Position numbers and translations under genes: made by a program | Notes under the pieces: generated by a model | Databases searched by the model: none | Told to the model about the DNA's origin: nothing | What the model saw: only the letters and a program-made list of their open reading frames with translations | Shown here: positions 1 through 42,435 of the stretch, in pieces | Numbering within the stretch: the first letter of the stretch is position 1 | How the letters are laid out: the number at the start of each line of letters is the position of its first letter | DNA from: an uncultured Opitutia bacterium | GTDB lineage: Bacteria; Verrucomicrobiota; Verrucomicrobiia; Opitutales; Opitutaceae | Direction of reading: 5' to 3' | Length of the DNA stretch: 42,435 nucleotides | Assembly (NCBI GenBank): GCA_903940425.1 | Contig: CAJAKX010000335.1 | Location: forward strand, 1 to 42,435

Positions 1-420
1 CCTCCACCACCTCCACCTCCACCACCTCCACCTCCACCACGTCGACCAAGAGCACCACCTCCACGTCCTCCACTACGAGCAAGAGCACCACCACCTCCAC
101 CACGTCCACCTCCACCACCTCCACCTCCACCACCTCCACCTCCACCACCTCCAAGTCCTCCACCACGTCGACCAAGAGCACCACCACCTCCACCACCTCC
201 ACCAAGAGCACCACCACCTCCACCACGTCGACCACGAGCACGTCCACCACTTCCACCTCGAGCACGACCTCCACTAAGAGCACGACCACCTCCACCACCT
301 CCACCAAGAGCACGACCACCTCCACCACCTCCACCGCCTCCTCCACCTCCACCACCTCCTCCACCTCCACCACCTCCTCCTCCACCACCTCCTCCTCCAC
401 CTCCACCACCTCCACGAGCA
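1..420. repeat. CCACCTCCA-type low-complexity trinucleotide/9-mer repeat tract
   Basis: Direct reading: near-perfect cct/cca/acc repeats with interspersed aagagcacc units. Confidence 0.9.
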
Positions 421-437
421 TTTATTATGACGGTTGA
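3..437 (+). CDS. 3' end of a Ser/Thr/Lys-rich low-complexity protein (5'-truncated by window edge)
   Basis: Frame 3 is open from the window start to TGA at 435-437. It reads (STTSTSTTSTKSTT...)n ending TSTSIYYDG*. Departures from the CCACCTCCA repeat (ACG, TCG, AGC, AAG, ACT) mostly keep S/T/K in this frame; other frames give Pro/Arg or Leu/His runs. Not in the ORF track because it has no start. Confidence 0.6.
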   Translation, partial: STTSTSTTSTSTTSTKSTTSTSSTTSKSTTTSTTSTSTTSTSTTSTSTTSKSSTTSTKSTTTSTTSTKSTTTSTTSTTSTSTTSTSSTTSTKSTTTSTTSTKSTTTSTTSTASSTSTTSSTSTTSSSTTSSSTSTTSTSIYYDG

Positions 438-472
438 GGCGCCCCGCCCGGCCCCGCTCGTTCAAGCATCCC

Positions 473-2365
473 ATGAAACTCAAACGTGAACGCGGTGGCG
501 TGTTACTCGCCACGCTCGTTTTTGTGATAATCCTCTCGACCGCGACTGCCTCGATCCTGGCCTTGAGCCTTTATTCACATCGCCTGTCGCTGCGGAACGA
601 TCTCCGCGCCCAAGCCAGGGCGGTGGCCGAGACGGAAATGGAGTGGATCTACTACAACTTCATGAACCTCATCTTCGGGGGCACCAGTGCAGGATATGCG
701 CAATTTCCTAATGCGACCACCCTGCTGGCGGCGAGCCTGCCATGTGATACCGGTGCTCAAGGCACGACGGTCGTACCAACCACCGATCGTTCCCCTTATC
801 TCGAAGCCTATCGGACGGCCGGTTGGACCGTCCGGCGTTCGGTCGTTTACAACCAGCACAAGGAAGGGGTAATCCCATCCACCGGAAAAAGGGGAACGAT
901 TGACTACATCGATGTGAGAGTGGAGGTCCTCCCCCCTGCCTCCAGCGGCTTTGCGGGCTCCTTCTCGGAGCGCGTCGGGCGCTACTTCTCCTGTGCCAAC
1001 ACCTCGATTTTTCAGAACGCCATCTTCTTCCAAGGTGACCTGGAGATGGCTCCCGGCGGCGACATGACCATCACCGGTGATATCTCCGCCAACGGCAGCA
1101 TCTACATGGGTGCCGGCAGGGATCAACTCGGCAACCCAGGCACGCTGACGATCAACAATCAGGTGCGATATCTGGAAGGCCACTATTTCAACCGGGACTC
1201 CGACGGGAATACGGTCTACCGCAAGCCGGGCACCCCCCCGGGGGGCACCTTGACCGCCCCCGTCTTCGGTACCAGTGAAGGCGACCAGGTCGAGGTAATG
1301 ACCAAGCCGCAAAATTTGCTGGGTGGCATCGATGCTGACGCCCTCGCCACCGCGCGACCCGACTTGTTCCCGTCGGTCAACGACGTGTACCGCTCGCTGA
1401 TCGCCCCACCGCCCGAATTTGCTACCGACCAGGAATACCCGATGTGGGTGGCGGGCGGCAGCCAACCAGACGATCCGACCATCAGCGCCCAACGGATGTA
1501 CAACCGCGCCAGCCTGGTCATCACGGTCAACGAAGACCTCAGCGTCCACTTCCGGAAAAAAGGCGAATCGAGCGACAGTGACAGCGATTTCACCGGGATC
1601 GTGACGACATTGCCGACCGTCTACGACACACGCGAGGGCCACGACGTCTACATAACCGAGATCGACCTGACCGCACTCGCCGATAAACTCATAGCTAACT
1701 ATTCGACTTTCAAAGGCGCGGTGTACGTGAACTTGAAAAACGCCTATGCCATCCATCCCTCCGCCATTCGGCTGAAGAATGGAGACACTTCTCCCATCTT
1801 CGGCAACTTCGGCGGCCAAGGCCTCTCGGTGGCGACCAACGGGGGCATCTATGTTCTTGGTGCTTACAACACGACCCAGATCGGCACCGATGCCAGCGGC
1901 AATCCGATCTACAACCCGGCGATGCTCATGGGCGACTCAGTCACCCTGCTTTCTTCAGATGGCGCCGGCAACGGGTGGAGCGATGCTAATGCCCACGGTG
2001 GTCTCGATGCACGCGTTGCCCACTCCCGCACCGATCTCGATGGGACAGTGGTAACGCACATCAATGCCGGCATCCTCACCGGCAATGTTTCTTCCACCGA
2101 AACCAACGCCAGCGGCGGGGCTCAAAATCTCATCCGATATTTGGAGGACTGGACCAATATTAGTGTAAAGGTTCAGGGTTCGCTCGGCCGCCTGTTCGAC
2201 TCAAAGTACTACATCCGATCCTGGCAGCAACCCGGCTCGCCCTTTAATATCTATATTCAGCCGCTGACCCGGTCTTTCAGGTACGATAACTCTTTTCAGA
2301 CCGCGTCCCCCCCGGAATCGCCGACCACCACTGACTTTACCCGCGGGGGTTTCTTCAATTGGTGA
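473..2365 (+). CDS. PilX-like/prepilin-type N-terminus exported protein, large C-terminal region of unknown function
   Basis: ATG at 473 gives MKLKRERGGVLLATLVFVIILSTATASILALSLYSHRLSLRNDLRAQARAVAETE: short basic leader, hydrophobic helix, then polar helix. The track start at 434 is a TTG overlapping the upstream stop. Confidence 0.75.
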   Translation: MKLKRERGGVLLATLVFVIILSTATASILALSLYSHRLSLRNDLRAQARAVAETEMEWIYYNFMNLIFGGTSAGYAQFPNATTLLAASLPCDTGAQGTTVVPTTDRSPYLEAYRTAGWTVRRSVVYNQHKEGVIPSTGKRGTIDYIDVRVEVLPPASSGFAGSFSERVGRYFSCANTSIFQNAIFFQGDLEMAPGGDMTITGDISANGSIYMGAGRDQLGNPGTLTINNQVRYLEGHYFNRDSDGNTVYRKPGTPPGGTLTAPVFGTSEGDQVEVMTKPQNLLGGIDADALATARPDLFPSVNDVYRSLIAPPPEFATDQEYPMWVAGGSQPDDPTISAQRMYNRASLVITVNEDLSVHFRKKGESSDSDSDFTGIVTTLPTVYDTREGHDVYITEIDLTALADKLIANYSTFKGAVYVNLKNAYAIHPSAIRLKNGDTSPIFGNFGGQGLSVATNGGIYVLGAYNTTQIGTDASGNPIYNPAMLMGDSVTLLSSDGAGNGWSDANAHGGLDARVAHSRTDLDGTVVTHINAGILTGNVSSTETNASGGAQNLIRYLEDWTNISVKVQGSLGRLFDSKYYIRSWQQPGSPFNIYIQPLTRSFRYDNSFQTASPPESPTTTDFTRGGFFNW

Positions 2366-2476
2366 TCCGCCGCCGGCACATTGTTCTCCCGCATACCCGG
2401 TGCGCGGTGGCGCGGAACCCGCAGGGATCCGACCAGGCTGAACCATCCGGCCGTTTCGTCTCGCGAAATTCACGCC

Positions 2477-3325
2477 ATGAATAACGAGGACGACATCCTC
2501 CGGTTCGGCGAGGGCGAGCGCATGTTTGTGGTGCTGCGCGCGCGCCGCCTGCTGCGTGAAGGCGGAATCGACGCCGGTTATTTTCAACGCGGGGAGGAAC
2601 AGCCTGATGCCGACGTCACCGCCGTCATCCCCGCCCGCAACGAGGCGGCCACCGTGGGCGTGGTGGTGCGGGAGTGTCGCAACTACGCCGCCAAGGTCAT
2701 CGTTGTGGAAGGCGGATCGACCGACCGCACCGCGGAGATTGCCGCCGCCGCCGGCGCGCGGGTGGTGCGCGACCCGGGCCGCGGCAAGGGCGTGGCGCTG
2801 CGCCTGGCTGCGTGCCATGTCGACACCCCCATCTGTGTCTTCGTCGATGCCGACGGCTCCCACGATCCGATCGACATCCCGGTGCTGGTGGCGCCGATCC
2901 AGGCGGGTCTCGCCGACCATGTCTCCGGCTCCCGCCTCTTGGGCGGCTCGGATGAACTGCACGGCGGCGGGGACGAATTCCTGCGCCTCACCGGTTCGGC
3001 CTTCATCACCTACATGATCAACAAGCGGTTTGGCGCGCGGCTGTCCGATTCCCAAAACGGATTTCGGGCGATCCGGACGGACGTATTCCGCCGGTTGAAC
3101 CTGCGTTCGCGCCACACCACGATTGAGATGGAAATGATCATGGCCACGCTCGCCGCCGGCCTGCGCCTCGTGGAAGTTCCCACCCACGAGCGGCCGCGGG
3201 CGGCGGGTTATTCCAAAATCTCGCTCTCCCGCCCGGCCACCTGGCTGGCCTACGGCTGGACCTTGTTCGCGGGGCTTTGCCGCCCCCGGAGTCCGCTCGC
3301 CCCTCCGCATGAAGCGAACGTATGA
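2477..3325 (+). CDS. Glycosyltransferase family 2 (DPM1/polyprenyl-phosphate-sugar synthase-like)
   Basis: DVTAVIPARNEAATVGVVVREC...VVEGGSTDRTAEIA...FVDADGSHDP...; ATG at 2477 is preferred over the upstream track start. Confidence 0.85.
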   Translation: MNNEDDILRFGEGERMFVVLRARRLLREGGIDAGYFQRGEEQPDADVTAVIPARNEAATVGVVVRECRNYAAKVIVVEGGSTDRTAEIAAAAGARVVRDPGRGKGVALRLAACHVDTPICVFVDADGSHDPIDIPVLVAPIQAGLADHVSGSRLLGGSDELHGGGDEFLRLTGSAFITYMINKRFGARLSDSQNGFRAIRTDVFRRLNLRSRHTTIEMEMIMATLAAGLRLVEVPTHERPRAAGYSKISLSRPATWLAYGWTLFAGLCRPRSPLAPPHEANV

Positions 3326-5054
3326 CGCGGTGATCGGCGTGTGGGACGGCCATGATGCCGGCGCCGCCCTGGTGGCCGACGGCCGGGTGGTCCTCGCACT
3401 GAACGAGGAACGCCTCAGCGGCCGCAAGCTGGACGTGGGTCTGCCGGTGCGGGCCATCGCCGCCATGCGCCAGGCTGCCGCCGGCCGGCAAATCGCGTGG
3501 GCACCCACCACCTCCGATCCCGCCAAGACCCTCACCCGGACGTTCCCCTCGCTGAAGGAGAATTACTACCGGTTGCGGCGGCGCCTTGATTATCCCGGGC
3601 CGTTCTACGGAGTGAAAGTCTTCGCCAAATACACGCTGACCCAGCTGCCGACCAACCGTCTCCTGCGCGCGTGGACGCGGCACACGTCCGCCGCCGCCCT
3701 GGGCGTTCCCACCCACGATGTCTTTCTCGTCGATCATCACGAGGCGCACGCCGCCGCGGCCGCCTTCTGGCCCGCGTGGGGGCAGGACGCGATCATCGTG
3801 ACGCTGGATGGCATCGGTGACGGGGAATCCGGATCCGTCTGGGAGTGGTCCGAGACGGATGCGTCGCTGCGCCGGATCATCTCCATTCCCGGTGCCGCCT
3901 CGCTGGGCTTGTTCTTCGAGCACATCACCCAGGAATTGCAGATGCGCCCGCTGGAAGACGAGGGCAAGGTCATGGCCCTGGCGACCTTCGCGGCGGAAAG
4001 TCCGGCCGCGAAAAATCCCTTCCTGAACTGGTTCTCACTGACGCCGGACTCCCGCGGGCTGCCGGTGTTGCGCTGCCGCATCCCGCCGGCGCGGATGGCG
4101 CGGGAGGTGGCCCGGAGCGTCTGGTGCACGCCGCGCGAGCAGGTCTGTCGCATGGCGCAGCAAACGCTGGAGGCCATCGTCCCGCGATTTTTCGCCATGC
4201 TGGTGGAAGCGACGGGACGACACGCCTTCGGTTATGCCGGTGGGGTGGCCTCCAACATCAAGGTCAACCGGCTTGTGCGCACCACGCCCGGCATCGCCCG
4301 TCTCGAAGTCTGCCCTGCGATGGGCGACGGCGGCCTGGCCTTGGGCGCGGCCCTCGCGACCTGGCGCCGGCTCACCGGGCGGCGGCCGCAGCCGTTCAAC
4401 GACTTTCGGCTCGGCACGGACCAGGGCGACCTGGGACGCGAGGCCGAGGCCATCGCCGGCGCCGCGTCGGCGGCCTGCTTCCGCCCGGCCGACATCGCGC
4501 TCGCCGTCGCCGAACGCGTGGCGGCCGGCGAGATCGTCATGTGGGCGCAGGGGCGGATGGAGCTGGGTCCGCGGGCCCTGGGCACGCGCAGCATTGTCGC
4601 CCGTGCCGATAACATCACGGCCCGCGACGATCTCAATCTGCGGCTCAAACGCCGGGTCTGGTTCCAGCCTTTTTGCCCCTCCATTCTGCTCTCGGAGGCA
4701 CCCGCGCTGCTGGCCGATTACCGCGGGCCGCAGGACACCAATTTCCACATGACCATGGGCTTCATGACGACGAGCCGCGGACGGACGGCCCTGGCCGGCG
4801 CCATCGGCCCCGACGGTTCCTGCCGGCCGCAGATGGTGGTAGAAAACGAGGCGGACCCGTGGTATCGCCTGCTGGCGCACGTCAAGGCCCTCACCGGCAC
4901 CGGCGCGATCATCAACACCAGTCTCAACATGCACGGCAAACCCATGTCCGACGCCGTCGACGGCGTGATCGAGGCCTGGCGGGAAAGCGGGGTCGAGCAC
5001 CTCGCGCTGGGCTCGGCGTTGCTGTCCAAGAAGCCTGTGGTAACTCCCCGTTGA
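3309..5054 (+). CDS. Carbamoyltransferase, NodU/CmcH family
   Basis: IGVWDGHDAGAALVADGRVVLALNEERLSGRK...DHHEAHAAAAAFWP...GYAGGVASNIKVN...RMELGPRALGTRSIVA...INTSLNMHGKPM. Overlaps the upstream GT2 by 17 nt. Confidence 0.9.
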   Translation: MKRTYDAVIGVWDGHDAGAALVADGRVVLALNEERLSGRKLDVGLPVRAIAAMRQAAAGRQIAWAPTTSDPAKTLTRTFPSLKENYYRLRRRLDYPGPFYGVKVFAKYTLTQLPTNRLLRAWTRHTSAAALGVPTHDVFLVDHHEAHAAAAAFWPAWGQDAIIVTLDGIGDGESGSVWEWSETDASLRRIISIPGAASLGLFFEHITQELQMRPLEDEGKVMALATFAAESPAAKNPFLNWFSLTPDSRGLPVLRCRIPPARMAREVARSVWCTPREQVCRMAQQTLEAIVPRFFAMLVEATGRHAFGYAGGVASNIKVNRLVRTTPGIARLEVCPAMGDGGLALGAALATWRRLTGRRPQPFNDFRLGTDQGDLGREAEAIAGAASAACFRPADIALAVAERVAAGEIVMWAQGRMELGPRALGTRSIVARADNITARDDLNLRLKRRVWFQPFCPSILLSEAPALLADYRGPQDTNFHMTMGFMTTSRGRTALAGAIGPDGSCRPQMVVENEADPWYRLLAHVKALTGTGAIINTSLNMHGKPMSDAVDGVIEAWRESGVEHLALGSALLSKKPVVTPR

Positions 5055-5056
5055 CC

Positions 5057-6892
5057 ATGACCTCCTCACCCCGTCTTCAACGCCTTGTCTGGCTCTCGTT
5101 CGCCCTGACCGTCCTGGGCGCAACCGCGTTCTGGGCCGGCCGCGTGCTCACCGGACTCAGCATCGATGAACAACGCAATCTGGTGCCGGTCTCCACGGTC
5201 TGGGGCATGCACGCCTGCATGGTGGCGATCATCGCCGGGCTCGGCGCCGTCGCGGTGCCGGTGGGCAGGATCCTGGGGCGGCGCCGCATCCTCATCGCGT
5301 TGGCCCTGCTCATCGGCGGTTACCTCGCCTGCGGCCTCGCACCGAAAACCGTCCGCATCTTCTTTGACGAACATCTCTACATGCAGATCGGCCAGACCAT
5401 CGCCCACACTGGTCGCGCAGAAGGCGCCAATTACGCCCGCGTGGAATATGGCCAGTTCGAGATGTATAGTTCGTGGGTCAACAAGCAGCCCAACGGCCTG
5501 CCCTACCTCCTTTCCTGGATCTACCGCGTCGCCGGCGTCACCGACAATGCCTCGCATTTCCTCAACCGGGCTCTGGTCGGCCTGGCCGCGGCCTCGCTTT
5601 ACCTCGGGCTGACGCTGATACCCTGGACCCTGCCCGCCGGCGCCGCACTGGCGGCCGCCGTCCTTTTCGTTTTCACGCCCCTGGTCATGTGGTGGGGCCA
5701 TACGGTCGCCGCGGAGCCGGCCGCCGCCGCGACTGCCGCCTTCGCCTTCCTGGCCGCCTGCGTCCACGCCCGTTTCCGCGACACGGCAACGGCCCAAGGC
5801 CTGCCCGCGAGCGGCGTGTTGCTCGCGGGTGCCACCGCGCTGGCCGTCTATTTTCGGCCGGAGTCGCTGCTGGCCTTCCCGCTGGTGGCCGCCGTGCTCT
5901 GGTCCACCGACGACCGGTTTGTCGAGGACTTGTCCGCCTGGGGGGCGCTGGCGTTGTCCCTCGCCATGGCGGCGCCGAATGTCCTGCATCTCTGGTCGAA
6001 CCGCTTGGAGAACTGGGGAGCGCGGGACGGACGCCGCTTTGCCGTTGGTTTTATCGAAAAAAATCTCAACAGCAACGGCGGTTATTTTTTTGATTCCAAG
6101 TGGTTCCCCGTGGCCGGCACGGTGCTGGCCCTGACCGGCATGCTGTGGCTGCTGAGGCGGAACCGCACGGCCGGACTCGCGCTGAGCCTGTGGTTCGCCC
6201 TGTTCTGGGGCATCTTCATCGTGTTCTATGCCGGCGGCTATTACTACGGCGCCAGTTCGCGTTACGGCGTGGTGTCCGCCGCGCCCGTGGCCATCTTCAT
6301 GGGCATTGGCCTGGCCGGCCTCTACGGCGCCTGGCGCAAGCTGCCACTGCTGGTATTCGGACTGGGCGCCTGCGGCTTGATCAACTGGACCGCCGCCATG
6401 CATTACGTGCCGACCTTGAGCCGTGAAGCCGTGGAGGCCGTGGCCGACATGGACTTTATCGCCCAAACGTCCCATGTCCTGCCGGAGGGATCACTGGTGA
6501 TTTCCCAGGATCCGTGCATGTGGATGCTGCAGGGAATCAATGCCTCGCAGTTCTTCACCATCGACCACATGGTTCGCGAGGAAATGCGCGAGCTGGTGAA
6601 TCAATTTCCGGGCGGCATCTATGTCCACTGGGGTTTCTGGAATAATGCCGAGCCCGGCATCGCCGAGTCCACCGCCCGGCTCCTGGCGGAGACCAAGGCA
6701 ACCGAGGTCGCGCGAGTGCAGTGCCAGGCTTACAAGCTCGCGATCTTTCGCATCGACACGCCCGAGGCGCTCACCCGCTTCGGCGGCAAGCCGCCCGCCA
6801 ACCCGCGGCGCGACACCGATCTGGACAGCCACCTCGCGCGGGCCCGCGCCGGGCTCGCGCCGGCCGGGGCCGCACCCCCACCCGGCCCATGA
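5057..6892 (+). CDS. Multi-pass membrane glycosyltransferase-like protein (GT39/PMT/ArnT-type)
   Basis: Many TM segments; VRIFFDEHLYMQIGQTIAHTGRAEG near the N-terminus resembles the acidic first loop of PMT/GT-C enzymes. ATG at 5057; the upstream part of the track ORF is an antisense-like reading of the carbamoyltransferase. Confidence 0.7.
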   Translation: MTSSPRLQRLVWLSFALTVLGATAFWAGRVLTGLSIDEQRNLVPVSTVWGMHACMVAIIAGLGAVAVPVGRILGRRRILIALALLIGGYLACGLAPKTVRIFFDEHLYMQIGQTIAHTGRAEGANYARVEYGQFEMYSSWVNKQPNGLPYLLSWIYRVAGVTDNASHFLNRALVGLAAASLYLGLTLIPWTLPAGAALAAAVLFVFTPLVMWWGHTVAAEPAAAATAAFAFLAACVHARFRDTATAQGLPASGVLLAGATALAVYFRPESLLAFPLVAAVLWSTDDRFVEDLSAWGALALSLAMAAPNVLHLWSNRLENWGARDGRRFAVGFIEKNLNSNGGYFFDSKWFPVAGTVLALTGMLWLLRRNRTAGLALSLWFALFWGIFIVFYAGGYYYGASSRYGVVSAAPVAIFMGIGLAGLYGAWRKLPLLVFGLGACGLINWTAAMHYVPTLSREAVEAVADMDFIAQTSHVLPEGSLVISQDPCMWMLQGINASQFFTIDHMVREEMRELVNQFPGGIYVHWGFWNNAEPGIAESTARLLAETKATEVARVQCQAYKLAIFRIDTPEALTRFGGKPPANPRRDTDLDSHLARARAGLAPAGAAPPPGP

Positions 6893-8028
6893 GCACCCTT
6901 TACTCCTGGAGCCGTCTTGCGCTGCGCACCGCCGCCGCCGCCACGGGGATCGAGGGCCGGCCCACCAAGCTCATCTTCATCGTCACCAAGCGCTGCTACT
7001 CGCGCTGCGTCTACTGCGATATCTGGAAGATCAAGGACACGCCCGGCGGACTCGACGGCGAGCTCTCGCTGGACGAGGTGCAGGCCATCGCGGCCGCCAA
7101 CCCGTATCTTCAATGGATCGATTTCACAGGCGGAGAGCCGACCGACCGACCGGATTTTCCGCAGGTGGTGCAGGCGTTCGCCCGCGCCTGCCCCGATCTG
7201 CTCCTCGTGCATTTCCCCACCAACGGCATCGCCACCAAGCGGGTCGAGCAGATGACGGCGGAAATACAGCAGACGGTGCGGGCCCGCCTGGTGGTGTCCG
7301 TCTCCATCGACGGTCCGTCCGAGCTCAACGACCGCCTCCGTGGCATCCGTAACGATTTCGCCCATGCCGTGGACACCTTCGCGGCGGTTCGCCGCCTGCT
7401 CGGGCCGGACAATGTCTTCACCGGCATGACGCTTCATGGACACCAGGCGTCCTGCGGGCACACGACCTCCGAATTGATCGAGCTTACCTTCGCCGCCATC
7501 AACGAGGCGTTGCAGGCGCGGTCCGAAGCCGCCATCAACTGGAGCGAATTTCACCTCAACATTCCGCACCTTTCCCAGCACTACTATGGCAACACGGGGA
7601 ACGAGGCCAAGGACGGCTTCGGCGGCGCAGTCCACCGCGCCGAGATGATGGCGGCCTTGAAACTGGCGGCGTCGAAAACCAGAAACCGCGCCTGGTCGGC
7701 GATGGGCGCCATCGAGCGCATTTACCGTGCCGAGGCCGGCCGGTATCTCGCCGCGGGCCGGACTTCCATCACCTGCGCGGCCCTGCTCTCGACCGTCTAC
7801 CTTTCGGAAAAAGGCGAGGTCTACCCCTGCACGATCTGGAATCGTCCGCTCGGGAACGTGCGCACCACCGCCTTCGCGCTGATGCCGATTATCGAGGCCG
7901 CCCGCCGCGACGGCTTGCGCCGGGCCGTCGCCGAGCAGAAATGCCCGAATTGCTGGACGCCCTGCGAAGCCTATCCCGCCATTGGGGCCTCGCCGGTGCG
8001 CTCGCTGCTGGCGCTGGCGCGCGGCTGA
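6889..8028 (+). CDS. Radical SAM protein with SPASM-like C-terminal cysteines
   Basis: CYSRCVYC (CxxxCxxC), GGEPTDRPDF, C-terminal CTIWN...CPNCWTPC. ATGA overlap with the upstream gene at 6889-6892. Confidence 0.85.
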   Translation: MSTLYSWSRLALRTAAAATGIEGRPTKLIFIVTKRCYSRCVYCDIWKIKDTPGGLDGELSLDEVQAIAAANPYLQWIDFTGGEPTDRPDFPQVVQAFARACPDLLLVHFPTNGIATKRVEQMTAEIQQTVRARLVVSVSIDGPSELNDRLRGIRNDFAHAVDTFAAVRRLLGPDNVFTGMTLHGHQASCGHTTSELIELTFAAINEALQARSEAAINWSEFHLNIPHLSQHYYGNTGNEAKDGFGGAVHRAEMMAALKLAASKTRNRAWSAMGAIERIYRAEAGRYLAAGRTSITCAALLSTVYLSEKGEVYPCTIWNRPLGNVRTTAFALMPIIEAARRDGLRRAVAEQKCPNCWTPCEAYPAIGASPVRSLLALARG

Positions 8029-8052
8029 TGATTTGAAACCACCCACCCGCTT

Positions 8053-10176
8053 ATGATCACCTCCAATCGCTTCCACCCGCTGATGCTCCGGGCCCTCCCC
8101 AACCTGATCGTCACCGCCGTGCCGCTGGCCGCCTTCCTCGCCTTTGCCATCCAGCCGTTGATGGGCAAGCAGCTCCTGCCGATTTATGGCGGCACCTCCG
8201 CCACCTGGCTGGGGACCATGCTTTATTTCCAACTGGCGCTCCTGCTCGGCTACGCCTGGGCCGCCTGGCTGGTGCGCCAGCGGACCCTGGTCCAGGTCAG
8301 CGCGACCGCGGTGCTGGCGCTCCTGGCGGTGCTCACGTTTCATCTGCCTTCCGGGCAAATCGACACCACGCCCAGCATCGTCACCGTCGTCTGGCGCCTC
8401 GCGGTCAGCACCCTGCCGGCCATGGTGTTATTGTTCAGCACTTCGCCCCTCCTGCACGGCTGGCTGCGGCAGCGCGGACAGGAGGTGCCATACTACCTCT
8501 ACGCCATTTCGAATGCCGGGAGCCTGGCGGCCGTTCTGCTCTATCCGTTTGTGATCGAGCCCAGCCTGCGGCTCCCGGAGCAGACGTTCTACTGGCACGG
8601 CATTCTTGCCATTGTCGCCGGCCTGCTCGCCCTGGCCGGCTATATCATCCTGCGCACTTCCGCTGAGGCGAGTGACCGGCCAGCTCAAGACGGCCCCGCC
8701 GAAGCCCTGGCCCCCGGTCTCGTCGCCGCCTGGCTGAGTCTCAGCGCGCTCACCTGCATCGGCATGCTGGGCGCCACCTTCCATCTCGCATCCGAGATTG
8801 GCTCGAATCCGTTGGCCTGGGTGGGGCCTTTCGGTGCTTATCTGCTCAGCTTCACCGTCACGTTTTCCGAGCGCTGGCGCCGCTGGATGACGAAGACGAC
8901 CATTGTCTGGCTGGCGGTCAGCCTCGCTGGCTATATGGTGACCAAGGGGTTTACGGCCGTCACGGTCAACGCCTGGACCGCCTGGTGGCTTATCTCGCTG
9001 ACGGCCAGCGGCAGCTTTCTGGGCAACGCCTTGCTGCACAGCCTTCGTCCGGCGCAGCGCTTCGAACGGTATTACCTCATCCTGGCGGCCGGTGGCGTGC
9101 TCGGCGGCCTGCTCTCCGTCATGGTCATCCCCCATCTGTTCGTCCGCCCCGTCGAATTTATCTTCGCTTCCGTGGCGCTGCTGACGGTCGGTATGCTTTG
9201 GCTCACCGGCCGCCGCGAACCCGGCATCGCGGTCATCACGGCCTCCATCCTGTTCGCTCCCGTGATCGGCTTCGGCCTCCAGCAGACCAGAGTCGAGACT
9301 GCCTATGGCGCGCGCGTCCGCCACATCCGCGATCTCTACGGACATGTCATGATCACGCTGAATTCGAAGGATCCGCAGAGCGTCGTCCTCTCCAGCGATA
9401 CGACCACCCACGGCTCACAGCTGACCGCCGATGCGGCGGCGCGGCGGCGGCCCACGCTTTATTACACGGAAAGCACCGGCGTCGGCCGCGTGCTCGAGCG
9501 CCTGCAGGCTGAGCGACCGGCCATGCGCGTCGGCGTGGTCGGTCTCGGGGCCGGCATCCTTTCCGCCTACGCCCGCAAAGGTGATACCTACGATTTTTGG
9601 GACATCGATCCGAAGACCATTCGGATCGCCCGTGAATACTTCACCTTTGTCACCGAGTCGGCCGGCCAGATCAACCTCATCCAACGCGACGGCCGCAAGG
9701 CGCTCGAAGAGTCCCGCTCCGAGTATGACGTGCTGGTCTTGGACGCGTTCACCGGTGACGGCATCCCCGCCCACCTGCTCACGCGCGAGGCCATCGCCCT
9801 TTACCAGCGCCGGCTCGCCGCGCGCGACGGCCTGCTGCTGGTCAACGCCTCGACCCGCTATTCCAGACTGTTCCCCGTGGTGGAGGCCACGGCCCGTTCG
9901 CTGGGGCACGCCACCCTCGACGTCATCACCGACATCAGTGCCTCAACCAATGATCGTGACTGGGATCCGACACACACGGAATACCTCATCGTCTGCCGGC
10001 CTGCGCGTACGAAGGACATTTCCGGATGGTTCGCCGAAGAGGAGGACAAAGGCCGGGTCAAGCACGCGGTCACCACGGTGCAGGCGCCCTTGATCAATAC
10101 GCAGCTGATCTGGAGCGACGACCGGAATGCGGCGCTCGACACGCTGGACCTGGGCCGGTTTCTGTTTGAACCATGA
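8053..10176 (+). CDS. Fused MFS-like membrane domain / spermidine synthase-like protein
   Basis: N-terminal multi-TM (AFAIQPLMGKQLLPIYGGTSATWLGTMLYFQLALLLGYAWA), C-terminal Rossmann domain (VGVVGLGAGILSAYARKGDTYDFWDIDPKTIRIAREYF...YDVLVLDAFTGDGIPAHLLT). Confidence 0.85.
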   Translation: MITSNRFHPLMLRALPNLIVTAVPLAAFLAFAIQPLMGKQLLPIYGGTSATWLGTMLYFQLALLLGYAWAAWLVRQRTLVQVSATAVLALLAVLTFHLPSGQIDTTPSIVTVVWRLAVSTLPAMVLLFSTSPLLHGWLRQRGQEVPYYLYAISNAGSLAAVLLYPFVIEPSLRLPEQTFYWHGILAIVAGLLALAGYIILRTSAEASDRPAQDGPAEALAPGLVAAWLSLSALTCIGMLGATFHLASEIGSNPLAWVGPFGAYLLSFTVTFSERWRRWMTKTTIVWLAVSLAGYMVTKGFTAVTVNAWTAWWLISLTASGSFLGNALLHSLRPAQRFERYYLILAAGGVLGGLLSVMVIPHLFVRPVEFIFASVALLTVGMLWLTGRREPGIAVITASILFAPVIGFGLQQTRVETAYGARVRHIRDLYGHVMITLNSKDPQSVVLSSDTTTHGSQLTADAAARRRPTLYYTESTGVGRVLERLQAERPAMRVGVVGLGAGILSAYARKGDTYDFWDIDPKTIRIAREYFTFVTESAGQINLIQRDGRKALEESRSEYDVLVLDAFTGDGIPAHLLTREAIALYQRRLAARDGLLLVNASTRYSRLFPVVEATARSLGHATLDVITDISASTNDRDWDPTHTEYLIVCRPARTKDISGWFAEEEDKGRVKHAVTTVQAPLINTQLIWSDDRNAALDTLDLGRFLFEP

Positions 10177-10217
10177 CGGAGACTCCGGCCAGCATTGACG
10201 CGTCGCGTCCCCGGGAA

Positions 10218-10248
10218 GGAATGCCCCTCATCGAGGAGCCGGCATTCC
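10218..10248. repeat. REP-like/terminator-like hairpin
   Basis: GGAATGCC (10218-10225) / GGCATTCC (10241-10248), perfect 8-bp inverted repeat, with inner CCTC...GAGG. Confidence 0.6.
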
Positions 10249-10324
10249 AACGCCGAATCGCTACGCGCCACGAGAAGCCGGCCGGCGTCTTCCCCGGCTG
10301 CGTGCATCTTGCAGCTACAATTGA

Positions 10325-12160
10325 TTGGATCAGTCACGACGTTTGAAAACACCGCCCAAGTCCGATCAAATCGACGTCCCTCCCGCGGGCGCGTGTCTCC
10401 CGGCGTTTTCCGTCGGCAGGCGCGCCGTCTTCTGGCGCTACCTCGCGATCATCCTCACCGCCAAAGTTCTCCTTGAAGTGTTCTTCTTCATTGGCGTGGC
10501 CCGGCAATATGGCGAAGAGGACATTTTTGTGTCGCTGGCGCTGCCTACGAGGGACCCCGAGCAAAACTATTGGCATTCCATCGCGAGATTCAGGGCCGTT
10601 TCCGACTGGGCCGAGTGGAAAGGGGATCCCACGGACATGTATCCGTTTCGGGTCTCCGCGCTTTACCCGAACCTTTTATTCATGCGGGCGTTTGGGGCTA
10701 CGGAAGCGTCGTTGACGCTGTGGACCGCGCTCACCGGGATCGGTACCGTTTTGCTGGTGGGGCTTATCGGAAGATCGCTGGTTGATGCGCGGACCGGGCT
10801 CTTCAGCGCCGCCGTGCTGTCGCTCATCCCAGGGCACATTCTCTATTCCGCCCGGGTCGACACCGATATGCCGCAGCTCTTTTTTCTGTGCCTCGGCATA
10901 TTCTCCCTCGTCCTGGCGCTGCAGGCGGCCACGAGCCGAAAGCAGCTGACCTTCGCCGCGGCCAGTGGATTGTCTTTCGGCTTTCTGTATCTCGCGAAGT
11001 TGCTGCTGGCTTTTTTAGCACTGAGCTGGGCCATCCTCGTTCCGTTTTTGCTGGCCGCGCTGGCCGACAAGGAGACGCTCCTGGCGCCCAGGGGCAAGCT
11101 GCGGCAGGCGATGTTGATTTCGACCGTGTTGCTCGGCGGCTTCGCCCTGGTTTTTGTGACGGAAAACTGCGACTACTACTTTTTGTCCGGCCACTGGTTT
11201 CTGCATTGGCGAATCATGAAATGCAATGCGGTGAATGTGGAGTCATGGCGTTGCGCGAAATTTGTGACCCTCGGGTTTATCAAGCTCTGGCTGCCACCCG
11301 CGGGTTGGGACGACTTATTGGCTCACACCAGGATGTTCCGCGACAGTCTGTTCCCCGTGGGCTGGATGAGTTCCATTTACAGCATGCCGGTCCACGGGTG
11401 GAGCGGCGCCGTTTTCCTGCCCGCACTTCTGGTTCTGCCTTTTCTCCGCATCAGCCACCGCAAACTTACGCTCCTGATCATCACCGGCTTCGTGTTCTAT
11501 TACCTATATCAGGAGTTCTTCTGGCTTTATCCCACCCGCGAAGGCGGAATGCTCAATCTGACCTTTGTGCACAAAGTGCACCGCTTTATTTTTCCCTGCT
11601 ATATCGGCATCTCGCTGTGTGTCGGACTTGCCCTCGGGTCGCTTTCACGCTTGGGGCAGCAATGCACCCAACACTGGCCCCGGCGCATTTTCCGGTTGGC
11701 CCCAGTTTGCCTCGTGCTCGCTTTTGGCGCCGCCAACTGTCCGGGCACGCTATACTTTCACACGTTCTTGCGTGAGTCTCTCGCGGATTTCCGCCAAGTC
11801 TGCCGCGATTTGAAGGCCATCGCGCCCAATGGAGCGACCGTCTATGTCGCCGCCGGCTCGTGGCCCTATTATCGACTGTTTGAATATCCCCGACACTATG
11901 AGTGGAAGTATTTCGTGGACAGACCCGAGGACGCCGTTTGCGACGGTTGGGGTGTGGTCGGTGGTTCCCTGGGGCACGGATTGTCGCCCGCAACGTACAT
12001 CGAACAATATCCCGAATGGTTGCGCCCCTATTACCGAGGGGACGTCGGGCCTCCGGACGGCTGGCAGTTGATTCAAACGAAGCCGAGTTTGACAGAACCG
12101 AGTGTTCCGGCGGTACGCATCTTGAAGCTGCCGGAGCGCGACCACAAAACCGATCCATGA
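10325..12160 (+). CDS. Multi-pass membrane glycosyltransferase-like protein (GT39/PMT-type)
   Basis: Multi-TM; SALYPNLLFMRAFGATEASLTLWTALTGIGTVLLVGLIGRSLVDARTGLFSAAVLSLIPGHILYSARVDTDMP typical of dolichyl-phosphate-mannosyltransferase-like proteins. Start (TTG at 10325) uncertain. Confidence 0.7.
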   Translation: MDQSRRLKTPPKSDQIDVPPAGACLPAFSVGRRAVFWRYLAIILTAKVLLEVFFFIGVARQYGEEDIFVSLALPTRDPEQNYWHSIARFRAVSDWAEWKGDPTDMYPFRVSALYPNLLFMRAFGATEASLTLWTALTGIGTVLLVGLIGRSLVDARTGLFSAAVLSLIPGHILYSARVDTDMPQLFFLCLGIFSLVLALQAATSRKQLTFAAASGLSFGFLYLAKLLLAFLALSWAILVPFLLAALADKETLLAPRGKLRQAMLISTVLLGGFALVFVTENCDYYFLSGHWFLHWRIMKCNAVNVESWRCAKFVTLGFIKLWLPPAGWDDLLAHTRMFRDSLFPVGWMSSIYSMPVHGWSGAVFLPALLVLPFLRISHRKLTLLIITGFVFYYLYQEFFWLYPTREGGMLNLTFVHKVHRFIFPCYIGISLCVGLALGSLSRLGQQCTQHWPRRIFRLAPVCLVLAFGAANCPGTLYFHTFLRESLADFRQVCRDLKAIAPNGATVYVAAGSWPYYRLFEYPRHYEWKYFVDRPEDAVCDGWGVVGGSLGHGLSPATYIEQYPEWLRPYYRGDVGPPDGWQLIQTKPSLTEPSVPAVRILKLPERDHKTDP

Positions 12161-12894
12161 CGAGCGACGACCAACCGAAACCGGCGGCACCCCTGCGGCA
12201 ACCCGTGGCTGACAACGAGGACGTCAACGCCAGGTATTTTGACGCCTGGAAGGACTACCAACAACTCGTCGGGAGCATCGATACCTATGATCTTGTTTCG
12301 CGGGCGTTGGTCGGAGAGCTTCACGGCCGGGTCGTGGATGTGGGGAGCGGCGGAGTCGTCAACTATGACTGCGGCAACATCACCGACCTGGTGCTGGTCG
12401 ATATCAGCACGGAGTACCTCAATCGCGTGATCCTGCCGGCCGGTGCGGTTCTGAAGACGGGGACGGCTGTTGCTCTGCCTCTGGGTGACTGCGCGCACGA
12501 CTGTTTGCTCATGCAGATGCTTGTGCATCACCTGGCCGAAGGCGACTACCGGACCACCCGGGCCCGAACCCAAACGGCGCTACGCGAGGCGTACCGCGTG
12601 TTGAAGCCAGGCGGCAAGATCGTCGTGATCGAATCCGTCGTCAATCGAGGCTTTGAAATGGCGGAACGATTGTCGTTTGGGCTGACCCGCCGCCTGCTGC
12701 GTTTGGTCGGACATCCGATGGTGTTCCAGTGGACACCGGCTCGTCTCTGTGCATTTGTGCGGGAGACGGGGTTCATCGACATTCGCGCGGACTACATCCC
12801 GCGGGGAAAGTGGACGATCTTCTTGGGCCGCCGCTGGCCGACGCTGCTTGTGCCGGTCAACCACTGCAAAATCGTGGCAACCAAACCCGGGTGA
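12157..12894 (+). CDS. Class I SAM-dependent methyltransferase
   Basis: GRVVDVGSGGVVNYDCGNITDLVLVDIS...EAYRVLKPGGKIVVIESV. ATGA overlap with the upstream gene at 12157-12160. Confidence 0.8.
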   Translation: MTSDDQPKPAAPLRQPVADNEDVNARYFDAWKDYQQLVGSIDTYDLVSRALVGELHGRVVDVGSGGVVNYDCGNITDLVLVDISTEYLNRVILPAGAVLKTGTAVALPLGDCAHDCLLMQMLVHHLAEGDYRTTRARTQTALREAYRVLKPGGKIVVIESVVNRGFEMAERLSFGLTRRLLRLVGHPMVFQWTPARLCAFVRETGFIDIRADYIPRGKWTIFLGRRWPTLLVPVNHCKIVATKPG

Positions 12895-12934
12895 CGCGCA
12901 ACGAGGAAATCGCCAGCGCTCAACATCGCCATCA

Positions 12935-13585
12935 TCATTGCGGGGCGACGCGCGGATCTGGCGCGGGGTCGAATTGAACCTCCGGCGTGCCCCAGATTTC
13001 AAAATACCCGTTCCCCCCGACGCAGAAGTAATCGATCTCGATTTCATAACGCCCGGGTTCCACGGCGGCACCGTAGGCGAAGTCCTTCGTCACATCATCC
13101 TCCCAATGCACCAGACTGCATTCCGTCCCCGAAGCGTTGCGGAATCGGACCCGATATCCGTTTTCACTTCGGAGATGCAGCATCGTATGCGGTGACGAGA
13201 AGGTGATCCAGCCTCGCATGGTGATGCTGCGGGCACGCGGGATGTGAGTGATTTTCTCTTTGATCAGCGTCGTCAGCCATTGCGAATTCACATCGAAGGC
13301 GGGAGGTTGCACCGCGACCGCCAGCGGCGGCCCGGCCAATTCACGTCCGTCATAGAGCCAAATCCGCAGATTACCCCTCAGGTTCGCCGGCAGCGGGTCA
13401 CCGAATAGCGGATGATCGAGTTTCAGGTCATCCTGCGCGAACCGCGGGATCGAACTGGGTATTGGCAGCGGTGCGCTCTCGGTTCTGATCACCCGCACGC
13501 CCATGGCCACGCCGATCAGGAAGGCAGCGCAGCCCGGCCACAAAAGCCAGCGGTATCGGGGCTCAGGGTTGGGATCGGAGATCAT
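12935..13585 (-). CDS. Single-TM protein with beta-rich extracytoplasmic domain (hypothetical)
   Basis: RYRWLLWPGCAAFLIGVAMGVRVI N-terminal TM; C-terminal GRYEIEIDYFCVGGNGYFEIWGTPEVQF weakly recalls PA14-like folds. Overlaps the upstream minus-strand gene by ~23 nt. Confidence 0.6.
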   Translation of the reverse strand: MISDPNPEPRYRWLLWPGCAAFLIGVAMGVRVIRTESAPLPIPSSIPRFAQDDLKLDHPLFGDPLPANLRGNLRIWLYDGRELAGPPLAVAVQPPAFDVNSQWLTTLIKEKITHIPRARSITMRGWITFSSPHTMLHLRSENGYRVRFRNASGTECSLVHWEDDVTKDFAYGAAVEPGRYEIEIDYFCVGGNGYFEIWGTPEVQFDPAPDPRVAPQ

Positions 13586-15236
13586 GGGAGTTCACCTTCG
13601 TCGGACGGAAAAGCCACAGCTGCAACAGATGGGATCGCCACGGTCGTCGCAGTGCGGCAAACGTGTGGATCAGAACTGCGTCTCCGCCAAGAATCTTCAT
13701 GCGATCCGGCGACCAGGCGCCATCCGCGCTCATGCCCTCCCGTCGCGCCCCACCCGTCCAGATGCATACCGGCGGCGAATTCCGCAAGTCCAGGAACCGC
13801 GATCGTGACGGCTGAAGCAAGGTCGTGTCGGGCCAGCCAAGCATTTCGAGGAATTGCTCTCCGCCATCTTCATCGATCACCTGCGGAAGCCGGCAATACG
13901 ACTCAAGCCAGGTTGTGCTCGCCGCCGCGGCGTGCCGATAGTCCGCCGTGCTGTCCTCGTATTCATGGTAGCGGACCACCGTGCAATATCCGGCGATTCC
14001 CAGGCAGGCGCTGAGCAGACAACCACGCAGGGCACCGAGCAGCCAGCGATCGAACACGCCCGGCAACGTCAAAACGACGGCCGTAAACGCGGCGACCGGC
14101 GGAGCCAACACATCGGTGTATCTCCACGGTCGGCCGTCGAAGGAGATGGGCAAATAATGCGGCCACAGCCGGAACGGCCAATACTCGATGAAAAGAAACA
14201 GCCCCAACGCGCTGAAGAAGTAGACGAAAGCCATGGTGCGTTCGGGCGACGGCAACCAGCGCCAAAGAACCCCGGCAACCACGCCAAGCCCCAGTGCGAC
14301 CCACATCCAGATTCCGTGCAGCAACATATGAAAACCATCCGGTCCAAAGGGGAGAAAGAGTTGTTCCACGTATTGGTAAAATAGATCGTGGAACTGCAGG
14401 TTCCCGCTCAGATATTTCTCCGGCAGCTTCACCGCGTACATGCGCATCTCGGCTTGGATATTCCCGAAGAAATGCCCCGTCTTTGCCTGATAGAACAGCT
14501 GGACGCCGAGTGCCGGCAGCAAGAAGACCGCCGCCGCCGCCAGAAGAAGGATCCAACGTCTCCGCTCGGGCCAACCCCGGCGGGTGATCTGCAGGAGAAC
14601 TTCGGTGGTCAACCAGATGCCGAGCAGCGGCAGGGCCGTGACTTTGACCTGGTAGGCAGCGGCAAAAGCCGCGCCGGCCAGAAACGAAAATCCAATCCAG
14701 GACAGATGCTGGCGCACCGTGACCGGCGACTCTGCCAATCTAGCGTAGGCGCATCCAAACAAGTTGACGCAAAGCAGGCTCCAGAAGATCAACGGCACCT
14801 CGTTAACCCACATCAAGGAATCGACAAATAAGACGGGATAGCCCGCGAGGATGACTGCGCAAACGACCGGAGCCTGGGATCCGCGGGAAAGGTTTCTTCG
14901 CAGCCAGAGCGCAGTGAGAAGCGGGATGAAGCCTCCGGTAATGATCGGATAAAGCGCGATGCCGTGGGCCGTCCAGCCGAGCCAGTGGATTGAAGCGCCA
15001 ATCGGCAGCAGCCACGCCGGGCGAAACTCGGCCTGTCCCATGTCGCCCAGCGATGGGTATTCGCCCCGGAGGATAAACCCCAGGGGAGTAGCGTAACCAG
15101 GGTCGTCGGGGAGGGCCGTCCCAATTGCAAAAATCCAGCGGGCGAGCAGACTCACCAAAGTGATGAGCACGAGGAGACTCAGAGCCGAATCCCTGGTCGC
15201 CAGCCAACGCTTGATTTGACGGATTCCCGCCATCAT
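13563..15236 (-). CDS. Multi-pass membrane glycosyltransferase-like protein (GT39/PMT-type)
   Basis: Multi-TM; TALPDDPGYATPLGFILRGEYPSLGDMGQAEFRPAWLLPIGASIHWLGW with acidic pair in the first loop. Confidence 0.7.
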   Translation of the reverse strand: MMAGIRQIKRWLATRDSALSLLVLITLVSLLARWIFAIGTALPDDPGYATPLGFILRGEYPSLGDMGQAEFRPAWLLPIGASIHWLGWTAHGIALYPIITGGFIPLLTALWLRRNLSRGSQAPVVCAVILAGYPVLFVDSLMWVNEVPLIFWSLLCVNLFGCAYARLAESPVTVRQHLSWIGFSFLAGAAFAAAYQVKVTALPLLGIWLTTEVLLQITRRGWPERRRWILLLAAAAVFLLPALGVQLFYQAKTGHFFGNIQAEMRMYAVKLPEKYLSGNLQFHDLFYQYVEQLFLPFGPDGFHMLLHGIWMWVALGLGVVAGVLWRWLPSPERTMAFVYFFSALGLFLFIEYWPFRLWPHYLPISFDGRPWRYTDVLAPPVAAFTAVVLTLPGVFDRWLLGALRGCLLSACLGIAGYCTVVRYHEYEDSTADYRHAAAASTTWLESYCRLPQVIDEDGGEQFLEMLGWPDTTLLQPSRSRFLDLRNSPPVCIWTGGARREGMSADGAWSPDRMKILGGDAVLIHTFAALRRPWRSHLLQLWLFRPTKVNSHDLRSQP

Positions 15237-15399
15237 GCGGTTCCTTCGCTATTCGCAGTGTCAATTGGCTCGCACCTCGCCTCGACCGACGTGCTCGAAG
15301 CCATGGACGAACGAATCGTGCTCTGGTCGCTCATCAGGAAACGGACAACCGGGTGAATGCGCCGATTTGAGCGCGGAAACGTGGATGCGTCGAGTCGAT

Positions 15400-15440
15400 A
15401 AAACCGTGCGTCTCGATCCATGCCACGGTTTTTTGTTTTG
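15400..15440 (+). terminator. Intrinsic-terminator-like hairpin with U-rich 3' side
   Basis: AAAACCGTG (15400-15408) / CACGGTTTT (15424-15432), 9-bp stem, followed by TTGTTTTG; lies between divergent genes. Confidence 0.45.
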
Positions 15441-15459
15441 GCGCGTCAACCAATTGATC

Positions 15460-15514
15460 TGTAGGCGCGCGAGCGAGCTCGCGCAATTTTGCGCCAGCAA
15501 GCTGGCAGCCTACA
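15460..15514. repeat. Composite palindromic REP-like element
   Basis: Outer TGTAGGC (15460-15466)/GCCTACA (15508-15514); inner hairpins GCGCGAG-CGAG-CTCGCGC (15467-15484) and GCCAGC-AA-GCTGGC. Confidence 0.7.
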
Positions 15515-15692
15515 CGTTACACCGCCAAGGCAAGAGACCGTGCGATCCGTGCGCAGGACGCTTTGCCACCGTTGCCACGGTGCCCAAGGCAACAGCGCCA
15601 GTCATCGAGGCTGAAATCGCGCGCCATCTCGCTTCGGTATCGCGTTTCTAGCAAGCCCGGCCATTCTGGATCGCAAGCCAAGTTGCACCACC

Positions 15693-16673
15693 ATGCCACA
15701 CAAGACCATCGCGGTCGTCATCCCCTGCTACCGGGTTGCCCGTAGTATCCTCGATGTTGTCCGCACCTTGCCCGTCTGGGTCGATGCAGTCTACTGTGTC
15801 GACGACGCCTGCCCCGAGAAATCGGGCCAGTTGATCTGCGCGGAGATCCGCGACCCGCGCGTGCGGGTCCTGTTCCATGAGCGGAATCAGGGCGTCGGTG
15901 GCGCCATGATCACCGGTTTCAAGGCCGCCCTTGCCGCGGGTCACGGGATCATCGTGAAAGTCGACGGCGACGGGCAGGTTGATCCGGGTTTGCTCCCGCG
16001 CCTGTTGCATCCGATCGTTTCCGGGACTGCCGATTTTTCGAAAGGCAACCGCTTCTACGACCTGCAGGCACTGCGGCAAATGCCGCTGGCCCGCCGGATC
16101 GGAAACTTCGGGCTGACGTTGCTGACCAAGGTGGCGAGCGGGCACTGGCACATTTCGGACCCGACCAACGGCTTCGTGGCAATACACCAGGCGGCGTTGC
16201 GGATGCTGAATTTCGAAAAGCTCTCGCGGAGTTACTTTTTCGAAACCAGTCTGCTCATTCAACTCAATATCATCCGCGCAGTCGTGACCGAAGTACCCAT
16301 GCCGGCGCGCTACGGTTCCGAACGATCTTCGCTCAGTGTCTGGCGGACGTTGATCGGCTTTCCACCCAAGCTCGTTGCTGGCTTGCTGCGCCGGCTCCTG
16401 TGGCGCTATTTCATTTACGACACGAATGCGGTGACGGTTCTTCTTTTTGTCGGCTCGCTCAGTCTCGTGGGAGGCGCCGCTTTCGGTTTCTACCGGTGGC
16501 ATGCAGGCGTCGTCGCCGGCCAGGTGCAGACGACCGGAACCGTTGCCCTGGCCCTGTTGCCGGTGATCGTCGGTATTCAGATGCTCCTGCAGGCGTGGCT
16601 TCTCGATATCGTCGACAAGCCCGCCGCCCCGCTCGCCAGCCGGATCAACGATACGTGGGAGTCCTATGGTTGA
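15693..16673 (+). CDS. Glycosyltransferase family 2 (DPM1/DPG-synthase-like with C-terminal TM helices)
   Basis: KTIAVVIPCYRVARSILDVVRTLP...VDDACPEKSGQL...VKVDGDGQVDPGLLP..., two C-terminal TM segments. Confidence 0.85.
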   Translation: MPHKTIAVVIPCYRVARSILDVVRTLPVWVDAVYCVDDACPEKSGQLICAEIRDPRVRVLFHERNQGVGGAMITGFKAALAAGHGIIVKVDGDGQVDPGLLPRLLHPIVSGTADFSKGNRFYDLQALRQMPLARRIGNFGLTLLTKVASGHWHISDPTNGFVAIHQAALRMLNFEKLSRSYFFETSLLIQLNIIRAVVTEVPMPARYGSERSSLSVWRTLIGFPPKLVAGLLRRLLWRYFIYDTNAVTVLLFVGSLSLVGGAAFGFYRWHAGVVAGQVQTTGTVALALLPVIVGIQMLLQAWLLDIVDKPAAPLASRINDTWESYG

Positions 16674-16682
16674 ACCCGCACG

Positions 16683-18200
16683 TTACGCCCACCCTTTCAG
16701 CAGCCGCTTGAAGAATCCTCGCACCGCCAGTTCCGAGCGGCTCTCCAAATGCCCGGAAATTGAGTTGATGAGAATGCGGAACGGCCGCCAGGGACGCACG
16801 AGCCACGCCACCCCATAAAAGAGAAATGTCCCGGCGATCCGCGCGCATAGGAGTTGTTTCTTGCTGAGGGCGCGGCAGTAAGAATACGTCTGGGTCACGT
16901 CGGCATAGGCGGCCAGGCGACCAAAATAGGCATCATCCATCTCTTGGATCCGTCCTTCGGAGCGGAGCTGATCGAAGAGTTCGCTGCCCGGGTAAGGAAC
17001 AAAGACCCAGATGGCGATATCGTGAATGCCGGCCCACGCGGCTCGGACGATGACGCGGTAGGTTTCCCACAGGTTCTTCCACCGATCTTCCGGAAAGCCG
17101 AAGATGAAGTTGGATTTGACATTCAGTCCGCTCCGCACGGCCAGTCGCATCGACCTGAGCAGTTGAGGAATGGAGATCCTTTTCTTTATCAAGTTCAGAG
17201 TTTCTTCGGACCCGCTCTCCGGAGAATAGGAGATGTTTCTGCAGCCGGTCTGGTAGAGAAGGCGCGCGACCTCTGCATCGATCGCTTCCGAGCGCGTGCC
17301 GCTGGGAAGCTGCCAGGTGAACTTCATCTTCCGTTGTTCAATCCCGCGGCAAAAATCGATGATCCATTGTTTGTTCACGATCATCGTGAGGTCATAAAAA
17401 TCGAAATTGGTCGCTTGATACTTTTGCTGAAGATCAGCGATTTCATCGAGCAGATCGCCCGGATCTCGCGGTTTCCAGCGCACGGTCCACATGGTGGGAT
17501 TCGAACAAAAGGTGCATTGGTACGGACAGCCTCGCGAGGCCAGGACCGGGATCGAGCGCCCGCGGTTGACACCGAACCCGTAGCCCCGCGAGAGGTACTC
17601 TTCGATCGGGAGCAAGTCCCATGCGGGGCGAGGAATGGCGTTGAGATCCTGGATTCGCGGGCGGACGGCAGTTTGCTGAATCTGTCCGTTCGCGTCACGA
17701 TACACCAGGCCCGGGACCGTGTGGAGTTGCTGGATCCCCCCTTGCTCATAAACTCGCAAAAGATCCGCAATCGTCTCCTCGCCTTCCCCGAGCACGATCG
17801 CATCCAGGGGAGACTGGGCGAGCGAGAATTCGGGGACGGCCGTGACGTGCTCCCCTCCGGCGACGATCAGAGTCTTGGGAAATCGAGCCCGGATGGCATG
17901 AAGGAGTTCCCGGCAAACTGGCCATTCAAACGAAAAATTGGAGGACACGCCGATCACGTGGGTGTCTTCGGAAATGCGATCAACAATGGCGGGTATCGCC
18001 AGGCCATGCAGCAGGGTCCCTCGGTCCCGCGGGGTGTATTGTTCAATGGCCAGCGAGATCGCATCGATAAAACACACTTCATGTCCCGCCTGCCGAACAG
18101 CCGCGGCGATATAGGCGGGGCCAATCGGTGGAACCACCATATCCGCCATGTTGAATGTCGGCATGAGAACGGGAGGCCGTATCAAAGTGAATTTCATCAT
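16683..18200 (-). CDS. B12-binding-domain radical SAM protein (BchE/P-methylase-like architecture)
   Basis: N-terminal cobalamin-binding-like domain (PPIGPAYIAAAVRQAGHEVCFIDA...VIGVSSNF), then GCPYQCTFCSNP (CxxxCxxC). Confidence 0.85.
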   Translation of the reverse strand: MMKFTLIRPPVLMPTFNMADMVVPPIGPAYIAAAVRQAGHEVCFIDAISLAIEQYTPRDRGTLLHGLAIPAIVDRISEDTHVIGVSSNFSFEWPVCRELLHAIRARFPKTLIVAGGEHVTAVPEFSLAQSPLDAIVLGEGEETIADLLRVYEQGGIQQLHTVPGLVYRDANGQIQQTAVRPRIQDLNAIPRPAWDLLPIEEYLSRGYGFGVNRGRSIPVLASRGCPYQCTFCSNPTMWTVRWKPRDPGDLLDEIADLQQKYQATNFDFYDLTMIVNKQWIIDFCRGIEQRKMKFTWQLPSGTRSEAIDAEVARLLYQTGCRNISYSPESGSEETLNLIKKRISIPQLLRSMRLAVRSGLNVKSNFIFGFPEDRWKNLWETYRVIVRAAWAGIHDIAIWVFVPYPGSELFDQLRSEGRIQEMDDAYFGRLAAYADVTQTYSYCRALSKKQLLCARIAGTFLFYGVAWLVRPWRPFRILINSISGHLESRSELAVRGFFKRLLKGWA

Positions 18201-18241
18201 GACGACCGATTATGAAGGGGCATTCGGAAAATATCCCGCCA

Positions 18242-19186
18242 TCACGACTTCTGGACTAAAAAGCGCACCGTATCGCGGATTCCATCCGGGATCGAAATGC
18301 GTGGCCTCCAACCAAGCGACTTGATCTTCCCGGTGTCGAGATGGACCAATGGACTGTCGCCCAGCCAGCCACGCTCCCCGCCGGTAGTTTCGAACCGGAC
18401 GTCCGCCAGCCCGAGTTCGGAGGTGACAATCCGCGCCACCGTCAGCACATCGATGTCATCGTCATGCCCGAGATTGAAAACTGCCTTCGGGCCGGCGGCA
18501 CTATCGAGCGCCAGAAAGATGCCGGCGACACCATCGCGCACATGCAGATAGGATTTCCTTTGCCGCCCGTCGCCGAGGATTTCGAGCCGCCCGGAATCCG
18601 CCCGGAGCTTTTGCACAAAGTCAGCCACGACTCCGTGGCTGTAACGCGGACCAATCCAGCTCACGAAACGAAAAATCAGCGCGCGAATACCGAAATATTC
18701 GCTGTAGGCCTCGATCATCGCCTCGCCCGCAAGCTTGCTCGCTCCGTAGAGCGAAGTCTGGCAGAGGAACGATGTCTCCGGCGTGGGGAATACCGCCGGT
18801 TCCCCGTAGACGGCCGCGCTGCTGGCAAAAACGATGGTGCCGGCTCCCGCGCCATGCATCGCTTCGAGCACGTTCCAGGTTCCGATCGTGTTTTGTTCCA
18901 AGTCGACCCGTGGCCGGGCGATTCCCCCACGGACATCGGCGTTGGCTTGAAAGTGAAAAAACGAATCGCAGCCCCGCATCTCCGCGGTGAGGCGCGGCAG
19001 ATCCAGAACGTCGGCTTCGACGATGCGCATCCGCGGATCACCCACATGCGCGGCCAGATTCCGCAGGCTGCCGGTCGTGAAATTGTCATAGACGACCACT
19101 TCGGCTCCATCGGCCAGAAGCCGGTCGACCACGTGGCTGCCGATAAAGCCGGCGCCACCTGTGACCAAGGCCTGTCTTGGCTTCAT
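18242..19186 (-). CDS. NAD-dependent epimerase/dehydratase (extended SDR, sugar-nucleotide epimerase-like)
   Basis: MKPRQALVTGGAGFIGSHVVDRLLADGAEVVVYDNFTTGSLRNL...SSAAVYGEP...YGASKLAGE. Start at 19186 has an ATGA overlap with the upstream gmhA-like gene. Confidence 0.85.
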   Translation of the reverse strand: MKPRQALVTGGAGFIGSHVVDRLLADGAEVVVYDNFTTGSLRNLAAHVGDPRMRIVEADVLDLPRLTAEMRGCDSFFHFQANADVRGGIARPRVDLEQNTIGTWNVLEAMHGAGAGTIVFASSAAVYGEPAVFPTPETSFLCQTSLYGASKLAGEAMIEAYSEYFGIRALIFRFVSWIGPRYSHGVVADFVQKLRADSGRLEILGDGRQRKSYLHVRDGVAGIFLALDSAAGPKAVFNLGHDDDIDVLTVARIVTSELGLADVRFETTGGERGWLGDSPLVHLDTGKIKSLGWRPRISIPDGIRDTVRFLVQKS

Positions 19187-19761
19187 GGGGCCGACCGGAT
19201 TCTTTGCCGCAAAGCCTCGGTGAAAATATGGTTGAGGACCAAATGGACGTCCTCGACCGGTCCGTAGGCGTCGCATTTTACATGGATCGCGACGTCGGCC
19301 AACTCGCGCAGCCGGCCTCCCTGAAAGCCGACTAGCGCCAGGATCCGGCCACCGTGCGCCTTCGCGAACTCGGCCGCCTGAACGACATTGGGCGAATTGC
19401 CGCTCGCCGAAAGGACGATTAACACATCCCGGGGTTGCAGGAGATTCCCCATCTGTTCCACGAATACGTTCTCGTACCCCAGGTCATTGGCGAGGGCGGA
19501 AAACCATGCCATGTTGTCGTTGAGACTGAGCACCCGCAGGCGGGGTTTGCCGGCGGCCACGGTGTTCTTGCCCAGATCCGCGGCCATGTGCGAGGCGGTG
19601 GAAGCGCTTCCTCCGTTGCCGCAAATGAAAACCGTGTGCCCATTTTCATAGGCATCGAGCAACACGGCCGTCGCCGCCGCCACCGCGTCGAGGTCGAGTT
19701 CCGCCAGCACGTTGCGCAACCGCGAAACGTAATCCTGCGCAATGCTCCTCGGGGTGTTCAT
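19183..19761 (-). CDS. gmhA: SIS-domain sedoheptulose-7-phosphate isomerase (GmhA-like)
   Basis: VFICGNGGSASTASHMAADLGKNT...LSASGNSPNVVQAAEFAK. Confidence 0.8.
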   Translation of the reverse strand: MNTPRSIAQDYVSRLRNVLAELDLDAVAAATAVLLDAYENGHTVFICGNGGSASTASHMAADLGKNTVAAGKPRLRVLSLNDNMAWFSALANDLGYENVFVEQMGNLLQPRDVLIVLSASGNSPNVVQAAEFAKAHGGRILALVGFQGGRLRELADVAIHVKCDAYGPVEDVHLVLNHIFTEALRQRIRSAP

Positions 19762-19764
19762 CGG

Positions 19765-20748
19765 TCAATCGCCAACGTAAATGATTCGCGTACCTTGCCG
19801 CTCCAGCCGGAAATCGATCTGGCGCAGGTCCCCCAGCGCCTTGATCAGCGCCTCGCGGCGCTCGGGCTCCACGTAAAAGAGGAAGAAGCCGCCGCCGCCC
19901 GCGCCCAGAAGCTTGCCGCCGACCGCGCCGGCCGCGCGACCGCGTTCGTAGAGTTTGTCGAAATGCGCGGAGGAGACGCCGGAGGCCATCTGCCTTTTCA
20001 GCAGCCATCCCTCGTGCATCATGCCGCCGATCGCCTCAAAGTGCCCGTCCACCAACGCGGCGCGCAGCTCGTCAGCCTGATCCCGGATACGGCAAAGGAT
20101 GTCAAAGCGCTTCGGATCCGACAGGATGTTCTGCCTCTGCTCGGCGAGGATTCCCACGGCGCTCCGCGTGACGCCCGTGTAGAACAACACCAGTCTTTTC
20201 TCCAGTTCCGCGCGATCCTCGGCGCCGAGGATGATTGGATCGACATGAACACTGCCATCGCTGTTGAACCGGATATAGTTCATCCCCCCGAACGCCGTCG
20301 CGTACTGGTCCTGCTTGCCGATCGGCTCCTTCAGCCGCTCGATTTCCACTTCACACGCCTGGGCCGCGCAGATCTCATGCGACGGCATGCGTCCCCGGTG
20401 TGCCAGCAAGGCATGGATGAGCCCCACCGAAAACGCCGACGAACCACCCAGCCCGCTGCCGAGCGACGGCATGTCGGCGAAGCTCGTGATTTCGAGGAAA
20501 TCGCGGTTGTCCGTCACGCGGAGGCATTCGCGGATGAGGGGATGCCGGATGGATTCGATGCTGTCGCAGCTCTCGGTCTGTGCGTATTTCAAGAGGTACC
20601 GAGGCTCGAAAAACTCATGGATCGCCAGATAGACGAACTTGTCGATCGCGGAGCTGACCACGGCGCCATAGCCGCGCTGGTAGAAATCGGGAAGATCGGA
20701 GCCGCCGCCGACAAAACTGATCCTGAAAGGGGTCTTGCTGATGATCAT
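19765..20748 (-). CDS. hddA: GHMP kinase, D-glycero-D-manno-heptose 7-phosphate kinase (HddA-like)
   Basis: MIISKTPFRISFVGGGSDLPDFYQRGYGAVVSSAIDKFVYLAIH...SLGSGLGGSSAFSVGLIHAL; adjacent to gmhA-like and HddC-GmhB genes. Confidence 0.82.
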   Translation of the reverse strand: MIISKTPFRISFVGGGSDLPDFYQRGYGAVVSSAIDKFVYLAIHEFFEPRYLLKYAQTESCDSIESIRHPLIRECLRVTDNRDFLEITSFADMPSLGSGLGGSSAFSVGLIHALLAHRGRMPSHEICAAQACEVEIERLKEPIGKQDQYATAFGGMNYIRFNSDGSVHVDPIILGAEDRAELEKRLVLFYTGVTRSAVGILAEQRQNILSDPKRFDILCRIRDQADELRAALVDGHFEAIGGMMHEGWLLKRQMASGVSSAHFDKLYERGRAAGAVGGKLLGAGGGGFFLFYVEPERREALIKALGDLRQIDFRLERQGTRIIYVGD

Positions 20749-22073
20749 TGCCGGATGATTCCATTTTCGATGGCTGCCTGGACAAAGGCGAGCAGCGAAT
20801 CGAATTCCGTGTCGGGTGCCGCCACCTTTAGCACTTTCTTACGATGCCCGGGCTCCCCCACGAGGACCGTCCGGATGCCGGCGGCGCGACCTGCACGCAA
20901 GTCGCTGGCCTGGTCTCCCACCATGATGCTGGCGGCGAGATTCAGACCCAGTTCGCGGCAGGCGCGAAACAACAAACCGGGAGCGGGTTTGCGGCAACGA
21001 CAGGCCCGGCGCAGTTCCGGCACCCCCTCGCCGTGGTGGGTCTCGGGGTGGTGGGGGCAGGCGTAGATCGCGTCAATCTTCCCGCCACCAGCGGCAATCA
21101 TGGCCCGAAGCCGGTCATGGATCGCCTCCAGCATTGCCATGGTGCAAAGCCCGCGCGCCACGATTGACTGGTTGGTCGTCACGACGCATCGAATGCCCCG
21201 CCGTTGCAGCAAGGCCATCGCTTCGACCACTCCGGGGAGCAGTTCAAGTTTCTCCGGCCAATCAACGAAGCCGGAATCGACCGTGAGCACGCCGTCCCGA
21301 TCGAGGAAGACCGTTTCGACCGGCTGCGGCCGGGCGCGGGCCGCCTCCGCCAGTGCGCGATCGGCGAGGTATTCCTCGACCGAGGCCAACCGCTCCGGCG
21401 TACCCATGTCCTTCACGAACCCTTCTTCCTCCAGGAAATGAATGCCCAGCGTCTCGCCGCGGGTGATCGCGGCCGGGAAAACGTCGGCTCCCAGATCCGC
21501 CGGACCCGCCGCAGGGACAAAGTCCAGGAGCCGGCGTGAGACCACGTGGACGGCGGCGTTGGCGACGTTGCGATAGAGGCGGCCCGGCGCGCGCCGGGTG
21601 ACGAATTCGAGCACGCGGCCGTCCTCGTCCGCCACCACCAAATGTGAGTCCCACGGATGATCGGACGCCCGCACCAGCAGGGTGCCCAGCGGGCGCCGTG
21701 TCTCGTGGGCCGCAATCAAGCGTCGGGCGTCGAAGTCGAGGAAGACATCGCCGTAGGCGAGCACGAAATCATCCTCCAGCCGGTCGGCGCATCCGCGCAA
21801 TGCGCCCGCCGTGCCTGCAGGTTCAGGCTCGATCACAACCTCGATTCGACAATCAGGATGGCGGGTCGCTGCGTAATACTGCGCCACAACCTCGCCCCGA
21901 AAACCCGCGGCCAGCAGAAACCTCCGGATGCCCGCTTTCGCCAGGTTCGAGATAATGTGATCGAGCACCGGGCGCCCATCGAGCAGGAACATCGGCTTGG
22001 GCAATTCGCCCCCCCGTTCGGCCAGACGGGTGCCCCTCCCGCCACAAAGAATGACTGCCTGTTGGACGAGCAT
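20745..22073 (-). CDS. Bifunctional fusion: heptose-1-phosphate nucleotidyltransferase (HddC-like) + HAD-IIIA heptose bisphosphate phosphatase (GmhB-like)
   Basis: N-term MLVQQAVILCGGRGTRLAERGGELPKPMFLLDGRPVLDHII; C-term VFLDRDGVLTVDSGFVDWPEKLELLPGV...YACPHHPETHHGEGVPELRRACRCRKPAPGLL...MVGDQASDL. Start 22073 from MLVQQ. Confidence 0.85.
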   Translation of the reverse strand: MLVQQAVILCGGRGTRLAERGGELPKPMFLLDGRPVLDHIISNLAKAGIRRFLLAAGFRGEVVAQYYAATRHPDCRIEVVIEPEPAGTAGALRGCADRLEDDFVLAYGDVFLDFDARRLIAAHETRRPLGTLLVRASDHPWDSHLVVADEDGRVLEFVTRRAPGRLYRNVANAAVHVVSRRLLDFVPAAGPADLGADVFPAAITRGETLGIHFLEEEGFVKDMGTPERLASVEEYLADRALAEAARARPQPVETVFLDRDGVLTVDSGFVDWPEKLELLPGVVEAMALLQRRGIRCVVTTNQSIVARGLCTMAMLEAIHDRLRAMIAAGGGKIDAIYACPHHPETHHGEGVPELRRACRCRKPAPGLLFRACRELGLNLAASIMVGDQASDLRAGRAAGIRTVLVGEPGHRKKVLKVAAPDTEFDSLLAFVQAAIENGIIRQ

Positions 22074-22266
22074 GCGCTCAGGAGCATGCCGACAGGTTGG
22101 CAGACGGGTCAACGGGTTTTGCTTCCAGTCGGGCCCGCGGGACCACGCCCAGCTCAAACCCGCTTCTCAACGCATATTCAAGGCACAGCAGACAGTCAGC
22201 CACTGAAACTCCACGGCTCCGATAGTTGTTGGCCAATCGCGAATCTCCGGTTAGCCACGGCAGGGA

Positions 22267-23235
22267 TCATCGGATCGGGAGCGACGGGTGGTCTCGCGCG
22301 CCATCCTCTGATGACAGACCGATCATCCGATCGACGACAAACTTGGGACGCAGGCGTACTTCGACGTAGATGCGGGCAATGTATTCCCCTAAGATGCCAA
22401 TATTGATCAATTGCACGCCCGCCAGGAAGGTGACGAGGATCACGATTGCCGGGTTGCTCCAAACCATCGGATGGCCGATCAGCTTCAGGAACAGGTACGC
22501 GGCGGTCAGCAGTAGCGAAGAACCGGCGGCGAGAAAGCCCATGACCGAGCTGAGCCTCACTGCCGCTGAAGAGAAGCAAACCAGCCCGTTCACCGCGATC
22601 CGCATCGAGCCGATGGAGGGGTAGTTAGTCTTGCCAGCGAAGCGCGTCGGTCGGTCAAAATGCACCACCGTCTGCCTGAAACCAACAAGGGAAACAAGCC
22701 CGCGGAGGAATCCGTGGCATTCTTTCAGCCGGCTGATCTCGTCGACCGCGCGGCGGCTCAGCAACCGGAAATCGCCCGTGTTCTCGGGAATGTCCACCTC
22801 GGCGACCCGCCGGATCAGCCAATAGGCCACCCGCGCGCCGATCGTTCGAATCAGCGGCTCGCCCTCGCGGGTCCGCCGCTGCGCGAGGACGATGTCGTAT
22901 CCCTCGCGCCACTTGGCCACCATGTCCGCGACAAGCCCCGGGGGATCCTGCAGGTCGACATCCATCACGACCACGGCGTCTCCCCGCGAGTATTGCAGAC
23001 CGGCCAGTGTCGCCATCGGCTGGCCGATCCGACGGCTGAATGTGAGGAGCTTAAGGCGCGGGTTGTGTTCTCGCTGTTCGAGGATCACCTGTTCTGTGCG
23101 ATCGGGCGAGGGATCGAGACAGAATATGATTTCATAGTCGATTGAGAGACCTTCCAAGACAGGCGTTGTTTGGCGAAGAAACTCCGTGATGTTCTTCTCC
23201 TCCCTGTAAACTGGGACGACGATTGAAAGATCCAT
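22267..23235 (-). CDS. Glycosyltransferase family 2, GtrB/ArnC-like polyprenyl-phosphate glycosyltransferase with two C-terminal TM helices
   Basis: MDLSIVVPVYREEKNITEFL...VVVMDVDLQDPPGLVADMVAKWREGYDIVLAQRRTREGE...; ATG at 23235. Confidence 0.85.
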   Translation of the reverse strand: MDLSIVVPVYREEKNITEFLRQTTPVLEGLSIDYEIIFCLDPSPDRTEQVILEQREHNPRLKLLTFSRRIGQPMATLAGLQYSRGDAVVVMDVDLQDPPGLVADMVAKWREGYDIVLAQRRTREGEPLIRTIGARVAYWLIRRVAEVDIPENTGDFRLLSRRAVDEISRLKECHGFLRGLVSLVGFRQTVVHFDRPTRFAGKTNYPSIGSMRIAVNGLVCFSSAAVRLSSVMGFLAAGSSLLLTAAYLFLKLIGHPMVWSNPAIVILVTFLAGVQLINIGILGEYIARIYVEVRLRPKFVVDRMIGLSSEDGARDHPSLPIR

Positions 23236-23457
23236 GGGGGTGGGCCTGGAGCGGCCGGTCGATCTTGACTGGGTTCGCCCGGTCCGGCGAGGGGGATACG
23301 AGCAATATGCGATGACGCCGGCTGGCTGGACAAGCCTTTTGGGTTCTTCTCTTCCGTTGACCTCATCATCTATTGCCAGAGAGGTCCGCACACCCTCGAT
23401 GCGTTTGAGGTGGGGCGGTTTCTCAATGTCAAGGAGGAGCCTTGACGAACCGCGGCC

Positions 23458-24066
23458 TTATTCCCGGACACGCAGCCAGTCAGCCAGCCGGGCCCAGGCC
23501 AGGGCGCGGTGGCTGATCCGGTTTTTTTCCGCTGCGTCCAGCTCCGCAAAACTTTGGGTGTGGCCGTCGGGCACGAAAATCGGATCGTAGCCGAAGCCGC
23601 CTGAGCCCGCCGGCTCCCGGCGTAATTTTCCATCGCAGCGGCCTTCGAAGACGTGCTCCTCACCGCCGGGTCCCACCAGCACCAGCACGCATACGAAATG
23701 CGCGGCCCGGCGATCCTCCGGCACGTCGCGCAGCACGTCCACCAGTTTCGCCAGATTCTCCGCGCCGCTGGCCCGCGGTCCGGCGAAGTAGGCTGATTCC
23801 ACGCCGGGCGCGCCGTTGAGGACGTCCACGCACAGGCCGCTGTCGTCGGCCAGCGCCCAGCCTCCCGCCGGCAGCCGTTCCTTGAGCGCCCGCGCTTTCT
23901 TGCGCGCATTGCCGGCAAAGGTGCCCGTGTCCTCAGCCACCGGTGGCATCCCGCCAATCGCCACCGCCGAGATGACTTCGACCGGCAGGGCGCCCGCGTC
24001 CGCCATCGCCTGGAATTCGCGCGCCTTGTGGGCGTTACCCGAGGCAAGATAGAACTTCATGGGCAT
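23458..24066 (-). CDS. rdgB: XTP/dITP diphosphatase (RdgB/HAM1 family)
   Basis: KFYLASGNAHKAREFQ...ALADDSGLCVDVLNGAPGVESAYFAG...GFGYDPIFVPDGHTQSFAEL...KNRISHRALA. Confidence 0.93.
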   Translation of the reverse strand: MPMKFYLASGNAHKAREFQAMADAGALPVEVISAVAIGGMPPVAEDTGTFAGNARKKARALKERLPAGGWALADDSGLCVDVLNGAPGVESAYFAGPRASGAENLAKLVDVLRDVPEDRRAAHFVCVLVLVGPGGEEHVFEGRCDGKLRREPAGSGGFGYDPIFVPDGHTQSFAELDAAEKNRISHRALAWARLADWLRVRE

Positions 24067-24115
24067 GCCTCACGCCATGGGCGAAACAGACACAAGGGAG
24101 CATTGACCTCACCCA

Positions 24116-24179
24116 AGCCTGGGCGACCCTGGCGGACTTTGCGGGAGGCAGAATCCATGACTCTCCCTCATCCCAGGCT
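24116..24179. repeat. Inverted repeat/hairpin spanning the ribD stop codon
   Basis: AGCCTGGG (24116-24123) / CCCAGGCT (24172-24179), with inner GGGAG/CTCCC. Confidence 0.4.
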
Positions 24180-25334
24180 GAAGGTCGTCTCATCCACCTG
24201 CAGCTTTTCCGGATAGACCACGTGCCCCCGCATCAGCTGGTCCGGCCCGAACGAGGCGTGCCGCACGTTTTTCATCCGCACGGCGTTGACGAGCTTCTCC
24301 GTCCGCAGCCCTTTGAACACCGCCCTGGCCTTCTCGTCCCCCAGCAGCACGGGCGCCCGGTAGACGAACAGGTAGTCGAGCTGGCGGAATTGAATCAGTT
24401 CGCTGATGATCAGCGCGCCGCCCTCGAAGTAGACTCCGGTGATGCCCGCCTCCGCGCACTTCCTCCGGAAATCCGGCAGCGGCGCGCGCATGGTGGGCGA
24501 CGGCAGGTTCCAGACCTGCACGCCCATCGCCTGCAGCTTCCGCATGTAACCGAGGCCGCCGTGCGGCGTGGTGACCACGATCGTCCGATGCTTGTATTCG
24601 TCCGTGTAAACCTTCGGCAGGCTCTTATCGACGACCGTGCGCAACAGGCCGTCGAACACAAAGCGCACGGGGCACCACACCTCGTCGTCCACCCGGCTGG
24701 TGAGACTGGGATTGTCGCTCAGGATCGTACCCGCGCCGACGGCGATGGCCGGGAACAGCCGCCGCCAGTGATGCACATCCGCGCGCGCCATCTCCCCCGT
24801 GATCCACTCCGAGTCGTTCGTCCGCGTGGCGATCTTGCCATCAAGGGTCACGGCGGCCTTGGCGGCGAGCAGCGGGGTCTGCGTGGTGATCCAGTGGTTG
24901 AAAATCAGGTTCAGATCGACGCAGTCGTCGGCCAGCACCCCCTCGGTCACCTCGCCGCCGGCCGCCCGCAGCACCTCGAAGCCATGGCCGGCGTGCACGG
25001 GGTTGGGATCGGTGGCACCGACCACCACGTGCTGGATACCGGCCGCGATGATGGCGCTGGTGCACGCGCCGGTGCGCCCCTGCGTGCTGCAGGGCTCGAG
25101 GGTGACGTAAAGCGTCGCGCCCGGCCGGGGCAGGCGCTCGAGGTGGTGCAACGCCATGATTTCCGCGTGCGGTTCGCCGTCCCGGGCGTGGAAACCCTCC
25201 GCCACCACCTCGCCCTGCTCCACGATGACGGCGCCCACCAGGGGATTCGGGTGCGTGTTACCCCAGCCCTGCCGGGCCACCACCAAGGCGCGCCGCATGA
25301 AGTGCTCGTGAAGCAAATTCTCCGGGGGGTCCAT
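24168..25334 (-). CDS. ribD: Bifunctional diaminohydroxyphosphoribosylaminopyrimidine deaminase / 5-amino-6-(5-phosphoribosylamino)uracil reductase
   Basis: HPNPLVGAVIVEQGEVVAEGFHARDGEPHAEIMAL...YVTLEPCSTQGRTGACTSAII...KAAVTLDGKIATRTNDSEWITG. Confidence 0.93.
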   Translation of the reverse strand: MDPPENLLHEHFMRRALVVARQGWGNTHPNPLVGAVIVEQGEVVAEGFHARDGEPHAEIMALHHLERLPRPGATLYVTLEPCSTQGRTGACTSAIIAAGIQHVVVGATDPNPVHAGHGFEVLRAAGGEVTEGVLADDCVDLNLIFNHWITTQTPLLAAKAAVTLDGKIATRTNDSEWITGEMARADVHHWRRLFPAIAVGAGTILSDNPSLTSRVDDEVWCPVRFVFDGLLRTVVDKSLPKVYTDEYKHRTIVVTTPHGGLGYMRKLQAMGVQVWNLPSPTMRAPLPDFRRKCAEAGITGVYFEGGALIISELIQFRQLDYLFVYRAPVLLGDEKARAVFKGLRTEKLVNAVRMKNVRHASFGPDQLMRGHVVYPEKLQVDETTFSLG

Positions 25335-25403
25335 GGTGTTTGATTAAAAACGGATCACAGGTTTCTGCACTCAGATTCGTCTGCTGTCGGCATCGGTCTC
25401 CCG

Positions 25404-26039
25404 CTACCCGTGGACAAAGGGATTCGTTTCCCGCTCCACGCCGACCGTGGTTTCGGGACCGTGACCGGGATACACCACCGTTTCGTCGGGCAGCGTATAG
25501 ATCTGCTCGCGAATGGAGCGCTCGAGGACTTCGAGGCTGCCCCCCGGCAGGTCGGTACGGCCGACGCTGCTGTGGAAAAGCGCGTCGCCCACGAACGCCG
25601 CCTGCATCGCGGCGAAGTAATACAACACGTTGCCCGGACAATGTCCCGGGACGTGCCGCACCTCGACCGTCTGCCCCAGCGCCGTCCAGCGCTGCCCCTG
25701 CGTCACGAACCCGTCGATTTTCACCGGCCCGAGCCGCACGCCGGGGATCAGAAACATTTCCATGACCTCGGGGCTCTCGATCAGCATCTGGTCGTCGCGG
25801 TGGGCGCGCACCTTCGCGTGGGTCGCCGCCACCACCTCGGCCCCGCCCTGCGTGTGATCCCAGTGGCCGTGCGTCAGCCAAAGCTCCCGGAGGGTGCACT
25901 GCTCCTTCGCCAGGATCGGCTTGATCTGCTCCCAAATGCCGCCCGGCGCGTCGATGAGCACGGCCTCGCTTAACTCCGGCGCGGTCAGCAGGTAGGCGTT
26001 GGTCTGGATCGGACCCGCCGGCCGGACGTGGATGTTCAT
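25404..26039 (-). CDS. MBL-fold metallo-hydrolase (glyoxalase II-like)
   Basis: QTNAYLL...LTHGHWDHTQGG (HxHxDH), VPGHCPGNV, FVGDALFHSSVGRTDLPGG, YPGHGPETTVGVERETNPFV. Confidence 0.9.
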   Translation of the reverse strand: MNIHVRPAGPIQTNAYLLTAPELSEAVLIDAPGGIWEQIKPILAKEQCTLRELWLTHGHWDHTQGGAEVVAATHAKVRAHRDDQMLIESPEVMEMFLIPGVRLGPVKIDGFVTQGQRWTALGQTVEVRHVPGHCPGNVLYYFAAMQAAFVGDALFHSSVGRTDLPGGSLEVLERSIREQIYTLPDETVVYPGHGPETTVGVERETNPFVHG

Positions 26040-26304
26040 CCCCGACTAGATGCGTATTACGCGACGCCCGCGCAATCGCGAAGTGTCACGGCCGGCGGTG
26101 ACCGCGCCGGTTTTGGCCTTTGGCCCGCGGCATTCCGGCGTTCCGGACGAAATTTAACCTTCCCTTTACGCCCGCCCTCCGCGCCGGTTAACGTCGATCC
26201 GGCGAAATTACACGTCACGATCCGCGGCTTCTCCGCCGGCCACGATGCTTGTTCCTTCCCTCTTGCCACTCGGCCTTCCGTCTTCTGTCCTCTGATAGCT
26301 GTTC

Positions 26305-29046
26305 ATGACCTCCGCCGACATCCGCCAGAGTTTCCTCGATTTTTTCCAAAAACACGGCCACACGATCGTGCCGTCGGCGTCGCTGCTGCCTGATTCGCCC
26401 GGCCTGCTCTTCACCAACGCCGGCATGAACCAGTTCGTGCCGATCTTCCTCGGCGACCGGCAGCCCGACGTCTCCAAGTGGGCCGGCGTGAAGCCCGGCC
26501 GCGACACCCGCGCGGCCGACACGCAGAAGTGCATCCGCGCCGGCGGCAAGCACAACGACCTCGAGGACGTCGGGTTCGACACCTCCCACCACACCTTCTT
26601 CGAGATGCTCGGCAACTGGTCCTTCGGCGACTACTTCAAGAAGGAGTCGCTCGAATGGGGCTGGAAACTGATCACCAAGGTCTGGGGTATTCCCGCGAAG
26701 CGGCTCTTCGCCACCGTCTACCAGCCCGACAAGACCAAGGGCGATCCGTCTGCGCTGGACCAGGAGGCCTACGACATCTGGGCCGGCATCTTCAAGAAGG
26801 CCGGCCTTGATCCCAAGGTCCACATCCTCACCGGCGGCAAGAAGGACAATTTCTGGATGATGGGCGACACCGGGCCGTGCGGCCCGTGCTCGGAGATCCA
26901 CTTCAACCTCCTGCCCTCCGACGACGAGGCCGCGGGGCGCGCGCTCGTCAACGTCGGGCAACCGCGCTGCATCGAGATCTGGAACCACGTCTTCATCCAG
27001 TTCAATGCCAACGCCGACGGCACCTTCTCGCCGCTCGCCGCCCGGCACATTGACACCGGCTTGGGCTTCGAGCGCGTCGCCGGCATCTGCGCCACGACCA
27101 AGGGATTCAAGGACTTCACGCCGGAGCCGTCGAACTACGCCGCCGACATCTTCGCTCCGCTTTTCGCCAAGATCGCGCAGCTTTCAGGCAAAACCTACAA
27201 GGGCACGGTTCCGACCAAGCGCGAAGGTTTGAGCGAGCAGGAAAATGTCGACATCGCCTTCCGCGTGCTCGCCGACCATGCGCGCTGCGTCTCCTGCGCC
27301 ATTGCCGACGGCATCCTTCCGGGAAACGACGATCGCAACTACGTCGTCCGCCGTATTCTCCGCCGCGGCATTCTGTATGGCACCAAACTTGGGCTCGCCA
27401 CGGGCTTCTTTGAGCAATTGGTCGCTGCGGTGGTCGAATCGCTCGGAAGCGTCTTCCCGGAACTCAAGGAACGCCAAGATACCGTGCGGCGCGTGATCCG
27501 CAGCGAGGAGGAGAACTTTGGGCGGACACTAGAACGGGGACTTCAGATCTTTGAAGGCCACATGGGGTGGCTCCAAAACCCCAACAACTCCGCTTCCAAC
27601 AGGACAATCTTTGAAGGCAAACATGCCTTCGAGCTCCACGACACCTATGGCTTCCCACTCGACATGACACAGCTGCTTGCTGCGGAGCGCGGCCTGACGG
27701 TCGACGTCGACGGTTTTAACGTGGAGATGGAAAAACAACGTGCACGCGGCCGGGCCGCACAAAAAAAGGAGATCATCGTGGCAGCCACCGAAGGCGAGAA
27801 AACGACCGAACAACAGCCGACCAAGTTCCTCGGCTACACACAGCTCACGGCCGAGGCCAAGGTCATCGACGTCGTCAAGTCCGGCAAGGACACCTACCTC
27901 GTCTTCGACCAGACGCCGTTCTACGCCGAGATGGGCGGCCAGGCCGGCGATCACGGCGTGGCCAAGATCGGCAACGAAGCCGTCGCGATTGTCTACACGA
28001 TCAAGGATGACGCCGGGCGCCATCTCCACCGGCTCGCCCCCGCCTGCGCCCTCGACCTTGCCAAGGTCAAGGTCGTCGGTCAGACGGCGACGCTCGCAGT
28101 CTCGCCGTTGAACCGCCGCGCCATCACGCGCCACCACACCGCCGCGCACCTCCTTCACTGGGCGCTGCGCAAGGTGCTGGGCACCCACGTACGCCAGGCC
28201 GGCACGTCGAAGACCAAGACCCGGCTGCGCTTCGATTTCTCCCATTTCGAACAGGTCCGGCCGGACCAGCTCCGCGAGATCGAGCGCCTCGTCAACAGCA
28301 AGGTCCTCGACAACGCCAAGGTCGAGGCCTCCGAGGTCGAGTTCGACAAGAAGCCCGCCGATACCCTCGCCTTCTTCGGCGAGAAGTACGGGAAAATCGT
28401 CCGGGTGGTGGACATCGGGGGCTACAGCCGCGAACTCTGCGGCGGCACGCACGTCGCCACCACCAGCGAGATCGGCCTGGTCAAGATCGTCGCCGAAATG
28501 GCCATCGCCGCCGGCACGCGCCGCATCGAGGCCGTGGCCGGCCAGGCGGCCTGCGACTTTGTGGAGGAGGAGGAAGAGGCGCTTAAGGGAGTCAGCAGCC
28601 AGCTTTCCGCCGGGCCGGTAGACGTGGCCAAGAAAGTTGAAGTGCTCCTGGCTCACCGGGCCGAACTCGAGAAGAAGCTCAAGGCGTTCGAACAGAAAGC
28701 CTCCGCCGGTCTCGCCGACGACCTCGCGGCCAAGGCGGTAACCAAGGACGGACTCAGGTTTGTCTCCGCCGTCGTCACCGCCGACTCACCCGAGGCGCTG
28801 CGCGGTCTCGGCGCGCAGGTGCTGGCCAAACTCGGCGAGGGCGTGGTGCGGCTCGGCGCGTCATTCGGCGAGAAAGCCTCCGTCGTGGCCTTCTGTTCCC
28901 CGGCCGCGATCAAGGCCGGACACCAGGCCGGCAAGATTGTATCCGAACTCTCCGCGAAGCTGGGTGGCAAGGGCGGCGGCAAACCGGATTTCGCCATGGG
29001 CGGTGGGCGCGACGTCACCAGACTCTCCGAGGTGCTGGCCATTTGA
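26305..29046 (+). CDS. alaS: Alanyl-tRNA synthetase
   Basis: MTSADIRQSFLDFFQKHGHTIVPSASLLP...LLFTNAGMNQFVPIFLG...HTFFEMLGNWSFGDYFKKE...HHTAAHLLHWALRKVLG...CGGTHV. Confidence 0.97.
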   Translation: MTSADIRQSFLDFFQKHGHTIVPSASLLPDSPGLLFTNAGMNQFVPIFLGDRQPDVSKWAGVKPGRDTRAADTQKCIRAGGKHNDLEDVGFDTSHHTFFEMLGNWSFGDYFKKESLEWGWKLITKVWGIPAKRLFATVYQPDKTKGDPSALDQEAYDIWAGIFKKAGLDPKVHILTGGKKDNFWMMGDTGPCGPCSEIHFNLLPSDDEAAGRALVNVGQPRCIEIWNHVFIQFNANADGTFSPLAARHIDTGLGFERVAGICATTKGFKDFTPEPSNYAADIFAPLFAKIAQLSGKTYKGTVPTKREGLSEQENVDIAFRVLADHARCVSCAIADGILPGNDDRNYVVRRILRRGILYGTKLGLATGFFEQLVAAVVESLGSVFPELKERQDTVRRVIRSEEENFGRTLERGLQIFEGHMGWLQNPNNSASNRTIFEGKHAFELHDTYGFPLDMTQLLAAERGLTVDVDGFNVEMEKQRARGRAAQKKEIIVAATEGEKTTEQQPTKFLGYTQLTAEAKVIDVVKSGKDTYLVFDQTPFYAEMGGQAGDHGVAKIGNEAVAIVYTIKDDAGRHLHRLAPACALDLAKVKVVGQTATLAVSPLNRRAITRHHTAAHLLHWALRKVLGTHVRQAGTSKTKTRLRFDFSHFEQVRPDQLREIERLVNSKVLDNAKVEASEVEFDKKPADTLAFFGEKYGKIVRVVDIGGYSRELCGGTHVATTSEIGLVKIVAEMAIAAGTRRIEAVAGQAACDFVEEEEEALKGVSSQLSAGPVDVAKKVEVLLAHRAELEKKLKAFEQKASAGLADDLAAKAVTKDGLRFVSAVVTADSPEALRGLGAQVLAKLGEGVVRLGASFGEKASVVAFCSPAAIKAGHQAGKIVSELSAKLGGKGGGKPDFAMGGGRDVTRLSEVLAI

Positions 29047-29099
29047 ACGCCCACGGTGAAGTCCCGCTGCGCGTGGTTCGCGTCGGGGCAGGAAGAAGA

Positions 29100-29164
29100 G
29101 GCGCCGACAGCGCGGCGCCCTCCAGGACATCGCGTTCATTGGAGGGCCCGGCGCCGTCCGGGCC
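29100..29164. repeat. REP-like composite palindrome (copy A)
   Basis: GGCGCC-N8-GGCGCC; CCCTCCA (29118-29124)/TGGAGGG (29140-29146); GGCCCGG-CGCCGT-CCGGGCC (29145-29164). Confidence 0.65.
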
Positions 29165-29189
29165 AGGAAGACTTCGGTGACGTTCCGCC

Positions 29190-30656
29190 ATGACCCCAAA
29201 CACCGACTCCCCGCCCACGCCGCGCTCCACGAAAACGGTCCCGGAGGACAAAATCCCCTTTGCCGCCAAGGCCGCCTACGGCTTTGGCGGCGTGAACGAC
29301 ATCTTCGGGCACTGGCTGTATCCGAATCTCTCGGGCCCGGTTTTCACGATGTATCTCGGCCTTGCGCCGAACCTCGTCGGCACGGTGCTGATGGTCGCGC
29401 GGATGTTCGATGCGTTCACCGACCCCTTGTTTGGCTGGTTGTCGGACAACACCCGTTCGCGGTGGGGCCGGCGGCGGCCCTACATCCTGTTTGGCTCGAT
29501 CGCGGCTGGCATCGCCCTCCCCTGCCTGTTTCTGGCTTCGCGCCACTGGGACGCGTCGGCGCCCTGGATGCACAACCGCCTGTTCTGGTTCATGCTCGTG
29601 TCGCTGTTTCTCTACGCGCCGATCATCAGCCTCTACAACATGCCCTACGGGAGTCTGGGCAGCGAGCTGACGCCCAGCTACCACGAGCGCACGAGCGTGA
29701 TGGCGTTCAAGGCGGTGATCCAGAAAATCTCCGGTGTTTACATGGCCTTCGCGTGGTGGTTCGCGACGCGGCCGATGTTCAACGATCCGGCAACGGGAAA
29801 ACCCGATGTGCTGCGCGGAGTGCAATGGGCGGCAGCCCTGGCCGGTCTGCTCATGATCATGGCCGGCTTCGCCAATTTCTTCTGCGTCAAGGAGCGCTAT
29901 TACGCGAAAGCCGCGCAGCAGCCCAAGACCCGTTTCTGGGCCACGCTGGGACAGACCTTCCAGTCGCGCCCGTTCATCGTGCTGCTGGCGATCGGCGTGT
30001 TCTTTGTGGTTCCGACCACGATGCTCGGCGGCCTCTCGCAGTTCGTCGGCACCTACTATGCGTTCCACGGCGACCAGGCGATCATGTCGTATTATTACGC
30101 CTGGGGCAGCGTCGGCTATCTGGTCTGCGGAATCATGGGGGTCGTCACGGCCGGATGGATCGCGCGTCACCACGGCAAGATCAAGGCGCTGTTGTTCACC
30201 CTGGCCACCGGAATCTTTTCCTTCGGCTCCAGTTGGTGGATGTACCGGCCGGGCAACGGCTGGCTGATCGTCTTGAACACCGCGCTGACCGGTTTCTCGT
30301 CCACGGGCCTCTGGGTCGTGCTGCCTTCGATGTGCGTGGATGTGGTGGACGACGATGAAATCAAGTCGGGGCAGCGTCGCGAGGGTGCTTTCACCTCGTG
30401 GTACTCTTGGGTGGCCAAGTTCGGCATGGCGTTGAGTCTCGGGCTGGCCAACTACCTGCTGGAAGCGGTCGGTTATAGGCAGTCTTTGGGCGGGGCCCAG
30501 ACTCCGGAGACGATCTGGTGGATCCGCTTTTTGTTCGCCTCGATTCCGGTCGCCGCGCTACTGGTGGCGCTCGTTCTGCTCGCCTTCTATCCGCTGAGCG
30601 AGGCGCGGATGCATGCGATCCGGCTCGAACTTGAAGCGAAGCGCGGGAAGGTGTGA
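29190..30656 (+). CDS. MFS transporter, GPH (glycoside-pentoside-hexuronide):cation symporter-like
   Basis: KIPFAAKAAYGFGGVNDIFGHWLYPNLSG...MFDAFTDPLFGWLSDNTRSRWGRRRPYILFG. Confidence 0.88.
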   Translation: MTPNTDSPPTPRSTKTVPEDKIPFAAKAAYGFGGVNDIFGHWLYPNLSGPVFTMYLGLAPNLVGTVLMVARMFDAFTDPLFGWLSDNTRSRWGRRRPYILFGSIAAGIALPCLFLASRHWDASAPWMHNRLFWFMLVSLFLYAPIISLYNMPYGSLGSELTPSYHERTSVMAFKAVIQKISGVYMAFAWWFATRPMFNDPATGKPDVLRGVQWAAALAGLLMIMAGFANFFCVKERYYAKAAQQPKTRFWATLGQTFQSRPFIVLLAIGVFFVVPTTMLGGLSQFVGTYYAFHGDQAIMSYYYAWGSVGYLVCGIMGVVTAGWIARHHGKIKALLFTLATGIFSFGSSWWMYRPGNGWLIVLNTALTGFSSTGLWVVLPSMCVDVVDDDEIKSGQRREGAFTSWYSWVAKFGMALSLGLANYLLEAVGYRQSLGGAQTPETIWWIRFLFASIPVAALLVALVLLAFYPLSEARMHAIRLELEAKRGKV

Positions 30657-30750
30657 GCGGAATTCCGCGCCGGCGAATTCAAAAGCCAGGAAGCCACGAG
30701 GAGCTTGGATCAATTCCATGGACCCTTGGGCGGAATCAGGCAGTTGTAGA

Positions 30751-30819
30751 TGGAGGGCCCGCCGCCATGCGGGCCCGAGGTCGATGGGCAAACCGGGCGA
30801 CACGGCGGTCGTCCCTCCA
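30751..30819. repeat. REP-like composite palindrome (copy B)
   Basis: TGGAGGG (30751-30757) / CCCTCCA (30813-30819); inner GGGCCCGC-CGCCAT-GCGGGCCC (30755-30776). Confidence 0.7.
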
Positions 30820-30951
30820 CCCTGCAAGGGAAACCTCAGCCTTGGGCTCAGTCTTGGTTGGACGGGCCTGATTTCCGGAATTGTCTAAATGCCGCCGGCG
30901 CGTTCTGCTGGCAGGTTGCCCGCGGAGCTGTCCCAAATCGCGGGACTTACC

Positions 30952-31464
30952 ATGGAATACTTCGACCTAATTCAAAAACGCTACAGTGTGCGCGCCTACA
31001 AACCCGATCCGGTGGAAGACGCCAAGCTGGCCAAGATCCTCGAAGCCGCCCGCCTGGCCCCGACCGGTGCGAACCGGCAGCCGTTTCAGCTCATCGTCGC
31101 CCACGTCAAAGGTCGCGAGGCCGAATTGCGGCGCGTGTACCACCGGGAATGGTTCACTCAGGCGCCGCTCGTGATCTGCGCCTGTGGCCTTCCGGCCCAG
31201 GGCTGGGTGCGCGGCACGGATGGTTTCAACTGCACGGTGGTGGATGTCACCATCGCCATGGACCACTTGATCCTGGCGGCAACCGACCTGGGGCTGGGCA
31301 CCTGCTGGATCGCCGCCTTCGACGTCGCCGCCGCACGCCGGGTCTTCGGTCTGCCGCCTGGCGTTGAGCCCATCGCCTTGACGCCGCTGGGTTATCCCGC
31401 CGATCAACCCGGTCCCAAGGAGCGCAAGGCGCTGAAGGAATTGGTGCGCTACGAACGGTGGTGA
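30952..31464 (+). CDS. Nitroreductase family protein
   Basis: MEYFDLIQKRYSVRAYKPDPVEDAKLAKILEAARLAPTGANRQPFQLIV...LGLGTCWIAAFD; ATG at 30952. Confidence 0.88.
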   Translation: MEYFDLIQKRYSVRAYKPDPVEDAKLAKILEAARLAPTGANRQPFQLIVAHVKGREAELRRVYHREWFTQAPLVICACGLPAQGWVRGTDGFNCTVVDVTIAMDHLILAATDLGLGTCWIAAFDVAAARRVFGLPPGVEPIALTPLGYPADQPGPKERKALKELVRYERW

Positions 31465-31531
31465 ATTTGCCGATTCCACCGGAATTTCAGCAAGGATCCG
31501 CCTGGGGACGGCTTAACAGCGGAGAAAAACG

Positions 31532-32374
31532 ATGAAGCGAAATCGCAGGAGAGAATGGTTCGACGACGACGCGTTCTGGCGGGAGTTGTACCCGTTCATG
31601 TTTCCGGAGAAACGATTGGCTGGCGCGATCCGGGAGGTGGACCAAGTGCTGGAGCTGACAAAACCCAAGGGGAAGCTGGCCCTTGATCTTTGTTGCGGCC
31701 CCGGCCGCTGCTCGGTGGCCCTCGCGCGGCGGGGATTCTTCGTCACCGGCGTCGACCGAACGAGGTATCTTCTGGCCCAAGCCAGGCGCCGGGCTAGGGC
31801 GGCCAGGGTCAAAATCGAGTGGGTGCGGGCAGATATGCGCGACTTCGTGCGTCCGGGCGCCTTCGATCTGGTGCTGAGCATGTTTACGTCCTTCGGCTAC
31901 TTTGACGACAAGCGCGAGGACCTCACGGTGCTGCAGAATCTGTTCGCCAGCCTCCGCCCGGGCGGCAGGTGCCTCATTGATGTCGTGGGCAAAGAATACC
32001 TCGCGAGGATCTTCCAGCCCACCAAGTCCGAGACCCTGCCCGACGGAACCCGTTTGGTGCAGCGGCACGAGGTTTTTGACGACTGGACCCGCATCCGCAA
32101 CGAGTGGATCCTCCTCCGCAAAGGGCGTGCGAAGAGCTTCAGGTTCCACCACACGGTCTATTCCGGGCAGGAACTGAGGGACCGGATGGAAACGGCCGGT
32201 TTCGTTGACGTGCGACTCTACGGCGACTTGGATGGCGGCGATTACGGAACGAACGCGCAGCGCCTGATTGCCGTCGGCCGAAAGCCGAAGGCACGGAAGG
32301 GGAAGTCAGCCGGCGGCAGAGAAAACCCGCCCGGAGGCCGGGTTCCACCTGGCTCGCTATACGGCGCCGGCTAG
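31532..32374 (+). CDS. Class I SAM-dependent methyltransferase
   Basis: LALDLCCGPGRCSVALARRGFFVTGVDRTRYLLAQARRRA...LRPGGRCLIDVVGKEYLAR. Convergent with leuB, 4-nt overlap of stops. Confidence 0.85.
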   Translation: MKRNRRREWFDDDAFWRELYPFMFPEKRLAGAIREVDQVLELTKPKGKLALDLCCGPGRCSVALARRGFFVTGVDRTRYLLAQARRRARAARVKIEWVRADMRDFVRPGAFDLVLSMFTSFGYFDDKREDLTVLQNLFASLRPGGRCLIDVVGKEYLARIFQPTKSETLPDGTRLVQRHEVFDDWTRIRNEWILLRKGRAKSFRFHHTVYSGQELRDRMETAGFVDVRLYGDLDGGDYGTNAQRLIAVGRKPKARKGKSAGGRENPPGGRVPPGSLYGAG

Positions 32375-33477
32375 ACCGCCGCCGCCACCAGGTCTCCGAC
32401 TTCCTTCGTGCCGAAGCCCATCTTGCCGGCGGCGAGGGTCTTCAACTTTTCGCGCACGATCTTGATGACGGCGCCTTCGATGGCAGCGGCCATCGCGGTT
32501 TCACCCAAAAAGTCCATCATCATCGCGCCGGCGCAGACGGCGGCCAGCGGGTTGATGACATTCTTGTTCGTGTATTTCGGCGCGCTGCCGCCGATCGGCT
32601 CGAACATTGATGTGCCCTGCGGATTGATGTTGCCGCCGGCGGCGATGCCCATACCGCCCTGAATCATCGCCCCCAGATCGGTGATGATGTCGCCGAACAT
32701 GTTGTCGGTGACGATCACGTCGAACCATTCCGGATTCTTCACGAACCACATCGACGTGGCGTCGACGTGCGCGTAGTCGCGCTTGATATCCGGGTAATCC
32801 TTGGCGCCGATCTCGTGGAACGCGCGCTCCCAGAGGTCGAAAGCAAAAGTCAGCACGTTGGTTTTGCCGCAGAGCATGAGCTGCGCCTTCTGGCCGGTCT
32901 TGACGTCCTCTGGTTTCAATCCTTTCCAGGGTTTTCCCCCGTGGCGCCGGCGGGCGTATTCAAACGCGTACCTGAGGCACCGCTCGACGCCGCGCCGGGT
33001 GTTCACGCTCTCCTGGATCGCAATCTCGTTGGGCGTTCCCTTGAAGGTGAACCCGCCGGAGCCGGTGTAGAGGCCCTCGTTGTTCTCGCGGACGACGACA
33101 AAATCGATGTCCGCGGGTTTCTTGTCCTTGAGGGGGCAGAACCGCTCGTCGTAGAGGCGGACCGGGCGCAGGTTGATGTACTGCTCCATTTCAAAGCGCA
33201 TCCGCAGCAGGATGCCCTTCTCCAAAATTCCCGGCTTGACGTCCGGATGGCCGATGGCGCCCAGGAGGATCGCGGGATATTTGCGCAGCTCGGGGATGGC
33301 ACTGTCGGGCAGCACCTCGCCGGTGCGCAGGTAGCGCTCGCCGCCGAAATCGTAGGGCGTGTAGTTCAATTTGACGCCGAACCTGGGCGCGGCGGCGTCC
33401 AGGACCTTGATGGCCTCGCGCACGACTTCCGGACCGGTGCCGTCGCCTCCAATGACTGCGATATTGTAGCTCTTCAT
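32371..33477 (-). CDS. leuB: 3-isopropylmalate dehydrogenase
   Basis: [22 protein letters not shown]...[13 protein letters not shown]...[13 protein letters not shown]...[47 protein letters not shown]. Confidence 0.88.
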
Positions 33478-33490
33478 TTTAAAATGGATG

Positions 33491-33520
33491 CCGCCCCGCC
33501 GCTGGCGGAACGGCGGGCGG
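33491..33520. promoter_or_regulatory. GC-rich hairpin 13 nt upstream of the leuB start
   Basis: CCGCCCCGCCG-CTGGCGGAA-CGGCGGGCGG, 10-bp complementarity with one bulged C. Confidence 0.35.
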
Positions 33521-33733
33521 ATGCTACCGGCTTATTCCGGTCGTTCAAGTCCAGAGCGAGCAGGGTGCGCATGAATTTCCGCCCTCATGGTGATCCAGGT
33601 TCGCCTAGAGGGACGAGGCAATGTGCCTGGCATGCAGGAGGCGCGTTTGGGCGCGATGCCAAGGCGCAAGCCGGCGGCGCAAATTTCTGGTGGAAAACCT
33701 GTTCCCGGGCACTAGGCTGAAAAGTCCGCTGCC

Positions 33734-34357
33734 ATGCATGCCTGGCCCAACATAGTGCTTGTCGCACTGGCCTACCTCCTGGGGGGATTTTCCCCGGGCT
33801 ACTGGCTGGTGCGCTGGCGCACCGGCCTTGACGTGCGCACCACCGGCAGCGGCGGGACCGGGGCGACGAACGTGGGGCGGGTTTTGGGCCAGGGAGGTTA
33901 TGCCGCGGTGCTCGTCGTTGACGTGGGGAAAGGGGCGCTGGTGGGTGCGGCGGCGCGCGTCATGGGAGTTTCCACCGCGTGGGCCTTTGCCGCGGCTTTT
34001 ATGGTTGTCGCCGGGCATGTCTGGCCCATCTGGCTGGGTTTTCGCGGCGGCAAGGGTGTCGGTCCCTTCATTGGCTCCTGGCTGGTGCTCGCCCCGCTCG
34101 CGTTGGTGCCCAGCCTCGTCCTTGGCCTGCTTTTACTGGCCTGGCTGCGTCGCGTCTCCATCGCGGGACTGTGCAGCCTGATTTTGCTGCCCGCCGCCGC
34201 CTGGTGGGCAACCGGGGCCAGAACTCCCGTCGCCGTCGCCTGTGGCACAATTTCTCTTCTCCTGTGGTCCCATCGTGTTAATCTCCGGAACTTTGCCGAC
34301 GCACGCCTTCAGGACGCCGCGGCCCCTCCAGCGGAACCACCGACGAATTCCCCGTAA
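33734..34357 (+). CDS. plsY: Acyl-phosphate:glycerol-3-phosphate O-acyltransferase PlsY-like
   Basis: LVALAYLLGGFSPGYWLVRWRTGLDVRTTGSGGTGATNVGRVLGQGG...HVWPIWLGFRGGKGVGPFIG. Confidence 0.88.
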   Translation: MHAWPNIVLVALAYLLGGFSPGYWLVRWRTGLDVRTTGSGGTGATNVGRVLGQGGYAAVLVVDVGKGALVGAAARVMGVSTAWAFAAAFMVVAGHVWPIWLGFRGGKGVGPFIGSWLVLAPLALVPSLVLGLLLLAWLRRVSIAGLCSLILLPAAAWWATGARTPVAVACGTISLLLWSHRVNLRNFADARLQDAAAPPAEPPTNSP

Positions 34358-34360
34358 CCC

Positions 34361-36037
34361 ATGCCGAATATCGCCCCGACCACCGCCGAACTCGTCTTCA
34401 AGGTCGCCTCCGAGGATTGGGAGTTTGAGCAGATCCACCGCCTCAACTACCGCATCTTCGTCGAGGAGATTCCGCAGCACGCCCCTAACCCGGAAGGACG
34501 GCTGGTCGATCGCTTCCACGCCGAAAACACCTATATCATCTGCCTGCAGGGCCGCCGCCTCGTCGGCATGCTGGCCCTGCGCGCGAAGCGCCCTTTCTCG
34601 CTGGATGGCAAGCTGCCCAACCTTGACGCCTACCTGCCCAAGGGTCGCAGCCCGGTGGAAGTGCGCCTGCTGGCGGTGGAACCCGAGTTTCGCAAAACCA
34701 TCGTCTTCTCCCAGCTTTTTGAACAGGTATGCCGCTACGGCCTCACCGAAGGCTATGATCTGGCCATCATTTCAGGCACGACCCGGCAGGCGAAACTTTA
34801 CCGCCACCTTGGCTTTACACCGTTCGGTCCGCCCGTCGGCACGGACCAGGCCTCCTATCAGCCGATGTATCTGACCGTCGAGGCATTCGGCCAGACGGTG
34901 GAGCGCAGCCCGGTGCTCCGCAGCAGCTTCACCGAGTCCGCCCCTCCCGACCACCAGGTGTTCAATTTCCTTCCCGGCCCGGTGCCTCCCGTGCCCGAGG
35001 TTCGGGCGGCGTTCGCTGGTACTGCCGTCTCGCATCGGAGCCAGTTGTTCCTCACGCGCATGGCGGAGGTGCGCGCCGCCCTGTGCCGCCTCACCGGCGC
35101 GTCCGACGTGCAGGTGCTGCTGGGTTCGGGTTCGCTGGCTAATGAAGTGGTCGCCGCCCAGCTCTCACTGCTGGAGACGACCGGCCTCGTCCTGTCCAAC
35201 GGTGAATTTGGCGAACGTCTGGCAGCCAACTCGCGGCGCGCCGGCCTGCGCTTCGACTGGCTGCGGCTGTCATGGGGCCAGCTTTTCGACATCACCCAGG
35301 TGGAACGCTTCGCCGAACGCCTGCCGCGCGGCGGCTGGATCTGGTTCGTCCATCACGAAACCTCCACGGGCATCATGAATCCGCTCGCGGAACTCAAGGC
35401 CCTCGGCGCGCGCCTCGGGCTGCACCTGTGCTGTGATTGCGTCAGCTCACTCGGCGCCATGCCCGTGGATCTGCATGGCGTCCACCTCGGCACGACCGCC
35501 AGCGGCAAGGGGCTCGGCAGCTATCCCGGTCTCTCCATGGTTTTTCATGACTATCAGCCGCGGCCGGCCGCCGACCGCCTGCCCGGTTACCTTGATCTGG
35601 GCCACTGGGCCGCGCATCAAAGCGTGCCGCACACGCATTCGTCGAACCTGCTGTTCGCCCTAGCCGAGGCGGTGCGCCGCGCCACGCCCGAGCGCATGAC
35701 GCAGATCGCCGAAAACGCCGCGTGGCTGCGGCGCGAGCTGCGCACGCGCGGCTTTGCCCTCGTCGCTCCCGAATCGGTCGCGAGCCCCGGCATCGTCACC
35801 CTCGCCCTCGACGAGGGCATGTCGGCGGCCGAACTCGGCGAGGAGCTCGAAATACGCGGTTACTGGTTGAACTACCGCAGCCAATATCTGCTGGAAAGGA
35901 ACTGGATCCAGGCGAGCCTCCTCGGCAATCCCGACCGCGGCAGCCTGGAAAAACTGCTCCACGTGCTGCGCATGGTCTGCAGCCGGCGCAGTGTGGAAAA
36001 GCACGGCCTGCCCGCGACGGGCAAACCCCACCAGTAA
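34361..36037 (+). CDS. Fusion protein: N-terminal GNAT/N-acyl-amino-acid-synthase (AHL-synthase-like) domain + C-terminal class V PLP aminotransferase (PhnW-like)
   Basis: N-term LVFKVASEDWEFEQIHRLNYRIFVEEIPQH...VEVRLLAVEPEFRKTIVFSQLFEQVCRYGLTEGYDLAIISGTTRQAKLYRHLGF; C-term VFNFLPGPVPPVPEVRAAFAGTAVSHRS...LGSGSLANEVVAAQL...CDCVSSLGAMPVDL...TTASGKGLGSYPGLSMVFHDY. Starts 4 nt after the plsY stop. Confidence 0.82.
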   Translation: MPNIAPTTAELVFKVASEDWEFEQIHRLNYRIFVEEIPQHAPNPEGRLVDRFHAENTYIICLQGRRLVGMLALRAKRPFSLDGKLPNLDAYLPKGRSPVEVRLLAVEPEFRKTIVFSQLFEQVCRYGLTEGYDLAIISGTTRQAKLYRHLGFTPFGPPVGTDQASYQPMYLTVEAFGQTVERSPVLRSSFTESAPPDHQVFNFLPGPVPPVPEVRAAFAGTAVSHRSQLFLTRMAEVRAALCRLTGASDVQVLLGSGSLANEVVAAQLSLLETTGLVLSNGEFGERLAANSRRAGLRFDWLRLSWGQLFDITQVERFAERLPRGGWIWFVHHETSTGIMNPLAELKALGARLGLHLCCDCVSSLGAMPVDLHGVHLGTTASGKGLGSYPGLSMVFHDYQPRPAADRLPGYLDLGHWAAHQSVPHTHSSNLLFALAEAVRRATPERMTQIAENAAWLRRELRTRGFALVAPESVASPGIVTLALDEGMSAAELGEELEIRGYWLNYRSQYLLERNWIQASLLGNPDRGSLEKLLHVLRMVCSRRSVEKHGLPATGKPHQ

Positions 36038-36330
36038 GACCGGCGCCTGACGGCGGCGGCCGCGCTGAAATCGCGGCTTCGGTCCAGGCGACTTTCTCTT
36101 CGATAAAATTGCGAAGAGGCGGGTTGCCCTCTAATGTAGCGCCACATTCCGATCATTGATTTCCGCAGCATCATCGACGAAATCGCCAGCCAGGCTGATG
36201 ACTTTCCTGCCGGTGCCGCGAACCGGAAGGAGGCCCGCGCCGGCATCGATGAGTTGATCAATGCCGGCCATCCGCGGCTCAGCCCGGGCGACCGTCAGAA
36301 AATCGCGGAAGGCGTCATGGCCATCCTCGA
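36007..36330. repeat. Direct repeat copy 1 (paired with 41377-41700)
   Basis: Gapless hand alignment at offset 5,370; about 26 mismatches in 324 positions (~92% identity). Confidence 0.9.
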
Positions 36331-36400
36331 GCAGGAGGTTTTCTTGAGACCGCCGGGCGTTGGGGCGGGACGGGCGTAGAAGTCGAAGACGGGGAGTAAT
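36155..36400 (+). pseudogene. Degenerate copy of the small ORF at 41525-41779
   Basis: IDFRSIIDEIASQADDFPAGAANRKEARAGIDELINAGHPRLSPGDRQKIAEGVMAILEQE...; start ATG is ATT here, and a 1-nt deletion relative to copy 2 shifts the C-terminus. Restoring the nucleotide gives ...EAFLETAGRWGGTGVEVEDGE* ending at 36400. Confidence 0.6.
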
Positions 36401-36660
36401 CAGATCTTCACGGGGAAGACTCCCCCCGTTTGGTGGCGAAGGGACCAACCCTCCGGCAGCGGCATGAGGTTCGCGCGTCCCTCGCGCCAAGGACGGAATC
36501 GAATCACCGGCACCACGATTTCTGTGCTCTGCTCCGCCGAGGTCGCCACCGGGCTGGGGGCGACGAGAAGCGAACGAAGATCGCCGCGCTCTGCTGCGCA
36601 AAGGGATCTCCCGCGGCTCTCGGACGCGGCGAGGATCGGCGAACGCGCCGGCACGGCACT
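36400..36660 (-). CDS. Possible small protein downstream of the PAP2-like gene (uncharacterised)
   Basis: Open frame ...SLLVAPSPVATSAEQSTEIVVPVIRFRPWREGRANLMPLPEGWSLRHQTGGVFPVKI*; start uncertain (TTG/GTG near the PAP2 stop). Confidence 0.3.
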   Translation of the reverse strand, partial: SAVPARSPILAASESRGRSLCAAERGDLRSLLVAPSPVATSAEQSTEIVVPVIRFRPWREGRANLMPLPEGWSLRHQTGGVFPVKI

Positions 36661-37538
36661 CAAGCCATCCCAGCCCTGCTCCACCGGGCAACGGCCAGCG
36701 CGCTCAACGCCACCGCCACCCCGGCGATCACGTCGACGGCGTAATGGTAACTGCAATAAACCGTGGCCGGCAGGATCCCCAGACAAGCGGGGAGGTACAA
36801 CACGGCCCACCGGGGGGCGTATTTCAGAGCATATACCAGTACGACGACGGCCACGGCGACGTGTGAACTGGGGAAGGCGCCCCCGGGCAGTTCAAACCAG
36901 CGATAGATGAATTCCATGACACCGGGAAAGACAGCGCCGGGAGGCGGCGCGGGTTTCAGATCGACGGGTCCGGTGGCAGGGAAGAGCACGAACACCAGAC
37001 AGCAGAAATAGAACGCACCACAAAGGGTGGAGAAATAATCATCGAGCACGCGCGGCGTACGGCGCAGGTGCAGCAGCAAGGCCAGGCCGGGGAACAGCAG
37101 GTAATACGAAAAATATATCGCGTGCATGATTTCCGCGATCATGGCCTGTGGAAATGCGCGGGCGAAGTCGACGGCCGGTTCGCAACCAAAGAGCGCCCGA
37201 TCAAGGTCGCGCAAACAGTCGTCGTGAAAGCCGGGGCACAGAATGTGGTTCATCGCTCCGGTCTGCGCATACGCGGCCCAGATGAAGAACACCGGGTAGA
37301 GCGCCCGCAGCGATCGCCACACCGCGCGCGCGTCGGATCCCACCCGGGAGATGAAAAACCACAGGAACGCCAGCATCGCCAGGTTGGGCAGAATCAGGGC
37401 GTACCACGCCGGGATGCGGTGCGCGAAGGCCACGATCAGGCCGGCGACCACCAGGTTGTAGGCGAAGGTCAACCGGTCGGTGCGGTTCAGATTCCGCCAG
37501 ACGGAGGCCGCTGATGTGAATGAAAGCGCCGGGGTCAT
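36660..37538 (-). CDS. PAP2_3 superfamily membrane protein (Aur1/inositol-phosphorylceramide-synthase-like)
   Basis: Multi-TM; FPATGPVDLKPAPPPGAVFPGVMEFIYRWFELPGGAFPSSHVAVAVVVLVYALKYAPRWAVLYLPACLGILPATVYCSYHYAVDVIAGVAVALSALAVARW, with the PSSHVA and HYAVDVIAG motifs. Confidence 0.8.
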   Translation of the reverse strand: MTPALSFTSAASVWRNLNRTDRLTFAYNLVVAGLIVAFAHRIPAWYALILPNLAMLAFLWFFISRVGSDARAVWRSLRALYPVFFIWAAYAQTGAMNHILCPGFHDDCLRDLDRALFGCEPAVDFARAFPQAMIAEIMHAIYFSYYLLFPGLALLLHLRRTPRVLDDYFSTLCGAFYFCCLVFVLFPATGPVDLKPAPPPGAVFPGVMEFIYRWFELPGGAFPSSHVAVAVVVLVYALKYAPRWAVLYLPACLGILPATVYCSYHYAVDVIAGVAVALSALAVARWSRAGMA

Positions 37539-37556
37539 CGAGAAGCGCCTCGCGCC

Positions 37557-38543
37557 TCAGAGCCAGCCACGGTTGACGTACCAGTCGCGCGTCTGGCGGA
37601 AGCCCGCGGTCAGATCGAATTGCGGAACGAAGCCGAGTTCGTCGCGAATCCGGCGGCCCTGGCACACCCAATGCGGGCACAGGAACTCCCGCATTCGGTC
37701 GGGATTCAACACCGGCGGCCGGCCGCTCACCGCGCCCCACCACCCTCCGAGCTGCGCCGCCGCCCACGCCAAGCCCTCGGGCAACCGGATTGTCAGCGGA
37801 TTCCGGTCCATGACCCGGCTCATCGTCGCCGCCACCTCGTCCCACGTGTGCCTCGCGCCATCTTCCAGCAAATAATCCTTCTGCCGGCTGGCGGGATTCT
37901 GGAGGCACAGGACCACGGCGCGTGCCAGATCCTCCGCATGGAGCAGCGAAAGCGAGCGTGCCTGCCGGCCGATACTGGGCATCACTCCGTGCTTGATAAG
38001 CCGGAAATAGGTCAGGAAGTCGACATCCCCCGGTCCGTAGACCGCCGGAGGGAGCAGGATGGTGACCGGGAAGCGGTCCCGGAACGAGGCGGCGAGCTGC
38101 TGGCCGGCGAGCTTGCTCCGTCCGTAGGGCCCGACGGGGTGCGGAGGGTCGTCTTCCGTCACCGGCTCATCCGGGCCCACCGCGGGCCCCAGGGCCGCAA
38201 GACTGCCAATCATGATTAATTGCTGCATGCGCCCACCCATCCCCGTGCAGGCGTCGCACAGGTGTCGGGTGCCTTCGGCGTTGACGGCAAAGAACCCGGC
38301 GGGCCGGCGGGCGCGCGTCAGACCGGCGCAGTGGACCACCGCATCGACGTCCCGCACCGCCGGCGGCAGAGTGTCAGGCTGCGTGACATCTCCCGGCACC
38401 AGCTCCGGCCCGAACCCGTCGATGAGATCCAGGCGGCTGTGCGCCCGGACGAGACAACGCACGGCAAAACCGGCCGTGTGAAGCGCCGCCACCACGTGAT
38501 AACCGACAAAGCCGGAAGCGCCGGTCACTAGGATCTTGCGCAT
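37557..38543 (-). CDS. NAD-dependent epimerase/dehydratase-family SDR; candidate 3-ketosphinganine/ceramide reductase (CerR-like)
   Basis: MRKILVTGASGFVGYHVVAALHTAGFAVRCLVRAHSRLDLI...VVHCAGLTRARRPAGFFAVNAEGTRHL...YGRSKLAGQ...LGFVPQFDLTAGFRQTRDWYVNRGWL. Function from operon context. Confidence 0.7.
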   Translation of the reverse strand: MRKILVTGASGFVGYHVVAALHTAGFAVRCLVRAHSRLDLIDGFGPELVPGDVTQPDTLPPAVRDVDAVVHCAGLTRARRPAGFFAVNAEGTRHLCDACTGMGGRMQQLIMIGSLAALGPAVGPDEPVTEDDPPHPVGPYGRSKLAGQQLAASFRDRFPVTILLPPAVYGPGDVDFLTYFRLIKHGVMPSIGRQARSLSLLHAEDLARAVVLCLQNPASRQKDYLLEDGARHTWDEVAATMSRVMDRNPLTIRLPEGLAWAAAQLGGWWGAVSGRPPVLNPDRMREFLCPHWVCQGRRIRDELGFVPQFDLTAGFRQTRDWYVNRGWL

Positions 38544-38576
38544 ACGGAGGCCCATCGTGCGGTTTCACGCGCCGGT

Positions 38577-39701
38577 TCAAGACAACGCCAGGTCATACAA
38601 GCGGTAGGTCTTGTAAACCCGAAATCCCATTTTCTCGAGTGCGCGATTCATCGTCGTGTTGGTTTCGAGGATCCACGACGCTTCGGCCTGCGGCATGCCC
38701 TTGGCATACGAGTTCTTGTAGCTCTCGCAGTAGAAACAGGCGTCGATGCTCATGTGTCGGAATTTCTTGATCACACCCATCGTGATGGTCCGGACCGCGT
38801 TGATCCGGCGTTTGTACCACAGCAGTTTGAAGAGACCGAAGGGAAACAGGCGGCCGTCAAGATGGATCAGCGCCTGATTGATGTCCGGCAGGGAAAGAGA
38901 GAAACCCGCAACCTCCCCGTCCACCTCGGCGATGAAGCAGAGGTCGGGGTCAAGGATCATCTTCAGGTCCTTGGCCAGGTGCTTGAACTCCTGGTCGGTC
39001 ATGGCCACGGCGCCCCAGTTCTCCGCCCAAGCCGAGTTATAAACGTCCTGAATGCGCTGCACCTCGCTGTCAAAGTCCTGCATGTTCACCTTGCGAACGG
39101 TGAACCCATATTTCCGCCGCGCGAGCTCCACCCCGCGTTCAAAGCGCTCCGGGGCCCGGCCAGGCGACACCGTACAATGCGCCAACAAGTTCATGATCGG
39201 ACGAAACCCGTACCCCGTGACGAGCTTCTCGTAATAGGGCGGGTTGTAGGGCATCATGATCATGGGCGGGTGGTCGAATCCATCGACGAGCAGGCCGATG
39301 TCGTCGTTGATGCACATGTTCATGGGGCCGCGCATGACCTCCATGCCGCCAGCTTTGAGAAAACCAGCGGCAGCACCAAACAGCGCGCCGGCCACCGCGT
39401 CGTCCTCGATGCATTCAAAGAGGCCGAAGAAGCCGGTCTTGTCCCCGTAGGTGGTGTTGTGGTTGCGGTTGATGATGCCGGCAATCCGCCCGCAGCAGAC
39501 GCCGCGCTCGTCCACCGCGAGAAATAGTTTCACCGTCGCGTGCTCGAAGAAGGGATTTTTGCGGGGGTCCAGAAAATCCCGGCGCTCCATGCGCAACGGA
39601 GGGACCCAGTGCGGATACCGGCCGGGATAGATCCGCCACGGGACGTCGATGAAGCGGTTCTTCCCGCGCTTGTCCCCGACCTCGATGATCCGTACCGACA
39701 T
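38577..39701 (-). CDS. GNAT-superfamily acyltransferase-like protein; candidate bacterial ceramide synthase (bCerS-like)
   Basis: FIDVPWRIYPGRYPHWVPPLRMERRDFLDPRKNPFFEHATVKLFLAVDERGVCCGRIAGIINRNHNTTYGDKTGFFGLFECIEDD...C-terminal AEASWILETNTTMNRALEKMGFRVYKTYRLYDLAL. Start 39701, 2 nt after the spt stop. Confidence 0.7.
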   Translation of the reverse strand: MSVRIIEVGDKRGKNRFIDVPWRIYPGRYPHWVPPLRMERRDFLDPRKNPFFEHATVKLFLAVDERGVCCGRIAGIINRNHNTTYGDKTGFFGLFECIEDDAVAGALFGAAAGFLKAGGMEVMRGPMNMCINDDIGLLVDGFDHPPMIMMPYNPPYYEKLVTGYGFRPIMNLLAHCTVSPGRAPERFERGVELARRKYGFTVRKVNMQDFDSEVQRIQDVYNSAWAENWGAVAMTDQEFKHLAKDLKMILDPDLCFIAEVDGEVAGFSLSLPDINQALIHLDGRLFPFGLFKLLWYKRRINAVRTITMGVIKKFRHMSIDACFYCESYKNSYAKGMPQAEASWILETNTTMNRALEKMGFRVYKTYRLYDLALS

Positions 39702-39703
39702 GG

Positions 39704-41002
39704 TTAGTGCACGAGACCCGTCTGCCGCCCCACCTTCTCGAATTTCTCCAGCGCAAAGTCGATCTGGGCGAAGGTATGCGTCGCCATCAGGCTCACCCGC
39801 AGCAGCGCGTTGCCCGGTTCGACCCCCGGCACCACCACCGGGTTTACAAAAATTCCTTCGTCCTGGAGCAGGCGGCAGAACTTGAAACACAGAAGGTCGT
39901 CGCCAATGCACACGGGCAGAATGGGGGTGCAACTCCGACCAAGATCGAACCCCATCGCCTTCAGCCCGGCGGACAAGCGGTGGGCATTGTCCCACAGCCG
40001 CTGGATGCGTTCCGGTTCCGACAGGACGATCTCGAGCGCCGCCATCACCGTCGCCACGTTGGCCGGAGGAATGCTGGCACTGAAGATAAGCGAGCGGGAC
40101 TGATGTTTGAGGTACTCGATGGTCTCCGCGTCCGAGGCAATGAAGCCGCCAACGGATGCCAGCGACTTGCTGAACGTGCCCATCGTGAGGTCGACTCTAT
40201 CGGTCAGCCCAAAGTGCGCGGCCGTTCCCCGACCCTGGGGGCCAATGACACCGAGCCCGTGGGCGTCGTCCACCATCACCACTCCGCAATGGGCTTCGGC
40301 AAGGGCAACGATGGCCGGCAGATCGGCCAGATCGCCATCCATGCTGAAGACACCATCCACGACGATCAGCTTGCTTTTCTCGGGTGGCAGCGACCGCAGT
40401 ATCTCTTCGAGGTTCTGCATGTCGTTGTGCCGGTACCGAATCACCCGGCTGAAGCTCATGCGCGCACCGTCGACGATGCTGGCGTGATCCAATTTGTCCA
40501 AAATCAGGGAATCGCTCCGGCCGGCCAGCGTGGGCAGCACCCCCAGATTGACTTGAAAGCCCGTGGAATAGACCAGCGCCGCCTCCTTGCCGACGAAGCG
40601 CGCCAGCTTCTCCTCGCATTCCAGGTGGATGTCCAACGTGCCGTTGAGGAAGCGCGACCCCGCGCAGCCCGTGCCATACTTCGCGATCGCCGCGATGGCC
40701 GCCTCTTTGACCTTGGGATGAGTGCTCAAACCCAAGTAATTGTTCGATCCGAGCATCAGCAGCTTTTGGCCGTTCATCTGCACTTCGGTGTCCTGGCCTG
40801 AGGACAGGGGACGAAAATACAGATAGAGCCCGAGATGCTTGATTTCCGCCGGGACGGTATAACGACTGATTCTCTCGCGGATGGTGTCGGTGTATTGCTG
40901 CATGGGGTGCGCAATCGAAACGTTATTCAGCTGGTAAATCAAGTTGGATGAAAGATGGGTGGCGCGGAGGCGCTGGGCTGCGGCACGGTCGCCTTGTTCC
41001 AT
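39704..41002 (-). CDS. spt: Serine palmitoyltransferase (alpha-oxoamine synthase family)
   Basis: KLLMLGSNNYLGLSTHPKVKEAAIAAIAKYGTGCAGSRFLNGTLDIHLECEEKLARFVGKEAALVYSTGFQVNLGVLP...DKLDHASIVDGARMSFSRVIRYRHNDMQNLE...VVDGVFSMDGDLADLPAI...VDDAHGLGVIGPQGRGTAAHFGL...TMGTFSKSLASVGGFIA. Alternative start at 40903 (MQQYTDTIRERISRY). Confidence 0.87.
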   Translation of the reverse strand: MEQGDRAAAQRLRATHLSSNLIYQLNNVSIAHPMQQYTDTIRERISRYTVPAEIKHLGLYLYFRPLSSGQDTEVQMNGQKLLMLGSNNYLGLSTHPKVKEAAIAAIAKYGTGCAGSRFLNGTLDIHLECEEKLARFVGKEAALVYSTGFQVNLGVLPTLAGRSDSLILDKLDHASIVDGARMSFSRVIRYRHNDMQNLEEILRSLPPEKSKLIVVDGVFSMDGDLADLPAIVALAEAHCGVVMVDDAHGLGVIGPQGRGTAAHFGLTDRVDLTMGTFSKSLASVGGFIASDAETIEYLKHQSRSLIFSASIPPANVATVMAALEIVLSEPERIQRLWDNAHRLSAGLKAMGFDLGRSCTPILPVCIGDDLLCFKFCRLLQDEGIFVNPVVVPGVEPGNALLRVSLMATHTFAQIDFALEKFEKVGRQTGLVH

Positions 41003-41141
41003 GCTGACACGCTAGGGTCCAAGCGGAACAGGACACTCAACTTACCGGCGCAGATCGATGTAACTGCGGTCACTGGCAGGAACCTAGGATTCTAGGGCGA
41101 GTATTCATAGAGGACCTCTGTGCCTCGCTTTTCCAGCTTTT

Positions 41142-41376
41142 TCAGCGCGAAGTGGACGTAATGGGCATATCCCCGGTCATCCAGAAAGGGAGGTGGAAAA
41201 CGGGCGGCGGGCTGGCGGCTGCCACGATGCAGGCGGCCGGGACCACGAGGCGCAGGCTGCAGGGGCGGACGACGACTTCCACCGTGGCGCCGGTTTCGTG
41301 GGTCTCTCCCCGTCGGTATGGATGAAGCCGGGCGCCGAACGTTCGATGACGAAACGGGCGCTGCGCAGGTGGCGCA
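41142..41376 (-). pseudogene. C-terminal remnant of a YegS/LCB5-type (diacylglycerol/sphingoid) lipid kinase, frameshifted
   Basis: RHLRSARFVIERSAPGFIHTDGE in one frame, then after a 2-nt shift (GAG-AG-ACC) THETGATVEVVVRPCSLRLVVPAA. This recalls the C-terminal ...DGEP...HIEILPAALRCRLP block of YegS-like kinases. No catalytic domain upstream. Confidence 0.5.
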
Positions 41377-41700
41377 CCTGCCCGCGACGGACAAACCCCA
41401 CCGGTAAGACCGGCGCCTGACGGCGGCGGCCGCGCTGAAATCGCGGCTTCGGCACAGGCGACTTTCTCTTCGGAAAAATTGCGAAGAGACCGGTTGCGCT
41501 CTAATGTAGCATCACATTCCAATCATGGATCTCCGCAGTATCATCGAAGAAATCGCCATTCAGGCTGATGACTTTCTTGCCGGTGCAGCGAACCGGAAGG
41601 AGGCTCGCGCCGGCATCGATGAGCTGATCAATGCCGACCATCCGCAGCTCAGCCCGGGCGACCGCCAGAAAATCGCGAAAGGCGTCATGGCCATCCTCGA
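41377..41700. repeat. Direct repeat copy 2 (paired with 36007-36330)
   Basis: Includes a remnant of the fusion-gene 3' end (LPATDKPHR* vs LPATGKPHQ*), the intergenic region, and the start of the small ORF. Confidence 0.9.
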
Positions 41701-41779
41701 GAACGAAGGCTTTTTTGAGTCTGCCCACCCCGGCGGTTCCGGTGGCGCGGCGAGTAATGAGTCTGGCAACGGCGGATGA
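41525..41779 (+). CDS. Small helical hypothetical protein (84 aa)
   Basis: MDLRSIIEEIAIQADDFLAGAANRKEARAGIDELINADHPQLSPGDRQKIAKGVMAILENEGFFESAHPGGSGGAASNESGNGG*; duplicated in degenerate form at 36155. Confidence 0.7.
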   Translation: MDLRSIIEEIAIQADDFLAGAANRKEARAGIDELINADHPQLSPGDRQKIAKGVMAILENEGFFESAHPGGSGGAASNESGNGG

Positions 41780-41807
41780 CCGCGCTCCTTGGCACCCTTC
41801 CCTCCTT

Positions 41808-42260
41808 ATGATCACCTACTCCACACCCGACCTTACCCAGCATCCGCCGCGCAGCCCGCGGGTCCGCCTCGGTGGCTACGTTCATCTCCCGCGTCTGCTC
41901 GACAAGGCGCGCGCCTTTGCCACCGGAAAAATCGGCGAATACGTCTACCCCTGTCCCCTGGATAAGCGTTTTTTCAGCTTTGTCGGCATCGATCCCGATG
42001 CCTTTCTGGCCGCCGTCAAAACCGGCAAAAGCGACGTCGAGATGCTCGCCTGGGTGATTGACCACACCCAACCCCCGCGCGCGCCCTGGGAAATCGTGGC
42101 ATGGTCGCACTGGCTGGAGAACCTGGGACCCGGCGACGCCAAACGTCACGCCGGCTTCGCGGAAGCCATTGGCGAACTCTCCCCCGGCCGCGAAGACATC
42201 CGCACCAATTTCGACCGGCTCGAACTCGACGACTACGTGAGTTTCGGCGGCCGGGCGTGA
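41808..42260 (+). CDS. DUF5069-like protein
   Basis: ATG at 41808: MITYSTPDLTQHPPRSPRVRLGGYVHLPRLLDKARAFATGKIGEYVYPCPLDKRFFSFVGIDPDAFLAAVKTGKSDVEMLAWV. Confidence 0.75.
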   Translation: MITYSTPDLTQHPPRSPRVRLGGYVHLPRLLDKARAFATGKIGEYVYPCPLDKRFFSFVGIDPDAFLAAVKTGKSDVEMLAWVIDHTQPPRAPWEIVAWSHWLENLGPGDAKRHAGFAEAIGELSPGREDIRTNFDRLELDDYVSFGGRA

Positions 42261-42273
42261 GCAGGCTGCACGC

Positions 42274-42435
42274 TTAAACAGGTTCCTCGTCCGTCATGCC
42301 TCCCCGCTCGGATTTCTTTTCCGAGGGCGGTGGGCTCGCCGCGTTGAGCCGGCGCAACTCGTGCCAGGCCATGGCATACTCCACGAACGAGGTGATGCCC
42401 GTGCCGAGACAGCTGTGCAGGTTGCGGCGGGCCCC
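42274..42435 (-). CDS. C-terminal part of an unidentified protein (5' end beyond window)
   Basis: Open minus-strand frame ...GARRNLHSCLGTGITSFVEYAMAWHELRRLNAASPPPSEKKSERGGMTDEEPV* with TAA at 42276-42274. Confidence 0.5.
   Translation of the reverse strand, partial: GARRNLHSCLGTGITSFVEYAMAWHELRRLNAASPPPSEKKSERGGMTDEEPV

Follow-up and report, generated by a model that had tools for sequence, protein, structure and literature searches.

It is quite probable that four adjacent genes of the window, the whole 42,435-nucleotide stretch analysed here, constitute one operon for de novo phosphosphingolipid synthesis (Table 1). As predicted from the gene families, the operon would encode every step from serine to ceramide, and the product of its fourth gene, a PAP2_3 membrane protein (PAP2), probably adds a phosphate headgroup to the ceramide. 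In the pathway that we infer, including its reactions, headgroup, and membrane side, serine palmitoyltransferase (SPT) would convert serine and a fatty acyl thioester to 3-ketosphinganine. PAP2 would transfer a phospho-alcohol headgroup from a glycerophospholipid to ceramide, with release of diacylglycerol, via two conserved histidines and an aspartate, as in yeast AUR1. The likeliest donor would be phosphatidylethanolamine, giving ceramide phosphoethanolamine, with phosphatidylglycerol as the second candidate.

The first-pass annotation described four same-strand genes separated by tiny gaps, and all four open reading frames were confirmed on the minus strand. The intergenic gaps are 2 (spt/GNAT), 21 (GNAT/SDR), and 18 nt (SDR/PAP2), with bcerS starting 2 nt past the spt stop. 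The start of spt is uncertain (41002 or the downstream ATG at 40903), because similarity to solved SPTs begins only at residue 41. Promoter and terminator scans gave nothing above the level found in shuffled sequence.

Table 1. Genes of the proposed phosphosphingolipid operon in the window.
Gene	Position	Strand	Length	Product	Evidence
spt	39704-41002	minus	432 aa	serine palmitoyltransferase, Bacteroidota-like clade	NCBIfam NF047600, PDB 3a2b, tree
bcerS	38577-39701	minus	374 aa	YghO-type tandem-GNAT N-acyltransferase (predicted ceramide synthase)	YghO homology, AlphaFold model
cerR	37557-38555	minus	332 aa	NAD(P)-dependent extended SDR, predicted ketosphinganine/ketoceramide reductase	Pfam Epimerase, identity, tree
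PAP2_3 membrane protein gene	36660-37538	minus	292 aa	proposed Aur1-like ceramide phospho-headgroup transferase	PAP2_3, AUR1 profile, Foldseek, tree

This four-gene order recurs in a genome of the same genus (G332; 91-97% identity) and in one from another family of the phylum (G166; 69, 58, 47, and 43% identity); in a further same-genus genome (G353) the four genes lie together, but rearranged. Linkage was analysed in loci around 80 bCerS relatives from public genomes, with gene positions taken by homology (longest-ORF calls mislabelled genes in this high-GC DNA). Of these 80 loci, 17, from several phyla, contain the complete set of four genes. In 22 of the 80, a PAP2 of the operon type is found no more than 3.5 kb from bCerS, against a single occurrence in the remaining 425 kb of those loci. 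The repeated order in G332 and G166 and this density of PAP2 near versus far from bCerS rule out a chance neighbourhood of PAP2 and the ceramide genes. Across many phyla, and also in Bacteroidota of the gut type, relatives of the window PAP2 adjoin ceramide genes. Since the SPT, YghO-type GNAT, and CerR families are known, and both the four-gene order and the co-occurrence were observed elsewhere, the spt-bcerS-cerR ceramide part is a further example of an already known kind of system; PAP2 is the new part. Two clusters of the same class (L045 and L047) were rejected as examples of the same system, both being without PAP2; L045 carries a CDP-alcohol transferase.

The assignment of the spt product to Bacteroides-type SPTs, rather than to KBL or BioF, was proposed from the sequence blocks KYGTGCAGSRFLNGTLD, DHASIVDGARMSFS, and TMGTFSKSLASVGGFIA, which are present in the translation, and it is borne out by model scores and phylogeny. 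Among NCBIfam models, NF047600 (CFB/Bacteroidota SPT) fits best, with 601.4 bits, and the KBL and BioF models reach 406 and 398; even this best score lies below the curated cut-off of 640 bits. In a tree of 81 rows, the protein groups with Sphingobacterium and Parabacteroides SPT (support 100/98), and E. coli KBL, Thermus KBL/BioF, and E. coli BioF fall outside, which rules out a paralogous BioF/KBL cluster. Residue-by-residue alignment to Sphingobacterium SPT (8guh/3a2b) showed that the PLP lysine (TFSKS), the stacking histidine (DHASI), and the MATHT region are kept. These data support membership of the serine palmitoyltransferase family, with a predicted condensation of serine and an acyl thioester. 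Spt-like proteins were found in MAGs of 38 phyla, and alternative amino acids were proposed for those of Black Sea bacteria (PMC11334938); cysteate fatty acyltransferase is also among the solved relatives of the window SPT. The operon could thus be imagined to make a related amino-lipid, such as a 1-deoxyceramide or a sulfonolipid-type base, from alanine or cysteate. However, the best solved relative is Sphingobacterium SPT (PDB 3a2b, 487 bits, against 252 bits for the cysteate enzyme), and the headgroup transferase in the operon would need the 1-hydroxyl given by serine, so that this product is highly improbable and serine is preferred as the substrate.

The second protein gave no Pfam or NCBIfam match, and a PDB sequence search was also empty; it was identified via YghO homology and fold. 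It shares 37% identity with E. coli BL21 YghO across 99% of the protein, and the best Foldseek matches of its AlphaFold model (pLDDT 91.5) are tandem GNATs. YghO serves as N-acyltransferase in the E. coli B cluster of five genes, yghO-aasR-epi-acpR-spt, and is listed, together with Caulobacter CC_1154, as a ceramide N-acyltransferase (PMC9386255). In E. coli K-12, yghO is present only in an IS-interrupted form. The suggestion of a bCerS-type ceramide synthase is supported by this full-length homology, and N-acylation of (keto)sphinganine is the predicted reaction. The third protein had been taken for a CerR-type reductase, and it carries the motifs of an extended SDR: TGASGFVG at the NAD-binding TGxxGxxG, and the serine and YGRSK of the Ser-Tyr-Lys set. 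It scores 118 bits against Pfam Epimerase, and its full-length identity to reductases of other spt clusters is 27-35% (27% to the E. coli cluster reductase). Its branch of the tree holds the reductase of the E. coli cluster along with some 50 further SDRs, almost all of which come from spt/bCerS clusters; the controls, two epimerases only, are set apart. This supports a relative of CerR with predicted reductase activity. The three enzyme families and their clustering are shared with the Spt-bCerS-CerR clusters of Caulobacter and E. coli B. Unlike those clusters, the window operon is without a dedicated acyl-ACP synthetase or ACP gene, its SPT belongs to the Sphingobacterium/Bacteroidota clade, and a PAP2 gene is part of it.

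The first-pass annotation regarded the fourth protein as Aur1/IPC-synthase-like, and the first half of this description agrees with the fold, profile, and motif data. PAP2 scores 60.5 bits against Pfam PAP2_3, and the catalytic motifs FPSSH and TVYxxYHYxxD supply the His-His-Asp triad common to AUR1. A profile of 25 members aligns with AUR1 from end to end (E 1.4e-10), above LpxE and PgpB, whose match covers the C-terminal motif only. In Foldseek searches with the predicted fold, the first match is IPC synthase-ceramide (E 3.7e-6), followed by Aur1-Kei1 and SMSr-ceramide (PDB 8ijq), and phosphatases appear only from E 0.05. Identity to AUR1 is about 19%, with a TM-score of 0.60. At the level of fold and motif, the Aur1-like sphingolipid-synthase assignment holds, with headgroup transfer as the predicted activity. 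The PAP2 superfamily also contains lipid phosphate phosphatases, and the weak C-terminal-motif matches to LpxE, PgpB, and undecaprenyl-diphosphate phosphatase would fit an enzyme acting on, e.g., a ceramide or phosphatidate intermediate; the end lipid would then be free ceramide or a ceramide glycosylated elsewhere. Such an activity is unlikely. The KxxxxxxRP motif is absent from PAP2, which has no RP dipeptide anywhere in its sequence, and it departs from the phosphatase motif SRxxxxxHxxxD: Thr258 stands at the position of the catalytic arginine of motif C3 in LpxE and YodM, where AUR1 likewise has threonine. Moreover, three sphingolipid-synthase structures outrank the phosphatases, and there is no ceramide kinase gene within the operon.

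The second half of the description did not stand. In favour of a BT_1522-like enzyme with inositol phosphoceramide (IPC) as its product, PAP2 shares with BT_1522 and AUR1 the superfamily, the PAP2_3 fold, the FPSxH and HYxxD motifs, and (with AUR1) the threonine at the phosphatase-arginine position, and AUR1 is the top profile and structural match. However, PAP2 scores 31.3 bits on the BT_1522-type model NF052609, for which the cut-off is 480, and in the tree, where a Prevotella BT_1522-like protein stands in for BT_1522, it is separate from the AUR1/BT_1522-type clade with support of 100/100. No PF07994 or PF01658 match for inositol-phosphate synthase was found in the window genome, and the enzyme is absent from all four genomes closest to the window operon (the window genome, G332, G166, and G353). 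PgsA, PssA, and Psd, which would supply the proposed headgroup donors, are encoded in the window genome, and no PI synthase was recognised among its three CDP-alcohol transferases (PgsA, PssA, and one unassigned). These absences are not certain for the window genome, as it is a 459-contig draft. A separate PKS-linked cluster, found in this same genome family, holds inositol-phosphate synthase together with a true IPC-synthase-like PAP2. The window PAP2 is linked to spt, bcerS, and cerR, in contrast to BT_1522, the phosphoinositol dihydroceramide synthase of B. thetaiotaomicron BT1522-1526, which is linked to inositol genes. Given the split in the tree and the genome without inositol-phosphate synthase, PAP2 is, judged by its sequence, not an IPC synthase, and IPC is a very unlikely product. 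Inositol-phosphate synthase was found in 19 of the 28 genomes searched, four of the 19 being PKS-cluster genomes. As most other-phylum genomes with an operon PAP2 encode it, some members of the PAP2 clade may use PI.

The preferred reading, transfer of a non-inositol headgroup, concerns a clade that lies apart from all characterised synthases. The sequences place PAP2 in a second phosphosphingolipid-synthase-like clade, which includes the CerR-adjacent gene of Prevotella sp. oral taxon 299. Ethanolamine phosphoceramide (EPC) is a major Bacteroides sphingolipid, and a Drosophila EPC synthase query gave no match in the B. thetaiotaomicron proteome (PMC8791184). Our best guess, headgroup transfer from phosphatidylethanolamine (or phosphatidylglycerol) to ceramide, makes the clade a candidate for the missing bacterial ethanolamine-phosphoceramide synthase. 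In the window genome, which lacks an inositol-phosphate synthase match, an Aur1-like gene of this new clade directly adjoins the ceramide genes; in Prevotella, a relative from the clade adjoins CerR. That the operon PAP2s and the Prevotella protein are bacterial EPC synthases, forming a second clade sister to the inositol-specific AUR1/BT_1522 in many phyla, is put forward tentatively, as somewhat short of an even chance. Human SMSr, a ceramide phosphoethanolamine synthase and the third-best structural match, catalyses the reaction proposed for PAP2, but no sequence relation between the two was detected. In the ceramide phosphoglycerate pathway of Caulobacter, headgroup genes also adjoin ceramide genes; unlike the window operon, it uses ceramide kinase and other enzymes (CpgA-C), and its account mentions no PAP2 transferase (PMC11324152). 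The clade offers a short, testable gene list for a missing step in the making of lipids with effects on the mammalian host, and the PAP2-ceramide gene set could help to recognise producers of phosphosphingolipids among uncultured phyla from their genomes.

For PAP2, a single query sequence does not suffice: tblastn of plasmids with the window protein gave no match and missed the Prevotella member that the PAP2 profile recovered. In Prevotella sp. oral taxon 299, a PAP2 gene of the window clade starts 3 nt after the SDR (CerR) gene (L191), but spt and bCerS, unlike in the window operon, lie elsewhere in the genome. The same organism also carries a BT_1522-like IPC operon (L192).

The first-pass annotation had proposed that spt, a GNAT acyltransferase gene, a CerR-like SDR gene, and a PAP2 gene form a sphingolipid operon, and all four ORFs were confirmed, at their coordinates and on one strand, with gaps of 2, 21, and 18 nt between them. 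The window corresponds to contig C335 in a draft genome of 3.68 Mb (459 contigs, 96% complete). The Spt protein is of the SPT type, not KBL or BioF. It scores 601 bits with the NCBIfam model of Bacteroidota-type SPT, against 406 for glycine C-acetyltransferase and 398 for BioF; the cut-off of the SPT model is 640, and the shortfall is taken to reflect divergence from the Bacteroidota sequences on which that cut-off was set. Among solved relatives, the Sphingobacterium SPT is best (487 bits), followed by Sphingomonas SPT (303) and E. coli KBL (285). In a tree of 81 rows, the protein groups with those of same-genus G332, G166 (another family), and G246, then with Sphingobacterium and Parabacteroides SPT (100/98) and a spirochaete, while KBL, including a paralog from the window genome, and BioF fall outside. 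A second SPT-like gene of this genome (380 bits to the SPT model) is kept across the family, operon-less genomes included, and adjoins apparent glycosyltransferase genes.

The original bacterial ceramide synthase paper is reportedly that of Stankeviciute and co-workers from 2022. By itself, the operon GNAT protein matched no Pfam or NCBIfam model; a GNAT domain was detected in 23 of its 27 relatives. It is predicted to be of the bCerS type from its full-length homology to E. coli BL21 YghO (37% identity across 99% of length) and its AlphaFold model (pLDDT 91.5), which matches tandem GNAT structures. Both yghO and Caulobacter CC_1154 are listed as N-acyltransferases of dihydroceramide synthesis (PMC9386255), and in BL21 yghO clusters with genes for a fatty acyl-AMP ligase, an epimerase-like reductase, ACP, and spt. 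A YghO-like paralog in the window genome, 30% identical to the operon protein, adjoins another plsY. The SDR, with its NAD-binding and Ser-Tyr-Lys motifs, is probably a CerR relative: it shows 27-35% full-length identity to reductases of other spt clusters and shares with them a tree group that excludes two control epimerases. Of the three backbone enzymes it has the least secure assignment, since extended SDRs are numerous and the controls were just two. The order of the acylation and reduction steps is under dispute (PMC11087976).

Features examined, by record and position
Feature	Record	Position	Strand
spt	window	39704-41002	minus
GNAT/bcerS	window	38577-39701	minus
SDR/cerR	window	37557-38555	minus
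PAP2	window	36660-37538	minus
plsY, FeeM-like/aminotransferase fusion	window	33734-36037	plus
Repeat copies	window	36007-36354; 41377-41725	
Small ORF, intact	window	41525-41779	
Second SPT-like alpha-oxoamine synthase	L007 (G000:C254)	1474-2838	
Second YghO-like paralog	L060 (G000:C111)	737-2983	
CerR-like SDR, PAP2	L191 (Prevotella sp. oral taxon 299)	406-2418	
SPT, bCerS, CerR, LTA-synthase-family	L103 (Rubrobacter radiotolerans plasmid)	6698-12290	
Hydroxylase to acyltransferase row	L045	5690-9993	

The PAP2 protein (Pfam PAP2_3, 60 bits) was aligned with 24 relatives, nearly all from genes adjoining bCerS elsewhere. The FPSxH and HYxxD motifs are kept in all of them, and nearly all carry Thr six residues ahead of the second His, as does AUR1 (yeast IPC synthase), whereas LpxE and Bacillus PgpB have Arg. 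The profile matches AUR1 over its full length (E 1.4e-10); the next matches, LpxE and PgpB, cover the C-terminal third only. The predicted structure (pLDDT 90.5) has as top match an IPC synthase-ceramide complex (E 3.7e-6, TM 0.60), and Aur1-Kei1 and SMSr-ceramide also precede every phosphatase. Motifs, profile, and predicted fold therefore indicate a protein built like a sphingolipid headgroup transferase, and the Aur1-like part of the annotation stands. The IPC synthase reading was rejected: the protein scores 31 bits with the BT_1522-type model (cut-off 480), and in a 40-row tree a 100/100 split sets AUR1 (a long branch), a Prevotella BT_1522-like protein, and PKS-linked PAP2s against the window protein and all operon PAP2s. 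Inositol-phosphate synthase was not found in the window genome (a 459-contig draft) or in the three operon carriers nearest to it. Because PssA, PgsA, and Psd were identified in the window genome (Psd also in G332 and G166), the donors would most obviously be PE and PG. Most operon carriers of other phyla encode inositol-phosphate synthase, so members of the clade may transfer different headgroups.

A profile search of the chromosome-sized Prevotella sp. oral taxon 299 record returned a full-length operon-clade protein (163 bits), encoded 3 nt downstream of a CerR-like SDR in a record without gene annotation; the same genome also has a distinct inositol operon resembling BT1522-1525. B. thetaiotaomicron has a known IPC synthase, but nothing in it was found to match an EPC synthase (PMC8791184). 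This gene linkage therefore makes the operon-type PAP2 clade a natural candidate for EPC synthesis.

Among 80 public loci, chosen for having the bCerS genes most similar to the operon GNAT (the counts are therefore not population frequencies), SPT lies within 3.5 kb of bCerS in 53, SDR in 40, PAP2 in 22, and all four genes in 17; the lineages include Acidobacteriota, Gemmatimonadota, Nitrospirota, and Myxococcota. Its occurrence within the genus is uneven: G332 has the set at the same site, G353 has it on another contig and in another arrangement, and none was found in G299, G355, or the incomplete G354. The window SPT is nearer to that of G166 (69% identity) than to that of G353 (62%), although G353 belongs to the same genus, a pattern suggestive of horizontal transfer. 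The ceramide part is an already known type of cluster, reported in many phyla (PMC11334938); no description of a variant with a built-in non-inositol Aur1-like gene was found in the available papers.

Other arrangements were also observed. Four same-family loci (L050, L051, L052, L054) encode a ~1320-1370 aa protein bearing an SPT-like alpha-oxoamine synthase domain (fused in L050 to ketoacyl synthase, carrier, and dehydratase domains); next come a YghO-type acyltransferase and an IPC-synthase-clade PAP2. The L050 cluster was confirmed to contain both inositol-phosphate synthase and a CDP-alcohol transferase, and the former maps to the cluster stretch in the other three; the whole resembles a polyketide-derived cluster for an inositol phosphosphingolipid. 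In L103, the LTA-synthase-family gene occupies the PAP2 position and perhaps encodes a phosphoglycerol headgroup transferase. L045, with a fatty acid hydroxylase, alpha-oxoamine synthase, CDP-alcohol phosphatidyltransferase, and YghO-type acyltransferase, is another apparent headgroup solution; L047 has a similar synthase-acyltransferase layout.

On the lower-coordinate side, plsY and the GNAT-aminotransferase gene point toward the operon. The latter fuses a FeeM-like N-acyl amino acid synthase domain to a class V aminotransferase (2-aminoethylphosphonate-type); homologs occur in 13 of 61 family genomes, and this is possibly another N-acyl lipid pathway. A direct repeat of 349 bp (91% identical) lies on both sides of the operon, spanning the last part of the GNAT-aminotransferase gene together with a small ORF, which is decayed in the 36007-side copy; G332 has a single copy, that on the 36007 side.
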